Shown here: positions 1-64,000 of the stretch, piece by piece
How positions within the stretch are numbered: the first letter of the stretch is position 1
Layout: each line of letters starts with the position of its first letter
Source: Methanolobus psychrophilus R15
Lineage (GTDB): Archaea; Halobacteriota; Methanosarcinia; Methanosarcinales; Methanosarcinaceae
Direction: 5' to 3'
NCBI GenBank assembly: GCA_000306725.1
Contig: CP003083.1
Coordinates: 1,426,001 to 1,490,000, forward strand
DNA: 64,000 bases
The notes under the pieces: model-generated
The model's database searches: none
Told to the model about the DNA's origin: nothing
The model's input: only the letters and a program-made list of their open reading frames with translations
Made by a program: the position numbers and the translations under genes

Positions 1-362
1 AAGAAGCTGGAATATCAGACTTTGAGCTGCCTCTACTTCCCTGTGTATATTTTCCACTGATTCCCTGGAGCCTGCGTAGACGTATGCAGGCTTGCGAAGA
101 AAATCGCAATCGATACTATGGATTTTATCAAGGGGGCAATCTTCATTATAGCTGCCTGATTTGATTCAGCGTATTGAAGTGCCTGTTGTTTACCAAAAAC
201 AGAGCAGAAGTAATTCCAACTATGCCGCCTCCGATAATCGCCACATCGACTTCAACGTCTTCCGCCTGGATAGGATAATGAGATTCCGGTGTTGTGGCTA
301 TTCAGTATTATTCTGGCGTACCAGGCAGGCTGTAATGTGCTTCCTGCTTGCTGGCCATTGGT
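1..362 (-). pseudogene. Decayed N-terminal fragment of a DAO-type FAD oxidoreductase
   Basis: Read on the minus strand from about 362, this stretch encodes pieces of an FAD-dependent amino-acid-oxidase-like protein. A Rossmann dinucleotide-binding motif, VDVAIIGGGIVGITSALFL, lies at about 194-250. A downstream piece, DKIHSIDCDFLRKPAYVYAG, lies at about 50-110. The pieces are in different frames and the segment ahead of the Rossmann motif carries stop codons, so no continuous reading frame exists. The rest of the gene may continue beyond the left edge. The residues fit the family of DAO proteins that often carry a C-terminal Rieske domain, but that part is not in the window. The call as a broken gene is directly visible; the exact subfamily is inference. 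Confidence 0.65.
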
Positions 363-368
363 AACACC

Positions 369-530
369 TTACTGCGTATACGATATCACTATAGTATTAG
401 CCGGACCTTCGAAAACTGACAGCAGTTGGTAGATTAGTTTGATCTTCCCGTCAATCTCGTCAAAATCGATTCTGTAACCCATGATTGTATCCATGCAGGA
501 TGCTAGCTTTGCAATTATGGCCTTATCCAT
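369..530 (-). CDS. Small hypothetical protein, 53 aa
   Basis: An ATG at 530 opens a short reading frame that ends at 369. A G-rich stretch (GGGGGAAA) lies about ten bases upstream and could act as a weak ribosome binding site. The product has no membrane segment and no cysteine cluster; it is a mixed helical-looking sequence containing DFDEIDGKIKLIYQLL. I do not recognise it. It sits directly downstream (in its own direction, upstream) of the decayed FAD oxidoreductase, so it could itself be a relic. The coding call is tentative because nothing but length and a plausible start supports it. Confidence 0.35.
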   Translation of the reverse strand: MDKAIIAKLASCMDTIMGYRIDFDEIDGKIKLIYQLLSVFEGPANTIVISYTQ

Positions 531-587
531 TGAAAGTTTCCCCCGATGTCCCTGTTCAATACCCTTATTTAAAACATCACTTACAAG

Positions 588-598
588 GTTTATATACG
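588..598 (+). promoter_or_regulatory. Candidate TATA box for the dut/dcd gene
   Basis: The sequence AAGGTTTATATACG resembles an archaeal BRE plus TATA element. A start of transcription about 25 bases downstream would give a leader of roughly 115 bases before the ATG at 738. No experimental support can be seen in sequence alone. Confidence 0.35.
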
Positions 599-737
599 TT
601 TTTAATTCTCTTTAAAACAATATTAGCAGACACGTTGAATTGGACAGTCCATACATGAGGGACTTGTACCCGTCACTGCATCCCGACCCTAAGTAATGCC
701 GCAATTATAATATCCTATCATTCAAAAGATAAAGCCC

Positions 738-1250
738 ATGACCATGTTATCAAGAGACGAACTCAGGGAGCGGATAGAAAGGGAAACTCCGCTTATCGAG
801 AATATAATCGATAAGGAAATACAGTTGCAGCCAAATAGCGTGGAACTGACGCTCAGGGGCATCGAAGCATTGAGAAACTCAGGGGCTGTCGACTTTGACA
901 ACAGCCAGAGGCATGTCCCGCAGAGCGAGAATATCGGTTTTGACAGTGAGGACTGGGTATTGCTTGCTCCCGGGGCATATAAGGTTACATTCAATGAGAT
1001 AGTGAACATACCCCTGGATCTTGCTGCAATTGCAAGGCCAAGATCAAGCCTGCTCAGGTGCGGCGTGACTGTGGAGTCGGCAGTATGGGATTCGGGGTAC
1101 AGGGGAAGAAGTGAATCAATGCTCGTGGTACACAACCCTTATGGTTTCAGGGTTAGAAGGAATGCACGCCTGCTGCAGCTCGTGTTCTTTAGTCTCCGCA
1201 GGGAGGTCAGCCAGGGATACAACGGACGATACCAGAACGAGAATGTATGA
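738..1250 (+). CDS. dUTP diphosphatase / dCTP deaminase family protein
   Basis: The 170-residue product belongs to the trimeric dUTPase/dCTP-deaminase fold family that keeps dUTP out of DNA and supplies dUMP for thymidylate synthesis. The sequence RPRSSLLRCGV (about residues 100-110) is the substrate-binding Ser/Arg motif, and AVWDSGYRG (about 118-126) is the motif holding the catalytic acidic residue, in a form closer to dUTPases. The C-terminal RLLQLVFF strand is also typical. Archaeal homologues of this length are usually annotated as deoxyuridine triphosphatase of the Dcd subfamily. Whether it deaminates dCTP, hydrolyses dUTP or does both cannot be decided here. ATG codons at 738 and 744 are both possible starts. 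Confidence 0.85.
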   Translation: MTMLSRDELRERIERETPLIENIIDKEIQLQPNSVELTLRGIEALRNSGAVDFDNSQRHVPQSENIGFDSEDWVLLAPGAYKVTFNEIVNIPLDLAAIARPRSSLLRCGVTVESAVWDSGYRGRSESMLVVHNPYGFRVRRNARLLQLVFFSLRREVSQGYNGRYQNENV

Positions 1251-1315
1251 TTATATTATAAGTAACAACTTTTATCCGCGTAAAAATTATGTAGAATCAG
1301 ACCTATGAGGGATGC

Positions 1316-2107
1316 ATGAGCGAAATTGGAAAATCCGTAAGACTGGAAAGAATACTTGACCGTAATACACGTCGTGCAATCATAATCCCAATGGACCATG
1401 GAGTAGGGGCAGGACCCATAAAAGGGATAATCGATATGCCTGAAACCGTCAACAGGGTTGCTGAGGGCGGGGCTAATGCCGTGCTTGGACATATGGGGCT
1501 TCCCAAGCATGGGCACAGAGGTTACGGGCGAGATGTAGGGCTTATCATCCACCTGTCTGCTTCCACGTCCCTTGGACCCGACCCCAATCATAAGGTGCTT
1601 GTAACGACCATAGAAGAAGCAATAAAAGTAGGTGCTGATGCTGTGTCTGTGCATATTAACGTAGGTGCGGAAGATGAGGCTGAGATGTTGCAGGATCTTG
1701 GTAAGGTAGCACGTCAATGCGATGAATGGGGAATGCCATTGCTTGCAATGATGTACCCGCGCGGGGCAAAAGTCACTTCCGAACATGATGTCGAATATGT
1801 CAAGCACGCAGCAAGGATAGGCGCCGAACTTGGAGCAGACATCGTCAAGACAAATTATACCGGAGATATCGATTCCTTCAAAGAGGTTGTGAAAGGTTGC
1901 CCGGTGCCTGTGATCATAGCGGGCGGCCCACGCATGGATACAGAGAAAGAACTACTGGAAATGGTCTACGACTCCATCCAGGCTGGTGGAAAAGGTGTTG
2001 CCATTGGAAGGAACGTATTCCAGTCCAACGACCCCACGCTGCTTGTGTCCAATATCTCAAAGATAGTTCACAAGGGATATACAGTGGACGAGATCCTGAA
2101 AGTGTAA
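1316..2107 (+). CDS. 2-amino-3,7-dideoxy-D-threo-hept-6-ulosonate synthase (ADH synthase)
   Basis: The 263-residue product is a class I aldolase-like TIM barrel of the DhnA/fructose-bisphosphate-aldolase family. In methanogens this group (the MJ0400 type) makes ADH, the first intermediate of the archaeal route to dehydroquinate and aromatic amino acids, from 6-deoxy-5-ketofructose phosphate and aspartate semialdehyde. Visible motifs are [11 protein letters not shown] near the N-terminus, the Schiff-base lysine region [11 protein letters not shown] near residue 180, and the phosphate-binding segments VIIAGGPRM and [10 protein letters not shown]. The ATG follows GAGGGATGC, a good ribosome binding site. 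A TATA-like TTATATTATA at about 1252 suggests its own promoter. A true fructose-bisphosphate aldolase is the alternative, less likely from the length and motifs. Confidence 0.88.
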
Positions 2108-2132
2108 GGTATAGTATAAGGCATATGTTATG

Positions 2133-2170
2133 GGCCCTGCATTTGTAACAGGGCCAAGTCTTTATTTTAA
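2133..2170 (+). terminator. Hairpin terminator after the ADH synthase gene
   Basis: GGCCCTG (2133-2139) pairs with CAGGGCC (2149-2155) across a 9-base loop, followed by a T-rich run (AAGTCTTTATTTT). This is the expected end of the ADH synthase transcript. Confidence 0.7.
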
Positions 2171-2688
2171 ATATACTATTATTTATAATTATACCATATA
2201 TTCTAATTCTCTTACACTGTTTTGTCTTTTTTAACTTTTACTACATTTACCCCAGGTCAACTCAGTAGGTTTCTTGAATACCGATATGATAACAGATGAA
2301 ATTTAGCAAAGCAGATGACAAGAAATCTGAAGAACCAAGGTTCTCCGTAGAGAGTTCTACTGCATTTCACAGACTGCAGTAAGAGAGACTGCATTAACAG
2401 GAATCTTTAAAAGAAGTTGAAAGCAAGGTCAGATGTTGAAATGACCAATGAATCATATATGGTTGGTGGTGGTACGATATGATAATATGATTGTATTGCT
2501 GACCTTGCTCAATATGTAGAATCCCTGTACATACATATAATGTTAATGAGGTTATTTTCCAGGAATGTGTCCATGAAAAGGAAAACTGTGCCTGCCAGAG
2601 TCCCTGATGGAGTCTCGTTACCATTAAATGCAATGGGAATGTCGATGTTCTATTTATATCTGATGAACATCACCTATGAGGATATTTT
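2171..2688. other. AT-rich intergenic region without a convincing gene
   Basis: About 500 bases separate the terminator from glyS. Only short interrupted reading frames occur, for example a 28-codon frame starting at 2297. None shows a family resemblance I can name, and they may be remnants. A TATA-like CTATTTATATC at about 2650 is a candidate glyS promoter, and GAGGA just before the ATG at 2689 is its ribosome binding site. Confidence 0.5.
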
Positions 2689-4440
2689 ATGGATAAGTAC
2701 GAGCAGGTTATAGAACTGGCAAAACGCCGGGGATTTTTATGGAACTCATTTGAACTTTACGGAGGAGCTGCAGGATTCTACGATTATGGCCCTCTGGGAA
2801 GCACACTTAAACGCAGGATAGAGCAGATATGGAGAGATCTTTATGTCATCCATGAAGGGTACATGGAAATAGAGACTCCTACTGTGGGTATTGAAGATGT
2901 TTTCGTGGCTTCCGGGCATGTGGGAGGATTCTCTGACCCCCTTTGTGAATGCACCAAATGCGGAGAGGCTTTCAGGGCCGATCACCTGATCAGCCATATC
3001 ATGGAAGGTGCCGATGCACTCAGTAATGCAGAACTGGACATACTCATCAGAGAGAACATGGTGAAATGCCCCGAATGTAAGGGAGAACTGGGCGAAGCCT
3101 ATGAGTTCAACCTCATGTTCAAGACCCAAGTCGGACCAGGGACTGGCAGGCAGGGTTACATGCGTCCTGAGACCGCACAGGGAATGTTCGTTGACTTTCT
3201 GAGGCTTGCACGATTCTACCGCGAAAAGCTGCCTTTCGGCGCCACACAGATAGGGAAGTCATACAGGAACGAGATCTCACCCAGACAGGGAGTCATCAGG
3301 CTCAGGGAGTTTACGCAGGCTGAGGCGGAGATATTTGTCGACCCTAAAGACAAGAGCCACCCTAACATAAAGAGATTTGCTGACACCGAACTTAACCTAT
3401 ACTCGGACGCTGCACAGGAGAAAGGCTCCATGGAGAAGATGAAACTGGGACAGGCGGTTGAACAGGGCATCATCGCCCACGAGTTCTTGGCATACCAGAT
3501 AGGGCTCACAAACCTGTTCCTTACAAGAGTGGGCGTTGCTCCGGACAGGATGAGATTCAGGCAGCACAAGAAGGATGAGATGGCTCATTATGCCATGGAT
3601 TGCTGGGACGCAGAAGTAAGCACTGACAGGTTCGGATGGGTCGAAGTCGTGGGAATTGCCGACAGGACAGACTACGATCTTTCAGCACACGCTGCTGTCA
3701 GTAAGACAGAGCTAACTATCTACAGGGAATATTCCGAGCCAAAGATGGTCACGCAGTTCGTCGTGAAACCACACATGGGAAAACTCGGACCGCTTTTCAA
3801 GGGGAAGGCAAAACTGGTTGCTGAAGCTCTTAAATCCCTGCCGCGGGAGGAGCTTGAGAAGGAAGAGATCAGGATAATGGTTGATTCCGAGGAAGTTGTA
3901 ATTCCAAAAAATGTGGTGGAATTCGCAGAAGAAACAGTTAAGGTCAGCGGAGAGAACATAGTACCTCACGTGGTCGAGCCTTCATTCGGTATCGACAGGA
4001 TACTCTATACAGTTATGGAACATGCATTTGATGAGGAGGCAATATCCGCAAAGGAGGAAGATGAAGCAGGGGAAGAAGCAAGGATCGTTATGAGGTTCAG
4101 GAATGAGGTTGCTCCGGTACAGGTTGCTATCCTGCCACTCCTTACAAGGGAGGAACTAATTACCCCTGCAAGGGAAATCGAATCCGGACTCAGGGAAAGG
4201 GGACTGCTCGTATCCTATGATGACTCCGGCACCATCGGACGCCGCTACAGGAGAAACGATGAGATCGGTACGCCATACTCGGTTACCATAGACTATGATA
4301 CTATCAAGGACATGACCGTCACGATACGGGAGCGCGACAGCATGAAGCAGGTACGCACACCTGTAGAGGGCATCGAGGAAGTGCTGCATGGGATGATGTA
4401 CAGGGGCAGGGAGTTCCAGAGTGCCGGCAAGGCACTCTAA
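2689..4440 (+). CDS. glyS: Glycyl-tRNA synthetase (archaeal/eukaryal alpha2 type)
   Basis: The 583-residue protein charges tRNA-Gly with glycine. It is a class II synthetase: the N-terminus carries the family's AKRRGFLWNSFELYGG segment, motif 1 follows in the GYMEIETPTV region, motif 2 is seen as GKSYRNEISPRQGVIRLREF, and motif 3 is in the PSFGIDRILY region. An inserted zinc-ribbon-like segment carries CECTKCGE near residue 87 and a second CPEC further on. The C-terminal part (AILPLLTREELITPA onwards) is the anticodon-binding domain. Length and order match the archaeal single-chain enzyme. ATG at 2689 is preceded by GAGGA at proper spacing. Confidence 0.96.
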   Translation: MDKYEQVIELAKRRGFLWNSFELYGGAAGFYDYGPLGSTLKRRIEQIWRDLYVIHEGYMEIETPTVGIEDVFVASGHVGGFSDPLCECTKCGEAFRADHLISHIMEGADALSNAELDILIRENMVKCPECKGELGEAYEFNLMFKTQVGPGTGRQGYMRPETAQGMFVDFLRLARFYREKLPFGATQIGKSYRNEISPRQGVIRLREFTQAEAEIFVDPKDKSHPNIKRFADTELNLYSDAAQEKGSMEKMKLGQAVEQGIIAHEFLAYQIGLTNLFLTRVGVAPDRMRFRQHKKDEMAHYAMDCWDAEVSTDRFGWVEVVGIADRTDYDLSAHAAVSKTELTIYREYSEPKMVTQFVVKPHMGKLGPLFKGKAKLVAEALKSLPREELEKEEIRIMVDSEEVVIPKNVVEFAEETVKVSGENIVPHVVEPSFGIDRILYTVMEHAFDEEAISAKEEDEAGEEARIVMRFRNEVAPVQVAILPLLTREELITPAREIESGLRERGLLVSYDDSGTIGRRYRRNDEIGTPYSVTIDYDTIKDMTVTIRERDSMKQVRTPVEGIEEVLHGMMYRGREFQSAGKAL

Positions 4441-4488
4441 TACTTTCACTCCGCTTGCCACAAGTTTAAAAGTTTAAGGATTGTATTA

Positions 4489-6768
4489 TTGGCAAGCTTT
4501 AAACTTGAAAACATGCCGGAATATATTAAACATCCCTTGATAAGGCCTAATGCTGTAGAGCAGCGCCTCTATCAGCTTGACCTCGCAGGAAAATCTTTGC
4601 GTGCACCCACACTGGTAGTGCTGCCCACAGGGCTGGGCAAGACAATAATAGCCCTTCTGGTCATCGCCTCACGCCTGGAAAAGGCGGGAGGTAAGGTGCT
4701 GTTACTCTCGCCTACAAAGCCCCTTGTGGAACAGCATGCATCTTTTTTAAAAAAAGTACTTCTGATACCGGAAGAAGAGATACTGGTATTCACAGGCAGC
4801 ACAAGTCCCGCAAAGAGGACCGAACTATGGGATAAAGGACGAGTCATCGTATCCACTCCCCAGGTCATCGAGAACGATGTGCTGACAAAGCGCATCAGCC
4901 TGGAAGATGTCACCCACATTACTTTTGATGAGGCCCACAGGGCAACAGGCAACTATGCCTACACATATATCGCCCAGAGGTACTTCCAGCTTGCCATGGA
5001 CCCACTCTGCCTGGGCATCACAGCAAGTCCCGGAAGTTCGGAGGAAAAGATAGCAGAGGTATGCCAGGCCCTTCATATCGAGTCGGTTGCAGTGAAAACG
5101 GAATCTGACCGGGATGTGGCCCTTTACATTCACAAGAAGGAGATTGAGTGGAAACGTATTGATCTGCCTTGCGAGATGAAGGATATCAGGGACCTGCTCA
5201 ACAAAGTGCTTGAAGACAGGTACAAGAGAATGGGGGAAGCAGGGTACCCCATAAACAACCAAAGATATGTCTCCAAAAAGGATCTCCTGGCGATACAGCA
5301 AAAATTGCAGGGAGAATTAAGAGGTTCTCCGGACCCTTCGGCATACACTGCCATATCCATAATGGCAGAGATCATGAAGATAGGTCACGCTGTAGAGATA
5401 ACAGAGACCCAGGGGCTTGGAGCACTGCGCATGTACATGGAAAGGCTGGACAACGAAGCCTGCTCAAAGAACGGAAGCAAAGCCTCCAAAAGACTGGCGG
5501 AGGACCTTTATTTAAGACAGGCGGTCAACAGGCTCAAAGGTTGCGACTGCGAACATCCAAAGATGGAACATGTGAAGCGCATCGTAGGAGAGCAGCTAGA
5601 GGGCAATCCCGATTCAAGGGTCATTGTCTTTGCCAACTATCGGGACACCGCAGAGATGATCACAACAGCCCTGTCTGGGACAGAACATATCAGGCCCATC
5701 AGGTTCGTGGGGCAGGCTTCCAAATATAAGGACAAGGGACTTACCCAGAAGCAGCAGGTAGGGATAATTGAGAAGTTCAAGGCAGGAGAATATAATACGC
5801 TCATAGCCACATCAGTTGCCGAGGAGGGGCTTGATATCCCGTCCACCGACCTTGTGCTTTTCTACGAACCTATCCCTTCCGAGATCAGGAGCATCCAGAG
5901 AAAAGGTAGGACCGGAAGAAAACATGAGGGACGCGTTGTTGTGCTTATCACCAAAGGCACAAGGGACGAAGGGTACTACTGGAGCAGCCAGTCCAAAGAG
6001 AAAAAGATGCAAAGCAATATGTCCGAACTCCAGAATCGGATGCCTGCCAGAAGGAGTGAGAACCTTATTGACACCATGACGTCCGCAGACCGGAAGGAAC
6101 AGGTCACACTTTCAGATTTTGGAAAGGATACAGTGCAAGTTATCGTAGACCAGCGCGAGGTAAAGAGTTCCGTGGCAAGGGAGCTGGAGAAAGCAGGAGT
6201 CGAAATTATACTCCACACTCTCGAAGTAGGTGATTACATATTAAGTGACCGCATAGCTGTGGAAAGGAAAAGCTGTGAGGACTTTACGGGCTCGCTTATT
6301 GAGAACAAGCTCTTTGAGCAGATATCAAATCTTGCCAGAACCTATGAAAAGCCGGTACTCATCATAGAAGGGGAAAGCCTGTTCAACACCAGAAACCTCA
6401 ACCCCAATGCTATCCATGGTGCCCTCTCCTCCATAGCACTTGATTTTGGGGTTGCGGTATTCTACACAAGGGATGCACAGGACACAGCCGGTCTGCTAAA
6501 ACAGATAGCCAAGAGAGAACAGGTCGACGAGAAAAGGGACATATCCCTGCACGGCAAGAAGTCATCCATGATGCTGCCCGAGCAGCAGGAATACATAATA
6601 TCGTCAATATCCGATATCGGCCCAAAGGCTGCCAAAAACCTGCTCATGCATTTTGGCTCCGTGGAGAATATCATCAGGGCAGATTATGCAGAGCTCCTGA
6701 AAGTGAAGAACATAGGGCCAAAGACTGCCGGCAGGATAAGGGAGATCGTTTCCAGTGAGTATAAATGA
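4489..6768 (+). CDS. hef: Hef-type helicase-nuclease (FANCM/XPF-like)
   Basis: This 759-residue repair protein combines an N-terminal superfamily 2 helicase with a C-terminal XPF-family nuclease, as in archaeal Hef, which processes stalled replication forks. Walker A is PTGLGKT (residues 46-52) and the DEAH box is at 147-150. Helicase motif VI is in the QRKGRTGRKHEGRV region. The ERCC4 nuclease signature VERKSCEDF begins near residue 591, and a tandem helix-hairpin-helix segment (ISDIGPKAAKNLL, VKNIGPKTAGRI) closes the protein. The start used here is TTG at 4489, eight bases after AAGGA. ATG at 4513 is an alternative, since homologues begin near the YIKHPLIRP segment. Confidence 0.93.
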   Translation: MASFKLENMPEYIKHPLIRPNAVEQRLYQLDLAGKSLRAPTLVVLPTGLGKTIIALLVIASRLEKAGGKVLLLSPTKPLVEQHASFLKKVLLIPEEEILVFTGSTSPAKRTELWDKGRVIVSTPQVIENDVLTKRISLEDVTHITFDEAHRATGNYAYTYIAQRYFQLAMDPLCLGITASPGSSEEKIAEVCQALHIESVAVKTESDRDVALYIHKKEIEWKRIDLPCEMKDIRDLLNKVLEDRYKRMGEAGYPINNQRYVSKKDLLAIQQKLQGELRGSPDPSAYTAISIMAEIMKIGHAVEITETQGLGALRMYMERLDNEACSKNGSKASKRLAEDLYLRQAVNRLKGCDCEHPKMEHVKRIVGEQLEGNPDSRVIVFANYRDTAEMITTALSGTEHIRPIRFVGQASKYKDKGLTQKQQVGIIEKFKAGEYNTLIATSVAEEGLDIPSTDLVLFYEPIPSEIRSIQRKGRTGRKHEGRVVVLITKGTRDEGYYWSSQSKEKKMQSNMSELQNRMPARRSENLIDTMTSADRKEQVTLSDFGKDTVQVIVDQREVKSSVARELEKAGVEIILHTLEVGDYILSDRIAVERKSCEDFTGSLIENKLFEQISNLARTYEKPVLIIEGESLFNTRNLNPNAIHGALSSIALDFGVAVFYTRDAQDTAGLLKQIAKREQVDEKRDISLHGKKSSMMLPEQQEYIISSISDIGPKAAKNLLMHFGSVENIIRADYAELLKVKNIGPKTAGRIREIVSSEYK

Positions 6769-6828
6769 AAGCCCGCAATCATATCAGGCAACACTTATGA
6801 GTGCTGCCCGGAAGGATTCTCCGTAAGG

Positions 6829-7308
6829 TCAGAATGTTCGTTTCATTCTCCCTATTATGGAAATTCCGTGCTCGATAATACCCAGTGAATCAGAGATTCT
6901 TCGGTTATCATTCTCATCCTGCAGGGAACGCGCAAGAGAGATCATTTTATCCATCAGCAGGGATTCAAGCTCATCCGTCAATCCCTCCGGACGTACAGAA
7001 ATGTTCTGTGAGCCTGTTGCCGCAGATGTGGGCTCTTCCTTTAGTTCCTGGGCCTGAGTGGCATGAGGAACTATATGCTCGGTCACAGGGGTGCCACCTG
7101 ATCTGATAGAAGGGGACGCTTCCGAGGAAGCCTTAGGCTGAAGCCTTGTGCGTGGGTCTTCTGTTTCCTTACATACGGGACACCGGACATCTCCCTTGTA
7201 CCTGAACATAGGCGCTCCGCATGAATCGCAATGCTGCGCGAGCATTGTACCGCCAATCTCCAGCATTTTGGATATCCTCTGTATTTTATCATCATCTTTG
7301 TCAACCAT
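6829..7308 (-). CDS. SSSCA1/autoantigen p27-like zinc ribbon protein
   Basis: The 159-residue product begins with a short helical segment followed by a zinc ribbon, CDSCGAPMF...CPVCKE (cysteines near residues 27, 30, 44 and 47). This arrangement matches the archaeal branch of the Sjogren's syndrome/scleroderma autoantigen 1 family (ZNRD2). The middle is low-complexity and rich in Ser, Pro and Thr, and the C-terminal 50 residues look helical (MDKMISLARSLQDE). The cellular role of the archaeal family is not known. It converges on hef, with about 60 bases between stops, and diverges from the UPF0147 gene. The intervening region has an A/T-rich TATAAAAAG on the minus strand at about 7352-7360. 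Confidence 0.85.
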   Translation of the reverse strand: MVDKDDDKIQRISKMLEIGGTMLAQHCDSCGAPMFRYKGDVRCPVCKETEDPRTRLQPKASSEASPSIRSGGTPVTEHIVPHATQAQELKEEPTSAATGSQNISVRPEGLTDELESLLMDKMISLARSLQDENDNRRISDSLGIIEHGISIIGRMKRTF

Positions 7309-7429
7309 TGAATTTACTCCTGGATTTACGCAAGCTATATACCAATGAAAGTCTTTTTATACAATATAACTATTTAGAAGTAACTTGAGCAACACTTATT
7401 TTGATTCTTAGATTATCAAGGTGATCCAT

Positions 7430-7696
7430 ATGTCAGATTTTGAACAAGTCATTCAGGAATGCAAGCAGAAATTGGAATACATAGCCAATGATAACTCAGT
7501 TCCTAGAAACATCAGGCGTTCTGCAAATGAAGTCCTGGAAACATTAAGCAAGGGGAAGGAACCTTTATTCCTGAGAACCTCATCAAGTATATCCATACTT
7601 GAGGACATCAGCAACGACCCGAACATCCCTGTCCACACAAGGACCCTCATATGGGATGTAGCCAGCCAGCTCGAAACTATCCCTGTTGATGAATAA
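7430..7696 (+). CDS. UPF0147 family protein
   Basis: The product of about 88 residues is a small all-helical protein of the archaeal UPF0147 family, recognised from the [10 protein letters not shown] and [11 protein letters not shown] segments, which look like two copies of one helical motif. Its function is unknown. The start is placed at ATG 7430 and not at the upstream in-frame GTG 7421, because AGGTGA (7419-7424) is a near-perfect match to the 16S 3' end and would be the ribosome binding site. It is transcribed away from the zinc ribbon gene. Confidence 0.88.
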
Positions 7697-7825
7697 GGGA
7701 TAGATAGTTACTTTTTCTAACCAGATATTCTGAAGAAAGCTCGTGCAGAGCCAGATATCTTTTTCACTGAGATTATCTTCTGCAAAAATGTATATACTAA
7801 GCAGCCGATGGGACATGGGGTTTAC

Positions 7826-8461
7826 ATGATCAGCAAGATATCTGACATGATCAGAGAGAGTTTTGAGAAAAAGGATGCTGCACGCGAAAAAAGTTTAGTT
7901 ATATCACGGGATGTTGTGCGCAACTGCAGGACAGCCATGTTCAGTATTCACAGAGGCGATCTTGAGAGAGCATCCGGAATGCTGGAAAGTTCCAGGCGGA
8001 TGTTAGAAGAGATCGATTCACTACTTGAGGAGCATCCGGACATATATCATGCGGGATTTGTAGAGCATGCCCAGCAGGAATATATTGAAGGGTACGTACT
8101 GTTTGCCCTGGTGAAGAGCAAAGGAGATACTGCCAGCATTGCCGGACCTGAAGAACTTAATGTTAGCTATGCGGCCTATCTCAATGGTCTTGCTGATGTG
8201 ATAGGTGAGCTCAGGAGACATACGCTTGACATAATAAGGAATGACGTACCCTCGGAAGGAGAAAAATACCTTGAGGTCATGGAAGAAATATACGCATGCC
8301 TTATGATGTTCGATTTCCCTGATGCAATGACGCGTGGGCTCAGGCATAAGACAGACACCTCACGTGCAGTGATTGAAAGGACACGAAGCGACCTTACAAC
8401 AGCCATCGGACAGCAGAAGCTGGAAATCTCGATGCGGGAATTTAAGGCAATTATTGATTGA
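7826..8461 (+). CDS. Translin family protein
   Basis: The product of about 211 residues is helical throughout and resembles archaeal translin/TRAX proteins, which form ring-shaped nucleic-acid-binding assemblies with ribonuclease activity in some members. Family-like features are FEKKDAAREKSLVISRDVVR near the N-terminus, QQEYIEGYVLF in the middle (the acidic residue is of the kind used by TRAX-type RNases) and LADVIGELRRHTLD further on. ATG 7826 and ATG 7808 are both in frame. I chose 7826 because GGGG sits just before it and homologues begin near MISKI. It is followed after about 40 bases by sepS and may be cotranscribed with it. Confidence 0.8.
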   Translation: MISKISDMIRESFEKKDAAREKSLVISRDVVRNCRTAMFSIHRGDLERASGMLESSRRMLEEIDSLLEEHPDIYHAGFVEHAQQEYIEGYVLFALVKSKGDTASIAGPEELNVSYAAYLNGLADVIGELRRHTLDIIRNDVPSEGEKYLEVMEEIYACLMMFDFPDAMTRGLRHKTDTSRAVIERTRSDLTTAIGQQKLEISMREFKAIID

Positions 8462-8503
8462 TCATATTTATTCGGATTTATTAAATCAGTTATGAGGATT
8501 ATT

Positions 8504-10123
8504 ATGAGATTCAACCCTGATGAAATCAAAGAATGGGCCGGCAAAGATTTTGATGCGGCATGGACAGAAGGAAAACAATTCATAAAGAGATCAGGACTTA
8601 ACGAGCAATATCCGCACCTCTCCCTGAGATACGGCAAACCGCATCCCATATATGAAACTATTTCAAGGCTTCGAGAATCTTACATGCGCATGGGTTTTGA
8701 GGAAATGATGAATCCCCTCATAGTGGATGAAAAGGAAGTCCACAAGCAGTTCGGCCACGAAGCACTTGCCGTCCTTGACAGGTGTTTTTACCTGGCGGGC
8801 CTGCCACGTCCGAATGTAGGCATCTCCGATGAGCGCATCGGGTCAATAAGGTCGATACTCGGTGATATCGATGATGAAGCTATTGAAACCATCAGAAAGA
8901 TATTCCATGCCTACAAGAAAGGAGAGGTAGAGGGGGATGACCTCGTACCGGAGATATCCGCAGCCATCAACGTCTCAGATTCACTTATCGTTGAGATGAT
9001 AAATCAGGTATTCCCCGAATTCAAGGAGCTTGTGCCGCAATCCTCAAGAAAGACACTCCGCAGCCACATGACATCCGGCTGGTTTATCAGCCTCTCATCA
9101 CTTGCAGAGCGTGCCAACCCCCCATTCCATTTATTTTCAATTGACCGCTGCTTCAGGAGAGAACAGGATGAAGATGCTGCAAGGCTCATGACATACTATT
9201 CGGCATCCTGCGTCATAGCAGATGAGGATGTAACAATAGACCATGGTAAAGCGGTGGCCCAGGGCCTGCTATCCCAGTTCGGGTTTGAAAAGTTCATGTT
9301 CAGGCCTGACGAAAAGCGCAGCAAGTACTATTCTCCGGACACACAGATAGAAGTGTTTGCATATCACCCCAAGCTGGTGGGATCAAAGACGAAGTACTCA
9401 GACGGCTGGGTTGAGGTTGCAACCTTTGGTATCTATTCACCGACAGCCCTTGCCCAGTATAACATACCTTACCCTGTCATGAACCTTGGTCTTGGAGTAG
9501 AAAGGCTTGCAATGATACTCTACAATGCAACTGATGTTAGAGAACTTGCATTCCCGCAGATTGCCCAGTACGCAGAATGGGTAATGAAAGATGATGAACT
9601 TGCAAAGATGATATATGTGGAAAACCTGCCTGAGACACAGCTGGGAAAAGTTATAGCCCGTTCCATAGTTGCAGTATGCGAGGCTCATGGCTCCACTCCC
9701 AGTCCGTGTGAGTTCCCTGCCTGGGAAGGCGAAATCTCCGGGAAGCATGTAAAGGTCGCAGTTGTGGAGCCTGAGAGCGACACAAAGCTCTGCGGACCTG
9801 CAGTGTTCAACGAGGTCGTGGTGTTCAAGAACGACATTCTCGGAGTGCCTGACAACAAAAAATGGAAAGAGGCGCTTGAGAATCACTCTGCAAGGACAGG
9901 CGTGAGGTTCCTTGATGCCTTCGCGGCACAGGCCGCATGGGATATAGAGAATGCCGTCTCCAATGGAGAGAGCGAGGTTGAAACACGAGTCAGAATAGTG
10001 AAGGTACCGTCAGAGATTAACATCCGTCTTGAACCGATCGCAAACTACTACATCACAAGCAACAACAAGAAAATAGACATCCGCGGGCCGATCTTTACAA
10101 CCGTGAGGGCGCAGATTGGATGA
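8504..10123 (+). CDS. sepS: O-phosphoseryl-tRNA(Cys) synthetase
   Basis: The product of about 539 residues is SepRS, the class II synthetase that ligates O-phosphoserine to tRNA-Cys. In methanogens this is the first step of the tRNA-dependent route to cysteine; SepCysS completes it but is not seen in this window. The start MRFNPDEIKEWAGKDFD and the motif-2-like region SIDRCFRREQDED are characteristic. GVERLAMILY is the motif 3 region. ATG 8504 is preferred over 8492 because GAGG lies six bases upstream of it. The stop overlaps the nfi start by eight bases, so the two genes are probably translationally coupled. The cognate tRNA-Cys gene is at 23593-23664 and serB (phosphoserine chemistry) is at 14030. 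Confidence 0.95.
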   Translation: MRFNPDEIKEWAGKDFDAAWTEGKQFIKRSGLNEQYPHLSLRYGKPHPIYETISRLRESYMRMGFEEMMNPLIVDEKEVHKQFGHEALAVLDRCFYLAGLPRPNVGISDERIGSIRSILGDIDDEAIETIRKIFHAYKKGEVEGDDLVPEISAAINVSDSLIVEMINQVFPEFKELVPQSSRKTLRSHMTSGWFISLSSLAERANPPFHLFSIDRCFRREQDEDAARLMTYYSASCVIADEDVTIDHGKAVAQGLLSQFGFEKFMFRPDEKRSKYYSPDTQIEVFAYHPKLVGSKTKYSDGWVEVATFGIYSPTALAQYNIPYPVMNLGLGVERLAMILYNATDVRELAFPQIAQYAEWVMKDDELAKMIYVENLPETQLGKVIARSIVAVCEAHGSTPSPCEFPAWEGEISGKHVKVAVVEPESDTKLCGPAVFNEVVVFKNDILGVPDNKKWKEALENHSARTGVRFLDAFAAQAAWDIENAVSNGESEVETRVRIVKVPSEINIRLEPIANYYITSNNKKIDIRGPIFTTVRAQIG

Positions 10124-10850
10124 AGAATATCTTCGCAAATGGTTCGACCCACAATCCAGGACACTAAAGGACCTCAGGGCCCTGCAGCATGAAGCAACCC
10201 TGATGCTAGACCTGGAGGATGGCTTTGACCGGCTTGAATCGGTAGCTGGCATTGATTGCTCCTATCTTGACGATCGCATCATATGTGCTGTAGTGATACT
10301 GCATTACAAGACCCTGGAGGTCATCGGGCGAAAACATGTTATCCAGAGAGTCAGGCTACCTTATATACCCACATACCTGACATTCAGGGAAGGATGTGCG
10401 ATGGCAACGGCTTTTGAGATGCTTGAACAAAAGCCGGATGTCCTCATGATGGATTCATGTGGCATCAACCATCCGAGAAAGTCAGGAATGGCCTCTTACT
10501 TTGGAGCTGTGATGAATCATCCAACCATCGGGGTTTCTAAAAAGATACTTTGCGGTGAAGCTGAAATACCCGCACAGGTCGGAGAATACCACGAACTTGT
10601 GTATGAAGAAGAGCAGATTGGCTGGGTTTTAAAAACCAATAAGAGAAGTAATCCCATCATTGCATCTCCTGGAAATAAGGTATCTCTGCGTTCCTGTCTT
10701 GAAATTGTAAGTCACTGCCTCAAAGGATATAAGCTGCCGGAACCCACAAGGCTTGCGCACCTGTATGCTGGCGAAATAAGAGAAAGCCTTAAGTCAGGTA
10801 GTCGCCAGATCACTTTTGACGAGGATATTATAGGCAGGACAGGAAAGTAA
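10116..10850 (+). CDS. nfi: Endonuclease V
   Basis: The 244-residue product is an endonuclease V, which nicks DNA near deaminated bases such as hypoxanthine. Family motifs include GIDCSYLDDRIICAVVIL (first catalytic aspartate strand), RLPYIPTYLTFRE and the DSCGINHPRKSGMASYFG segment, where the second conserved aspartate is retained, although the usual DGxG is DSCG here. GVSKKIL follows as in other members. The start is TTG at 10116, inside the end of sepS, with GTGAG as ribosome binding site. An N-terminal extension of about 30 residues precedes the usual domain start. It converges on the DUF473 gene. Confidence 0.9.
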   Translation: MDEEYLRKWFDPQSRTLKDLRALQHEATLMLDLEDGFDRLESVAGIDCSYLDDRIICAVVILHYKTLEVIGRKHVIQRVRLPYIPTYLTFREGCAMATAFEMLEQKPDVLMMDSCGINHPRKSGMASYFGAVMNHPTIGVSKKILCGEAEIPAQVGEYHELVYEEEQIGWVLKTNKRSNPIIASPGNKVSLRSCLEIVSHCLKGYKLPEPTRLAHLYAGEIRESLKSGSRQITFDEDIIGRTGK

Positions 10851-10851
10851 A

Positions 10852-10868
10852 AAGGGTCAGAAACCCTT
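10852..10868. terminator. Weak inverted repeat between convergent genes
   Basis: AAGGGT (10852-10857) pairs with ACCCTT (10863-10868). The hairpin is short and lies in the 36-base gap between nfi and the DUF473 gene, so it might help end both transcripts. Confidence 0.3.
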
Positions 10869-10886
10869 GCTGCCTGAACCGAAAAC

Positions 10887-11279
10887 TCACTGTGCGTTGT
10901 AAAGTGGTATTTCCTCTGCGTCCACTTTTGAGACTGCACCGATGCGATTGCTCAGAACCTTGCGTACACGTGCAATACACCTTGGATCAAGCTGCAACCG
11001 GAGGGTTGTCATTTCACGTTCCTCGTGGTACATCTCCCCGCTTTGCAGGACACGGAAAGTACTCATCTGGGTTTTGAGCAACTTTGCAACTATGCCGGTA
11101 TTGCCTCCTGTAAGATCATCGGGACAGGTACGTGTAAGGAACAGGAAATCCCCGGGTTTAAGGTCCATTGCCGCAAAGAAATTGTGAGGACTCCTTATCT
11201 CGATCGTAAGGAGTTTGTTCTGCTTGAGTTCAGATATCACATGCTCGGACATCCCGGTCAATACTACGTATTCGGACAT
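10887..11279 (-). CDS. DUF473 domain protein
   Basis: The product of about 130 residues matches the small archaeal DUF473 family, with the segments VVLTGMSEHVISELK, EIRSPHNFFAAMDL and GDFLFLTRTCPDDL. Its function is unknown. I place the start at ATG 11279. An earlier in-frame ATG at 11291 contains the GGTGAT that would serve as ribosome binding site for the second. The gene starts four bases after the stop of the PAC2-family gene, so the two form an operon and may act together. Confidence 0.85.
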   Translation of the reverse strand: MSEYVVLTGMSEHVISELKQNKLLTIEIRSPHNFFAAMDLKPGDFLFLTRTCPDDLTGGNTGIVAKLLKTQMSTFRVLQSGEMYHEEREMTTLRLQLDPRCIARVRKVLSNRIGAVSKVDAEEIPLYNAQ

Positions 11280-11283
11280 TTTA

Positions 11284-12030
11284 TCACCCATACATCGGGA
11301 ACTCTTTTCTCGGAACTGCTGGCTGTTCGCTTGTCCTTACATCTTCAGCAAGCCTCTGCATCTCAATCTCAATCTTCTCTGCCTGTTCTATAAGGCTTTC
11401 AGTATTTACATTGAGATCATAAAGAACGTTGAGAACACCAATAACAACAGCAGCTGCCCGTGGATCAGGGTTCTGGCTTCTTGTGGAACCCAGCAGGCTT
11501 ATTGCAGGCATGCGTCTTACAAGGCATTCGGACATAATGCTCCCGGATATGCCGGAGATCGTGCCCATCTGGAAGAGTTCCACCTTCTCCTTGATCCTTT
11601 CAAGCATCTCGGTGGTTGTCGCAGCACCAAATACCTTATGTTCTTCGCTCATTGTTGCAATTCCTGCAAGTGAGACGATTTCCTTCACTTTTACAGAATG
11701 AGCCCACTCCAGGATAGCCTTGCTTATGTCATAGGTCACAACAGGATTCACCGGAATGTCAGAAACTATCATAAGAATATTGTGTTCCTGGCTTTCGTAT
11801 ATCCTCACAGCCATATTGATGAGACCTTCATACAGCACAGCTATAGGTGGGAAATGTTTCGAGTCGATAGAGCCTATATACTCCATTTTCAACTCATCTA
11901 TTATCTGCTGGCTGGCAATATTACCTACAAGCCCGATTCCAGGAAAGCCCTCTATCAGGACAGGATTGACGGATTTGACCTCATTTGTAATAATTTTCAC
12001 ATTACTATCTTCGTAATCAGTCTCAGACAA
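11284..12030 (-). CDS. PAC2-family proteasome assembly chaperone homologue
   Basis: The 248-residue protein belongs to the PAC2 family, archaeal relatives of the eukaryotic proteasome assembly chaperone 2 (often annotated PbaB-like). Recognisable parts are LIEGFPGIGLVGNIASQQII near the N-terminus, HFPPIAVLYEG, and the SGSIMSECLVRRMPAISLLG stretch. A charged helical tail (EQAEKIEIEMQRLAEDVR) ends the protein. Archaeal homologues have been linked to 20S core assembly, but which one this is cannot be told from sequence alone. It leads a two-gene operon with the DUF473 gene. Confidence 0.85.
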   Translation of the reverse strand: MSETDYEDSNVKIITNEVKSVNPVLIEGFPGIGLVGNIASQQIIDELKMEYIGSIDSKHFPPIAVLYEGLINMAVRIYESQEHNILMIVSDIPVNPVVTYDISKAILEWAHSVKVKEIVSLAGIATMSEEHKVFGAATTTEMLERIKEKVELFQMGTISGISGSIMSECLVRRMPAISLLGSTRSQNPDPRAAAVVIGVLNVLYDLNVNTESLIEQAEKIEIEMQRLAEDVRTSEQPAVPRKEFPMYG

Positions 12031-12168
12031 AAAATCACCTTTTGGTTAGCACTAAGTTACTCCCTGATGATGATATAGAGTTAACACTAGATAAGAGCAT
12101 CGTTTATCCGAAAAAATTAAGTATCTTGCGATAAGCGAAGGTGTAGTATTTCAGAAGAAGGTGAACAC

Positions 12169-12756
12169 ATGGAAAAATCAGTAACATATTTTGATGAAGT
12201 AGGTCCAAAGAACACAGAGGAAGTGCTTCGGGCTGCAGCCAGGAGAGCAGGAGAGCTGGGGATAGAATATATTGTCGTTGCAAGCACAACCGGCCAGACG
12301 GCTATCAAGGCCGCCGAAGCTTTCGAGGGTCAGAAAGTAAAGATAATTGCCATATCTCACCAGTACGGACTCAAGGAAAGCGGCAAATGGGAGGCTGATG
12401 AGAAAAATCTCAAGAAACTTAGTGAGATGGGAGTTGTCATGACCACCCAGTCCCACATGTTCTCCGGTGTTGAGCGTGCCATCTCCAAGCGTCTTGGGGG
12501 CGCCAGCCGGGGAGATGTGATATCAGACACACTGCGTGCGGTGTTCGGGAAGGGATTCAAGGTTGCCATAGAAAGTACAATGATGGCAGCAGATTCCGGA
12601 CATATACCGGTTTCAAAGGACACGGAGATAATAGCGATTGGCGGGACACGACAAGGTGCCGATGTGGCGCTGGTATTACGCCCTGCACATTCCTTTGATT
12701 TCTTCAGCCTTCAGGTGAGGGAAATCATAGCCATGCCCAGGGCAAAAGAAGACTAG
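12169..12756 (+). CDS. Pyruvate kinase C-terminal-domain-like protein
   Basis: The 195-residue protein resembles the free-standing C-terminal (alpha/beta) domain of pyruvate kinase found in many archaea. Evidence is the IVVASTTGQTAIKAAEAF segment and the later IIAIGGTRQGADVALVL strand-turn-helix. No catalytic barrel is present, so it cannot be a pyruvate kinase by itself. The domain is thought to bind small ligands in the full enzyme; the role of the stand-alone form is not known. GAAGGTGAACAC just before the ATG contains the ribosome binding site. It converges on the small membrane protein gene downstream of mtd. Confidence 0.82.
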   Translation: MEKSVTYFDEVGPKNTEEVLRAAARRAGELGIEYIVVASTTGQTAIKAAEAFEGQKVKIIAISHQYGLKESGKWEADEKNLKKLSEMGVVMTTQSHMFSGVERAISKRLGGASRGDVISDTLRAVFGKGFKVAIESTMMAADSGHIPVSKDTEIIAIGGTRQGADVALVLRPAHSFDFFSLQVREIIAMPRAKED

Positions 12757-12765
12757 ATAAGTCCT

Positions 12766-12954
12766 TTATTTCTTTATTTTTTCCTGCATTTCATCGTCTT
12801 CCGGAAAATCCTCTTTAGTGTCATCCTTCTTAAATGAATCAGCTTTTGAGCTTTTGGAGTTGAAGCCGATTGCAGACTTGAGTACGTAAGCAGTTACCAC
12901 TACGAATAAGGTAAATACCGCCAGAGCGATAGCAAAAACTACCAGTGGGTCCAT
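12766..12954 (-). CDS. Small single-pass membrane protein, 62 aa
   Basis: The product starts with one hydrophobic helix (residues about 4-27) and ends in a highly charged Lys/Asp/Glu tail. I do not recognise a family. Its start codon lies only 34 bases after the mtd stop and directly on the T-rich side of the mtd terminator hairpin, with no clear ribosome binding site, so expression would depend on read-through or on a separate promoter inside mtd. It might help anchor Mtd or another C1 enzyme to the membrane, but that is guesswork from position only. Confidence 0.55.
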   Translation of the reverse strand: MDPLVVFAIALAVFTLFVVVTAYVLKSAIGFNSKSSKADSFKKDDTKEDFPEDDEMQEKIKK

Positions 12955-12955
12955 A

Positions 12956-12988
12956 AAAAATAGAAAAGAAGTACCCAGAAGGGTACTT
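12956..12988 (-). terminator. Strong hairpin terminator at the mtd stop codon
   Basis: On the minus strand AAGTACCC (12988-12981) pairs with GGGTACTT (12976-12969) around a 4-base loop, followed by TTCTATTTTTT. The stem begins within the mtd stop codon. The T-run reaches the ATG of the following small gene, so termination would largely silence that gene. Confidence 0.75.
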
Positions 12989-13821
12989 TACTGTGGTTTC
13001 TCGTAGAGCTTAGTCTTTGTCATCAGCCTGCCGCCTTTCTTAGCGTGGGGCTGCCTGAAGACGCTGTCGTTAGCCTTCTCTATTTCTCTGGCTTCGATGG
13101 CCAGCTGTGCTGCTGCGCGCATCATCTCGTGACCGGCTGCAGTTGTGAGTGTTACCTGCTCGATCTCCTTCATCATGAAGCATGCAGGGAAGTTGATCTT
13201 GGCGACCATATCAGCCATGTGGAGCGCTGCAAGACCCTTTGCCTTTGCGTAAGGGTTGCTGAATCCAGCTCTCTCGATACATTTCTCGGGTTTTGCGACG
13301 ATGTGAGGAAGCTCAAGCTCCTTGCCGGACTTGCCCTCATCGACCATAGTGGTTACTTTGTCGAGCTCTTCCTGGATGAGCCTTACGACACCACAGGTAG
13401 AGAGAACCTTCATTGCGTCGGAGTTAAATGATGCCATCTCTACCGGATCAAGGAACTCTGTCTTTGCGCCGATGAGCGGGTCAACGGTCATAATAATGAA
13501 ACCAAATCCTGCTGCCTCAAGTGCCTCACGGTCTTCCTTCTTGGTCGGACCGTCAGAAATGATGATACATGGTACGTCCTTGTAGATCTCGCGGGCTGCG
13601 GTCGGGCCGGGTGCACTTGCATTGGGGCTTATCATCACATAGAAGTCTGCACCCCAGTTCTTAAGTTCTGCAGTTGCAGCTGCCTCATCTTTACCCATTT
13701 TGGGACCTGTACCGAAAACACGCACAGAGATTCCTTCTCTTGCCGCGATTTCATCCTGTACCAGATCGATAACCTGGCTCATACCAAGATTACCTAACTT
13801 AATGAATCCAATCTTTGCCAT
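12988..13821 (-). CDS. mtd: F420-dependent methylenetetrahydromethanopterin dehydrogenase
   Basis: The 277-residue cytoplasmic enzyme interconverts methenyl- and methylene-tetrahydromethanopterin using coenzyme F420, a core step of methanogenesis and of methyl oxidation. The N-terminal MAKIGFIKLGNLGMSQVIDL, the FGTGPKMGKDE segment, DGPTKKEDREAL and the C-terminal GHEMMRAAAQLA are all characteristic of Mtd, and the length is exactly as expected. GGTGAT lies five bases before ATG as a near-ideal ribosome binding site. A TATA-like TAATATATG on the minus strand at about 13855-13864 is a good promoter candidate. The gene is monocistronic or followed by the small membrane protein. Confidence 0.97.
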   Translation of the reverse strand: MAKIGFIKLGNLGMSQVIDLVQDEIAAREGISVRVFGTGPKMGKDEAAATAELKNWGADFYVMISPNASAPGPTAAREIYKDVPCIIISDGPTKKEDREALEAAGFGFIIMTVDPLIGAKTEFLDPVEMASFNSDAMKVLSTCGVVRLIQEELDKVTTMVDEGKSGKELELPHIVAKPEKCIERAGFSNPYAKAKGLAALHMADMVAKINFPACFMMKEIEQVTLTTAAGHEMMRAAAQLAIEAREIEKANDSVFRQPHAKKGGRLMTKTKLYEKPQ

Positions 13822-14029
13822 GAAAAATCACCGTATTGCAATAGGCAGAGTAGCATATATTACTTTTGGAATAAGACTTAATGATACGTTCTCATGAATG
13901 TCTAGGAACTGTTCAGGGAAAGTTTTAAGTCCGGTGCCCGAAAACCTTAAAAGTGATGTTGCATATTTCACATCAATCTCGGCACTATATACTGTTTCAC
14001 AACGGGATTAAAAATTTAGGTTTGATAGT

Positions 14030-14695
14030 GTGAGTAATGCTGACAATTCTCAGGAAAGGGTTAAGTTAGTAGTTTTTGATATGGATAGCACTCTAATTGA
14101 TGCTGAGACCATTGATGAACTTGCAGCGGTAGCTGGAGTTGGACATAAAGTGGCCATGATTACTGAAATGGCTATGAATGGGAAACTTGAATATTCACAT
14201 GCCCTGAATGAGAGAGTAAAGCTACTTGAAGGTCTTTCAGTGCAAAAGGCACAGGAGGCTCTGGATAAGATGCCTTTTATGCCCGGAGCGCATGAACTGG
14301 TCAAATTCTTCAAATCCCGGGGTTACAAGACCGCAATGATATCCGGCGGATTTACCATTGCCACTGCAAGAGTGGGCAATGCGCTGGGTATGGACCATGT
14401 AATCTCCAACGAGCTTATAATTGACAACGGCTGCCTTACAGGAGAGGTCACGGGGCCGCTCACAGGACGCGGGAACAAAGAACTCGCCCTGGAAGAGATC
14501 TCCCGTGAATATGGGATAGAACCTGAAGAGTGCATTGTTATAGGCGATGGGGCAAATGACATCTGTATCTTTAAAAGAGCCAGGTATGCCATTGCATTCA
14601 ATGCCAAGCCTATACTGCATCAATATGCAGATGTTGTGATTACTAAGAAGGACCTCGAGGCAGTAATTCCAGTGATAGAAGCGCTGGATGTGTAA
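14030..14695 (+). CDS. serB: Phosphoserine phosphatase
   Basis: The 221-residue HAD-superfamily enzyme dephosphorylates O-phosphoserine to serine. Motif I is FDMDST with the nucleophile Asp at residue 17, motif II is the serine of MISGGFTIA, and motifs III/IV are the lysine of TGRGNKELAL and GDGANDI. A helical cap containing EMAMNGKLEYSHALNERV sits between motifs I and II, as in SerB. The start is GTG at 14030. In this organism phosphoserine is also the substrate of SepRS, so SerB competes with tRNA-dependent cysteine synthesis. It is followed after 69 bases by the coiled-coil gene. Confidence 0.93.
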   Translation: MSNADNSQERVKLVVFDMDSTLIDAETIDELAAVAGVGHKVAMITEMAMNGKLEYSHALNERVKLLEGLSVQKAQEALDKMPFMPGAHELVKFFKSRGYKTAMISGGFTIATARVGNALGMDHVISNELIIDNGCLTGEVTGPLTGRGNKELALEEISREYGIEPEECIVIGDGANDICIFKRARYAIAFNAKPILHQYADVVITKKDLEAVIPVIEALDV

Positions 14696-14764
14696 AGCCA
14701 GAATCGTGCATTATGAATGCATGAAATGCCAGCTCTTTTGCTGGATAGGGAGGATTAACAAGAT

Positions 14765-15625
14765 ATGTTCAAGGAACTGAACGATAAAAAGACTGATCTT
14801 AAAAAGCAGTCAGAAGATTACAAGGTAAAGAGGAATGAACTCAATGCAGAAGCAAGCACATTAGCCGCAAAGCGTAATGAGCTGAACAAAAAGACCAAGG
14901 ACCTTATCAACGAGGCGCAGGACTTCAAGAAGCTTCGTGACGAGAACAACGAGAAGGTCAAGGAATATAAGGTAATTCGTGACGATGTCAATGCAAAGGC
15001 AAACGACATATTTGCAAAGATAGACCAAATCCGCAATGAGAACAACATGAGCGGTCCTTCTATCAAGGACATACGCAAGGAAATCGACAGGCTCGAATTT
15101 GCCCAGCAGACAGAAGTTCTCACAACAAGTAAAGAGAGAGAGCTTGTTAGCAAGATTACCGATCTCCAAAAACAGTACGTTGCAAAGAAAGGACAGCTTG
15201 AAGGTAACCAGGAGCTCAAGCAGTTGCTGACCGAGGCCCAGGAAATAAGGGACCAGGCTTCAGAGCACCACAAGGTACTTTCCGAATTTGCCCAGAAAGC
15301 ACAGGAATATCATGACAAGATGATAACCACTTTCAAAGAGGCTGACAAGATACGTGCTGAATCCGACGCTGCTCACAAAGACTTTGTCAAGTTCCAGGAA
15401 AGCGCAGACGAGCAACACAAGCTCTTCATCGCAGCTCAGAAAGAGATCCGCGACATTGACAAGGAACTTCGCAAGATGAAGAAGGGCGATGTTGACGGGA
15501 AGAAAGAGGCTGCAAAGGCAGATGCTCGCAAGGATGCCGAGGATATTTTCGATAAATTCAAGTCCGGTGGCAAACTTACAACCGAGAACCTCATGGCTCT
15601 TCAGAGATCAGGACTTCTCAAGTAA
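14765..15625 (+). CDS. Archaeal coiled-coil protein (COG1340-like)
   Basis: The 286-residue product is almost entirely long charged helices with heptad-like spacing (repeated KKxxDL, RNELN and KxxRDE elements), from residue 1 to about 260. A short non-coiled tail (GGKLTTENLMALQRSGLLK) follows. It resembles conserved archaeal coiled-coil proteins of the COG1340 type, which often lie beside serB, as here. No enzyme motif is visible. Proposed links with chromosome or ribosome biology are unproven. GGGAGGATTAACAAGAT precedes the ATG and supplies the ribosome binding site. Confidence 0.82.
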   Translation: MFKELNDKKTDLKKQSEDYKVKRNELNAEASTLAAKRNELNKKTKDLINEAQDFKKLRDENNEKVKEYKVIRDDVNAKANDIFAKIDQIRNENNMSGPSIKDIRKEIDRLEFAQQTEVLTTSKERELVSKITDLQKQYVAKKGQLEGNQELKQLLTEAQEIRDQASEHHKVLSEFAQKAQEYHDKMITTFKEADKIRAESDAAHKDFVKFQESADEQHKLFIAAQKEIRDIDKELRKMKKGDVDGKKEAAKADARKDAEDIFDKFKSGGKLTTENLMALQRSGLLK

Positions 15626-15638
15626 AAAGCGCATCATA

Positions 15639-15682
15639 CAGGGTGATAACATCACCCTGATCATATTCTTTTTCTTTTTCGG
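15639..15682 (+). terminator. Hairpin terminator after the coiled-coil gene
   Basis: CAGGGTGAT (15639-15647) pairs perfectly with ATCACCCTG (15651-15659) over a 3-base loop, followed by TTCTTTTTCTTTTT. This is a strong intrinsic-type terminator. Confidence 0.8.
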
Positions 15683-15733
15683 TAAGAACAGGGCAGACTC
15701 TAAGAGATGTTGATTCCTTGTTCTGAAATCGTA

Positions 15734-15990
15734 TTATTTTTCCAGCCCGAGCTTTGACTGCCTGAAACAACTATCACGCATCAGGCACGGACCTGCTGTG
15801 AAAACCGAGTCTTTGTATAATCTATTCCAGACAGACCTGAGGGATTCCTTATGCACATTACCGTACGTCAGAAGCATGCATGCACACCGGCTTCCCTTGC
15901 AAGGGAGTAAAAGTCATCCAGCTCACCGATGTTGCGTGGAGAAGCATGACGCAAGCTATATGAAATAATGGCTACAATCAAGTTGACAGA
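15734..15990 (-). pseudogene. Truncated, internally deleted copy of the radical SAM gene at 17057-18214
   Basis: Read on the minus strand, this segment first encodes NIGELDDFYSLAREAGVHA, matching NIRELDDFYSLAKKAGVHE of the intact radical SAM protein. It then jumps to YGNVHKESLRSVWNRLYKDS and ends RDSCFRQSKLGLEK and a stop, matching the intact C-terminus. About 95 residues between these two blocks, including most of the SPASM region, are missing, and the N-terminal two thirds of the gene (with the CxxxCxxC site) is absent. The two blocks are in different frames. It is therefore a dead duplicate of the neighbouring gene about 1.3 kb away. Confidence 0.85.
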
Positions 15991-16064
15991 TGACGCAGGA
16001 CTGGAAGATGTAAAACAATGTATCGTCATCCTCAGATGAATAAAAACGAAATAATCAGGAGATA

Positions 16065-16532
16065 ATGAATGTGGCAATCATTTCTACGATAAATGTAATA
16101 GAGCAACCGGAGCAGCAGGCCCTGTCTATCCGCACAACTATCCATTTCGACGATTACCCAAGAGTTGCTGGGCAAGCCTATGGAAGAATCATGGAGTATG
16201 CAGCTCGAAACGGCCTGCTGTTCTCCAGCGGCCCATTTGTATGCTACCATAATGCTGATCTTGAAAATCTGGATGTAGAAATGGGCTTCCCTGTTGCTAA
16301 ACCAGTGACAGGAGAAGGCGATATCATGGGACATGTTATTCCTGTCCAGAAAGCGGTGTCAGGCATATTCTTAGGTGCGTATACTGATACCGATCCGTTG
16401 ATGATGGAAATTATACAGTGGATAGCAGAACATGGTTATGAGCAACAAGGAGAGATATACAATTATTATCTAAATGATGAAGACCGCCCTGTAGGTGAAC
16501 TGCTTACACAGATTGTTGTGCCAATAAAATAG
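16065..16532 (+). CDS. GyrI-like / effector-binding domain protein
   Basis: The 155-residue product resembles the small-molecule-binding domain of the GyrI/AraC effector-binding family (SOUL-like barrel), with the pattern GRIMEYAARNGL, GPFVCYHNADLENLDVEMGF and IPVQKAVSGIFLGAYTDTDP. No DNA-binding domain is attached. Stand-alone members bind hydrophobic ligands or have cyclopropanoid hydrolase activity in some bacteria; the substrate here is unknown. The C-terminal GEIYNYYLNDEDRPVGELLTQI block is also typical. It lies between the decayed radical SAM copy and a small membrane gene, in a stretch that looks less conserved than its surroundings. Confidence 0.75.
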   Translation: MNVAIISTINVIEQPEQQALSIRTTIHFDDYPRVAGQAYGRIMEYAARNGLLFSSGPFVCYHNADLENLDVEMGFPVAKPVTGEGDIMGHVIPVQKAVSGIFLGAYTDTDPLMMEIIQWIAEHGYEQQGEIYNYYLNDEDRPVGELLTQIVVPIK

Positions 16533-16546
16533 ATTTTTACATGTGT

Positions 16547-16744
16547 CTAAAGCCCCAAAAGATGTGCAAAGGACAGGTGAAATATCTGCCAGAAGAGGGT
16601 GAACACCAAGCATGCAAACAAAATCGCCGGCGCGGCAAATTCAAATTGACCATGCTTCCTGTAGTCATAGTATGTCATACCTAATTTGGCGGAGAAAATC
16701 ACTTTGTTGATCACTGTTATAATTTGATCCGATACATCTTTCAT
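16547..16744 (-). CDS. Small membrane protein, 65 aa
   Basis: The reading frame gives a polar N-terminal half (DQIITVINKVIFSAKLGMTYYDYRKHG) and one hydrophobic helix near residues 36-58. No family is recognised and no clear ribosome binding site precedes ATG 16744. The gene converges on the GyrI-like gene, with 14 bases between the stops. It could be genuine or a remnant. Confidence 0.4.
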   Translation of the reverse strand: MKDVSDQIITVINKVIFSAKLGMTYYDYRKHGQFEFAAPAILFACLVFTLFWQIFHLSFAHLLGL

Positions 16745-17056
16745 GTGTTCTCAATCGCTCCGGCTACTTCCCCGGAAAGGGAGGCTTAGGCTGTTACACT
16801 GAACATGCATACCAACTGGACAATAATACTTAATGAAAATAACAAAGGAATAAATCAAGCGAGGCATAAATGTCCAGTATTATGAAAATCTGTCAGACAG
16901 TGCATTTAGAAGAATCATCATGAAACGGCATAAGTACATTAAAAGCGTAGAAAAAGATGGCCTTTGTTAGCTCCAAGTATTTTTTAGTTTATACTTGACA
17001 CTGCTGATGAATTTAACCATGCTGCTGCGCGTATTTATAAGTTGCTTTTAGTCATA
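16745..17056. other. Intergenic region with no recognised feature
   Basis: About 310 AT-rich bases downstream of the radical SAM operon. Reading frames are short and interrupted. I see no RNA gene and no strong terminator hairpin. Confidence 0.5.
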
Positions 17057-18214
17057 TTATTTTTCCAGTCCGAGTTTTGATTGTCTGAAAGAAGTATCCC
17101 TCATAAGGCAGGGGCCTGCAGTAAAAAGAGGATCCTTGTATAACCTTTTCCATACAGATTCCAGAGATTCACTGTGGATGTTACCGTACGGCAGAGGCAT
17201 GCAGGCGCAGGGAAGGATATCCCCTTCGGGGGTTATGTGCAGCCATTTCCTTCCGGCAAAGCAGCCAAAACGCTTTACCATATGTGGTATCGGAAAGACC
17301 CTGGGTCCTTCCAGATCTGCCACCCTCGCTACAAAATCATCAAACCTTTGCAGGTCCTCTGCTGACAGCACTTCATCCTCATGTTCCAGCCAGCGACCAG
17401 TGGGCACTATCTCAAAGAAAGAGAGCTCATGAACGCCTGCCTTCTTCGCAAGTGAATAGAAATCATCCAGTTCCCTTATATTGAGCGGCGACAGCACCAC
17501 ATACATGTTTACTAGCAGGCCTGCTTCCAGACCATTATGGATAGCTGACATCGCCTCTCTGAAAACACCGGGACGACCACGCATATGATCGTGGCCTGTC
17601 TCGGTCGAACTGTCAAGGCTGACGCTGAGCATATACAGCCCTGCATCCTTAAGGCTTGCAGCCCGCTCTTTTGTAAGGCCCACGCCTGAAGTGAACAGGG
17701 CTGGAATGGCCTTTGTCTGGTCCACGTAACTGATGAGCTCCTCCAGTCCGTCATAGACAAGGGGCTCCCCCCCGTCAAAGATTATCAATGTTGTTCCAAG
17801 CTCTTGCGCCTGATCGATGACTGATCGCACAATTTCCGGCGACAGTTTTGCCTTGTTCCTGGTATCAGGAAGGGCGCAATGTATGCACTTATTGGGGCAG
17901 TCTTCAGTTATTGATATGGTGAGCTGCTCCGGAACGAAACGACCCCTCATAGCACTCATCTGGCTTGCAACAAGCCGGTCAAAGGCTTTACTTGGGACAG
18001 GAGGCATCCAGGTGGAATAGATTAGCCTGTCATTCTCCACTTTTGAAGGCTTTGTTCCCTCAAAGATCTCCAACATGCCAGATACGAATTTACCGGCTAT
18101 CGAAGAAGCCAGGCCCGAGGTGCCCATGCGCACTTTATTATTCTCCACCCTAGCATACACCTTAAATAAAGGGTTCCTGTAAAAGAAATACTTCTTCTGC
18201 ATACTCTTGTCCAT
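17057..18214 (-). CDS. Radical SAM/SPASM-type enzyme
   Basis: The 385-residue protein carries the radical SAM cluster motif CPNKCIHC (cysteines 106, 110, 113), the GGEP glycine motif in FDGGEPLVY, and C-terminal cysteines (RFGCFAGRK, LPCACMPLP, GPCLMRD) like those of SPASM or twitch auxiliary clusters. The N-terminal 95 residues have no familiar motif. It lies three bases after the reductase-like gene and is the last gene of a tight three-gene operon with the reductase and UbiA prenyltransferase. This suggests chemistry on a prenylated or ring-containing small molecule, or on a peptide. A decayed partial copy lies at 15734. The substrate is unknown. Confidence 0.88.
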   Translation of the reverse strand: MDKSMQKKYFFYRNPLFKVYARVENNKVRMGTSGLASSIAGKFVSGMLEIFEGTKPSKVENDRLIYSTWMPPVPSKAFDRLVASQMSAMRGRFVPEQLTISITEDCPNKCIHCALPDTRNKAKLSPEIVRSVIDQAQELGTTLIIFDGGEPLVYDGLEELISYVDQTKAIPALFTSGVGLTKERAASLKDAGLYMLSVSLDSSTETGHDHMRGRPGVFREAMSAIHNGLEAGLLVNMYVVLSPLNIRELDDFYSLAKKAGVHELSFFEIVPTGRWLEHEDEVLSAEDLQRFDDFVARVADLEGPRVFPIPHMVKRFGCFAGRKWLHITPEGDILPCACMPLPYGNIHSESLESVWKRLYKDPLFTAGPCLMRDTSFRQSKLGLEK

Positions 18215-18217
18215 GTA

Positions 18218-19375
18218 TTATTTTGTCCGCAGGATAGCCCGGTATGAGAGTAGTGCTGAGGGATTTTTCTTCAGGATCAGCCGGGATATCTGGACAGCCT
18301 GATTGAAGGAAGTTCCACCCAGAACCTTCAAATCCTCACCTTCAAAGACCTTCATCATCTCGTTTATCTCATTGTCGCTCATTTTCCGGAGTGTTTCAAG
18401 GGCAAACCTTCCAAGATAGTACTCTGTCCGGTAAGCCTCGTTCCATAATCTCCTATACTCTGAGAGCGCTCTTCTGGAAACATCTCCTTTTGCAATGGCA
18501 TCCGCGGCAACGTCACCGCACATCTGGCCGGCATGCATGCCATAACCTATTCCCGACTGACCTGCAGAGCCGCCAGTGAGCATGATACCATCAGCGACCA
18601 TATCACCAGGTATGGCTGCTATAGGGTCGCCACCAACTGAAGTGCTTATGATAGTAAGATTTTCTATGCCTTTGAGGGCTTTGAACCTTGCAACCCAGGC
18701 ATCGAAAAAGTCCGAAACGTCCCTTCCATGCCTGCGCACATATACTCCCAAAGTCGCACGATTGCCGCCGCAGGGAGAGTAAGTGGACTTCCAGCCGGGT
18801 GCATGGTTACCTACATAGTATTCGAACATGTCAGGCTCACCAATGCCCTCAGCTTCAACCTCAGCCTCCATGGCCCATGCAATGTCCTCAGGATGCTTCA
18901 GGGACCTGAGCCCCAGAAGGCCGGCTATCTTTGAGTTGATGCCATCTGACACGATGACAAGCCTGCATTTAAGTTTACCCCGGGAAGTGCTCAGGGTAAA
19001 ATAGTCCCCGGTCCTGAGGACATTATGCACCTCAACATCCATACGTATGTCAACTCCTGCATCCAAGGCCTGTTTTGCATAGAATTCATCGAACTTCCTG
19101 CGGTCAAGGAAATAGGATTCACCTTCGAATATGACCTCTCTGCCTGAAGGAGCAATGATGTGAGCGCCTTTGAGTGTCTTGATGACATAACTCTGGTCCA
19201 GGGTCTCGCCTGTCCTGTCAAACATGCCTTTGAAAAAGGTGTTCGCGGGGTGTGAAGGGATACCTGCTGCTTCCTTCCTGTCGAGCAGGATGACACTTCT
19301 GCCCTTTCGGGCGGCGTTCCTGGCTGCCATCATACCGGCAGAGGAAGCACCTATTACTATTATATCAGAATCCAT
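18218..19375 (-). CDS. Geranylgeranyl reductase-like FAD-dependent oxidoreductase
   Basis: The 385-residue flavoprotein starts with an FAD Rossmann motif, IIVIGASSAGMMAARNAARK, and has the second FAD-contact region in IMLTGGSAGQSGIGYGMHAG. Overall it matches the geranylgeranyl reductase family, which saturates isoprenoid double bonds, but the substrate-loop motif normally read as YxWxFP is replaced by a PGWKSTYSP segment. Archaeal GGRs act on archaeol lipids or quinone-like side chains. Its start overlaps the stop of the UbiA gene by one base, and the radical SAM gene follows three bases after its end, so the three are surely cotranscribed. Substrate assignment is inference. Confidence 0.88.
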   Translation of the reverse strand: MDSDIIVIGASSAGMMAARNAARKGRSVILLDRKEAAGIPSHPANTFFKGMFDRTGETLDQSYVIKTLKGAHIIAPSGREVIFEGESYFLDRRKFDEFYAKQALDAGVDIRMDVEVHNVLRTGDYFTLSTSRGKLKCRLVIVSDGINSKIAGLLGLRSLKHPEDIAWAMEAEVEAEGIGEPDMFEYYVGNHAPGWKSTYSPCGGNRATLGVYVRRHGRDVSDFFDAWVARFKALKGIENLTIISTSVGGDPIAAIPGDMVADGIMLTGGSAGQSGIGYGMHAGQMCGDVAADAIAKGDVSRRALSEYRRLWNEAYRTEYYLGRFALETLRKMSDNEINEMMKVFEGEDLKVLGGTSFNQAVQISRLILKKNPSALLSYRAILRTK

Positions 19376-20337
19376 TAGAATACCCCTGTTACCTGACTCA
19401 GTATTCCTGCATATCCAGGCAGGAGAATAGAAAGCACTACATCCAGTATAAGAGAACCAAACATTATTCCCCTATACCTTGAGCCCTGCAGGAAAAGCCT
19501 GCCTCCCCTCTCGGGAGTCGGCGTCCCTATAAAATCAAATGACTGAGAGAGCATCCAGCCGCCTCCAAGGAGCGCACCTGCGAAATAGACAGGACCTAGC
19601 CCTGCAGTCAAGCCTATTGCAAGAGATGCTATCACACCCACAATCCACATGAAAGTGACAAACTTTGCGGTCGCGGGTACTCCGAAGGTCACCGGGAACG
19701 TAGGAGCTCCTCTTTCACGATCCCCGACAACATCCCTTGCGACTCCCGACAATGTAAAACCCCAGTCTGTGAAGCACATCATCAGCCCCAGGAAGATAGC
19801 AGGCAGAGGAAGTATGGAGCCATAGTCGGGCTGTCTAAGGATGCCAGCAGGATCAAAAGCCAGCCAGATACCGATTGGTACGAGACCGTAGGCTATGCCC
19901 ACAGGCACAAAGCTCAGGAAGGTAGCCCTTTTTGCAACGGCCGAATAAACGCTGATGGTCGCCACGGCAATAACGAGCACTGTAAAGGATTCCGGATTGA
20001 GATACAGGGCCGCCGCGCTGGCTATCAGGAAAAGCAGGAGGGAGTATTTCAGGGCTTTATCCCTTGTGAGCCTGTCCGATACAAGAGGACGGTTTGGCAG
20101 GTTTATCTTGTCGATATCCATGTCACAGCAGTCATTGTATACATAGGAGCTTGTAATGGCTGCGTAACCTCCGATAACTGCGATAATGAATGGGATGAGA
20201 GGAGGGAGGGAGCCCGTTGCAAGATAGGCTGCCAGCAATGCACTTGCTGCAGGCAGTGCAAAATCCATGTCAGCTATTTCCGGGCGAAGCAGCTCTATAT
20301 AGGGATTCCTTGTTTTTGTATCGGAACTTGAAACCAT
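19375..20337 (-). CDS. UbiA-family prenyltransferase
   Basis: This integral membrane protein of about 320 residues has eight or nine hydrophobic helices and the two Asp-rich motifs of the UbiA superfamily: NDCCDMDID (residues about 68-76) and the region DVVGDRERGAP in the second half. UbiA enzymes transfer isoprenyl chains to aromatic or glycerol-phosphate acceptors. In this group the candidates are digeranylgeranylglyceryl phosphate synthesis, heme A/O-like reactions, or the prenylation step of methanophenazine. ATG 20337 is chosen over the in-frame GTG 20346 because GGTGAT sits at the right spacing ahead of it. It is the first gene of the operon with the reductase and radical SAM genes. Confidence 0.88.
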   Translation of the reverse strand: MVSSSDTKTRNPYIELLRPEIADMDFALPAASALLAAYLATGSLPPLIPFIIAVIGGYAAITSSYVYNDCCDMDIDKINLPNRPLVSDRLTRDKALKYSLLLFLIASAAALYLNPESFTVLVIAVATISVYSAVAKRATFLSFVPVGIAYGLVPIGIWLAFDPAGILRQPDYGSILPLPAIFLGLMMCFTDWGFTLSGVARDVVGDRERGAPTFPVTFGVPATAKFVTFMWIVGVIASLAIGLTAGLGPVYFAGALLGGGWMLSQSFDFIGTPTPERGGRLFLQGSRYRGIMFGSLILDVVLSILLPGYAGILSQVTGVF

Positions 20338-20448
20338 GTAAATCACCGGGGAGTTTTAATCCCTAATTTCCAGTATTATATATTAGTATTAGGGTCTTTA
20401 AAAAGACCCAAATACACTGCAGAAAAATTGACAGTCAACAGGCTACAA

Positions 20449-21918
20449 TCACGGATTGTGGCCAACGATTACCTGTACATTCGGGAGGCTCTCCAGTTTT
20501 TCCACCAGAGGGTGTCTGAATCTTTCCACCAGGAGATATGTGAACTCAGCTTCAGGATTGAGCTCTGCAAGCCTGATGGTATTGATATATGCCTGCTCCA
20601 GGGATTCGTGGTCATGAGTCCTTGGCACTTCCGCATTGAGAGGGTAAATCTCTGCAAGCTCCTGAGGATAGGATCCGAAGGGTGGTTTGAAGACCAGTAC
20701 GTTGTCATACCCGCTGTCAAGCTTTATGGGGGCCGGCCTGATAAGGGCTGAGCCGCGTATCGTGAAGCGTTCAAGCTGGTTAGCAAAGCGCAGTACCTCA
20801 GGCCTCTTAGCAGATTCAGGGCCGCAGTAGAAGAAAGTAGATTTGGAAGCAGGGTCCAGTTTCTCGAGCCACTCTGAGTGAGTGTACATCTGTTTGAGAG
20901 CTTCAAGCATGCGCGGATGTGAGCGGCAGCGCTGCTCCACGAGCTCCAGGAGGTTGCCTTCCCATATTGCCTGCTTTATGATGCGTATCTCTTCAAATGT
21001 GACGTAAAGGTTGTGCCTTGCAAGTAGTTCCGTGGAGTTGTGGGCTTTTTTAAGCTCTTCCGGGGAATGCTTCAGGCAGATGGGACATGAGCATGGGAGA
21101 TACTTCAGGTCGTCCACATGGTAAGTTCCCCTGCTTGTGATGTAACGCCGGTCCTTGGCATATAGCGCATATGCTGCCGAGTCGAAGAGGTCACACCCAA
21201 GCGCCACGGCCAGGGCGAACATCATGGGATGCCCGGCGCCGAACAAGTGTACGGGAGCTGTGGGGTCAAGTCCTTTCTTGGAGGCGGCAATGACATCCAC
21301 AAGGTCAGCATAGCGATATGATTCCATGAGCGGGACAACGGCACCGAAAGGATAGACATCAAAACCTGTTTCAGAGAGCGTTCTTGCACATCTTTCCCGC
21401 AACTGCATGTAGGAAGAACCCTGTACGGGGCCTGCCAGCAGCATATCCCCGGTCACAAGCTTCTTGGCTGCCTGCAGGCGCTCGATGGTAATGTCAAGTT
21501 CCTCGCTGGCACGCTCAAAGCTGACATCGGGAGGGCTCGGTATATCCAGCGGTACACCGATGTCACTGCCAATCTTCTGCTGGAAGTCTATTATCTGTTC
21601 ATTGGTGACCTCGACCTCGCCATATACCGAGAGCTGGAACGAACCCGAGTCTGTCATTATGGGACCGTCAAAATCAAGGAGCGAGTGAAGGCCGTCTTTC
21701 AGGGCTTTCTCTCTCAGTTCATCCTTGCGGTAAATGATGTAGGAGTTAGTGATCAGTATCTGAGCCCCAAAGTCCCTCATCTCTGAGGGTTTTATCGTCT
21801 GGATATTGGGGTTGATCACTGGCATGACCGTGGGAGTCTCCACAACGCCATGGGGTGTTGTAAGCCTGCCTATACGGCCTGCTGTGTCCTTATGGATAAT
21901 ATCGAATCGTGATGACAT
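20449..21918 (-). CDS. tgtA: tRNA-guanine(15) transglycosylase (archaeosine synthesis)
   Basis: The 489-residue enzyme exchanges guanine 15 of archaeal tRNAs for preQ0, the first tRNA step of archaeosine formation. The TIM-barrel catalytic domain shows MTDSGSFQLSVYG (catalytic aspartate), the SPPDVSFERA region and the zinc site CSCPICLKH with a later histidine. A C-terminal part of about 150 residues follows the barrel, but no clear PUA domain closes the protein, so a separate partner with the PUA domain is likely encoded elsewhere, as in other Methanosarcinales. It diverges from the CNNM-like gene, with about 260 bases of AT-rich sequence between them. Confidence 0.94.
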   Translation of the reverse strand: MSSRFDIIHKDTAGRIGRLTTPHGVVETPTVMPVINPNIQTIKPSEMRDFGAQILITNSYIIYRKDELREKALKDGLHSLLDFDGPIMTDSGSFQLSVYGEVEVTNEQIIDFQQKIGSDIGVPLDIPSPPDVSFERASEELDITIERLQAAKKLVTGDMLLAGPVQGSSYMQLRERCARTLSETGFDVYPFGAVVPLMESYRYADLVDVIAASKKGLDPTAPVHLFGAGHPMMFALAVALGCDLFDSAAYALYAKDRRYITSRGTYHVDDLKYLPCSCPICLKHSPEELKKAHNSTELLARHNLYVTFEEIRIIKQAIWEGNLLELVEQRCRSHPRMLEALKQMYTHSEWLEKLDPASKSTFFYCGPESAKRPEVLRFANQLERFTIRGSALIRPAPIKLDSGYDNVLVFKPPFGSYPQELAEIYPLNAEVPRTHDHESLEQAYINTIRLAELNPEAEFTYLLVERFRHPLVEKLESLPNVQVIVGHNP

Positions 21919-22177
21919 ATAGGGGAGTAGATAAAGGTAAAGATATATGTAACTTCTTACATGGAAGCAGGAGTATCTCGCGATGATTTATTATACTAAA
22001 AGAAAAGTTATGGGTTATATATGCATATAAGGCAAATATTAGGGAATTCGCATTGCATCTGTTCACAGATGAACAATGAGTATTGAAAAGGATTGGTGTC
22101 GCGTCTTTAATGATATTCGAGATTTTTATAAGAAGCAGTTTCTTGCATTCCTGTTCCCACAAAAATAGCTGAGTCTT

Positions 22178-23200
22178 ATGATTGATGTTATATGGATATT
22201 CATATTCCTGGGTCTTGTACAGTCTGCTATATTTTCCGGTCTCACCATAGGCCTTTTCGGACTGACACGCCTGCGCCTTGAGATCGAGGCTGAATCGAAG
22301 AACCTCTCTGCTCAGAAGATCCTGAAACTTCGAAAAAATCCGAATTTCCTTCTGGCCACGCTTCTCTGGGGCAATGTAGCTACAAACGTACTGCTGGCAA
22401 TGCTTACGGACAGAGTGATGGCGGGGGCTGCAGCTTTTGTCTTTTCCACGGTGATAATAACCTGTTTTGGCGAGCTGGCGCCACAGGCGTATTTCTCGCG
22501 CAATGCCCTGAAAATGGGGGCATACCTGTCACCTCTGATTCCTATATACAGCTTCCTGCTCTATCCTGTTGCAAAGCCCTCGGCAATGATTCTTGACCGG
22601 TGGCTTGGAAATGAAAAGGTGGAGTATTTCAAGGAAAGAGCGTTCAGGACGATGATCATGAAACATATGTCCTCATCAACCTCGGACATTGACAGGTGTG
22701 AGGGGATTGGGGCTTTGAACTTCCTTTCGATAGATGACCTGGAAGTAAAGAAAGAAGGATCGATCCTGCACCCCATGAGCATAGTGCAGCTGCCTTTTGA
22801 GGGTGACCTGCCGATATTCCCGAAGATAGGAAGCTCCCCCGGAGACACATTTGTCCAGCAGGTAGCAGCCTCGGGCAAGAAATGGACAATTCTTATCAAT
22901 GAGAGCGGGGATCCAAAAATAGCCATTGATTCCGATGCTTTTCTGAGAGGAGCTTTACAGCTGGATGGCGATTTCAATCCGTACAGGTACTGCCACCATC
23001 CAATAGTGGTGTCTGACCCGCGGGAGAAAATAGGTGGCGTTATCAACAGACTGAAGGTCTATCCAATAGACTCGGAGGATGATGTTATAGACCAGGACCT
23101 GATCCTTTACTGGAACAAGGACGACCATGAGAGAAGGATAATCACAGGGTCAGATATACTGGGACGCCTGTTGCGCGGGATAGTTGTAAGGGTAGAATAA
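22178..23200 (+). CDS. CNNM/DUF21-type membrane protein
   Basis: The 340-residue protein has an N-terminal DUF21 transmembrane region (first 130 residues) with FSGLTIGLFGLTRLRLEIEA and FGELAPQAYFSRNAL, which are characteristic of the CNNM/CorC family of magnesium or cobalt efflux proteins. A cytosolic region follows where CBS domains normally lie; pieces such as HPMSIVQLPFEGDLP and WTILINESG are consistent with degenerate CBS-like folds but not clear copies. The transported ion is not determined. ATG at 22178 has no strong ribosome binding site. Confidence 0.82.
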   Translation: MIDVIWIFIFLGLVQSAIFSGLTIGLFGLTRLRLEIEAESKNLSAQKILKLRKNPNFLLATLLWGNVATNVLLAMLTDRVMAGAAAFVFSTVIITCFGELAPQAYFSRNALKMGAYLSPLIPIYSFLLYPVAKPSAMILDRWLGNEKVEYFKERAFRTMIMKHMSSSTSDIDRCEGIGALNFLSIDDLEVKKEGSILHPMSIVQLPFEGDLPIFPKIGSSPGDTFVQQVAASGKKWTILINESGDPKIAIDSDAFLRGALQLDGDFNPYRYCHHPIVVSDPREKIGGVINRLKVYPIDSEDDVIDQDLILYWNKDDHERRIITGSDILGRLLRGIVVRVE

Positions 23201-23371
23201 GCAGCAAGTGCCAGGAGACCCGGATTTCCTGCAAGCGCAGAGCCAGTGTATAAGAACAGCGTACTTACGGTAAGTAGAGTGCAATAATCACACATAGCAT
23301 GCATAAACATTAAAACTGTCATTGAGACATTGCAAGGAAAACATCGCAAACGCTAACACAAGAACAAAAAC

Positions 23372-23409
23372 AATATCCTTATTCAAACATGACCTCCGGT
23401 CACGGTCAT
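23372..23409 (-). terminator. Possible terminator of the rRNA operon
   Basis: On the minus strand ATGACC and GGTCAT (plus coordinates 23404-23409 and 23389-23394) can pair, followed by a T-rich run (ATTGTTTTTGTTCTT). It lies about 35 bases after the 5S gene. Confidence 0.45.
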
Positions 23410-23441
23410 CATAACAATAGAAAGAAAAGTGATAGAATAAG

Positions 23442-23571
23442 TGAGCTGGCAGCGATCCGTAGTTCCCGAAGACTCGCGTACTTCAGTACAGTATGGAACG
23501 CTGGCGGACTTATCTTCTGTGTTCGGAAAGGGTACAGGAATTGCCCCGCCGCTATGGCCGCCAGACTCACT
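23442..23571 (-). rRNA. rrf: 5S ribosomal RNA
   Basis: The minus strand shows the universal 5S core TCCGAACACAGAAGATAAG, a terminal stem formed by GTGAGTCTGGC and GCCAGCTCAC, and the expected length near 120-130 bases. The ends are approximate because the terminal helix can extend further (TAAGTGAG with CTCACTTA). It lies downstream of tRNA-Cys, only about 21 bases away, and is the last gene of the rRNA operon. Confidence 0.9.
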
Positions 23572-23592
23572 TACAATAACAATGAAGTGTAA

Positions 23593-23664
23593 AGCCAAGG
23601 TCCGGATTCGAACCGGAATGGAATCGCTCTGCAGGCGATTGCGTAGCCGCTCCGCCACCTTGGC
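23593..23664 (-). tRNA. tRNA-Cys (GCA)
   Basis: The minus strand folds into a complete cloverleaf: acceptor GCCAAGG/CCTTGGC, anticodon stem ATCGC/GCGAT with loop CTGCAGA (anticodon GCA), and T arm TCCGG TTCGAAT CCGGA. It has discriminator U73, as expected for tRNA-Cys. It lies between the 23S and 5S genes. It is the tRNA charged with phosphoserine by the SepRS encoded at 8504. Confidence 0.95.
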
Positions 23665-23741
23665 CCCATGAGCGATGTACCATTGAAAGCATTGGTTAAA
23701 TACTTTACCTTGATGGCATCGTGTATAGCATGCATGCACGT

Positions 23742-23764
23742 ATCAGATTTCGCCTGGACAAAGT
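23742..23764 (-). other. 3' arm of the pre-23S rRNA bulge-helix-bulge processing stem
   Basis: Transcribed from the minus strand, ACTTTGTCCA-GGCG-[AAA]-TCTGAT here pairs with ATCAGA-CGCT-[CAC]-TGGACAAAGT at 26702-26724. Two 3-base bulges are separated by exactly 4 base pairs, the canonical target of the archaeal splicing endonuclease. The stem continues outward (GCATGCA with TGCATGC, and ATCGTGTATA with TATACACGAT). Confidence 0.85.
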
Positions 23765-23767
23765 AAG

Positions 23768-26695
<2,928 letters not shown>

Positions 26696-26819
26696 CACCT
26701 CACTTTGTCCAGTGAGCGTCTGATATATGCATGCGTATACACGATCTCATTATGGTCACATTGGGGATGTGACCACTTCATCCTTCCCAGGCAACATTAC
26801 TTGCCTGGTGCACTTAGAG

Positions 26820-26892
26820 TGGACTTGCTGGGATTCGAACCCAGGGCCTTCGCCTTGCAAAGGCGACGATCTTCCAACTGATCTACAAGCCC
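26820..26892 (-). tRNA. tRNA-Ala (UGC)
   Basis: In the 16S-23S spacer the minus strand forms GGGCTTG/CAAGTCC acceptor pairs, an anticodon stem TCGCC/GGCGA with loop TTTGCAA (anticodon UGC) and the T arm CTGGG TTCGAAT CCCAG. This is the usual spacer tRNA of euryarchaeal rRNA operons. Confidence 0.96.
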
Positions 26893-26983
26893 TTGATGGA
26901 TTCCAGCGAATCCTTTTGTTTTGGATCTGGCAGTTTTTCGATTTCTGACCGGTTGTGATGGTTGGCATTGTGCCAACCGTGCT

Positions 26984-28458
<1,475 letters not shown>

Positions 28459-28585
28459 TGTTGATCACACACAAATTGTTTGGAAGTCATTTAAGGAATC
28501 GATCGGAGAAATTCTATTTTTTGAGAGAATTTTCCTTTCTGCACATTAGTTTGGTTAATTCCTTTGACGTAGTTTATAATTCACT

Positions 28586-28610
28586 ACCGGTCAGAATTAA
28601 CCGAACTGCC
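28586..28610 (-). other. 5' arm of the pre-16S rRNA bulge-helix-bulge processing stem
   Basis: The transcript reads GGCAGTT-CGGT-[TAA]-TTCTGACCGGT here and pairs with ACCGGTCAGAA-ATCG-[AAA]-AACTGCC at 26929-26953, downstream of 16S. Two 3-base bulges flank a 4-bp helix, one pair being G-U. Outer pairs TTGGAT/ATCCAA extend the stem. The arrangement predicts excision of pre-16S by the splicing endonuclease. Confidence 0.85.
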
Positions 28611-28715
28611 AAATCCAACGTCAGACAGGAAATAACTCCTGCCTCCACTTGCTTATTAGGCGGTGATTGTAATTGTTTTCTCGCATTGCGCGAGGACTGC
28701 TAGAAGAGCACGATC

Positions 28716-28723
28716 TTATATAA
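28716..28723 (-). promoter_or_regulatory. rRNA promoter P2 TATA box
   Basis: On the minus strand GAAGCCTTATATAAGATCG contains a TATA element. A transcript start about 20-25 bases downstream would fall at AGTCCTCGCGCAATGCGAG, which folds as CTCGC/GCGAG. The same start sequence and hairpin occur after P1. Confidence 0.6.
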
Positions 28724-28820
28724 GGCTTCCGACCCGGGTGGGTCAAAGGCAAAGATCAGCGTCTTTTACCAGCGCATTTCCCCCGCATGATGCGAGGACT
28801 TCTTTAAAGGCAGCTTTCGT

Positions 28821-28828
28821 ATTTATAC
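28821..28828 (-). promoter_or_regulatory. rRNA promoter P1 TATA box
   Basis: The minus strand reads CGCAAGGTATAAATACG, a good BRE plus TATA element. About 20 bases downstream begins AAGTCCTCGCATCATGCGGG, a near copy of the P2 start sequence. Two promoters in tandem about 105 bases apart are common for rRNA operons. Confidence 0.6.
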
Positions 28829-28869
28829 CTTGCGACCACGAGGGGCCAGAAGGAAAAATTGGAAAGCAT

Positions 28870-29184
28870 TAAGCAATATCTGCGGCATTTCACCACATTA
28901 CTACGCGGATTTTAACTATTGGTTCTAATACCATATTAATGTTGTGATGTCCACACCATCTTGCAAAAGGTTTGAAGAATAGATGTGGACATTTATCATG
29001 TCATCTTTACAGGAACACCTACATACGTACACTTGCATATAAAAATAACGTATTTAATTAATTTGAGAACAATACGCCCCAGGATACACAAAACAGGGAG
29101 CATGTACACAACATTTAACAACGAATGATACATAACAGTACTCAAATCCGAGATTAATCAAACTACTATAAGAGAGGAATACAA
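28870..29184. other. Divergent regulatory region between rrn and the aIF1A operon
   Basis: No gene is seen. A perfect 9-base inverted repeat, ATGTCCACA (28947-28955) and TGTGGACAT (28984-28992), with a 28-base spacer, is a possible operator. TGCATATAAAAATAACG at about 29033-29048 is a plausible TATA element for the aIF1A-rio1 transcript, giving a leader of roughly 115 bases. Confidence 0.5.
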
Positions 29185-29505
29185 CTGCAGAGAAAAAATG
29201 TCACCGAAGAGAGTTCTGACCCTAACGCAGTCACAAGGGTAAGAACTCCACGCAAAGAGAACAAAGAAGTACTGGCAATCGTCGAAAACATGCTCGGGGC
29301 AAACCATGTCAGGCTCAGATGCATGGACGGCGTGGTAAGAATGGGCAGGATACCCGGCTCCATGAAAAAGAAAACCTGGATCCGCGAAGGAGACATTGTT
29401 ATAGCAGTACCATGGGCCTTCCAGGATGAGAAGGCAGATGTCATCTGGAAATATACGCGCCCGCAGGTAAACTGGCTGGAGCGTAAAGGCTATCTTAAAG
29501 GCTAA
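29185..29505 (+). CDS. eif1A: Translation initiation factor aIF1A, apparent CTG start
   Basis: The frame ending at 29505 encodes archaeal initiation factor 1A, an OB-fold protein that binds the ribosomal A site. The family's N-terminal strand [20 protein letters not shown] precedes [14 protein letters not shown] and [18 protein letters not shown]. The only in-frame ATG before this core is at 29290, which would delete the conserved first strand. Between the upstream stop at 29155 and 29290 there is no ATG, GTG or TTG. CTG at 29185 lies six bases after AGAGAGGA, a good ribosome binding site, and gives a 106-residue protein with a normal N-terminus. A sequencing frameshift in the A-run near 29192 is the alternative. 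It precedes rio1 by five bases. Confidence 0.8.
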
Positions 29506-29510
29506 ACAAT

Positions 29511-30308
29511 ATGAAAAAAGAAGTCACCAAAAAAGTACAGCGTATCGACACTCAGGTCGATGAGATGCGCATGAGGCGCAAAGACAGCAACACACTCAAA
29601 GTGATCGAGAATGTATTTGACGATGCCACCCTCAAGACCCTTTATACAATATCTAACAAAGGAATAATAAAAGCACTTGGCGGCTCCATCAGCACAGGAA
29701 AAGAGGCAAATGTATTCCTGGCAGAAGGAGAGGGCAAAAACCTTGCAATCAAAATATATAGAATATCTTCAAGCACGTTCAACTCGATGGAAGAATACAT
29801 ACTGGGAGATCCGAGATTCCGCAATGTCAGACACTCCAAGCGCGACATTATCTTCGCATGGACAAAAAAAGAACATCGGAACCTGGAACGTGCAATAGAG
29901 GCAGGAGTGAAGGTGCCTGTACCTATAATCTCCGAGCGAAATGTGCTTGTTATGGAATTCATGGGCGAGGGCGACAGGCCGTATCCTCAATTAAAGGAAG
30001 CAGGCCTTGAGAAAGAAAATTCAAGGGCTGCTTTTGACACCATTGTTAAATATATCGAACTACTTTACACAAAAGCCAACCTCGTACATGGGGACCTGAG
30101 CGAATACAATATCCTTATTGACCCCCGCACACAGGAACCCATATTCATAGACATGGGTCAATCAGTCACTCTTGAGCATCCCAGGTCGCGGGAGTTCATG
30201 CAAAGGGATATAGAGAATATAGTACGCTATTTTAAAAAATACGGGATTGATGAAGATCCTGAAAAACTCTATTCGACCATTCGGGAAATAAAAGATAAGG
30301 CCCAATAG
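29511..30308 (+). CDS. rio1: RIO-type serine protein kinase (Rio1)
   Basis: The 265-residue atypical kinase is the archaeal Rio1, which in eukaryotes acts in late 40S maturation. The nucleotide loop is STGKEANVF (residues 61-69), the catalytic loop HGDLSEYNIL (about 193-202) and the metal-binding IDMGQSV follows. The region FAWTKKEHRNLERA contains the Rio1-type helix after the flexible loop. It lies between aIF1A and the KH-domain protein, an arrangement known in archaea that links initiation and small-subunit assembly factors. Confidence 0.95.
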   Translation: MKKEVTKKVQRIDTQVDEMRMRRKDSNTLKVIENVFDDATLKTLYTISNKGIIKALGGSISTGKEANVFLAEGEGKNLAIKIYRISSSTFNSMEEYILGDPRFRNVRHSKRDIIFAWTKKEHRNLERAIEAGVKVPVPIISERNVLVMEFMGEGDRPYPQLKEAGLEKENSRAAFDTIVKYIELLYTKANLVHGDLSEYNILIDPRTQEPIFIDMGQSVTLEHPRSREFMQRDIENIVRYFKKYGIDEDPEKLYSTIREIKDKAQ

Positions 30309-30345
30309 AATAATAGAGCATTATAACATACACGGTAGATTTATT

Positions 30346-30885
30346 ATGACACATGTGAAAGTTCCCAAGGACAGAATTGGCGCCATTATCGGCCCAAAAG
30401 GCAGTGTAAAGCAGCTCATTGAGAGCAAATCAGGTGCCGAACTGAATATTGACAGTGAGAACGGAGTAGTGGAGGTACTCCCAGGAGAGGAACCGGTAGG
30501 TGCAATGAGAGCTGTAGAAGTAGTCAACGCCATAGCAAGAGGCTTCAACCCTGAAAAGACAATAGCCATGCTTGATGATGACATGCTGATGCTTGAAGTG
30601 ATGGACCTCTCCAAGATAACCGACAGTCAGAAAGACCTCCTCCGCCTGAAGGGCCGCATCATAGGTAAAGGCGGCAAAACCAGAGAGATTACAGAAAGGC
30701 TCATCGGAGTTAAGATATCGGTTTATGGGAAAACCATAAGCATAATTGGAGGGCCTGAACAGAATCAAATAGCAAGGACATCCATCGAAATGCTGATCAA
30801 CGGGGCATCTCATGGAAGTGTATATAGTTTCCTTGAGAAAAAGAGACAGGAACTCCTTCAGTCCAGGCTGGACTACTATGGCTGA
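30346..30885 (+). CDS. KH-domain RNA-binding protein (Dim2/Pno1-like)
   Basis: The 179-residue protein has two KH domains. The first contains IGAIIGPKGSVKQLIE with the GPKG loop, and the second contains GRIIGKGGKTREITE with the GKGG loop. The domain pair and context match archaeal relatives of the eukaryotic pre-40S factor Dim2/Pno1, which contacts the 3' end of small-subunit rRNA and, in archaea, aIF2-alpha. It follows rio1 by 37 bases, so the aIF1A-rio1-KH cluster is probably one transcript. Confidence 0.92.
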   Translation: MTHVKVPKDRIGAIIGPKGSVKQLIESKSGAELNIDSENGVVEVLPGEEPVGAMRAVEVVNAIARGFNPEKTIAMLDDDMLMLEVMDLSKITDSQKDLLRLKGRIIGKGGKTREITERLIGVKISVYGKTISIIGGPEQNQIARTSIEMLINGASHGSVYSFLEKKRQELLQSRLDYYG

Positions 30886-30946
30886 AGTAATTACATCGAA
30901 AGAAAAATATTTAAATCAGTCCAGATGATATAATAACGGTGCTTAT

Positions 30947-31639
30947 ATGAGAGGTTATCTTACCAAGTCTGAAATAAAGATGTATGCCATTTTTGTATTG
31001 ACATTGCTGCCCATAGCAGTCCTATGTTATAACAAAAACCTCTACATCGGGACTATATCATCTTTCTGGTTGATGGTCATCCTCATCCTGATGCTTGCCG
31101 GATCATTCATAGAGATACCAATTACAACAATACGCTCAATCAAGAATGAGCAACTTTCAAGGTTCGCGCCCATAATGGAGGAAATATATGCAGTCCCCCT
31201 TACCAATGAACTAAACAACGGCAAGGAAAGAGTATTTGACACCACAATCACTCTGAACCTGGGAGGATTTGTGATTCCCGGGATATCCATACTCTACCTT
31301 CTGCTCACACAGCCAAACAATACTGCCCTTGAGATAATGCTGATAATCATAGTCGCTGTTACTCTTCTTTCAGACATTGTCAACGGCATCGGGATTGTTG
31401 TCCCGGAATACATAGGCATTCTGGCTATTCCTTTCGCACTGCTGATAACACCACAGGAAGTGGCACCCATAACATTCATTGCAGGGATTGGAGGCATACT
31501 GCTGGGGACAATAGCCCTTACAGTCACATTCAATAAAGAAAAATACGGCAGTGCCTACCTGAACATAGGCGGTGCCGGAAGTTTTAAAGCTATTTATGTG
31601 GCAGCTCTCATCGCAAGCCTGCTCTCATATTTCGCCTGA
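30947..31639 (+). CDS. DUF1614 family membrane protein
   Basis: The 230-residue protein has about seven hydrophobic helices and fits the archaeal DUF1614 family, with the conserved features AGSFIEIPITT, LNLGGFVIPGISILYLL and LSDIVNGIGIVVPEYIG. The function is unknown. A TATA-like element (AATATTTAAATC at about 30905) suggests a separate promoter. Its 3' end overlaps the convergent KaiC-like gene by 15 bases. Confidence 0.82.
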   Translation: MRGYLTKSEIKMYAIFVLTLLPIAVLCYNKNLYIGTISSFWLMVILILMLAGSFIEIPITTIRSIKNEQLSRFAPIMEEIYAVPLTNELNNGKERVFDTTITLNLGGFVIPGISILYLLLTQPNNTALEIMLIIIVAVTLLSDIVNGIGIVVPEYIGILAIPFALLITPQEVAPITFIAGIGGILLGTIALTVTFNKEKYGSAYLNIGGAGSFKAIYVAALIASLLSYFA

Positions 31640-32536
31640 TGAAGAAGATGAGCCAGTCTTCTCAGCCCGGCGCCTCTCTATCTTTGCTTGCAATACACTC
31701 GCAGGCAGGTTCAATGCGCGGTATTTAGCTATCCCGGAATTGGTGAACCTGAAAGGCTGTGGTGTATGGTCCACACGAGTAGCTCTCATTTTCTGTACAG
31801 CCATCACTGGCATAGGAGTAGTATCGATGTCATTTGTCTGTATGAAATCCAAAAATATGACGCCATCCCCGAGGAAGTCGAAATCGTCAAACTCCTTCTT
31901 TTCGATACCATGGGTCTTTTCAGTGATGAGCAGAGATGTGATCATACTCTTTTTCAGCAGCCTGTGAAGTCCGCGCCATGCAGTGGAAGTCCTGAAGTCT
32001 CCAGGGGCAGTGAAAACGTTTAGCGAATCAAACACAACCCTGTCGGGTTTGTGCGAATCGATTATCTCCATCATTTCTTCAGATGTCAGCATGGAAACAC
32101 CGAATATCTCAAGATAGCCATCGTCAATATACTTCCCGACATCCCATCCGAACCTGGCAAAGTGTTGCACTAATTGCTGGGCTCGTTCCTCAAATGAGAA
32201 AAAGATGCACCTTTCCCCATTTTTCACACCTTCCATAAGATACTGCATCGAGAAGGTCGTTTTCCCTGTACCAGGCGGACCTGTAACAATAACAGCAAAT
32301 CCTTTAGGAAAACCTCCTTCGAGAAAGTCATCAAGCCCCGGAATGCCCGTGCTCACACGCTTAATTATTCGGTCAATGTTCTGGGTATCGAGTTTAGCCT
32401 TGAAGCGAGTAGCATCAAGATTAAGGAGGGCCTTTTCAAGCACAACGTTTTTTGCGCCAAGTTCTTTTTCATACCTATCAAGGACTTTGATAGCATCAGC
32501 ACTTAATGTAGTATGAATGGGGAATTTTGTTTTCAT
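31625..32536 (-). CDS. KaiC/RAD55-like ATPase (GvpD-like)
   Basis: The product of about 303 residues has an N-terminal helical extension of about 55 residues, then a RecA-type ATPase domain opening with VSTGIPGLDDFLEGG, Walker A GPPGTGKT (86-93), and Walker B-like DRVVFDSLNVF. The archaeal KaiC-like families include regulators of gas vesicles (GvpD), motility and signalling. No partner domain reveals the role here. ATG 32536 is preferred, since the upstream in-frame ATG 32563 lacks a ribosome binding site and GGTGGTG precedes 32536. A palindromic TTATGTAT-tac-ATACATAA lies about 45 bases upstream. Confidence 0.85.
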   Translation of the reverse strand: MKTKFPIHTTLSADAIKVLDRYEKELGAKNVVLEKALLNLDATRFKAKLDTQNIDRIIKRVSTGIPGLDDFLEGGFPKGFAVIVTGPPGTGKTTFSMQYLMEGVKNGERCIFFSFEERAQQLVQHFARFGWDVGKYIDDGYLEIFGVSMLTSEEMMEIIDSHKPDRVVFDSLNVFTAPGDFRTSTAWRGLHRLLKKSMITSLLITEKTHGIEKKEFDDFDFLGDGVIFLDFIQTNDIDTTPMPVMAVQKMRATRVDHTPQPFRFTNSGIAKYRALNLPASVLQAKIERRRAEKTGSSSSSGEI

Positions 32537-32578
32537 CACACCACCATGTACATAATAACGCATTATATATTTAAAATG

Positions 32579-32597
32579 TTATGTATTACATACATAA
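32579..32597. promoter_or_regulatory. Inverted repeat upstream of the KaiC-like gene
   Basis: TTATGTAT (32579-32586) and ATACATAA (32590-32597) are perfect inverted copies separated by TAC. The site is about 45 bases before the KaiC-like start and overlaps the place where promoter elements are expected. The same half-site, in the opposite arrangement (TACATAA-GGG-TTATGTA), occurs before pstS. Confidence 0.45.
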
Positions 32598-32611
32598 GTT
32601 AGTTCTTATGT

Positions 32612-33997
32612 TCAGACATCATCATCAATATCATCTTCATGGACAATCAGACCTCTACCCGGGAGGAATTTACCACGCCCCCTGGACGCAACGATTTCGC
32701 CATCCCATACTATTTCGCCTCTAGCTATCGTATATTCAGGGAAGATGCCTTCCATACCCTCATAGGGCGTCCATCCAGCCTTGCTATGCAGGCGGTCCTC
32801 TTTTATCTCAGTGGACTGATGCGTGTCCACAATTATCAGATCCGCATCATACCCTTCAGCAAACAAACCCTTGGAAGAGCGGTCAAGACCAAATATCCGG
32901 GCAGGATTCCTGCTTGTAACATCGATCATCCTTCCCAAGGGCAGCAGGTTCCTTTTCACAGCAGTGAGCATCAGAGGTAGTAAAGTCTCCACACCCGGTA
33001 CGCCGGATGGCGCTTTCTTGATATCGGCTTCCTTCTCGGCTTCCGTATGAGGAGCATGGTCAGATGCCACCATGTCTATTGTACCGTCATTGAGAGCATT
33101 CATCAGAGCCTTGACATCATGATGACCCCTGAGAGGAGGATTCATTTTCCCGAATGACCCAAGACGGTCCCAGTCCTTTGTTGAGAGGAAGAGGTGGTGC
33201 GGGGTGACCTCACATGTCATCCCCGGGGTAGAAGAGGATTTCTGCGCAACATACTTCTCCTTGCGCAACAGACCAACAGTCTCCAGGGCGCTTATATGGC
33301 AGAAATGTGCCTGAGATCTGTTCTTCTTCACCAGCGCAATGGCCTTTTCAACCGCAAGTGCTTCACACATATTGGGTCTTGCTCTTGAATGGGACCGCGG
33401 TGAAAAATCACTCTTCAGATGAGCTTCACATTCCAGCCTTATAGCCTCGTCTTCTGCATGGATGCATGCCATTGCACCAAGGCCTGTAATGACAGACAAT
33501 GCCTCGTCGAGAGTTTGCTCGCTGATGTTGAGCTCTCCCGTAGATTGGGCCATGAATATCTCACCAAAGGCAAATACCCCAAGCCCCCACAGCTCAGCAA
33601 GTTTCTCAATACTCCCAGTCACACCCCCGTAAATGCCAAAATCGATGACAGATTTGCGGTTTGCGAGTTTGAGCTTTTCCCTGAATGACCTCCTTCCAAT
33701 GGTTGGAGGAATCGTGTTAGGATGTTCGAGGACTGTGGTAATGCCCCCGGCTGCCGCAGAACAGGAACCTGTATACCAGTCTTCTTTTACTGTCAGACCC
33801 GGCTCCCGGAAATGTACATGTACATCGATGCCTGCAGGTAAAGTGAGGGCACCTGCTGCGTCTATAACCTGATCCAACCGCTGAACGTCTATCTGTTTTC
33901 CAATCTTTGATATCTTTCCGTTCCGGACCAATACTTCAGCAGGCTGAAGATAATTGTTGAAGAATACTCTTGTGTTCTTTATCAGAATATCGGGCAT
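32612..33997 (-). CDS. pyrC: Dihydroorotase
   Basis: The 461-residue amidohydrolase closes carbamoyl-aspartate to dihydroorotate in pyrimidine synthesis. Zinc-site motifs are HVHFREPG (from residue 60), the later HAEDE and CHIS histidines, and SDHAPHTEAEK near residue 310. The position where bacterial enzymes have the bridging carbamylated lysine reads FAFGEIFMAQSTG, so that lysine is not apparent; methanogen sequences commonly read this way as far as I recall. The C-terminal tail is acidic (EDDIDDDV). Allantoinase or hydantoinase are alternatives but less likely in this context. Confidence 0.88.
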   Translation of the reverse strand: MPDILIKNTRVFFNNYLQPAEVLVRNGKISKIGKQIDVQRLDQVIDAAGALTLPAGIDVHVHFREPGLTVKEDWYTGSCSAAAGGITTVLEHPNTIPPTIGRRSFREKLKLANRKSVIDFGIYGGVTGSIEKLAELWGLGVFAFGEIFMAQSTGELNISEQTLDEALSVITGLGAMACIHAEDEAIRLECEAHLKSDFSPRSHSRARPNMCEALAVEKAIALVKKNRSQAHFCHISALETVGLLRKEKYVAQKSSSTPGMTCEVTPHHLFLSTKDWDRLGSFGKMNPPLRGHHDVKALMNALNDGTIDMVASDHAPHTEAEKEADIKKAPSGVPGVETLLPLMLTAVKRNLLPLGRMIDVTSRNPARIFGLDRSSKGLFAEGYDADLIIVDTHQSTEIKEDRLHSKAGWTPYEGMEGIFPEYTIARGEIVWDGEIVASRGRGKFLPGRGLIVHEDDIDDDV

Positions 33998-34174
33998 AAC
34001 ACCATTTATATTCTTTAGTCTATATGCATGTTATGATAGTGACAGGTTCCCAGGACTGAAAGCAAGGTCCTGCACACATAATTGCTTCGATATAAATAGA
34101 TAACTATACCCCATATAGATACTATATATAGAATATATCATCCTCGCGTATTGTGTAACAATATATATAGTAAA

Positions 34175-34191
34175 TACATAAGGGTTATGTA
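34175..34191. promoter_or_regulatory. Inverted repeat upstream of pstS
   Basis: TACATAA (34175-34181) and TTATGTA (34185-34191) flank GGG. It lies about 70 bases before the pstS ATG within a very AT-rich stretch with several TATA-like elements (ATATATATAG at 34161-34170). It is a plausible phosphate-responsive operator, not proven. Confidence 0.45.
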
Positions 34192-34260
34192 TCGTATCCG
34201 TGTAGGTTTACTGACAATAAACAAAATATAGGTAAAGTAAACTGAAAGGTGAAGTATTAA

Positions 34261-35139
34261 ATGTCAAAAATAATTTCGATATGTTCTATTGTATTACTAC
34301 TCCTTGTAGCAATATTCACAGGCATCGGCTGCGTGGACAATAATCAGAATGATACGGGAGAAGTTCCGACCACAGAATCATCCAGCATCACTGTAAAAGG
34401 CTCTGATACCGTGTTGCCTCTTACTCAGGCAGAAGCTGAGGATTTCATGATAGAGAATTCAAACATGAGAGTGACAGTCATTGGGGGAGGTTCCGGTGTA
34501 GGATTTGCAGCTCTCATTGACGGCGAAGTTCCAATAGCAATGGCATCAAGAGAAATAAAGGAATCTGAGATCCAGAAAGCCCAGCAGAATGGAATTAACC
34601 CGGTAGAGCATACCGTTGGATGGGACGGCATTGCAGTTGTGGTCAACCCAGATAACCCGGTCTCACAGCTGACCTATGAACAGCTCCAGGGGATATATGA
34701 CGGTAACATCAGCAACTGGAAAGACGTTGGCGGAGAGGATCGTGCAATAGCAGTCATCACCCGTGACAGCAGTTCCGGTACTTACGAGTACTTCAAAGAG
34801 GAAATACTTGTGGACAGGGAATACCGCCCTGATGCACTCGCTCAGCCTGCTACCGGAGGAATAGTCCAGGAAGTATCCAGGAACAAAGGAGCTATCGGTT
34901 ACATAGGATTCGCATACCTTGATGACAGCACAAAGGCAATGGCACTTGACGGAGGAGAAGGCTTTGTTGAAGCAACTGAAGAAAACATCCTCAGCGGAGA
35001 GTACCCACTGTCAAGACCCCTCTACTACTACACCAACGGTGAGCCTCAGGGTGCAGTTAAGGAATTTGTGGACTTTGTCATGAGCCCTACGGGTCAGGCA
35101 ATAGTTTCCGAGGTAGGATACTTCCCTGCAGTACAGTAA
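34261..35139 (+). CDS. pstS: Phosphate ABC transporter, substrate-binding lipoprotein
   Basis: The 292-residue extracellular protein captures phosphate for the Pst transporter. A signal peptide ends in the lipobox-like FTGIGC (Cys near residue 24), so it is probably lipid-anchored. The phosphate site is seen in VKGSDTVLPLTQAEAEDFM, GGGSGVGFAAL and TRDSSSGTYEYF. AAAGGTGAAG precedes ATG as ribosome binding site. It is the first gene of pstSCAB-phoU and is likely expressed most strongly under phosphate shortage. Confidence 0.95.
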   Translation: MSKIISICSIVLLLLVAIFTGIGCVDNNQNDTGEVPTTESSSITVKGSDTVLPLTQAEAEDFMIENSNMRVTVIGGGSGVGFAALIDGEVPIAMASREIKESEIQKAQQNGINPVEHTVGWDGIAVVVNPDNPVSQLTYEQLQGIYDGNISNWKDVGGEDRAIAVITRDSSSGTYEYFKEEILVDREYRPDALAQPATGGIVQEVSRNKGAIGYIGFAYLDDSTKAMALDGGEGFVEATEENILSGEYPLSRPLYYYTNGEPQGAVKEFVDFVMSPTGQAIVSEVGYFPAVQ

Positions 35140-35166
35140 AGAAAACTCAGATACTAAGGATAGCAA

Positions 35167-36054
35167 ATGTTAAAGAGAAATGGAATGGAAAAGGGGATTG
35201 AGTCCCTGCTCTTTATTTCCGCTGCAGTGGCAGTCCTGACCCTTTTCCTTCTCTGTCTTTTTCTATTCAGGGACGGAATCCTGCTTTTTAAGGATTATCC
35301 CCTCATCAGTTTCCTGACCGAGAAAAGCTGGTACCCTACATCCATAAATCCCCGCTTTGGGCTTCAACCCCTATTGCTGGGTTCAGTCATAGTGACTTTT
35401 GGAGCCATTATATTTGCAGTGCCTCTTGGCATAGCAGCAGCCATATACATCTCCGAACTTGCAAATCCTAGGGTTGCAGGTATACTGAAACCTTTAACAG
35501 AAATACTTGCTGGCATCCCTTCTGTGGTGTTCGGATTCTTTGGCCTTGTAGTGCTCGTTCCCATACTGCAGGATGCACTTGACCTGCGTACCGGACAAAC
35601 TGCGCTGACAGGATCCATTATGCTGGGGATTATGGCACTGCCCACAATCATCTCCATATCCGAAGATGCCATCAGTTCTGTCCCAAGGGCCATAAAGGAA
35701 GGGTCTTTAGCCCTTGGGTCCACTAAATGGCAGACCATTCATAAAGTTACGGTACCTGCGGCACTTTCAGGGATATCGGCTGCAGTGATGCTTGGAATAG
35801 GGCGAGCTATCGGCGAGACCATGACAGTGATGATGGTCACTGGAAACACTGCCATAATACCGGGGTTCCCATCAGGGCTTTTCGAGCCTGTAAGGACAAT
35901 GACTGCCACTATTGCAATGGAGATGGGAGAGGTTCCTCAGGGGAGCGAACATTTTCATGCACTTTTTGCAGTAGGGTCTGTGTTGTTCATAACCACTTTC
36001 ATCATCAACATCGTAGCTGGCCATATTAAGAACAAGTACAAATTCAAATTGTGA
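35167..36054 (+). CDS. pstC: Phosphate ABC transporter permease PstC
   Basis: The 295-residue membrane protein has six predicted helices and the EAA-type coupling loop around RAIKEGSLALGSTKWQTIHK. The segment AGIPSVVFGFFGLVVLVPIL is typical of PstC. It pairs with PstA to form the channel energised by PstB. The start follows AAGGATAGCAA at a suitable spacing, 27 bases after pstS. Its stop overlaps the probable start of pstA. Confidence 0.94.
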   Translation: MLKRNGMEKGIESLLFISAAVAVLTLFLLCLFLFRDGILLFKDYPLISFLTEKSWYPTSINPRFGLQPLLLGSVIVTFGAIIFAVPLGIAAAIYISELANPRVAGILKPLTEILAGIPSVVFGFFGLVVLVPILQDALDLRTGQTALTGSIMLGIMALPTIISISEDAISSVPRAIKEGSLALGSTKWQTIHKVTVPAALSGISAAVMLGIGRAIGETMTVMMVTGNTAIIPGFPSGLFEPVRTMTATIAMEMGEVPQGSEHFHALFAVGSVLFITTFIINIVAGHIKNKYKFKL

Positions 36055-36917
36055 TTACTATGCTCCCAAATGCAAAAATCAATGAGAAAATTGCTTTTAC
36101 CCTCTTGCGGATGGCCATGGGACTTGTAGTACTCTTTGTCCTTATCATCCTGTCCTATATCATCTACAACGGCTACAGCGTGATCAGCATTGAGTTCCTG
36201 ACAAGCATGCCAGCTAACCGGATGACTGCAGGTGGTATATACCCTGCCATAGCCGGAACCATCTACCTGATAATAGGCTCCATGGCGGTTGCCCTACCCC
36301 TTGGAATTCTTGCAGCCATCTACCTGAACGAATATGCAAAACCAGGAAAGATTACATGGACTATCGAGATGGCCATAAGCAACCTTGCAGGGACGCCATC
36401 TGTGGTATTTGGTCTGTTCGGGCTTGCGATGTTTGTAAAGTACATGGGATTTGGGGCATCAGTGCTTGCAGCCTCCCTTACGCTGGCACTGCTCATCCTG
36501 CCGGTAATAATAAGAGCAAGCCAGGAAGCTCTTATCACGGTCCCGAAAGAATACCGAGAGGCTTCACTTGCCCTGGGCGTGACGAAATGGCAGACCATCC
36601 GTAAAGTCGTGCTTCCTGCCGCTATTCCCGGTATGGTAACAGGTGCCATCTTAAGTGTGGGAAGAGTTGCCGGTGAGACAGCACCAATCCTGCTGACAGG
36701 TGCAGCTTACTTCCTGCCAAGACTGCCGGACTCGGTATTCTCACAGTTCATGGCGCTGCCCTATCATCTGTTCGTGCTTGCCACGGCAGGTACGAATATA
36801 GCGCAGACAAGACCCATTCAGTATGGTACGGCATTAGTACTCCTAATAATAGTGCTCGGCGTCAATGTTTTTGCAATCGCTATCCGCAACCATTACAGGA
36901 AGAAGATGCACATGTGA
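36051..36917 (+). CDS. pstA: Phosphate ABC transporter permease PstA
   Basis: The 288-residue permease has about six helices and a coupling loop at TVPKEYREASLALGVTKWQ. The motif AGTPSVVFGLFGLAMFV parallels that in PstC, showing common origin. A GTG at 36051 overlapping the pstC stop is one possible start; ATG at 36060 is the other. It is followed by pstB. Confidence 0.93.
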   Translation: MITMLPNAKINEKIAFTLLRMAMGLVVLFVLIILSYIIYNGYSVISIEFLTSMPANRMTAGGIYPAIAGTIYLIIGSMAVALPLGILAAIYLNEYAKPGKITWTIEMAISNLAGTPSVVFGLFGLAMFVKYMGFGASVLAASLTLALLILPVIIRASQEALITVPKEYREASLALGVTKWQTIRKVVLPAAIPGMVTGAILSVGRVAGETAPILLTGAAYFLPRLPDSVFSQFMALPYHLFVLATAGTNIAQTRPIQYGTALVLLIIVLGVNVFAIAIRNHYRKKMHM

Positions 36918-36980
36918 ACATAATGATCTCTATGAGCTCATATTCAGACGATGATAAAAAATAATCTAGAGGTAACATTT

Positions 36981-37751
36981 GTGACAGATGATTTTGCAAA
37001 CGGTACAGAGATAGAGGTCAGAGGGCTCAACCTCTGGTACGGTACAAACCATGCCCTGCATGACATATCTATTGATATACCAAAGAACAGCGTGACAGCC
37101 TTTATCGGACCTTCAGGCTGCGGAAAGTCCACTTTCCTGAGATGTCTCAACCGGATGAACGATCTTATTCCAAGCTGCAGGATAGAAGGCAATGTGAATA
37201 TCAACGGAGAGGACATCTACAGTAGGAATGTGGATGTGGTCGACCTGAGAAAAAAGGTAGGAATGGTATTCCAGAAACCCAATCCATTTCCGATGTCAAT
37301 ACATGACAATGTTGCATACGGTCCACGCATTCATGGTGCGCCCAAGAAAGATATCAATGGCATTGTTGAATATGCACTCAAATCCGGCGCCCTCTGGGGC
37401 GAGGTATCCGAAAGGCTGAACACTTCAGCACTTGACCTCAGTGGAGGACAGCAACAGAGGCTGTGTATCGCAAGAACCCTTGCAGTGAAGCCAGAGGTCA
37501 TTCTCTTTGACGAGCCATGCAGTGCGCTTGACCCCATATCCACAAGCAAGATAGAAGACCTGATACTAGAGCTTAAAAAGCAATACACCATAGTCATAGT
37601 TACCCATAACATGCAGCAGGCTGCAAGGATATCTGACTATACGGCTTTCTTCCTGCTGGGAGACATAATAGAGTTTGGGAGAACCGAGCAAATATTTGAG
37701 AGCCCTCATAAGAAGGAAACTGAGGACTACATTACAGGACGATTCGGGTGA
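36981..37751 (+). CDS. pstB: Phosphate ABC transporter ATPase PstB
   Basis: The ATPase of about 256 residues drives phosphate uptake. Walker A is GPSGCGKST (about 43-51), the signature is [16 protein letters not shown], Walker B is [13 protein letters not shown], and the switch histidine follows in [11 protein letters not shown]. The start is set at GTG 36981 because GAGGT lies eight bases upstream (36969-36973), while the earlier in-frame ATG 36951 has no such site and would add ten residues of no family resemblance. Confidence 0.94.
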
Positions 37752-37754
37752 ACT

Positions 37755-38405
37755 ATGACACGTACACAGTACCAGCACAATCTGGATGTTCTTAAAAGAA
37801 AGGTAATTGAAATGGGAGAGAGATCACATGAGCTGATCGCAGATTCCATAAAAGCTCTTGATCTAAGGGATATCGAGCTTGCAGAACAGGTGATCCAGGG
37901 AGATAAAGAGATTGATGATTATGACCTGAAGATCGAGAGATGCATTTCCCAGCTGATAGCGCGTGAAAGTCCTACAGCGAGAGATATGAGGTTTGTAACG
38001 TCATGTTTCAAGATATCGCTCGACCTTGAGAGAATGAGCGACAATGCAGTGGATATTGCCAAGGGGACCAGATGCCTTAAAGAAGGCCATACAAAACCAC
38101 CAGTCAATATTCAAAAGATGGCGGAGCTTGGACAAGAGATGCTCAGACAGTCCATGAGAGCTTTTGACACACTGGACGAGGACCTCGCGAGAGAAACAGC
38201 CAGTGAAGATGACAAGATAGACAGGCTTTTCTATGAGACCCAGCAGGAACTCATTGAAATGATGAGCGAGGACAGATCCATGATCAACAATGCCTCTTAC
38301 CTGCTTTTCGTTATACGCTATCTTGAGCGTATCGGCGACCATGCCTGCAACATCTGCGAAAGTGTTGTCTACATGGCCTCAGGTGAAAGGGTAGACCTGA
38401 ATTAA
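37755..38405 (+). CDS. phoU: Phosphate signalling protein PhoU
   Basis: The 216-residue protein folds as two three-helix bundles. The metal-binding ExxxD-type motifs are visible at DLERMSDNAVDIAK in the first half and YLERIGDHACNICE in the second. PhoU links Pst transport to phosphate signalling and prevents phosphate overaccumulation. It starts four bases after pstB, so it is translationally coupled with it. No histidine kinase or PhoB partner is seen in the window. Confidence 0.94.
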   Translation: MTRTQYQHNLDVLKRKVIEMGERSHELIADSIKALDLRDIELAEQVIQGDKEIDDYDLKIERCISQLIARESPTARDMRFVTSCFKISLDLERMSDNAVDIAKGTRCLKEGHTKPPVNIQKMAELGQEMLRQSMRAFDTLDEDLARETASEDDKIDRLFYETQQELIEMMSEDRSMINNASYLLFVIRYLERIGDHACNICESVVYMASGERVDLN

Positions 38406-38445
38406 GATCATTGAGAAAAGCAAAACAGAAAGGGAATAAAGAGGA

Positions 38446-41160
38446 TTAGAAGTCGAACAGGGAGCTCTGAGACTTTGCCGAGGGGATGCTGCCTGAAGGT
38501 TTTTCCTCTCTTTTTTTCATGTTATTGACCGGGGATTCCTTTGGCTTGTCCGAGAAATCGAAGAGGCCTTTTTGTTTAGAATCGTAGTCAAGGTTGCCAA
38601 TATTCACACCAAATGCATCCAGTATCCTTTCGACGGGCGGAAGCACCTGTTTCTTTATGTAATAATCTACATCGATAGGTATATTGTGCTCCCGGACATA
38701 TTCAGGATCCTCTGCGCGGTTGACGAAAAGGTCCTTACCTGCGATTATGACAAAGGGGATACGCTCTCCGACAGCAGGGGGAGAGCCAGTCCTCTCCTCT
38801 ATCTTTTCAACGACTGTGATATGGGGTTGTTTGTTCTTATAACGGGAAGCGTTCTTTGAGAACATGCGCGTCATGGTCAGATCATCGATTATGTCCTTGT
38901 CCTTGCGGACATCGATGTTCCTTACACGGTCCACCACTTCCCGGACATGGGCTACAGCTGCTTCCACCTTACCTTCTTTAAGAACAAGTTCAAGAACACG
39001 GTTAAGTGTCTTGGAAGTTAGCTCACACCAGTCCCTCCTGACAGTTTCCATGCCTTTGACCTTGATAGAATCTTTCCAGCCGTCGCCTGAGCGTTCGAAT
39101 ACCCATATAGCATACCGCTTCTTTGCAAGGAGAAGACCTCTCTTTGCTATTGATTCGAATTCAAGCTCCATCGGATCCGGCAGAGAGGCTGACACTGTAC
39201 CTGCTATCCTGTTGCCCACAAGCCCGGCATCATCGAGTGATATGTCGTTCTTGGAGGTGCACTGGACGAACACACTGTCCGTATCCCCGTAAACCACTGA
39301 AAGTGATATCATCCTGTCACCCGTTTTAGGTGTATCGACCTCTTCAGTGAAAAGGACCTTGCTGTCCCTGAGTATGACCTTATTGATCGTGCCGTTGATG
39401 ATGGAACGCGTGTTGAGAATGTTCTCCCTGCCAAAACTTGTAACTGCATTGGCAAGTGGGAGACTGTAAAGCCGTGCCCTTGTATAACCGGAATAACCAT
39501 AGAAACTGTTAAGGAGAATCTTCAGTGCAAGCTGAGTGGCATCAAGTACACGGTGCTCTTCTTCAGTGGCTGCACTTCTCATGCGCTTTTTGGTTTCGAT
39601 CCTCCTGTTGAGAAGATTCTCTAGGATGGCGGGCATCACACCCTTGAAAACCTCTGCAGGCACAAACTCCCCCCCGGATGGCGGCTTTATGGTCTCACCT
39701 TTCGGACGGTCTTTCTCAACTACAGTAGTATAGCAGAGGTTGTGTGCCATCATTATGGTCGGGTAGAGGGACTTGTAGTCCATTATGATAATATTCTCAA
39801 GAAGTCCCTTCTTTGGCTCAAGGACCTCGCCACCTTTGAGGCCTTCACTGCTGAGATTCCTGAAGCTGACCTCATCATCGGAGGGTTTGGGAGGAATGAC
39901 ACGGTCCCGTTTACCATATTCCCTGAGCAGCAAATTATCCACCATGGAGGTCTGCCCGCCATCGACTACCTCCTGTAATAGGGAGCCACTCACCTGGGCC
40001 ACTGCGATGTACTTGTCGAGCAGCCTGAGCTTCATGAGGAGTTCCATGGCGAGATCCGAGTCACGCTGAGCATAATCAATAAAACGCAGTATCTTCTCCC
40101 CGGAATCATTCCAGTGATCTTCCATCTCGGAGGGAGCGATATCGAGTTTTTCCATTTCCAGGAGTTCTTTTGCCACGTTACGCAACGTGTAGCGCTTCAG
40201 GCTATACTGGCTCCTGACCAGGGGCAGCGCATCGACAACGACCCTGCCGGGCATTGATACCATTGTACGGGTACCGATCTTCCGGTAACTGAGCAGCCTC
40301 CCATCCCTGCCAGTAACAGGTTTGACAATACTTACCGGATCGTTCAGGATGCTTACCCTGTCGACGATGTACGGTATGTCAAAATCCAGGATGTTGTAAC
40401 CGCCGATGATGTCAGGATCGTATTGCTGGAACACTTCAAAGAAACGGTTCAACATATCAGCTTCGTTACTGAATGTTTCGACATTCCCGGAAACGCCTTC
40501 TACAGTTTTTGAGACAAGGACAATGGCGTCGTGGCCTTCATAGGCAGGACTGAAGGAGACGCTGAGCATTATTATAGGAGATGTTTCGGGCGTCGGCATA
40601 GAGCCGCCAATTGGCAGGCACTCGATATCAAATGTAAGATACTTCAGGGGAGCTATGAGAAGTTTTTCTGTTTCCTTTATCGAAGATGCAGTGATCACAT
40701 AGTCGCAGGATATCTTCGGGTCCGGAGAATTATCGGATGAAAGTTCCACTGACACCCAGTTCATCCCATGTAGTTCACGGTCTATGAGAAAACGGTTCCT
40801 GAAGAGGATATCAGTCTCATATATTTCTTTGACTGCAGGGATGCCTGCAATCTCATCGCGTATCTCAGGTACGTTACCCGGATCGTATGTAGTCACCTTC
40901 AGCATGGGCTTTGGAGCTGCCTGATAGCCCACCGGCTCGAACTTCCGAACTACTTCCACTTTTTTTATCGCTGAAGAAAAGCGTTCTTTGAGCAGTTCTC
41001 CGGCAGATTCCGGGTCGCTTTTTGTATTAACATAGAAATAAGGCTCAAAACCAGGCACAAAACAGCAGACGCTCCTGCCATCCTCTCCTCTTCCGAAAAG
41101 CCGGATGACGGGTTCTTTATCCTCACGGACATAATCAGCGTCCAGTATCTGGAAATTCAT
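38446..41160 (-). CDS. polB: B-family DNA polymerase
   Basis: The enzyme of about 904 residues is a replicative-type family B polymerase with 3'-5' exonuclease. Exonuclease motifs are FDIEC (near residue 178), YNILDFDIPYI and YAQRDSDLA. Polymerase motifs are MDYKSLYPTIMMAHNLCYTT, LKILLNSFYGYSGY and VYGDTDSVFV, uninterrupted by inteins. The C-terminus carries two PCNA-interaction-like segments, QKGLFDF and the terminal QSSLFDF. ATG 41160 is preferred because AAGGGA precedes it and homologues start MNFQ; ATG 41187 is possible. Confidence 0.95.
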   Translation of the reverse strand: MNFQILDADYVREDKEPVIRLFGRGEDGRSVCCFVPGFEPYFYVNTKSDPESAGELLKERFSSAIKKVEVVRKFEPVGYQAAPKPMLKVTTYDPGNVPEIRDEIAGIPAVKEIYETDILFRNRFLIDRELHGMNWVSVELSSDNSPDPKISCDYVITASSIKETEKLLIAPLKYLTFDIECLPIGGSMPTPETSPIIMLSVSFSPAYEGHDAIVLVSKTVEGVSGNVETFSNEADMLNRFFEVFQQYDPDIIGGYNILDFDIPYIVDRVSILNDPVSIVKPVTGRDGRLLSYRKIGTRTMVSMPGRVVVDALPLVRSQYSLKRYTLRNVAKELLEMEKLDIAPSEMEDHWNDSGEKILRFIDYAQRDSDLAMELLMKLRLLDKYIAVAQVSGSLLQEVVDGGQTSMVDNLLLREYGKRDRVIPPKPSDDEVSFRNLSSEGLKGGEVLEPKKGLLENIIIMDYKSLYPTIMMAHNLCYTTVVEKDRPKGETIKPPSGGEFVPAEVFKGVMPAILENLLNRRIETKKRMRSAATEEEHRVLDATQLALKILLNSFYGYSGYTRARLYSLPLANAVTSFGRENILNTRSIINGTINKVILRDSKVLFTEEVDTPKTGDRMISLSVVYGDTDSVFVQCTSKNDISLDDAGLVGNRIAGTVSASLPDPMELEFESIAKRGLLLAKKRYAIWVFERSGDGWKDSIKVKGMETVRRDWCELTSKTLNRVLELVLKEGKVEAAVAHVREVVDRVRNIDVRKDKDIIDDLTMTRMFSKNASRYKNKQPHITVVEKIEERTGSPPAVGERIPFVIIAGKDLFVNRAEDPEYVREHNIPIDVDYYIKKQVLPPVERILDAFGVNIGNLDYDSKQKGLFDFSDKPKESPVNNMKKREEKPSGSIPSAKSQSSLFDF

Positions 41161-41324
41161 GGTTTCCCTTATGGCTGTACTATTCATATATGTTTTGTTT
41201 TAACCCCCCGTCCTCCGGACTGAAGGATAACGAAAATGAATAGCTACACCTCTGAAGGTACCTGATTAAAGAAGCAAACTGCTGGAGTGAAGAGGAACAA
41301 GCATTATTAATAAAAGTTAAAACA

Positions 41325-41433
41325 TGCCCGGAGCGTGACTCGAACACGCGACCTCCAGATGTCTCAGGAGATTTGGACGCACGGTTAATATTCCCTATGA
41401 GTCTGGCGCCCCAACCGACTAGGCTATCCGGGC
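41325..41433 (-). tRNA. tRNA-Met (CAU) with a 35-base intron
   Basis: The minus strand forms acceptor GCCCGGA/TCCGGGC, a T arm GCGTG TTCGAGT CACGC, and anticodon stem CCAGA/TCTGG. The loop CTCATA-A is interrupted after position 37 by an intron at 41361-41395. The exon CTCA pairs with intron TGAG (4 bp) between two 3-base bulges, TAG and ACA, so the canonical bulge-helix-bulge site is present. The acceptor stem is that of an elongator. A tRNA-Ile2 with modified CAU cannot be fully excluded. Confidence 0.9.
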
Positions 41434-41566
41434 AGTGCAGCATGTAAAAGGGTAAGGTTATATTAAAGCGTATCGATTGGATATCGAATAGAGGCTGTCA
41501 AAATTGATTTCTGGTTAAAGGGCCAGTTTTCGTTTCATATAGTGGCTACTTTTTCAAGTATTGTTC

Positions 41567-41666
41567 AAGACACCTATTTACGCGGATGAACACAGATTGT
41601 GGAAATAGAGGGTTTAGAAAACCCTTGTGTGTGGAATCCGTGTAGATCAGGGTTAATCCATGTCTG
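41567..41666. repeat. 100-bp repeat, copy A
   Basis: This block is about 88 percent identical to copy B at 41702-41801 by eye. Both contain inverted segments (ACACGGATTC and GAATCCGTGT, perfect in copy B) and could fold as a hairpin, and both hold GGGTTTAGAAAACCCTTG in the centre. It resembles short interspersed, miniature-transposon-like or REP-like elements. Confidence 0.75.
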
Positions 41667-41701
41667 AACAATAAATCCGGAAATACATCAATCCTAATTC
41701 A

Positions 41702-41801
41702 AAGACACCGATTTACGCGGATGAACACGGATTCTGGAAATAGGGGGTTTAGAAAACCCTTGAATGTAGAATCCGTGTAAATCGGTGTTAATCCGTGTCG
41801 G
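41702..41801. repeat. 100-bp repeat, copy B
   Basis: This is the second copy, 35 bases after copy A, in direct orientation. Perfect inverted parts ACACGGATTC/GAATCCGTGT and CACCGATTT/AAATCGGTG form a long imperfect hairpin around a loop with GGGTTT-AGA-AAACCC. The reading frame crossing it is not a gene. Confidence 0.75.
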
Positions 41802-41871
41802 GATACAATCACAAAAACAGTCCATCAAAATATTGTATGGCTCTGCCAAAAAATAGTAAGGAGGAAACGGA

Positions 41872-42417
41872 TCAGTACCCGGTTGCCTCTGCAAGGTTAC
41901 GTATGTCTGCCGGGTCTGCGGAGTTTCCACCGACAACGATGACAAAGTGCTCGTTGCTCCATATATACCTGTACCTGGCAGCCTGCGTTCCGTCTTCTGT
42001 TGTGTAAGTTGTGATTCTGGTTACTCCATGATTGTTAAAGGTTTCTTCGGCAAAGCGCTCCCCGGAGGAAAGCGGTCTGAAAGTAGCCTTGTACTGTCCC
42101 ACAAAACTTTCTGCCGCAGAACTGCTCTCCAGTTCGATGGCATGAATATAGTAATCTACAGCATTTGTATCCTGATAGAGTCCTTCCGCTGCATCAGAAA
42201 TATCCGATGCTTCCACATACTGCCTGCTAACATCACCTGCAGTCATGGCTCTTGAGCCCAGGTATTCAAAACCGGATGCATCTTCAACAATCACAATATC
42301 AGCAGCGTCCACTCCGGACATGTCCCTGCCCCCATCACCGACACACCCTGACAGTGATAAGGTGAGCATCAGGATAACAAAAGTGCTGCACACGAGCAAA
42401 TTCTTGTTCAATTTCAT
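41872..42417 (-). CDS. Predicted lipoprotein, 181 aa
   Basis: The protein has a signal peptide with lipobox LSLSGC (Cys near residue 25) followed by an acidic linker and a globular region of about 140 residues. The later part (HAIELESSSAAESFVGQYK, RYIWSNEHFVIVVGG) resembles surface lipoproteins of Methanosarcinales in style, but I cannot assign a family. It lies between a repeat pair and the S-layer gene, downstream of the S-layer terminator, so it probably has its own promoter. Confidence 0.75.
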   Translation of the reverse strand: MKLNKNLLVCSTFVILMLTLSLSGCVGDGGRDMSGVDAADIVIVEDASGFEYLGSRAMTAGDVSRQYVEASDISDAAEGLYQDTNAVDYYIHAIELESSSAAESFVGQYKATFRPLSSGERFAEETFNNHGVTRITTYTTEDGTQAARYRYIWSNEHFVIVVGGNSADPADIRNLAEATGY

Positions 42418-42471
42418 ATGTTAAACCTCAAACTGCGAAATATTGAATTCGCCGTTATCAAATCAAAATGC

Positions 42472-42508
42472 CTTAAAAAAAGAATTGTAGAAGGGAAAAT
42501 CCCTTCTA
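42472..42508 (-). terminator. Terminator of the S-layer gene
   Basis: On the minus strand TAGAAGGGA and TCCCTTCTA (9 bp) pair over a 3-base loop, followed by CAATTCTTTTTTTAAGG. This is a strong terminator 19 bases after the S-layer stop. Confidence 0.8.
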
Positions 42509-42526
42509 GCATTTATTTATTGTTGT

Positions 42527-45265
42527 TTAGTTCCTTCTGACAAGGTATGCGACTGCAAGGAGACCTGCAATTGCAAAGATTGCTTCAAATCCAGGGGATT
42601 CCTCTTCAGGAGTCTCGACTGGAGTCTCGTTTCCTGGAGTTTCATCAACTGGGGTCTCATCAACTGGAGTCTCATCGACTGGAGTCTCGTTGCCGTTGTC
42701 GACTGGAGTCTCATCGACTGGAGTTTCAGGCTGGGTTACACCGTCGCCCTCAATGGTCAGTGTGGCGAATGGGTAGTACCTGAGGTTACTGTCGTCAGCT
42801 ACCTTGAAGTTCATGCCCTGTGCAATTGAGATTACCTTGTCCCTTGTAAGGGTTATTGCGTTGGAGTTTTCCATGCTGAGGCCAGGTCCGACTGTCACAA
42901 CTTCGAGCTTGTCAAATGTGTCATCGGTCTCGATCTCCATTACGTTCTCGTAGTCCATGAGCCAGACACCTTCGACAACTGCAAGGCTGTCAACCTGTCC
43001 CTGGAACACATTGGTTACTGCGACTTTCATCACAATTACATCGTCCTCACCGGCGATATCATCTGCTTCATAGGTCCAGACAACTGTACCATTGGATACG
43101 TCGAGGATCTCATCTTCTACGAATTCTCCGTCCTTGGTGAACTCCATCCAGACCTTGTTACCTTCTACATCGATCTGCTTTGCAGTGAGTGCATAGCCTT
43201 CAGGGAGCTGGAGAGCTGTGCCGGTCCTCAGAGTGTACTTGTCGCTGGAGTCAAGGAGTAACTTTGAGAGCTTGTCTGGAGTTGTGCTGTCCAGTGGGAT
43301 GTACTTCTCTGCAAAGAGACCCATAACGTTGTACTTGGGATTGCTGGTTGTATTCAGATTGGAGCTTGCATAATCAACAGCTGCAATTGTAGTGTTGTAT
43401 TTAAGAGCGCCTGCTGCAATGGTACGAATGCTGATTCCTGTAATCTCCATTGACTCAGTTGAGATGTCGTCATCCAAGTCATAGTAGAAACCTGCGAAGT
43501 TTACAGCAGTCCATGTCTGGCTACCTGTGCCTGATGCAACCTGACCACGGATATCATATGTCCCAGGCTCTGTGAATACCTTCATGACATAGAATCTCAC
43601 AGCGCTGTCGTCAGCTACCTTGAAGCTCATGCCCTGTGCAATTGAGATTGTCTTGTCCCTTGTAAGGGTTATTGCGTTGGAGTTTTCCATGCTGAGGCCA
43701 GGTCCGACTGTCACAACTTCGAGCTTGTCAAATGTGTCATCGGTCTCGATCTCCATTACGTTCTCGTAGTCCATAAGCCAGACACCTTCGATAACTGCAA
43801 GGCTGTCAACCTGTCCCTGGAACACATTGGTTACTGCGACTTTCATCACAATTACATCGTCCTCACCGGCGATATCATCTGCTTCATAGGTCCAGACAAC
43901 TGTACCATTGGATACGTCGAGGATCTCATCTTCTACGAATTCTCCGTCCTTGGTGAACTCCATCCAGACCTTGTTACCTTCTACATCGATCTGCTTTGCA
44001 GTGAGTGCATAGCCTTCAGGGAGCTGGAGAGCTGTGCCGGTCCTCAGAGTGTACTTGTCGCTGGAGTCAAGGAGTAACTTTGAGAGCTTGTCTGGAGTTG
44101 TGCTGTCCAGTGGGATGTACTTCTCTGCAAAGAGACCCATAACGTTGTACTTGGGATTGCTGGTTGTATTCAGATTGGAGCTTGCATAATCAACAGCTGC
44201 AATTGTAGTGTTGTATTTAAGAGCGCCTGCTGCAATGGTACGAATGCTGATTCCTGTAATCTCCATTGACTCAGTTGAGATGTCGTCATCCAAGTCATAG
44301 TAGAAACCTGCGAAGTTTACAGCAGTCCATGTCTGGCTACCTGTGCCTGATGCAACCTGACCACGGATATCATATGTCCCAGGCTCTGTGAATACCTTCA
44401 TGACATAGAATCTCACAGCGCTGTCGTCAGCTACCTTGAAGCTCATGCCCTGTGCAATTGAGATTGTCTTGTCCCTTGTAAGGGTTATTGCGTTGGAGTT
44501 TTCCATGCTGAGGCCAGGTCCGACTGTCACAACTTCGAGCTTGTCAAATGTGTCATCGGTCTCGATCTCCATTACGTTCTCGTAGTCCATAAGCCAGACA
44601 CCTTCGATAACTGCAAGGCTGTCAACCTGTCCCTGGAACACATTGGTTACTGCGACTTTCATCACAATTACATCGTCCTCACCGGCGATGTCATCTGCTT
44701 CATAGGTCCAGACAGCTTTACCGCCAGATACGTCGAGGATCTCATCTTCTACGAATTCTCCGTCCTTGGTGAACTCCATCCAGACCTTGTTACCTTCTAC
44801 ATCGATCTGCTTTGCAGTGAGTGCATAGCCTTCAGGGAGCTGGAGAGCTGTGCCGGTCCTCAGAGTGTACTTGTCGCTGGTGTCAAGGAGCAGCTTTGAG
44901 AGCTTGTCTGGAGTTGTGCTGTCCAGTGGGATGTACTTCTCTGCAAAGAGGCCCATTACATTATACTTGGGGCTGCCGGTTATATTCAGATTGGAGCTTG
45001 CATAATCAACAGCTGCAATTGTAGTGTTGTATTTAAGGGCGCCTGCTGCAATGGTGCGGGTGCTGATTGCTGTGATCTCCATTGTCTCAGTTGAGATGTT
45101 GTCATCCAGGTCATAGTAGAAACCTGCGAAATTTGTAGCGTCGAGTGTGTCAGGACCTGTTAAAACAGAACTCCTTACCTCAACACTGGTAGCTGCGCTT
45201 GCTGACATAATGGTTAATGCCATAATCATAAGGGCAACTACTACAGTTGTCGTTAATTTAGTCAT
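42527..45265 (-). CDS. S-layer protein with three tandem DUF1608-type domains and PGF-CTERM tail
   Basis: The 912-residue protein has a Sec signal peptide (first about 24 residues), then three tandem domains of 272 residues each, starting at FAGFYYDLDD near residues 46, 318 and 590. They match the domain of Methanosarcinales S-layer (sarcinarray) proteins, which usually carry two copies. A low-complexity stalk of TPVDE repeats (about 846-885) precedes PGFEAIFAIAGLLAVAYLVRRN, a PGF-CTERM sorting signal with hydrophobic helix and Arg-rich end, used by archaeosortase. GGAGG lies seven bases before ATG. The gene has a long leader and a strong terminator, consistent with very high expression. Confidence 0.93.
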   Translation of the reverse strand: MTKLTTTVVVALMIMALTIMSASAATSVEVRSSVLTGPDTLDATNFAGFYYDLDDNISTETMEITAISTRTIAAGALKYNTTIAAVDYASSNLNITGSPKYNVMGLFAEKYIPLDSTTPDKLSKLLLDTSDKYTLRTGTALQLPEGYALTAKQIDVEGNKVWMEFTKDGEFVEDEILDVSGGKAVWTYEADDIAGEDDVIVMKVAVTNVFQGQVDSLAVIEGVWLMDYENVMEIETDDTFDKLEVVTVGPGLSMENSNAITLTRDKTISIAQGMSFKVADDSAVRFYVMKVFTEPGTYDIRGQVASGTGSQTWTAVNFAGFYYDLDDDISTESMEITGISIRTIAAGALKYNTTIAAVDYASSNLNTTSNPKYNVMGLFAEKYIPLDSTTPDKLSKLLLDSSDKYTLRTGTALQLPEGYALTAKQIDVEGNKVWMEFTKDGEFVEDEILDVSNGTVVWTYEADDIAGEDDVIVMKVAVTNVFQGQVDSLAVIEGVWLMDYENVMEIETDDTFDKLEVVTVGPGLSMENSNAITLTRDKTISIAQGMSFKVADDSAVRFYVMKVFTEPGTYDIRGQVASGTGSQTWTAVNFAGFYYDLDDDISTESMEITGISIRTIAAGALKYNTTIAAVDYASSNLNTTSNPKYNVMGLFAEKYIPLDSTTPDKLSKLLLDSSDKYTLRTGTALQLPEGYALTAKQIDVEGNKVWMEFTKDGEFVEDEILDVSNGTVVWTYEADDIAGEDDVIVMKVAVTNVFQGQVDSLAVVEGVWLMDYENVMEIETDDTFDKLEVVTVGPGLSMENSNAITLTRDKVISIAQGMNFKVADDSNLRYYPFATLTIEGDGVTQPETPVDETPVDNGNETPVDETPVDETPVDETPGNETPVETPEEESPGFEAIFAIAGLLAVAYLVRRN
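42760..45150 (-). repeat. Three 816-bp tandem repeats inside the S-layer gene
   Basis: Matching sequence recurs with a constant offset of 816 bases, for example TGTAATCTCC at 43439 and 44255 and TGTGATCTCC at 45071. The middle and C-terminal-side copies are nearly identical over hundreds of bases, while the copy nearest the signal peptide differs at more positions. This suggests recent duplication or gene conversion. Confidence 0.85.
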
Positions 45266-45311
45266 TTTTGTTCCTCCGTTTAGTTCTAAATCAAAGAGTG
45301 AGTATCAGTAA

Positions 45312-45334
45312 ATAAAGCACGATTTGTGCTTTAT
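45312..45334 (-). promoter_or_regulatory. Hairpin in the S-layer mRNA leader
   Basis: ATAAAGCAC (45312-45320) pairs perfectly with GTGCTTTAT (45326-45334) over five bases. It lies about 45 bases before the start codon, within the predicted leader. It may stabilise the transcript or act in regulation. Confidence 0.5.
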
Positions 45335-45579
45335 GGCTTCAGCCGGACCGGACGAATTGTCGGGTTCGTTTATTGCCGAAGGAGACTTCATCACCCTCCT
45401 AATCCCGTCATATTGGATTACAAGTGTTCTATTAAACAATTGCCGTATTAAATCTTTTGTGGTCAAATTCCGGGGAATTATCACACTGCACTGGCAAGTA
45501 TCGATGCATTTGACGGTAAATGTCGAATTAAAAGGCTCCACGTTCGATAAAAGACGAGAGAAACAGAGCATTTGGGTTC

Positions 45580-45588
45580 TTTTTATAT
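45580..45588 (-). promoter_or_regulatory. Candidate S-layer promoter TATA box
   Basis: The minus strand reads ACATATAAAAAGAACCC. A transcript start near 45555 would give a leader of about 290 bases, in keeping with long leaders in Methanosarcinales. The rest of 45335-45910 shows no gene; the TATA-like TTTATATATACC at about 45797-45808 on the plus strand likely serves the KaiC-like gene at 45911. Confidence 0.45.
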
Positions 45589-45910
45589 GTGTTCAGGGAA
45601 AAACCTATCGAATCTGAATCTCGATTAATGTGGTATGGCAGTACTTGGTCTTTAGCACTTGTCCTACTAAACACAGCTCTTTGAAAAAGTTAAATCCCTG
45701 TGAGATCCGTGCCTTTAGGTTAACTGCCGGTATTTGACTGAAGTAACAACCTCAAGACCTAAGATCCATCATGATAATAAGCATCACTTCAATATATTTA
45801 TATATACCATACAATAAAAGACATAGCGTTAAAATCATTCATCCACTTTGATGCAAAACATTATTACCTGTTACAGGGAGTTATTGACCTCATAGGAGTG
45901 AAAAAGTAAA

Positions 45911-46690
45911 ATGTTCGATGGTGCAGTTTCTGAGGAAATCTCAATGGAAGATGCGGTAAACCGGGTAAGTACAGGCATACCCGGCTTTGATGAATTGTGC
46001 GGAGGCGGGCTCATCAGGGACAGGACCTACCTGATATCCGGCACATCAGGGGCAGGAAAGACAAATTTCTCGATCCAGTTTATCTATAACGGCATTACCA
46101 AGTACGGAGAGAACGGAATCATAGTCGCGACAGAAGAGCGGCCTGAGCAGATAAGGGAAAACGTCATGAAGTTCGGCTGGGACTTGGAGGCCCTAGAGGA
46201 GGAGAACAAACTGGTCATAATTGACGCATGTTCCACCAAGATCGGTATACCATCGCAGGAGAAGTATGTGGATGTACGGCCTTTTGACATCCGCTCGATG
46301 ATGGACCAGATAATTGCAACACAGGAGGAGATCAATGCCCGCCGTGCCCTTATCGACTCCACCACATCTGTAAGTTTCTATCTGCAGGACCCCGCCAAAA
46401 TAAGGATTGAGCTCCTCAAGCTCAGCACCACCCTGGAGGTCATCGGACTCACTTCGATGATGACTTGCGAACTGGTCGAGGAAGATAACCCGTCAAGGTT
46501 CGGAGTGGAGAACTTCGTCACCGACGGAACCATAGTACTCTACTACAAAAGGCATGAGAACGTGCGCATGAGGAGCATGGAGATTTACAAGATGCGTGGC
46601 TCCGACCACAGCAAAAAGATCCACCCCTACGATATCACACCCGAGGGGTTCGTCATACACCCGCACGAAGAAGTATATTCTATGTTCTGA
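45911..46690 (+). CDS. KaiC-like RAD55-family ATPase, single domain
   Basis: The 259-residue protein consists of one KaiC-type domain: RVSTGIPGFDELCGGGL, Walker A GTSGAGKT (44-51) and the ATEERPEQIRENVMKFGWD segment found after Walker A in this family. The Walker B strand RRALIDSTTSVSF follows. The C-terminus ends in HPYDITPEGFVIHP, a typical KaiC-family finish. KaiC-like proteins in archaea often regulate surface structures and chemotaxis, but function here is not known. A strong TATA-like element at about 45797 lies about 110 bases upstream. A second KaiC-like gene follows. Confidence 0.88.
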   Translation: MFDGAVSEEISMEDAVNRVSTGIPGFDELCGGGLIRDRTYLISGTSGAGKTNFSIQFIYNGITKYGENGIIVATEERPEQIRENVMKFGWDLEALEEENKLVIIDACSTKIGIPSQEKYVDVRPFDIRSMMDQIIATQEEINARRALIDSTTSVSFYLQDPAKIRIELLKLSTTLEVIGLTSMMTCELVEEDNPSRFGVENFVTDGTIVLYYKRHENVRMRSMEIYKMRGSDHSKKIHPYDITPEGFVIHPHEEVYSMF

Positions 46691-46863
46691 GGAAAATCAG
46701 GTTCGCCTTTTTGGGCAATCACATAATCCACCAGATGGGGATCCGAACCTCCGCACCACTCCACACACAATTTGTCTTCATGTGCGATATATGCGACACA
46801 AACGGGACATATAAATGCAGATAACTGCCGTAGTAGCAGCAAGCCGTAAATAGAAGCGTTAAA

Positions 46864-48243
46864 ATGGAAAAGCTGAAAAACATCTCCAGTGGGATTGAAA
46901 GCCTTGACGAACTGCTGGGAGGCTTTAAGTCACCTTCCACACTGCTGATAGCAGGGACAGCAGGAGTCGGAAAGAGCATAATGTCCCTCCAGATGCTGTC
47001 GCAGGCGGCCAGGAACGGGGAAAAGACACTTTATATCCCGATAACAACCGAAAAGGCGCATAAGCTGAAGATGTACCATTCAACGCTTGAATTTTTTGAC
47101 GATTCTTTCCATGTGCATGCCATAAACCGTCAGATATCAGAGAAAGACCCTCTTACAACATTGATAGATATTGGCAATGTAATAGAATCTGTCAAGCCAG
47201 ACAGACTTGTCATAGATCCTATAACACCTCTTGGCTTCGGATTCGTCGAACAGGAACGCAGGCGTTTCTTCTACACCCTGGATTCAATGTTGCAGGAAAG
47301 AGACATGCTTACCCTGCTCGTAGGAGAACTGGTCTGGGAAGAACTGCACAGATCGGTTGTCAGCCACCTATCTGACGGCATAATATACCTTTCCCGCTCA
47401 GACACCGGCTCAAGAGCAGACCACTATCTTGAATTCATAAAAATGAGAGGGATCGATCCCGGTAAACGGTCAGAGATCACGTCCTGCAAATATCTCTATG
47501 ACATTACATCAAGCGGCTTTACTGTTTACCCTCACCTTAAACCTGAAAAGGATTTCATGCTGGATGACTCGCGCGTCGAGGCAGGTATCCCAGGCCTTGA
47601 CAGCATGCTCGGCGGAGGAATGATCAGGTACAGCAGCACCCTGGTTGCAGGAAGACCCGGCACCGGGAAAAAGATATTTGGGCTTCAGTATATATATCAC
47701 GGCCTTGAAAGAGGCGAGCTCGGACTGATAGTAACATTCGAGGATTCACCCCATCAATTGCTCATGGATGCTAAAAAGATGGGCTGGAACCTGAAGCAAT
47801 ATGAAGAAAAGGGATTACTCCGCTTCATCTGCACCAATCCTGCCAATACCTATCCTGCTGAGCACTCCCTCCGTATAAAGAGCAATATAGAAGATGCCAA
47901 AATAACAAGGGTATTCTTTGATGGCATCAATAACCTGGAGATGGCCATACCCGATCATCTGAAATTGCGCGGATATCTGCATTCCCTCACAAGCTACCTC
48001 AAAAGCAAGAATATTACCTCACTCTTCACAACAGATACAGAGTCCTGTGAGTTCCCGGGAGACGAAAAGATAGATTTTGCCTACCTGATGGATTCAGTTG
48101 TGGTCCTTCACGGCTCCAACGCAAACAGTCGCATGTATATGTATATAACGAAATCAAGAGGTACCAGGCATAAAAACGCAGTAAGGGAATATTCCATCAC
48201 TGAAGAGGGCATCAAACTGCGCACTGACACCCTTATCGGATAG
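46864..48243 (+). CDS. KaiC-like ATPase with two domains
   Basis: The 459-residue protein holds two KaiC-type domains in tandem. The first begins SSGIESLDELLGG with Walker A GTAGVGKS (31-38). The second begins EAGIPGLDSMLGGGM with GRPGTGKK (about 262-269), where lysine replaces the usual Ser/Thr after GK, so its ATP hydrolysis may be weakened. A Walker B-like strand occurs in each (DRLVIDPITPL, RVFFDGINNL). Two-domain KaiC relatives occur in many methanogens without a clock function. GACATATAAATGC at about 46806 may be its promoter, 174 bases from the preceding KaiC gene. Confidence 0.87.
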   Translation: MEKLKNISSGIESLDELLGGFKSPSTLLIAGTAGVGKSIMSLQMLSQAARNGEKTLYIPITTEKAHKLKMYHSTLEFFDDSFHVHAINRQISEKDPLTTLIDIGNVIESVKPDRLVIDPITPLGFGFVEQERRRFFYTLDSMLQERDMLTLLVGELVWEELHRSVVSHLSDGIIYLSRSDTGSRADHYLEFIKMRGIDPGKRSEITSCKYLYDITSSGFTVYPHLKPEKDFMLDDSRVEAGIPGLDSMLGGGMIRYSSTLVAGRPGTGKKIFGLQYIYHGLERGELGLIVTFEDSPHQLLMDAKKMGWNLKQYEEKGLLRFICTNPANTYPAEHSLRIKSNIEDAKITRVFFDGINNLEMAIPDHLKLRGYLHSLTSYLKSKNITSLFTTDTESCEFPGDEKIDFAYLMDSVVVLHGSNANSRMYMYITKSRGTRHKNAVREYSITEEGIKLRTDTLIG

Positions 48244-48299
48244 CCTTCTATTCCGGACTGGTAAAAGCCGGGAAATATTTAAAAGAAAAATGCAGAGGA

Positions 48300-48539
48300 T
48301 CAGATAGCTCGTATCCGTTTTTCTACAGAATCACCAAGCTCTGTTAAGCCATAAAACCCATTTTCCTGTTTAATGAGACCCTTTTCCAGCATCTCATCAA
48401 TTATCTTTTTGACGGAAGGGCTTGCTACATGCATATTCTTTGCCAGTCTGTCCACATCCAGGTCATGTTTTGAACCCAGAAGGGAAAGTAATTTTTGTCT
48501 ATTCTTGTTTCCAGTCACAAATCCGATCATATCTTCCAT
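48300..48539 (-). CDS. Winged-helix transcription regulator, 79 aa
   Basis: The small protein consists of one winged helix-turn-helix domain: GNKNRQKLLSLLGSKHDLDV, the recognition region VASPSVKKIIDEMLEKGL and the wing ENGFYGLTELG. It fits archaeal ArsR/MarR-like one-domain regulators; the ligand and targets are unknown. It converges on the two-domain KaiC-like gene and is read away from the SRP RNA, so it could control either, although no operator was identified. Confidence 0.82.
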   Translation of the reverse strand: MEDMIGFVTGNKNRQKLLSLLGSKHDLDVDRLAKNMHVASPSVKKIIDEMLEKGLIKQENGFYGLTELGDSVEKRIRAI

Positions 48540-48624
48540 TTTATCCTCACATCCAATATTGGCGACATAGTATAATTATGTTCTCGCTTCGATGCTTGCT
48601 CCCACAATAATGCCTCAAGGATAC

Positions 48625-48633
48625 ATTTATAAA
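48625..48633 (+). promoter_or_regulatory. Candidate SRP RNA promoter TATA box
   Basis: ATTTATAAACTG lies about 25 bases before the expected 5' end of SRP RNA near 48648-48652. Confidence 0.5.
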
Positions 48634-48647
48634 CTGTTATGTGTATG

Positions 48648-48926
48648 TAGGTGTGGCGGGCTAGTCCGGGTAGGCCGGCGTTACCTGTAACCCGAAATCG
48701 CCGATATGCGGGGGACGAAGCCAAGAGAAGATGCCTGGATCATTTTCAAACCTGTGATCTCAACTGAGAAGCCCCGTCCTGTTTGGATGGTGCTGGTATA
48801 AGGGCTTGTTGGAGAACTTGTTCGTATACCTTAACTGCGGGAACCAGTTCAGGACCGGAAGGGAGCAGACCTACCGTGGGCAACTATCGCTTGCAGGGCT
48901 GCGGGGTGGAGAAGAGGCCACAGATC
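48648..48926 (+). ncRNA. ffs: Signal recognition particle 7S RNA
   Basis: The conserved helix 8 and SRP54 site are visible as GAACCAGTTCAGGACCGGAAGGGAGCAG near 48839-48867, shown here as GGACCGGAAGG followed by GAGCAG. The 5' TGTGGC (48652-48657) pairs with GCCACA (48917-48922) to close the molecule, and the 5' region GGGCTAGTCCGGGTAGGCCGG forms the Alu-like end. The length of about 275-280 bases is slightly short for an archaeal SRP RNA; the ends are approximate. It guides membrane and secreted proteins, such as the S-layer precursor, to the translocon. Confidence 0.9.
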
Positions 48927-49025
48927 ATTTGGAGATGTGAAGGACAGCAACTTGCGGCATGCTCGTCACTCATATTCCAGAAACATTAAATACCTTGCTT
49001 ACATTTAGGGACGCATTCTGATAGT

Positions 49026-49110
49026 GTCGAGATAGCCAAGCCCGGTATGGCGCAGGATTGCTAATCCTGTGGTGCCCTGCACCGCGGGGGTTCGAATCCC
49101 CCTCTCGTCG
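49026..49110 (+). tRNA. tRNA-Ser (GCU)
   Basis: A long-variable-arm tRNA with anticodon loop TTGCTAA (anticodon GCU), stem CAGGA/TCCTG, variable arm around GGTGCCCTGCACCGC and T arm GGGGG TTCGAAT CCCCC. The acceptor strands GTCGAGA and TCTCGTC leave a U2-U71 mismatch while the other six pairs form. Discriminator G73 fits archaeal tRNA-Ser. A T-run (49111-49120) follows as terminator. Confidence 0.9.
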
Positions 49111-49181
49111 TTTTTCTTTTTAAAGGGTTTGTGCAACAAGCCGAAAATGACTAATGATATGAACTCATATTCAGCAACATC

Positions 49182-49415
49182 ATGTCAGAGAAAATTCCCC
49201 TTCCAGTTTTAAACATCCATCCTGGGAACCAGACTAAGAAAAGCGGATCCTGTAACTCATGCGGCACAGGAGGCTGCAGGGGTGGCTTTGGAATAAAGCA
49301 GGGCTCTGAAAAGGAAGAGGCATTCAAGGTAATTTTCCTGTACGTTGCAATGGGAATCATAATGTTCGTAGCTGCTTACGGAATAATGAGACTGCTGTCA
49401 CTCATCAGTGGATGA
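49182..49415 (+). CDS. Small membrane protein with Cys-rich segment, 77 aa
   Basis: The product has an N-terminal polar part with the cluster GSCNSCGTGGCRGGFG (cysteines about residues 24-32) and a C-terminal hydrophobic helix (about 49-72) ending in a short tail. The spacing of cysteines suggests a metal site at the membrane surface, although the usual CxxC pairs are not complete for a zinc ribbon. No family is recognised. It converges on the RNase P protein gene with two bases between the stops. Confidence 0.65.
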   Translation: MSEKIPLPVLNIHPGNQTKKSGSCNSCGTGGCRGGFGIKQGSEKEEAFKVIFLYVAMGIIMFVAAYGIMRLLSLISG

Positions 49416-49417
49416 GA

Positions 49418-49792
49418 TCATTCTTCCGCTTTAGTCGGGATTCCCATTCTTCCTGTTTTTGCTTTTGCTTCTGCCTCGTCACCTGTCAAGGGATATCGCT
49501 TGACCCTGCCGCAGTTCATGCATGTGATCGTCAGGCGCCCGCTTTTCAGGCGGACCCTGCAATTGCCCCCTGGAGAGAGGAAAGAACCGCACCCTTTGCA
49601 CAGTTTCCTTTTCAGCCCCTGAGGAAGGCTCACACGATAACGCATTCCTATCCTTTTCGCAAGAGAAACATACCTGTTGCTTCTTGCAGGACTCTCAGCA
49701 TATTCCCTGCCTGCTACCTCAAAGAGATAGGATATCCTCTCGTATGCTATGTCCTTTGCTACTGCTTTGTTCTTCTGCCTGTGTTTTGCCAT
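49418..49792 (-). CDS. rnp4: RNase P protein component 4 (Rpp21)
   Basis: The product of about 124 residues is the zinc-ribbon protein Rpp21 of archaeal RNase P, which helps the RNA trim tRNA 5' ends. N-terminal helices (DIAYERISYLFEVAGR, YVSLAKRIGMRY) are followed by the ribbon CKGCGSF...CMNCGRVKRYP. ATG 49792 is preferred over 49807, since GAGGAATG lies ahead of it and homologues begin MAK. It follows the MBL-fold gene by 11 bases, making a two-gene operon. Confidence 0.92.
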   Translation of the reverse strand: MAKHRQKNKAVAKDIAYERISYLFEVAGREYAESPARSNRYVSLAKRIGMRYRVSLPQGLKRKLCKGCGSFLSPGGNCRVRLKSGRLTITCMNCGRVKRYPLTGDEAEAKAKTGRMGIPTKAEE

Positions 49793-49803
49793 AGGTACAT
49801 TCC

Positions 49804-50466
49804 TCATAGCGGGTCAAGGATCAGGACATCTGTATCGGGTGCTTTTGATCGGACCAGTTCTGCAAACTTTTCGGGATTCACATCCCCGGCCTCCGGGCTA
49901 TAATGCATGGGTATGACCATCTTTGGAGAAAGTAAAACTGCAGCTTTAGCTGCTTTCTCTTCATCCATAGGAGATGTGCCGCCTATAGGAAGAAGCGCAA
50001 CATCGACTGATAAGTCTTCCATTCCGTGTATGATGCCTGTGTCACCTGCATGATATATTCGTATGCCACCTACTTCGACAATGTAACCAACCCCTCCTTC
50101 AGCAGGTTTGGGAATCTCTTTCCCGACATAAGCAGGAACTACCTCTATCCCCACGCCTTTTATGGAGAGCTCCCCTACCAGAGAATCCCCTGCAGTGACC
50201 CTTCTTGCATCTCCCCTGAATTCCAGGCTGACACTTTCAGGGACAAGGGTGGTAGCATCGGGCTTGCGGACTTTTCGTATAGAATCCGGATGGCAGTGCT
50301 CATCATGCTCCTGCGTTATCAGGAGTATATCTGCCATATCCTCGAAAGGAATATCATCGGCAGGGAGATAAGGATCTATATAGATCACCCGGTCATCCCC
50401 TTTGATCATAAAGCCTGCATGACCTAACCAGTTAATAATTACATTGCCAATTGTTGTGCTGCTCAA
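49804..50466 (-). CDS. Metallo-beta-lactamase-fold hydrolase (UPF0173)
   Basis: The 220-residue protein has the MBL metal motif as HDEHCH (residues 54-59), preceded by the INWLGHAGFMI strand typical of UPF0173/UlaG-like proteins. Further metal ligands appear in YHAGDTGI and near the C-terminus in MVIPMHYSP. The substrate of the family is unknown. Members of the UlaG-like group act on phosphodiesters or lactones. It leads the operon with rnp4. Confidence 0.9.
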   Translation of the reverse strand: MSSTTIGNVIINWLGHAGFMIKGDDRVIYIDPYLPADDIPFEDMADILLITQEHDEHCHPDSIRKVRKPDATTLVPESVSLEFRGDARRVTAGDSLVGELSIKGVGIEVVPAYVGKEIPKPAEGGVGYIVEVGGIRIYHAGDTGIIHGMEDLSVDVALLPIGGTSPMDEEKAAKAAVLLSPKMVIPMHYSPEAGDVNPEKFAELVRSKAPDTDVLILDPL

Positions 50467-50654
50467 ATTATCACTTCATCATATTTTGTTCCCTTAAACG
50501 ACATCCGATTACAGGAGGTCCTATTGATTCCCTTATACAAGGTTTTCTTTATACACAGATGACGACACAATATGCTTTAAATTTACTGAACATAATTGAT
50601 TGCTAATGACAGCGCATATGATAAAAAGAATCCTCATTAAATATTGGAGCAAGC

Positions 50655-52049
50655 ATGAGTGAAAAAAAGACAAACATACTTTGTTCTTTGGCAGATGCGG
50701 CAAGCAGGAATATCGAAGATAAACTAACCTCACTCCGGCAATGGAAAAGTGTAGACCTTCCCAAATCATGGGAAGGCCTCTCCCGTGTTCTTGAAAACAA
50801 AACCCATAGGATAATTGAGATCGAACAGCATCACATATACCAGGACAAAATCGACGAAAAGATGAAACTACATGGATATGACACTGATCTCATAATAGTT
50901 GCCTCCAAGCATAAAAGCAGCGATGGAAGGGCAGTCCTGACCGCACACTTCACAGGAAATGTTAAAAATGCGGATTTTGGAGGGAGACCTTTTGAGCTGT
51001 CGATACCAGCTCCCTTTGTCATGAGTTCCATTCTACGGAATATGCAACGTTTTGCAGATGGAACGGGATTTGAGGTAAATATGGAATCAACACACCACGG
51101 ACCTACAGACATCAGCACCCCAATGGTGTATGCTGAGATAGGAAGTGGTGAAAAACAATGGTCAGACATCAGAGCAGCAGAAATAGTTGCAAAGGCAATA
51201 CTTGAGGCACATCCGGAAAAGATGCCGGTAGCCATAGGGATTGGGGGAGGGCACTATGCAAGCAGACAGACAAAACTGCTGCTTGAAGAGAACATCACCT
51301 TCGGACATAACTTCCCGGATCACCAGCTAGGCGATATCGGCACAGACCTGATACAACAGGCTTTTGAAAAGTCAGAAGCGGATTTTGTATATTTTGACAG
51401 GAAATCCATGCCTTCTAAGGAAAGAGACAGAATACAGAACATTATCCGGGACCTTGGATATATAGCCCTGCGGGAAGGAGACATAAAAGAAATAAGAGGT
51501 CTGGATTGGGACTTGTTCCTGCAAGTCCGCAAAATGGCTGAGAAACTGTGCCCCGAAGGAAGGTTCAGTATCACCGAAGGCTTCCGGACATCAACAGCCA
51601 AGGAAATACGGGCAGGACAGCAGGTAAAGTTATGTGCCTCCAGGATAAATGAACAGTTGCTTCAGGAGACATCTTCAGTCGACAGGGAAGCAATGCAGAC
51701 AGTGTTGGAGGAATTTGCGCCCATATATATTGAAAGAGGAAATGGCACCATATCCGGATATATACTGGGAGTCGGGGAACAGATGAAAATAACGACGCAG
51801 GATATCATAAATGAATGCATTAAAATACTAAAAGAGCATTATGAAGTTAAATATATTCCAGAGGAGAATCTAATTTATATAGTGACTGAAAATTTCAGTC
51901 CCGAAATGGCAAAGGGACTTGGTATCAGTCCGGGTCCTCTGTATGGAAAACTGGCAAATAAGGAAACGATCATAGTTAATGGGAAGATCATTGGACCGGA
52001 ACTGGTCCATATGCGAAAGATTAAAGAAATCCCATTGACCATTCACTAA
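50655..52049 (+). CDS. dtdA: D-aminoacyl-tRNA deacylase with C-terminal extension
   Basis: The 464-residue protein hydrolyses D-aminoacyl-tRNA, protecting translation from D-amino acids. The N-terminal domain of about 270 residues holds family segments [39 protein letters not shown] and [15 protein letters not shown]. An additional C-terminal part of about 190 residues ends with [17 protein letters not shown], a pattern like the PGPLYGKL segment of tRNase Z. Extended forms seem usual in Methanosarcinales. GGAGC lies before ATG 50655. Confidence 0.88.
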
Positions 52050-52093
52050 CAATCACACCTGTAATTGAATACACGACTTCTGAGGGAAAAAAG

Positions 52094-53203
52094 ATGAAAT
52101 CCATAGTAGAAGAGGCACTGGCAAGGTCTGAACAGGAAGCACATCTTCGCAGCCCAGCTAAAACCCCTGATCACAGAGATATTAACGCTGAACTTGAAGA
52201 GATGTTGCGCGAGTTACAAACCAACATCAAGGTAATTGGTTGTGGCGGCGGCGGTTCGAACAGTACGCAAAGGATGGCGGACGAAGGAATAAAGGGAGCA
52301 GAACTGATTGCACTAAACACAGATGCTCAGCACCTCCTGCACATAAATGCCGACCGGAAGATACTCATTGGCAGGAAGAAGACAAGAGGTCTTGGAGCAG
52401 GCAGCCTCCCGCAGATCGGAGAGGATGCAGCTATTGAGAGTGTCGATGACATTGCCAGTGTGGTGCAGGGCAGTGACATGGTATTCATCACAGCCGGACT
52501 GGGAGGAGGAACCGGAACAGGTTCAGCCCCGGTTGTTGCAGAGGCGGCAAGGGACGCAGGCGCACTGACAATTGCCGTTGTAACACTGCCTTTCAGTGTT
52601 GAGGGACATGTCAGGCGCACTAATGCAGAAGCAGGTCTTGAAAGATTAAGAGACGTCGCTGATACTGTCATCGTCGTACCTAACGACAAACTGCTGGAAG
52701 TTGTTCCGAGATTGCCTTTGCAGGCAGCCTTCAAGGTTTCCGATGAAGTGCTGATGAGAGCCGTGAAAGGCATCACTGAACTGATCACAAAACCAGGCCT
52801 TGTCAACCTTGACTTTGCTGATGTCAGGACTGTGATGCAGAACGGTGGCGTTGCCATGATAGGTCTTGGCGAAGCAGAAGGGGAGGCAAAAGCAGTAGAA
52901 TCCGTGCAGAAAGCACTCCGCAGTCCATTGTTGGATGTTGACATCTCAGGTGCTACATCGGCTCTTGTAAACGTCGTCGGCGGACCGGATATGACCATTG
53001 CCGAGGCAGAGAGCGTGGTACAGGAAGTATACAACAGGATAGATCCCGAAGCAAGGCTTATATGGGGTGCCCAGGTTGACAATTCCCTTGAGAACACTGT
53101 ACGCACTATGATAGTTGTGACAGGAGTGAAGTCTCCACAGATATATGGCCACGGGGGAGCAAAGAACGTGACCAGAAGATATGGAATAGACTTTGTCAAA
53201 TAA
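52094..53203 (+). CDS. ftsZ: Cell-division protein FtsZ
   Basis: The 369-residue tubulin-like GTPase forms the division ring. The GTP loop is [16 protein letters not shown] (near residues 134-149), with [14 protein letters not shown] near residue 46 as the first nucleotide contact and the T7-type [15 protein letters not shown] synergy region further on. A leader of about 40 residues precedes the core, and the C-terminal tail is short, as in archaeal FtsZ1-like proteins. It lies upstream of secE-spt5 and the ribosomal stalk genes, a known euryarchaeal arrangement. Which of the two archaeal FtsZ groups it belongs to is not tested. Confidence 0.95.
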
Positions 53204-53226
53204 TGGGTTCACCTGTTAAAGCACGT

Positions 53227-53275
53227 GATTGGACAGCACATAACTGCGCCGTCCAATCGAAAGGTATTTTATTAT
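53227..53275 (+). terminator. Hairpin terminator after ftsZ
   Basis: GATTGGAC (53227-53234) pairs with GTCCAATC (53251-53258) across a 16-base loop, followed by a T-rich GGTATTTTATT. The secE promoter (TTTTATAATATTATATAG near 53332-53349) follows, so ftsZ and secE are probably separate transcripts. Confidence 0.55.
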
Positions 53276-53390
53276 GTACGTTATTTAGATTCCGCCATAA
53301 ACTTGTATTTGGCAGAGTATACAGAACAAGATTTTATAATATTATATAGTCGATTATCTATCCTTACTATCTCATCAAGCATAACCGGTT

Positions 53391-53609
53391 GTGAAGTATT
53401 TGGCAGAAGACTCGTTTGATATAAAAGAATTTAACAGTAATTTAGGCCAGACCCTGAAGTCTTACATCAGGGTGCTCAAGCTGACAAAGAAACCTTCCAG
53501 GGAAGAGTTCCTGACCATAGCGAAAGTTGCTGGATTGGGAATCCTTGCAATCGGGTTTGTTGGTTTCATAATATACGCGCTACTGGTAGAACTACCGAGA
53601 ATGGTGTAA
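53391..53609 (+). CDS. secE: Protein translocase subunit SecE
   Basis: The product of 72 residues is the small SecE subunit: an amphipathic helix (SYIRVLKLTKKPSREEFLTIA) followed by one membrane helix (about residues 46-67). It clamps SecY in the translocon. The start may be GTG 53391 or TTG 53400; GTGA at 53391 could be the ribosome binding site of the latter. It is two bases upstream of spt5. Confidence 0.9.
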   Translation: MKYLAEDSFDIKEFNSNLGQTLKSYIRVLKLTKKPSREEFLTIAKVAGLGILAIGFVGFIIYALLVELPRMV

Positions 53610-53611
53610 GC

Positions 53612-54079
53612 ATGGCTGGAGATTCTGTGATATTTGTAGTTAAGACCACTGCAAACCAGGAGCGCTCAGTTGCAAACATGATCACCCAGGTAGCGCGCAA
53701 GGACCACCTGGATATAAGGGCCATAATCGCCCCTGACGAACTTAAAGGATACGTGCTTATTGAAGCTCCCGAGCCCGGTGTAGTGGAGCAGGCCATCCAG
53801 ACCGTCCCCCATGCAAGGACCGTTGTAAAGGGCAGGTCAAGCATAGAGGAGATCTCACATTTCCTGACTCCCAAACCAACAGTTACAGGCATAACTGAAG
53901 GTGCAATCATTGAGATCACCTCCGGACCATTCAAAGGTGAGAGAGCTCGTGTCAAGAGAGTTGATGAGGGCCATGAGGAGATAACAGTTGAACTCTTCGA
54001 TGCAGTCGTACCGATACCTATAACTATCCGTGGCGATACTGTAAGAGTCCTCAGGAAAGAAGAAGAAAATAATTCCTGA
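53612..54079 (+). CDS. spt5: Transcription elongation factor Spt5 (NusG-type)
   Basis: The 155-residue protein has an N-terminal NGN domain (FVVKTTANQERSVANMI, LKGYVLIEA) and a C-terminal KOW domain (GAIIEITSGPFKGERARVKRVD). It binds the clamp of archaeal RNA polymerase with Spt4 to aid elongation and couple to ribosomes. It lies in the conserved secE-spt5-rpl11 order, with short intergenic distances. Confidence 0.95.
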   Translation: MAGDSVIFVVKTTANQERSVANMITQVARKDHLDIRAIIAPDELKGYVLIEAPEPGVVEQAIQTVPHARTVVKGRSSIEEISHFLTPKPTVTGITEGAIIEITSGPFKGERARVKRVDEGHEEITVELFDAVVPIPITIRGDTVRVLRKEEENNS

Positions 54080-54119
54080 TACAATTTATTTATAATCAAA
54101 ATTTAATGGTGATGTTCAA

Positions 54120-54605
54120 ATGGCAAATGTCGTTGAAGCACTGGTCCCAGGAGGCAAGGCAAACCCAGGACCACCACTTGGTCCGGCACTTGGTCCTCTC
54201 GGGATCAATGTAAAAGCCGTGATCGAAAAGATCAATGAGAAAACAAGAGATTACAACGGAATGCAAGTCCCCATCAAGGTAATAGTTGCTGCGGACAAGA
54301 GTTTCGAAATCGAAGTCGGTACACCCCCCACAGCTGCACTGATCCTGAAGGAACTTGGACTTGAAAAAGGTTCAGGTGCCTCCGGGAGCGTAATGGTGGG
54401 CGACCTGAAAATACCACAGGCTGCCAAGATAGCACGCATGAAAAAGGATGATGTATTAGCATATACCTTAAAAGCGGCTGTCAAGGAAGTCCTTGGAGCA
54501 TGTGTACCAATGGGTGTTACCGCAGAAGGAATGCACGCCAAGGATTGTCAGAAAGCTATCGATGAAGGCAAGTTTGACGAAGTGCTGGCAGGCGAATCCT
54601 GGTAA
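54120..54605 (+). CDS. rpl11: Ribosomal protein L11
   Basis: The 161-residue protein binds the GTPase-associated centre of 23S rRNA. The N-terminal region KANPGPPLGPALGPLGINVK is nearly universal and the C-terminal RNA-binding domain holds VKEVLGACVPMGVTAEG. GGTGATG precedes the ATG. It probably ends the secE-spt5 transcript; a structured region and a fresh promoter follow before rpl1. Confidence 0.97.
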   Translation: MANVVEALVPGGKANPGPPLGPALGPLGINVKAVIEKINEKTRDYNGMQVPIKVIVAADKSFEIEVGTPPTAALILKELGLEKGSGASGSVMVGDLKIPQAAKIARMKKDDVLAYTLKAAVKEVLGACVPMGVTAEGMHAKDCQKAIDEGKFDEVLAGESW

Positions 54606-54635
54606 CCGGACTTAACACCAGATATAACCGATAGG

Positions 54636-54642
54636 TTTAAAA
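54636..54642 (+). promoter_or_regulatory. Candidate promoter of the rpl1-rplP0-rpl12 operon
   Basis: ATAGGTTTAAAACTG has a TATA-like core. A start about 25 bases downstream would create a leader of about 100 bases that contains the two hairpin elements described next. Confidence 0.45.
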
Positions 54643-54674
54643 CTGTTGTTTAAGTAAAAGGTGCCCGTCAGAGA

Positions 54675-54700
54675 GAGTTTCAGGCATATATCTGAAACTC
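54675..54700 (+). promoter_or_regulatory. Hairpin in the rpl1 leader
   Basis: GAGTTTCAG (54675-54683) pairs perfectly with CTGAAACTC (54692-54700) across an 8-base loop. It is followed by an A-rich stretch, not a T-run, so it may be a structural or regulatory element and not a terminator. Confidence 0.5.
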
Positions 54701-54708
54701 TAAATAAG

Positions 54709-54762
54709 CCGTAGTAGACCGTAACGGTCCTGCCTGAACAGTTTGTTCAAACTACGGGAGGT
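54709..54762 (+). promoter_or_regulatory. Three-way-junction leader overlapping the rpl1 ribosome binding site
   Basis: CCGTAGT (54709-54715) pairs with ACTACGG (54751-54757). Inside, GACCG/CGGTC (54717-54721 and 54725-54729) and GAACA/TGTTC (54736-54740 and 54744-54748) form two hairpins, giving a three-way junction. The outer 3' strand includes the first two bases of the GGGAGGT ribosome binding site. Methanogen L1 is known to regulate this operon by binding its mRNA; that this fold is the target is inference. Confidence 0.55.
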
Positions 54763-54767
54763 AAAGA

Positions 54768-55409
54768 ATGGCAGAGCAAAGTACAATAGAAGCTATTAAC
54801 AGGTTATTTCAGGAGTCGCCGCAGCGTAAATTCGCTGAGAGCGTAGACCTGGCGATCAACCTGAAGAATCTTGACATGAGTCAGCCTAAAAACCGTGTCG
54901 ACGAGGAAATCATATTACCGCATGGTTTAGGTAAAGACCTCAAGATCGCTGTTTTTGCAAAAGGAGAAGTAGGTCTCCAGGCAAAGGAAGCAGGCGTCAA
55001 GTATGTGTTCACGGATACAGACATCGCCGAGCTTGGAGCAGACAAGTCACGCGCAAGAACAATTGCCAATGAATGTGACTTCTTCATTGCTGAAGTTCAG
55101 TATATGGCCCAGATCGGTAAGAACCTGGGTGCGATCCTTGGTCCCAGAGGAAAGATGCCAATACCCTTGCCGCCTGGCAAGAATGTTGGAGATGTCGTAA
55201 GCAATGCAAAGAACTCTATCAGAATCAGGTCCAAAGACAGGCTTACATTCCACGTTTCTATCGGACGGCAGGATATGGATGTCAAGAAGCTGGCAGAGAA
55301 CATAGAAACGGTTCTGAGCAGAGTGGAGCAATCTCTTGAAAAAGGGAAGCATAACATAAGGTCAATTTATGTTACAACGACCATGGGCAAATCCGTGAAG
55401 GTGGTATAA
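54768..55409 (+). CDS. rpl1: Ribosomal protein L1
   Basis: The 213-residue protein binds the L1 stalk of 23S rRNA and, in methanogens, its own messenger. Recognisable parts are FAESVDLAINLKNLDMSQPK, LGAILGPRGKMPIPLP and VRTVLSRVEQ-like helices near the C-terminus. GGGAGGT lies six bases before ATG. It leads rpl1-rplP0-rpl12, and its stop is immediately followed by the rplP0 ATG. Confidence 0.97.
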   Translation: MAEQSTIEAINRLFQESPQRKFAESVDLAINLKNLDMSQPKNRVDEEIILPHGLGKDLKIAVFAKGEVGLQAKEAGVKYVFTDTDIAELGADKSRARTIANECDFFIAEVQYMAQIGKNLGAILGPRGKMPIPLPPGKNVGDVVSNAKNSIRIRSKDRLTFHVSIGRQDMDVKKLAENIETVLSRVEQSLEKGKHNIRSIYVTTTMGKSVKVV

Positions 55410-56429
55410 ATGGAAGACATTCACCACGCAGAGCATGTTCCTCAATGGAAGAAACAGGAAGTTGAGGAGATCAAGGAACTTGTTAAGAAGTATCCCCTGT
55501 TCGGAGTAGTGGGCGTCGCCGGAATCCCCGCCAAGCAACTTCAAAAAATGAGAAGGAACCTCCAAGGTACCGCTGTTTTGAAGGTTGCAAGGAACACACT
55601 TATAAAAAGGGCATTTGACGAGTCTAGTGAAGACATCCAGAAGATGGAGGGTTACATTGACACACAGACAGCCCTGATATTCACCGAACAAAACCCGTTC
55701 AGACTATACAAAGTGCTTGAACAGAGCAAAAGTCCCTCACCTATAAAGGGAGGTACTATTGCACCGAAGGATATAATTGTTCAGGCAGGTCCGACAGGTT
55801 TCCCACCAGGCCCCATACTCGGAGAAATGCAGGCCGTAGGAATACCGGCAGCCATAGATGCCGGGAAAGTGGTTGTAAGGGAAACTAAGACGGTTGCAAA
55901 GGAAGGAGAGGTTGTCTCACAGAAACTGGCAGCCATGCTCACAAGGCTTGAGGTCTACCCCATGATAGTGGGCCTTGATCTGAGAGCAGTCCTTGAAGCA
56001 GGTTCGATCTTTACACCGGATGTCCTGGCAATCGATGAGACAAAGTTCTTGTCAGATGTCATGCTGGCAACCCGGCAGGCACTTAACTTATCAGTCAGTG
56101 CAGCATACCCGACAGCAGACAATATCCGCACTATCATCGCAAAGGCTACAACAGAATCACGCAACCTCGGTATCTACGCAGTTGTGCTCGAGCCGGACAT
56201 CATGGATGCCCTGCTTGGAAAAGCATACTCACAGATGCTTGCAATTGCATCTGCAGCATCAGATGTTAATGAGGAAGCAATTGACGATGATCTAAAAGAG
56301 ACCCTTGGAGCAAGGGCCACATCAGCAGCGGTCGCAACCGAAGCAACTGAGACAGTTGAAGAGAAGGAAGAAGAGGAAGAGAACAGCGAAGAAGAAGGAA
56401 TGGCTGGCCTCGGAGCACTCTTTGGATGA
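55410..56429 (+). CDS. rplP0: Ribosomal stalk protein P0 (L10)
   Basis: The 339-residue protein is the base of the ribosomal stalk. It binds rRNA through its N-terminal domain (KYPLFGVVGVAGIPAKQLQK, VARNTLIKRA) and carries long C-terminal helices that dock L12 dimers. An acidic Glu-rich linker and the terminal MAGLGALFG, shared with L12, end the protein and recruit GTPase factors. It starts right after rpl1. Confidence 0.97.
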   Translation: MEDIHHAEHVPQWKKQEVEEIKELVKKYPLFGVVGVAGIPAKQLQKMRRNLQGTAVLKVARNTLIKRAFDESSEDIQKMEGYIDTQTALIFTEQNPFRLYKVLEQSKSPSPIKGGTIAPKDIIVQAGPTGFPPGPILGEMQAVGIPAAIDAGKVVVRETKTVAKEGEVVSQKLAAMLTRLEVYPMIVGLDLRAVLEAGSIFTPDVLAIDETKFLSDVMLATRQALNLSVSAAYPTADNIRTIIAKATTESRNLGIYAVVLEPDIMDALLGKAYSQMLAIASAASDVNEEAIDDDLKETLGARATSAAVATEATETVEEKEEEEENSEEEGMAGLGALFG

Positions 56430-56482
56430 ACAAGACGGACATAATTACAACATTTACATTAACAAACAAAAGGTGATTTCAC

Positions 56483-56794
56483 ATGGAATACATATACGCA
56501 GCACTTTTATTGCACAAAGCAGGTAAAGAGATTTCAGAAGCAACAGTTACTGCCGTACTTCAGGCAGCAGGTGTAGAGGTCAACGATGCACGCGCAAAGG
56601 CACTCATCGCAGCTCTTGAAGGCGTAGACATCGAGGAAGCAATGGCAACTGCAGCAGTCGCAGCACCAGCAGCCGCAGCAGCACCAGCAGCAGCAGCAGC
56701 AGCAGCACCAGCAGCAGCAACCAAGAGCGAAGAAGAAGACAAGGAAGAAGCAGAAGAGAGCGGAATGGCCGGTCTCGGTGCACTTTTTGGGTAA
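56483..56794 (+). CDS. rpl12: Ribosomal stalk protein P1/L12
   Basis: The 103-residue protein forms dimers that bind P0 through the N-terminal helices ([33 protein letters not shown]). An Ala-rich hinge (about 55-80) and an acidic tail ending [11 protein letters not shown] form the factor-binding end. AAAGGTGATTTCAC precedes the ATG. It is the last gene of the operon, followed by a terminator. Confidence 0.96.
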
Positions 56795-56809
56795 ACAAAT
56801 ATCAAAAAT

Positions 56810-56841
56810 GCTCGCCTTGTGCGAGCAAATCTCTTTTTTTA
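56810..56841 (+). terminator. Terminator of the ribosomal stalk operon
   Basis: GCTCGC (56810-56815) pairs with GCGAGC (56821-56826) over 5 bases, followed by AAATCTCTTTTTTTAAA. The 170 bases beyond hold no gene. Confidence 0.8.
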
Positions 56842-57013
56842 AATAGCGTTTTTTGAATATCCGACACTTCACATTGTGTTTTGAAGTAAGTGTCCTTTGC
56901 CATAACAAATCTATTCCTCATAAATATAGGAACAATAATTGTTCCAGCCTTCATATTATGCCGAGCATAGAGAAGTAACATGTCAGCTTTTCATGATTGA
57001 TCCATTTACCCCT

Positions 57014-58636
57014 TTAAGGCCGTTTAAAGAACATTATTCCAAAGAGTATGATAGCACTGGTGAATCCGATTATCCCAAGTGCAGGCAGATACCCGGTTCC
57101 GCAGACTGACAGGTAGGCTGAGGACACAAGGATAGCCAGCAGGAAGACATATTTAAAAATGGTATCTATTGTCCTGTATCTCTTGATTTCACTGCTCTTC
57201 TTCTCCAGCTTCTCGATCCTGTAGCCTCTTATAGTCTCGATGACATCGTTAACGCCCTGCGGGAGGTTCTTGATTATGTCAAGATATCTGTCTCCTTCCA
57301 GTTGCAGGTATTCAGCCGCCTCGAAGGGAGAATATCGCTTTATAAAAACCTGCATTATAACAGGCTTGGCATCTTCCAGCAAATTGAACTTCGGATCAAG
57401 TTCCAGACAATTAGCTTCGATGAGTATCAAAGCCCTCTCAAGGGTCGAGAACTCACTGGGAAGAGAAAGGTTATACTTAAGCCCCAAAGTAGCATAGTTG
57501 TCACTCTGCCTTTCGCCAACGGAGTAATTCTGTTTGGAGATAATATCATCAAGGTCTATCTTGAAACGACGGACATCAATGTCTTCTTTGTTTATCCCGG
57601 ATATTTTCAGAAAAGCCTCAAAGACTATGTCTACTTTCTTTTTGTATATCCCATAAAAAAGGTTGAGCATATTGCGGCGCAACTCATCGTCAATAGCGCC
57701 TACTGCTCCAAAATCAATGTAGGCTATTCCATCTTTCTGGATGAGTATGTTAGAACTATGCGGGTCTGCATGATAGAAACCGTCAATATAGACCTGTTTA
57801 AGATAACTGGTACTGATGAGCTTTGCATACCATTTCTTCTTCTCTTCCGGGATCTGTGAAAGCTTCCTGATGGGTATGCCTTCCATGTAATCCATGATCA
57901 GGACATTCTCATTGGAGAAGTCATCATAGACTCCCGGTACATGTATCTCCTCTACGCCCTCAAAGTTGTTCCTGAAACGCTTAAGATTCCTTGCTTCGTT
58001 CCTCAGGTCCAGTTCCCTGTTAAAGACATCCTTGAACTCGAAAAGGAAGGCATCCATGTCAAAATTACTACCCAGGCCAAGCGCTCTAACTATGACGGGC
58101 TTCAAGTCGTCCAGTATGGCAAGGTCCTGATTGATAATATTGATAAGATTGGGCTTTGTTATTTTTACAGCAACTTTCTTGCCATCATATACAGCTTCAT
58201 ATACCTGTGCTATTGAAGCGCAGGCAATGGGAGCAGTATTGAACTCATCGAATATCGTAAGTATGTCAAAATCATCCTTTCCCGGAGTATCCGCATCCAA
58301 TGGCTTACAACTAAGTCCGTTGAAGGCGACCTTCATGAACTCGAAATCAACCCTTTTTACATTGTCCTGAAGATGAGACAACTCCTCCACATATATGGCA
58401 GGGACAATGTCCGGCCTTTTACTCAGCATCTGTCCGAGCTTGACAAATGTGGGCCCAAGTTCCTCAAGTGCCATTCTCAGGTTTTCAGCATTCTTCCTGA
58501 TCCTAATATCTGCAACGCATAGATTGCGTTTATTTGAAACATAATAATTGTTGACTTCGGTGTAGAGAATGCTGAAAAGGCCATACTTGTAGAATACCCT
58601 GGAAATAGTAATGTACCTGCGGAGTTTTTTGAACAT
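57014..58636 (-). CDS. AarF/UbiB-type (ABC1) atypical kinase
   Basis: The 540-residue membrane-associated protein belongs to the ABC1/UbiB family. The family KxGQ motif appears as GPTFVKLGQMLSKRPDIVP near residue 62; ACASIAQVYEA is the altered nucleotide loop, and FYHADPHSSNILI with YIDFGAVG gives the catalytic and metal sites. Two hydrophobic helices close the protein (about 495-535). Bacterial and eukaryotic members support ubiquinone synthesis; in methanogens without quinones the target may be another lipid, such as methanophenazine, but this is inference. The gene is alone between the ribosomal terminator and the cobalt/nickel cluster. Confidence 0.9.
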   Translation of the reverse strand: MFKKLRRYITISRVFYKYGLFSILYTEVNNYYVSNKRNLCVADIRIRKNAENLRMALEELGPTFVKLGQMLSKRPDIVPAIYVEELSHLQDNVKRVDFEFMKVAFNGLSCKPLDADTPGKDDFDILTIFDEFNTAPIACASIAQVYEAVYDGKKVAVKITKPNLINIINQDLAILDDLKPVIVRALGLGSNFDMDAFLFEFKDVFNRELDLRNEARNLKRFRNNFEGVEEIHVPGVYDDFSNENVLIMDYMEGIPIRKLSQIPEEKKKWYAKLISTSYLKQVYIDGFYHADPHSSNILIQKDGIAYIDFGAVGAIDDELRRNMLNLFYGIYKKKVDIVFEAFLKISGINKEDIDVRRFKIDLDDIISKQNYSVGERQSDNYATLGLKYNLSLPSEFSTLERALILIEANCLELDPKFNLLEDAKPVIMQVFIKRYSPFEAAEYLQLEGDRYLDIIKNLPQGVNDVIETIRGYRIEKLEKKSSEIKRYRTIDTIFKYVFLLAILVSSAYLSVCGTGYLPALGIIGFTSAIILFGIMFFKRP

Positions 58637-58679
58637 TATTTTATTATTTGTCCTGTAACTAGATATATTTTCGTGCTAC

Positions 58680-59609
58680 CTAATCCGCCTTTTTCTGACG
58701 ATGATGGTTGTAGGATTGCATTAAATTAGATATTTCTTTATGAGTATGCTCATGAATATGCAGGTGAACATGTCCTTCCCTGCCCTCTATGGTTTTTGTC
58801 AGCACCTCAACAGCTTCATCAAAAGATAAGGGAAGATCATCCGAAGAATAACCAAAACAATTCAATACCTTGAACAGTTTGAAAACATCAGGTGCCTCCA
58901 GGTTGTTCGTCTTTAGAAGCTCCCAGTCAGAGAATATTTCCCTCGGAGACCCTTCGGCAACAATCCTGCGATTGAGTACATAGACCCGGTCGGCAAGCTC
59001 AGGAAGCGCATTGACATCATGCATTGCAATTATCGTAGTTATACCGTCACGCTTGTTCAGATCGTTAATAAGACTTATAAAATCTGCACGGCTTCTAGGA
59101 TCCAGATTCGCAGTGGGCTCATCAAGCACAAGCACTTTTGGTTCCATTGAAAGTACTGATGCAAGAGCAACTCTTTTTTTCTGCCCGTAACTAAGGTTAT
59201 GGGGAACTCTTTCTTCAAACCCCTCAAGACCTACTTTTGAAAGAGCCGCATGCACGCGCCTTTTAACTTCCTTTTCATCAAGTCCCATATTTATCGGACC
59301 AAAAGCAACATCATCGAATACATTTGGCATGAAAAGCTGGTCATCAGGATCCTGGAACACAACACCCACCTGACGGATCTTCTCTTCAATTCGCATGTCA
59401 GAGATAGATCTGCCGAAAACTGAGACATTACCAGTAGGATTTTTGATCGTGCCGTTCAGATGAAGGAAAAATGTGGTCTTTCCAGCGCCGTTAGGACCGA
59501 CTATCACCACTTTCTCACCTTCGATGATCGTGAGATCCACATCCTCAAGAGCTGCTGTCCCATCAGAATATGAATAGCTCAGACCCTTGACCTTAATTGC
59601 TTCTACCAT
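58680..59609 (-). CDS. Nickel/cobalt ECF transporter ATPase (CbiO/NikO-like)
   Basis: The ATPase of about 309 residues powers the ECF transporter. Walker A is GPNGAGKTT (38-46), the signature is NLSYGQKKRVALASVL, and Walker B VLVLDEPTANLDP. The C-terminal end is rich in histidine (HVHLHIHEHTHKE), consistent with metal handling. ATG 59609 is used, overlapping the end of the CbiQ gene; an upstream ATG at 59660 lies within that gene and is unlikely. Confidence 0.9.
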   Translation of the reverse strand: MVEAIKVKGLSYSYSDGTAALEDVDLTIIEGEKVVIVGPNGAGKTTFFLHLNGTIKNPTGNVSVFGRSISDMRIEEKIRQVGVVFQDPDDQLFMPNVFDDVAFGPINMGLDEKEVKRRVHAALSKVGLEGFEERVPHNLSYGQKKRVALASVLSMEPKVLVLDEPTANLDPRSRADFISLINDLNKRDGITTIIAMHDVNALPELADRVYVLNRRIVAEGSPREIFSDWELLKTNNLEAPDVFKLFKVLNCFGYSSDDLPLSFDEAVEVLTKTIEGREGHVHLHIHEHTHKEISNLMQSYNHHRQKKAD

Positions 59610-60370
59610 AATGATACCAACTGATAAGCATGCACAAAGATAGCAATCCCCACCATACATGTGCTTAATACATAATCCTTTGTGCTCATTCTGAGATTTA
59701 TCAGAGTCATTGGTTTACCTGTATATCCCTTGGAAACCATAGCCTGATATACCCTGTTTGTACGGTCATAGCTTTTAATTATCAGCATACCCAGAAGATT
59801 ACCAAATATGGAAAGACCGTGGTAATTAGCCTTTAAGGTAAATCCCTTGCATTCCATTGACTCCCACATCCTGCTGAATTCATCCATTATGACGAAAATG
59901 TACCTGTATGTGAACATGAGCATCTGCACAAGTATGCCTGGAACCCTGAGGGCATATAATGCTTTTATGGTTAGATCAAATCTTGTAGTTGCCAGCATGG
60001 TAATAGCGAGTGTAACTGCAGCAAGGGCCCTGATTATTATAAGGGAAGCATATGCCAGGCCTTCCATTGAAACCGAAACCCCGGCTATGTTTATGAGTTC
60101 CGTGCCTTCAACCGTAAGAGGCATGATCAGCAACAAAGGGAAAAGGAAAAAGAAAACCATACGTATTCTCTTCAGGGCAAAACCAAGTGGTAACCCGGAT
60201 ATAATTAATATGAACAGTGAGAACAAGAACCCTAATAAAGCAATCCTGATATCGCTTACAAAAACAAAAGAGAAAATAAGCAAGGTGAAAGATACTACCT
60301 TGGCACGGGGATCGAAGTGATGTATTGGCGAATCCATTGATGCGAATTCATCTATCTCCGGATATTCCAT
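59603..60370 (-). CDS. Nickel/cobalt ECF transporter T component (CbiQ/NikQ-like)
   Basis: The 255-residue membrane protein has about five or six helices and the EcfT coupling sequences: FSRMWESMECKGFTLKANY contains the Ala/Glu-Arg motif variant, and NRVYQAMVSKGYTG the second arm. It transmits ATPase motion to the metal-binding S component. It ends overlapping the ATPase gene by seven bases. Confidence 0.9.
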   Translation of the reverse strand: MEYPEIDEFASMDSPIHHFDPRAKVVSFTLLIFSFVFVSDIRIALLGFLFSLFILIISGLPLGFALKRIRMVFFFLFPLLLIMPLTVEGTELINIAGVSVSMEGLAYASLIIIRALAAVTLAITMLATTRFDLTIKALYALRVPGILVQMLMFTYRYIFVIMDEFSRMWESMECKGFTLKANYHGLSIFGNLLGMLIIKSYDRTNRVYQAMVSKGYTGKPMTLINLRMSTKDYVLSTCMVGIAIFVHAYQLVSLW

Positions 60371-60406
60371 TAAACGCCACCTTCAATTTCAAATATAAGT
60401 GTTAAC

Positions 60407-60862
60407 TTATTCACTTTTAGATTTCCTTGATGACAAGTACAGTGCTATACCTGCAATTCCAAGAATATACCCAAAGCCCGCACCAATTCTTGTAGCCAGT
60501 GGCAATTCAGCTTCTTCCGGCCCACTAACCGCATCACCTGTGAGACTAAAAGTCTTTTCGCTCTTGTGGCCACTTTCAGAAACAACTACCCTGTATTCAG
60601 ACACACCTAGTTTGGGTGTAAAGTAATACATCCCATCCGAATCGGCCGTGTCCTCAATATACAGTTCCTCTACACCATTCTTGATAGTATAGATAATGAC
60701 ATCTGCATTGGCCATAGGGTCCCCGCCACCAAACCAGGCCTTAACCTCAACTTCCGTAATCCGTTCCTGAACATAGACCCTGTGTGCAGAAACTGCAGGC
60801 GTCAAAAGTGCCAGGGCCACACTTACCAAAACTAAGATCCTGATAATCTTTAAAGAATCCAT
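60407..60862 (-). CDS. Nickel transporter accessory membrane protein (NikL/NikN-like)
   Basis: The 151-residue protein has a signal peptide (to about residue 26, TPAVSA) so that mature protein probably starts HRVYVQER. An extracytoplasmic domain with carboxypeptidase-regulatory-like beta strands (NADVIIYTIKNGVEELYI, YYFTPKLGVSEYRVVV) and one C-terminal helix (about 126-147) follow. Genes of this type sit between M and Q components in nickel ECF clusters. It starts one base into the M gene end (overlap at 60862). The split into NikL and NikN types was not tested. Confidence 0.82.
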   Translation of the reverse strand: MDSLKIIRILVLVSVALALLTPAVSAHRVYVQERITEVEVKAWFGGGDPMANADVIIYTIKNGVEELYIEDTADSDGMYYFTPKLGVSEYRVVVSESGHKSEKTFSLTGDAVSGPEEAELPLATRIGAGFGYILGIAGIALYLSSRKSKSE

Positions 60863-61488
60863 TATCTCATATCCCCCTTTTCCAGTGGTAACAACTCAGG
60901 TCTCACTTTCAAGAGGAAAGTAACAACCGAACCTGTTATGACCCCTTCAATGACCATTACTGGAATATGGGCCACTATCACCACATAAGCTATCTCCCTG
61001 AACTCTTCTCCAGTACTTATCAACATCAAGGCCAGAAGGATACCTGATAAGAATATCCCCAGTGATCCACACAGGGCACCTAACAATGAAGGGTTGATAC
61101 CTTTCCTATATCCGAACCTGAAAGTCGCATATGCAAGAAGGGCCGGCACACCCATCATTACATTATTGATACCAACGGTCGTGATGCCACCGTGCTGGAA
61201 AAGGAATGCCTGCAAAGTGAGGCCAACAAGCATTGCAGGAAATGCCATGATGCCAAGTACAACACCAAGGAGTCCGTTTAACAGAAGATGTACACTTGTC
61301 GGACCAATGGAAACATGAACCAAGGAAGCGACAAAAAAAGAACCTGTCATGATGGAGATCTTTGGAATCTCTTCAGCCATGTTGTGCTTGCATTTGCAAC
61401 TCCAGAGAATCACAGCATTCAAAGCTAGCGATATTGCCCAGCCGGCAACAATGACCGAAAAAGACAACACACCGTCTGAAATATGCAT
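60862..61488 (-). CDS. Nickel/cobalt ECF transporter substrate component (CbiM/NikM-like)
   Basis: The 208-residue membrane protein begins MHISDGVLS, where the His at position 2 and the free N-terminus form the metal site in this family. About six or seven helices follow. Further His residues (LVHVSIGPTSVHLLLNGLLG) are in positions used by NikM/CbiM for the metal. Nickel is more likely than cobalt because accessory genes of the NikK and NikL types are adjacent. It is separated from the DUF4198 gene by a terminator-like hairpin. Confidence 0.9.
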   Translation of the reverse strand: MHISDGVLSFSVIVAGWAISLALNAVILWSCKCKHNMAEEIPKISIMTGSFFVASLVHVSIGPTSVHLLLNGLLGVVLGIMAFPAMLVGLTLQAFLFQHGGITTVGINNVMMGVPALLAYATFRFGYRKGINPSLLGALCGSLGIFLSGILLALMLISTGEEFREIAYVVIVAHIPVMVIEGVITGSVVTFLLKVRPELLPLEKGDMR

Positions 61489-61569
61489 AATTTTAGCCTC
61501 AGAGTTAAGATAAGTTATGAATTGCTTTTACATTAATGTGATTTCGACCAGAGAATGAATAGCAATATA

Positions 61570-61609
61570 TAAAAAACAATTGATAGGGTGGATAGATGGT
61601 CACCCTATC
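61570..61609 (-). terminator. Hairpin between the DUF4198 gene and the transporter genes
   Basis: On the minus strand GATAGGGTG (61609-61601) pairs with CACCCTATC (61590-61582) over 10 bases, followed by AATTGTTTTTTATATA. It lies between the DUF4198 stop (61618) and the M gene start (61488), so it may end the first transcript or act as an attenuator. Confidence 0.7.
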
Positions 61610-61617
61610 AGTCAAAT

Positions 61618-62562
61618 TTATTCTTTCCTCGTTATCTTATAGAGAGCACCAAGAATACCTGCAAGGGCAATTGTTGCTGCAAATCCGGGAGCACTTGCGG
61701 TCTTGCCTGAAGAGGTAGCTTGTGTTTCCCCTGCTGCCTTTGAAGGGAAAGACTCTATTATCGGGACGATGAATACGCCCCTTATCGGCTGACCCTGTTC
61801 AGGCTCCATGGTTGCTCCAACGAACCAGATTCCAGGCTCGTCGAGAGTATAAAGGAACTCACCATTATCATTTGTCTTGGCAAGTCTGGTGAATACCATC
61901 GGTGCATCATAGGGGAACATCTCTTCAGCTGCTTCCACTATCTCAATACCATCCTCCAGGGTATTATATATCTCTATTTCAACATTAGCGCCAGCAAGAG
62001 CCTCACCATTGTAGAGTACTTTCCCGGCAAAGACAAATCCTTCCTCCATTCCATAGGGTCTCATGTAAGGAATGATCTCGGTTTCCTGGCCAACCTCAGT
62101 ATCCCAGCCAACCCACATTTCCTCGCCAGAGTGAATAACGGCTTTGGTGAAGTCTACCATATCCTCGTCAACATCCTCATATTTTACAGAGATAACTGAA
62201 TCTCCCATCTGATCTACGGTAAAAGAGGTCTTATATGCAACAAAGGTACCCATGTTCCCGTCTTCATCCATTCCGTCAACGGTTATTTCTTCAACTGTGA
62301 GTTGCTCAACCGTACCATCTGGTTTTGTAACTGTTACTTCAGGAACAGTAGACATATCAAAAAGGATATGTTCGTAAGGGTGACCCCACATAATGTAAAT
62401 GTCTTTTGTGTCTCCAAGTTCTGCAATGTAGTCTATCGGAGCTACATCCCAGATAGTATCTTCGCTATCACTGGGGAAAACCATAGTGAAATGTGCAGCT
62501 GCAATACCTGATGAACAAAGAATGATCCCTGCTAAGAATAAACTTAAGATAATTCGTCTCAA
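61618..62562 (-). CDS. DUF4198-type metal-transport accessory protein (NikK-like) with PGF-CTERM-like end
   Basis: The 314-residue secreted protein has a signal peptide ending near residue 23 (IAAA), after which HFTMVFP begins the mature chain. DUF4198-like beta domains (DIYIMWGHPYEHILFD, GFVFAGKVLYNGEALAGANV) follow. The C-terminus APGFAATIALAGILGALYK plus ITRKE resembles a PGF-CTERM anchor. It precedes the transporter genes and may collect nickel for them. The start codon is TTG at 62562, with GGAGGT at ideal spacing. Confidence 0.85.
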   Translation of the reverse strand: MRRIILSLFLAGIILCSSGIAAAHFTMVFPSDSEDTIWDVAPIDYIAELGDTKDIYIMWGHPYEHILFDMSTVPEVTVTKPDGTVEQLTVEEITVDGMDEDGNMGTFVAYKTSFTVDQMGDSVISVKYEDVDEDMVDFTKAVIHSGEEMWVGWDTEVGQETEIIPYMRPYGMEEGFVFAGKVLYNGEALAGANVEIEIYNTLEDGIEIVEAAEEMFPYDAPMVFTRLAKTNDNGEFLYTLDEPGIWFVGATMEPEQGQPIRGVFIVPIIESFPSKAAGETQATSSGKTASAPGFAATIALAGILGALYKITRKE

Positions 62563-62771
62563 ATTGAACCTCCAATTGGTTTAGTAATTGAAGATGGTAG
62601 ATAACACTAAATAAATACTTGTTGCTACTAAGAGCGGCTATTAATAAAGGTTATAATAACAAATGCTATGATTAAGAATATTAATGGCAACTCATATAGA
62701 AGTGATTCAGAAAGGATCTTTACTTGACGCAAGGTTTCAATAAGAAAGAAACACTATCCTAGATTGTTGTC
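62563..62771. other. Divergent intergenic region between NikK-like and radical SAM genes
   Basis: AT-rich sequence with several TATA-like stretches on both strands. No NikR operator of the known palindromic GTATGA type was recognised. Confidence 0.4.
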
Positions 62772-63746
62772 ATGACAAAATATTCACCAATAACTGCTGC
62801 AAAAGCCCTCTGGCAAATGCGGATCAAAAAAAGACCTTTTGTACTCTCCCATGCAGTTAATTCTTCATGCAACATGAGATGCAAATTCTGCGAGTACTGG
62901 AAGGAGAGCGGACCCCAGATGGAGCTGCAAGAGGTTTTCGGGCTACTGGACGAGGCAAGAGATTTTGGCATACAGGTCTACAATGCATGGACCGTTGAGC
63001 CGCTGCTGAGAACTGACCTTGCGCAGATATTCGAGCATGCCAAAAATCTCGGAATGACGACATCCATGATAACCAATGGCCTTCTGCTGGAGAAGAGAGC
63101 CGGGGAACTTGTTCACCTAGACTATCTCTCAGTGTCAGTCGACGGTACATCCAGCTATAAAGAGATAAGAGGAGTCGATTTTGAGAGGATACTGCCCGGC
63201 ATCATCAGGGCCCGTGAAGTAATGGGCAAGCCCTTGCTGTTGAACTGCGTCATCAGCGGAAAGAATCTTGATGATATCGAGGAACTCATTCTCTTTGCAA
63301 AGAACCTCGACCTGAAGATATCCTTTGAACCCATGTACGAGTTTGGCAGCATTGCCTCAGATACATGGAAAGAGCTTGGCATAAGAGATATGGAAAAATA
63401 TCGCAGTACTGTTAACAGGATCATCGAAATGAAGAAAAAAGGTTACCCTGTGATCAATTCCCTGACATACCTTGGAATGATAAGGGATCTGAGAACTGAC
63501 TATACATGCCATGCCAATGACCTGATACTGTGTGTTGCATCAGACGGGAGCATTGAGAACTGCAGGGTACACAGGGAGCCGGTAGGAAACATCAGGGATG
63601 GCATTGAAAATGTATGGGAAAGGACACGTAAAGAAAGAAAGGAAAACGCGGCAAAATGTGAAAAATGTCTGTTCTTCGGATATGTGGAAAACAGCATGCT
63701 CTATGATTTCAATCTTGAGGTCATGAGACACTATGACTGGATGTGA
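62772..63746 (+). CDS. Radical SAM protein with C-terminal cysteines (HpnH-like)
   Basis: The 324-residue protein has the cluster motif CNMRCKFC (cysteines 33, 37, 40) and a radical SAM barrel resembling the HpnH/SPASM branch, with VYNAWTVEPLLR replacing the usual GGEP segment. C-terminal cysteines in CVASDGSIENCRVH and AAKCEKCLFFGY may hold a second cluster. The substrate is unknown. It is transcribed away from the nickel cluster and may be independent of it. The sequence is not closely similar to the radical SAM protein at 17057. Confidence 0.85.
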   Translation: MTKYSPITAAKALWQMRIKKRPFVLSHAVNSSCNMRCKFCEYWKESGPQMELQEVFGLLDEARDFGIQVYNAWTVEPLLRTDLAQIFEHAKNLGMTTSMITNGLLLEKRAGELVHLDYLSVSVDGTSSYKEIRGVDFERILPGIIRAREVMGKPLLLNCVISGKNLDDIEELILFAKNLDLKISFEPMYEFGSIASDTWKELGIRDMEKYRSTVNRIIEMKKKGYPVINSLTYLGMIRDLRTDYTCHANDLILCVASDGSIENCRVHREPVGNIRDGIENVWERTRKERKENAAKCEKCLFFGYVENSMLYDFNLEVMRHYDWM

Positions 63747-63825
63747 GCTGAAGTCCATATATCTAAGACTAATTTTATATAATTTATGTTATAATATATG
63801 AGATATCTAAGACAGGTTGATTTCC

Positions 63826-64000
63826 ATGATATCTCCAAAAACCCGCAGGGTCCTTCTTCTAACTATAATATCCTTTCTGCTGGCATTGCCGGCATTGGTA
63901 GCAAGTGCGAGCGCAGAAACTGTTGTACGCATATCCCCCGAAGTGACGCACGTCAGTGAGAACGGGAACTTCTCCCTGGAAGTGTTCATTGAGCCTGATG
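63826..64000 (+). CDS. N-terminal part of a secreted protein, cohesin-like beginning
   Basis: The reading frame starts at ATG 63826 and runs past the right edge. It has a signal peptide (LLLTIISFLLALPALVASASA) and then VRISPEVTHVSENGNFSLEV, which resembles the first strands of cohesin-like or similar beta-sandwich domains of archaeal surface proteins. A TATA-like TTATGTTATAATATATG lies about 30-40 bases before it. Only 58 residues are visible, so the class is tentative. Confidence 0.7.
   Translation, partial: MISPKTRRVLLLTIISFLLALPALVASASAETVVRISPEVTHVSENGNFSLEVFIEPD

Follow-up and report, generated by a model that had tools for sequence, protein, structure and literature searches.

A window of 64,000 nucleotides from the complete 3.07-Mb genome of Methanolobus psychrophilus R15 (G000, C1:1426001-1490000) was analyzed, and positions are those of the window unless a C1 coordinate is given. 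Three genes spanned 17057-20337 on the minus strand, in the order UbiA-GGR-rSAM1. The first encoded a UbiA-family membrane prenyltransferase (19375-20337, 320 aa, PF01040) that starts from the ATG at 20337 or possibly from a GTG at 20346 in the same frame. It was followed by a GGR-like FAD-dependent flavoprotein (18218-19375, 385 aa), recognized by models of the FAD/GGR superfamily, and by a radical SAM/SPASM enzyme, rSAM1 (17057-18214, 385 aa, PF04055 and PF13186). The start of GGR and the stop of UbiA had one base in common, and three bases separated the GGR stop from rSAM1. The tight three-gene operon described in an earlier sequence-only reading was confirmed in its coordinates, spacing, Pfam domains and catalytic motifs. 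A UbiB-like kinase suggested there as a partner is a genuine PF03109 protein (57014-58636, 188.7 bits) but lies 37 kb away, and no link with the operon was found.

The same-strand order UbiA-GGR-rSAM1 recurred in 64 retrieved loci, nearly all from Methanosarcinaceae (a few genomes were taken twice in this count), and such repetition indicates that the arrangement is not due to chance. The operon proteins were 95-98% identical to those of Methanolobus sp. Soudan_28 and C1_concoct.bin.76. In M. acetivorans (G150) the three genes lie at C1:5456620-5460020. In Methanothrix/Methanotrichaceae, ANME-2 and a further family (f6), all three genes were present and partly dispersed, with UbiA and GGR of ANME-2 adjoining or a few kb apart and rSAM1 located elsewhere. 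A neighborhood search around rSAM1 of ANME-2 and Methanothrix gave no convincing candidate for further shared pathway genes.

The window UbiA matched PF01040 with 140.6 bits and met the criteria of the UbiA superfamily, both motifs being intact (NDCCDMDID for NDxxDxxxD, DVVGD for DxxxD). It remained under all NCBIfam cut-offs, the best match being PRK12884 (104 of 269 bits). Five UbiA genes were found in the window genome; the one of the operon was single copy and co-distributed with GGR and rSAM1. Its closest solved structure was the DGGGP synthase 6M31. Strong orthology to DGGGP synthase would have refuted the proposal of the sequence-only reading that the operon is a candidate for methanophenazine synthesis, and was ruled out: the window UbiA scored 80.4 bits against a profile cut-off of 296, and a separate gene of the genome (C1:1274994) exceeded that cut-off with 366.4 bits. 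The UbiA tree alone gave no information, the paralogues being too distant and long branches being flagged.

The GGR-like protein aligned with the full TIGR02032 profile at 120.3 bits, under the cut-off of 158.8. Judged by its sequence it is a divergent relative of this superfamily, for which prenyl reduction is inferred. The nearest solved structure was 3OZ2, a digeranylgeranylglycerophospholipid reductase. Among the five GGR-superfamily genes of the window genome, the archaeol-type GGR (C1:2457235) was orthologous in the tree to a gene of genome G150 that adjoins a ferredoxin gene, a neighborhood matching the published description for M. acetivorans. The window GGR formed its own well-supported clade, apart from that of archaeol GGR (MA1484-type), and the latter clade was also found in lineages devoid of the operon. 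An identity with archaeol GGR, which would likewise have undone the proposal, was ruled out by both score and tree placement.

These likenesses to archaeol enzymes raise the possibility of a structural membrane lipid, such as a variant of archaeol or hydroxyarchaeol, being made or modified by the operon: UbiA would attach a chain to an acceptor of glycerol type, which GGR would saturate and the radical SAM enzyme would modify. The superfamilies of UbiA and GGR do include the archaeol enzymes, the closest solved structures (6M31 and 3OZ2) are of such enzymes, and archaeal tetraethers are made by radical SAM enzymes (PMC9385802). However, the two archaeol steps are served in the window genome by genes of their own, one for DGGGP synthase and one for a GGR of the type of MA1484 in M. 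acetivorans, and the persistence of the archaeol-GGR clade where the operon is missing also speaks against such a product.

In Pfam, rSAM1 matched Radical_SAM (75.1 bits) and SPASM (31.5 bits), and it displayed the CX3CX2C motif (CPNKCIHC) along with the SPASM cysteines, fulfilling the criteria for a radical SAM/SPASM enzyme. It shares this core and these cysteines with AhbD, NirJ, BlsE and PqqE, which provided the nearest profiles and structures. It differs from them by reaching only about a quarter of the equivalog scores (no NCBIfam equivalog fits, the nearest being AhbD/NirJ2 with 125 of 500 bits), by an additional N-terminal region of about 90 residues, and by occurring as three co-distributed paralogues per organism. 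The predicted structure was of good confidence (pLDDT 87.5); the RiPP maturases SkfB, CteB and SuiB matched its fold, as did BlsE, MoaA and PqqE alike, and structure therefore does not select a reaction. Those maturase matches, and the first elements of the model (three strands and a helix, reminiscent of an RRE domain), could point to a peptide (RiPP) maturase whose association with UbiA and GGR is incidental or reflects a prenylated peptide cofactor. This explanation deserves hardly any credence: no PqqD/RRE domain was detected by Pfam, a rough check recognized no conserved small ORF or RiPP precursor beside or downstream of rSAM1, and TM-scores of about 0.6 are what this superfamily gives in general, with MoaA, PqqE and BlsE at the same level.

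In the tree, rSAM1 was one of three paralogues (rSAM1, rSAM2 and rSAM3) forming a dedicated archaeal subfamily. In a phylum-wide search around locus L150, labelled Bathyarchaeota, this rSAM family occurred in no other of the 397 genomes, and the four weak matches were longer proteins of a different kind. In the window genome rSAM3 was unlinked, and rSAM2 (C1:2396822) accompanied the gene for geranylfarnesyl-PP (GFPP) synthase (C1:2395892, family NF040627), outside the operon. A position of rSAM2 directly behind GFPP synthase was found in 16/16 genomes checked, from Methanosarcinaceae, Methanotrichaceae and the MAG G076 (the pairing in G198 was judged by coordinates); the synthase copies of G150 and G157 exceeded the NF040627 cut-off. 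GFPP synthase (MM_0789), which supplies the C25 chain of methanophenazine, is the only enzyme tied to this carrier in the literature covered (PMC3017947). Pairing of rSAM2 with the C25 synthase of a respiratory lipid is a further argument against a structural one.

Heme genes near the rSAM2-GFPP synthase pair (PMC3017947), the proximity of rSAM1 to AhbD/NirJ2, and a score of the window UbiA against heme O synthase of 77.6 bits, under the cut-off of 210.3, would be in line with a different product, a prenylated or modified heme for cytochromes, made by a heme-O-like UbiA and an AhbD-like radical SAM enzyme. A C25 synthase would be an unexpected partner for a farnesyl heme, however, and an AhbD-like gene exists separately (L072:7100-8155). 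Use of cytochromes has been reported for Methanoperedens (PMC4683180), and yet it lacks all three genes, as described below, which leaves a heme product extremely improbable.

In a survey of 238 genomes across the class Methanosarcinia, rSAM1, UbiA and GGR occurred in Methanosarcinaceae (f1, including ANME-3 and rumen forms), in two ANME-2 lineages (f3 and f4, by inference a/b and c, respectively), in f6 and in Methanotrichaceae (f7). Scattered absences within these carrier families concerned mostly incomplete MAGs, and some near-complete Methanotrichaceae genomes missed one gene at the thresholds applied (e.g., GGR in G227). All three genes were absent from family f2 (6/6 genomes) and from genus g25 of family f5 (33 genomes), as were rSAM2 and rSAM3. 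The McrA-family protein of an f2 genome (G008) was identical to the ethyl-CoM reductase 7B1S, which designates f2 as ethane oxidizers. The McrA of f5 was closest to 9QQT and 9QR1; by inference, f5 corresponds to Methanoperedenaceae and g25 was taken as Methanoperedens.

The menaquinone enzyme MqnC exceeded its curated cut-off in 13/13 genomes of f5-g25, in 4/6 of the ethane oxidizers (the two genomes without a match were 56-61% complete) and in 2/2 of f11, and in none of the 26 operon carriers tested. HPLC of Methanoperedens biomass revealed menaquinone-type peaks and no methanophenazine, and menaquinone-type genes were likewise present (PMC4683180); use of methanophenazine has been inferred for ANME-2a/b/c and ANME-3 (PMC9012536). 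The genes occurred where use of methanophenazine is reported or expected and were absent from Methanoperedens and the ethane oxidizers, the menaquinone users of the same class; the co-occurrence anticipated for a methanophenazine pathway was obtained. This presence/absence profile represents one or two evolutionary losses, and its counts are not independent events. No orthologue was found in the other sampled families of the phylum, save in one MAG (G308), whose rSAM clustered in the tree with that of ANME-2c, a finding interpreted as misbinning or transfer.

The futalosine-type menaquinone (Mqn) pathway of Methanoperedens and Archaeoglobus resembles the operon in that a prenylated aromatic carrier is obtained via radical SAM enzymes (MqnC/MqnE) and a UbiA-type prenyltransferase, and the saturated tail produced in Archaeoglobus is an additional likeness to the putative operon product. 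It is distinguished by the radical SAM enzymes themselves, rSAM1-3 being SPASM enzymes of a different family, and by the lack of MqnC in the operon carriers tested. Within the class, the Mqn pathway appears to be the functional replacement of the operon. The operon is swapped for MqnC and not for another lipid gene, and, with the evidence above, a structural lipid is very unlikely as its product.

Another genus of f5 (g27) was represented by G076, a MAG 67% complete, which kept the operon and the GFPP synthase-rSAM2 pair and had no MqnC. About 75 bases past its operon were found the small and large subunits of a TAT-type [NiFe]-hydrogenase, a cytochrome b and a maturation protease, an arrangement shared with the methanophenazine-reducing Vht hydrogenase. 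A dedicated C25 synthase was missing in ANME-2a/b (4/4 genomes), though all three operon genes were present, so that another chain or synthase must serve there. Publications dating from 2015 to 2021 describe the methanophenazine pathway as unknown (PMC4683180, PMC8546582), and in 2015 genomes could not be mined for its synthesis for that reason (PMC4683180). No assignment of a methanophenazine gene beyond GFPP synthase was found in the literature; subscription papers and preprints were not covered, and prior publication cannot be excluded.

The observed distribution, the non-archaeol identity of the proteins and the genomic links to GFPP synthase and to Vht-type genes make it likely that the operon belongs to the methanophenazine pathway, as the sequence-only reading had proposed, and we hold this with good confidence. 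The sequence-based checks suggested by that reading were carried out, and its proposal was refuted by none of them. None of the three genes has a demonstrated product or activity, and the biochemical roles that came with the proposal remain inferences. UbiA would move the C25 chain of geranylfarnesyl diphosphate, in the membrane, onto a hydroxyphenazine or a precursor of it. This assignment as a C25 (geranylfarnesyl) transferase, on balance favored though far from secure, rests on the family, the intact motifs and the precedent of Mpz10 from Streptomyces, a UbiA-type membrane enzyme prenylating 1,6-dihydroxyphenazine (PMC4044012). Mpz10 differs from the window UbiA by its strict use of DMAPP (C5), by its motif NALADRWED and by its place in bacterial secondary metabolism.

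The GGR-like flavoprotein would then saturate the ether-proximal double bond and so produce a 2,3-dihydropentaprenyl tail. The methanophenazine tail is established to have this structure; together with the superfamily it is the basis for the putative reductase role, which we consider somewhat probable. rSAM1, rSAM2 and rSAM3 may act on the ring system by radical chemistry that needs no oxygen. The nearest families of rSAM1, AhbD, NirJ and BlsE, remove carboxyl groups or side chains or oxidize rings, and one of these reactions might apply here, a guess that could easily prove wrong. No gene was identified for the assembly of the phenazine ring.

Beyond the class, a related seven-gene set was found in Ca. 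Methanohalarchaeum HMET1 (Methanonatronarchaeia) and in non-methanogenic Methanocellales including Met12 (G242, 1,067,436 bp). It comprised an NMT1-like protein, a divergent UbiA-like protein, three rSAM homologues, one shorter rSAM and a GGR homologue. In the rSAM tree, obtained from a single quick search, rSAM3 grouped with set member a, and rSAM1 with rSAM2, and b with c, formed two separate pairs. The UbiA-like protein of the set had no canonical motifs, the search for a Methanosarcinia counterpart of the cytoplasmic NMT1-like protein returned only general transporter-type relatives (21-27% identity), and the set-bearing lineages possessed general prenyl synthases only, without a dedicated C25 synthase. 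HdrDE, Fpo and VhtC are missing from Met12, for which the published model includes no membrane carrier (PMC11176372); with the related set present in such an organism, the family may also serve another lipid.

The operon could accordingly make another prenylated redox carrier or a modified methanophenazine, in which case the set of Met12 and Methanohalarchaeum would make the ancestral carrier. The divergent UbiA-like protein, the NMT1-like protein without a counterpart, and the lack of a dedicated C25 synthase both in the set lineages and in ANME-2a/b are all compatible with that. Within the class, in contrast, the profile and the GFPP synthase pairing fit methanophenazine, to our knowledge the only such carrier there, and a different carrier is highly improbable.

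In Methanosarcinales, acetate-using methanogens among them, respiratory electrons travel via methanophenazine, which is probably the electron carrier in ANME-2 as well. With a gene set so sharply distributed, a direct genetic test of its pathway becomes possible. The set would also allow uncultured archaea that use methanophenazine to be recognized from their genomes, and it implies a carrier in Met12 and similar organisms, for which none has been proposed. More tentatively, and short of what we would call probable, the so far unnamed radical SAM/SPASM trio may represent a widespread and ancient archaeal route to phenazine-type membrane carriers, present in Methanosarcinia, Methanonatronarchaeia and Methanocellales such as Met12, and swapped for menaquinone in Methanoperedens and the ethane oxidizers.

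The candidate methanophenazine-synthesis operon is preceded, just upstream and on the same strand, by the gene for the tRNA-guanine transglycosylase TgtA (window 20449-21918), which also lay 5' of the operon at several further Methanosarcinaceae loci; we know of no functional connection between the two. Downstream of the operon were found a conserved DUF7121 coiled-coil protein (window 14765-15625) and an orphan GyrI-like small-molecule-binding protein (window 16065-16532). The ABC1/UbiB-family kinase (PF03109; window 57014-58636) was encoded 37 kb off the operon, and adjoined an ABC transporter ATPase.

In a 5,751,492 bp genome that is probably M. acetivorans (G150; loci L269 and L270), the geranylfarnesyl diphosphate (GFPP, C25) synthase cut-off was passed by a gene at 5.066 Mb, adjoining ATP synthase. 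A paralogue at 0.711 Mb, scoring 139 bits against the same profile, adjoined an apparent isopentenyl phosphate kinase gene and may be the lipid GGPP synthase. It is probably MA0606 (number inferred from its position), named as the GFPP synthase homologue in PMC8546582. Genomes G011, G017, G021 and G025, inferred to be ANME-2a/b (family f3), harbored the operon genes and no dedicated C25 synthase, and methanophenazine of this group may have a different chain length.

The genome G076 (L052, L274), from a Methanoperedenaceae-grade genus, retained the operon, the GFPP synthase gene with the adjacent radical SAM paralogue rSAM2, and Vht-type hydrogenase genes. The menaquinone-pathway marker MqnC was not detected in this 67% complete MAG, which possibly represents a methanophenazine-using relative of Methanoperedens.

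Outside Methanosarcinia, a seven-gene set encoded four radical SAM proteins (one of them shorter), a GGR homologue, a divergent UbiA-like protein and a cytoplasmic NMT1-like protein. It was found in Met12, a non-methanogenic member of Methanocellales (G242; L076:4837-12546), in Methanohalarchaeum (L154, L125) and at further loci (L074, L077, L128). A 9.9 kb contig labelled Bathyarchaeota (L150; DAOWHM010000117.1) also carried the complete set, at 63-75% identity to Met12; apart from this locus, the radical SAM family was found in none of 397 sampled genomes of that phylum, and we read its occurrence there as misbinning or transfer. The seven-gene set is possibly a carrier pathway of small non-methanogen genomes.
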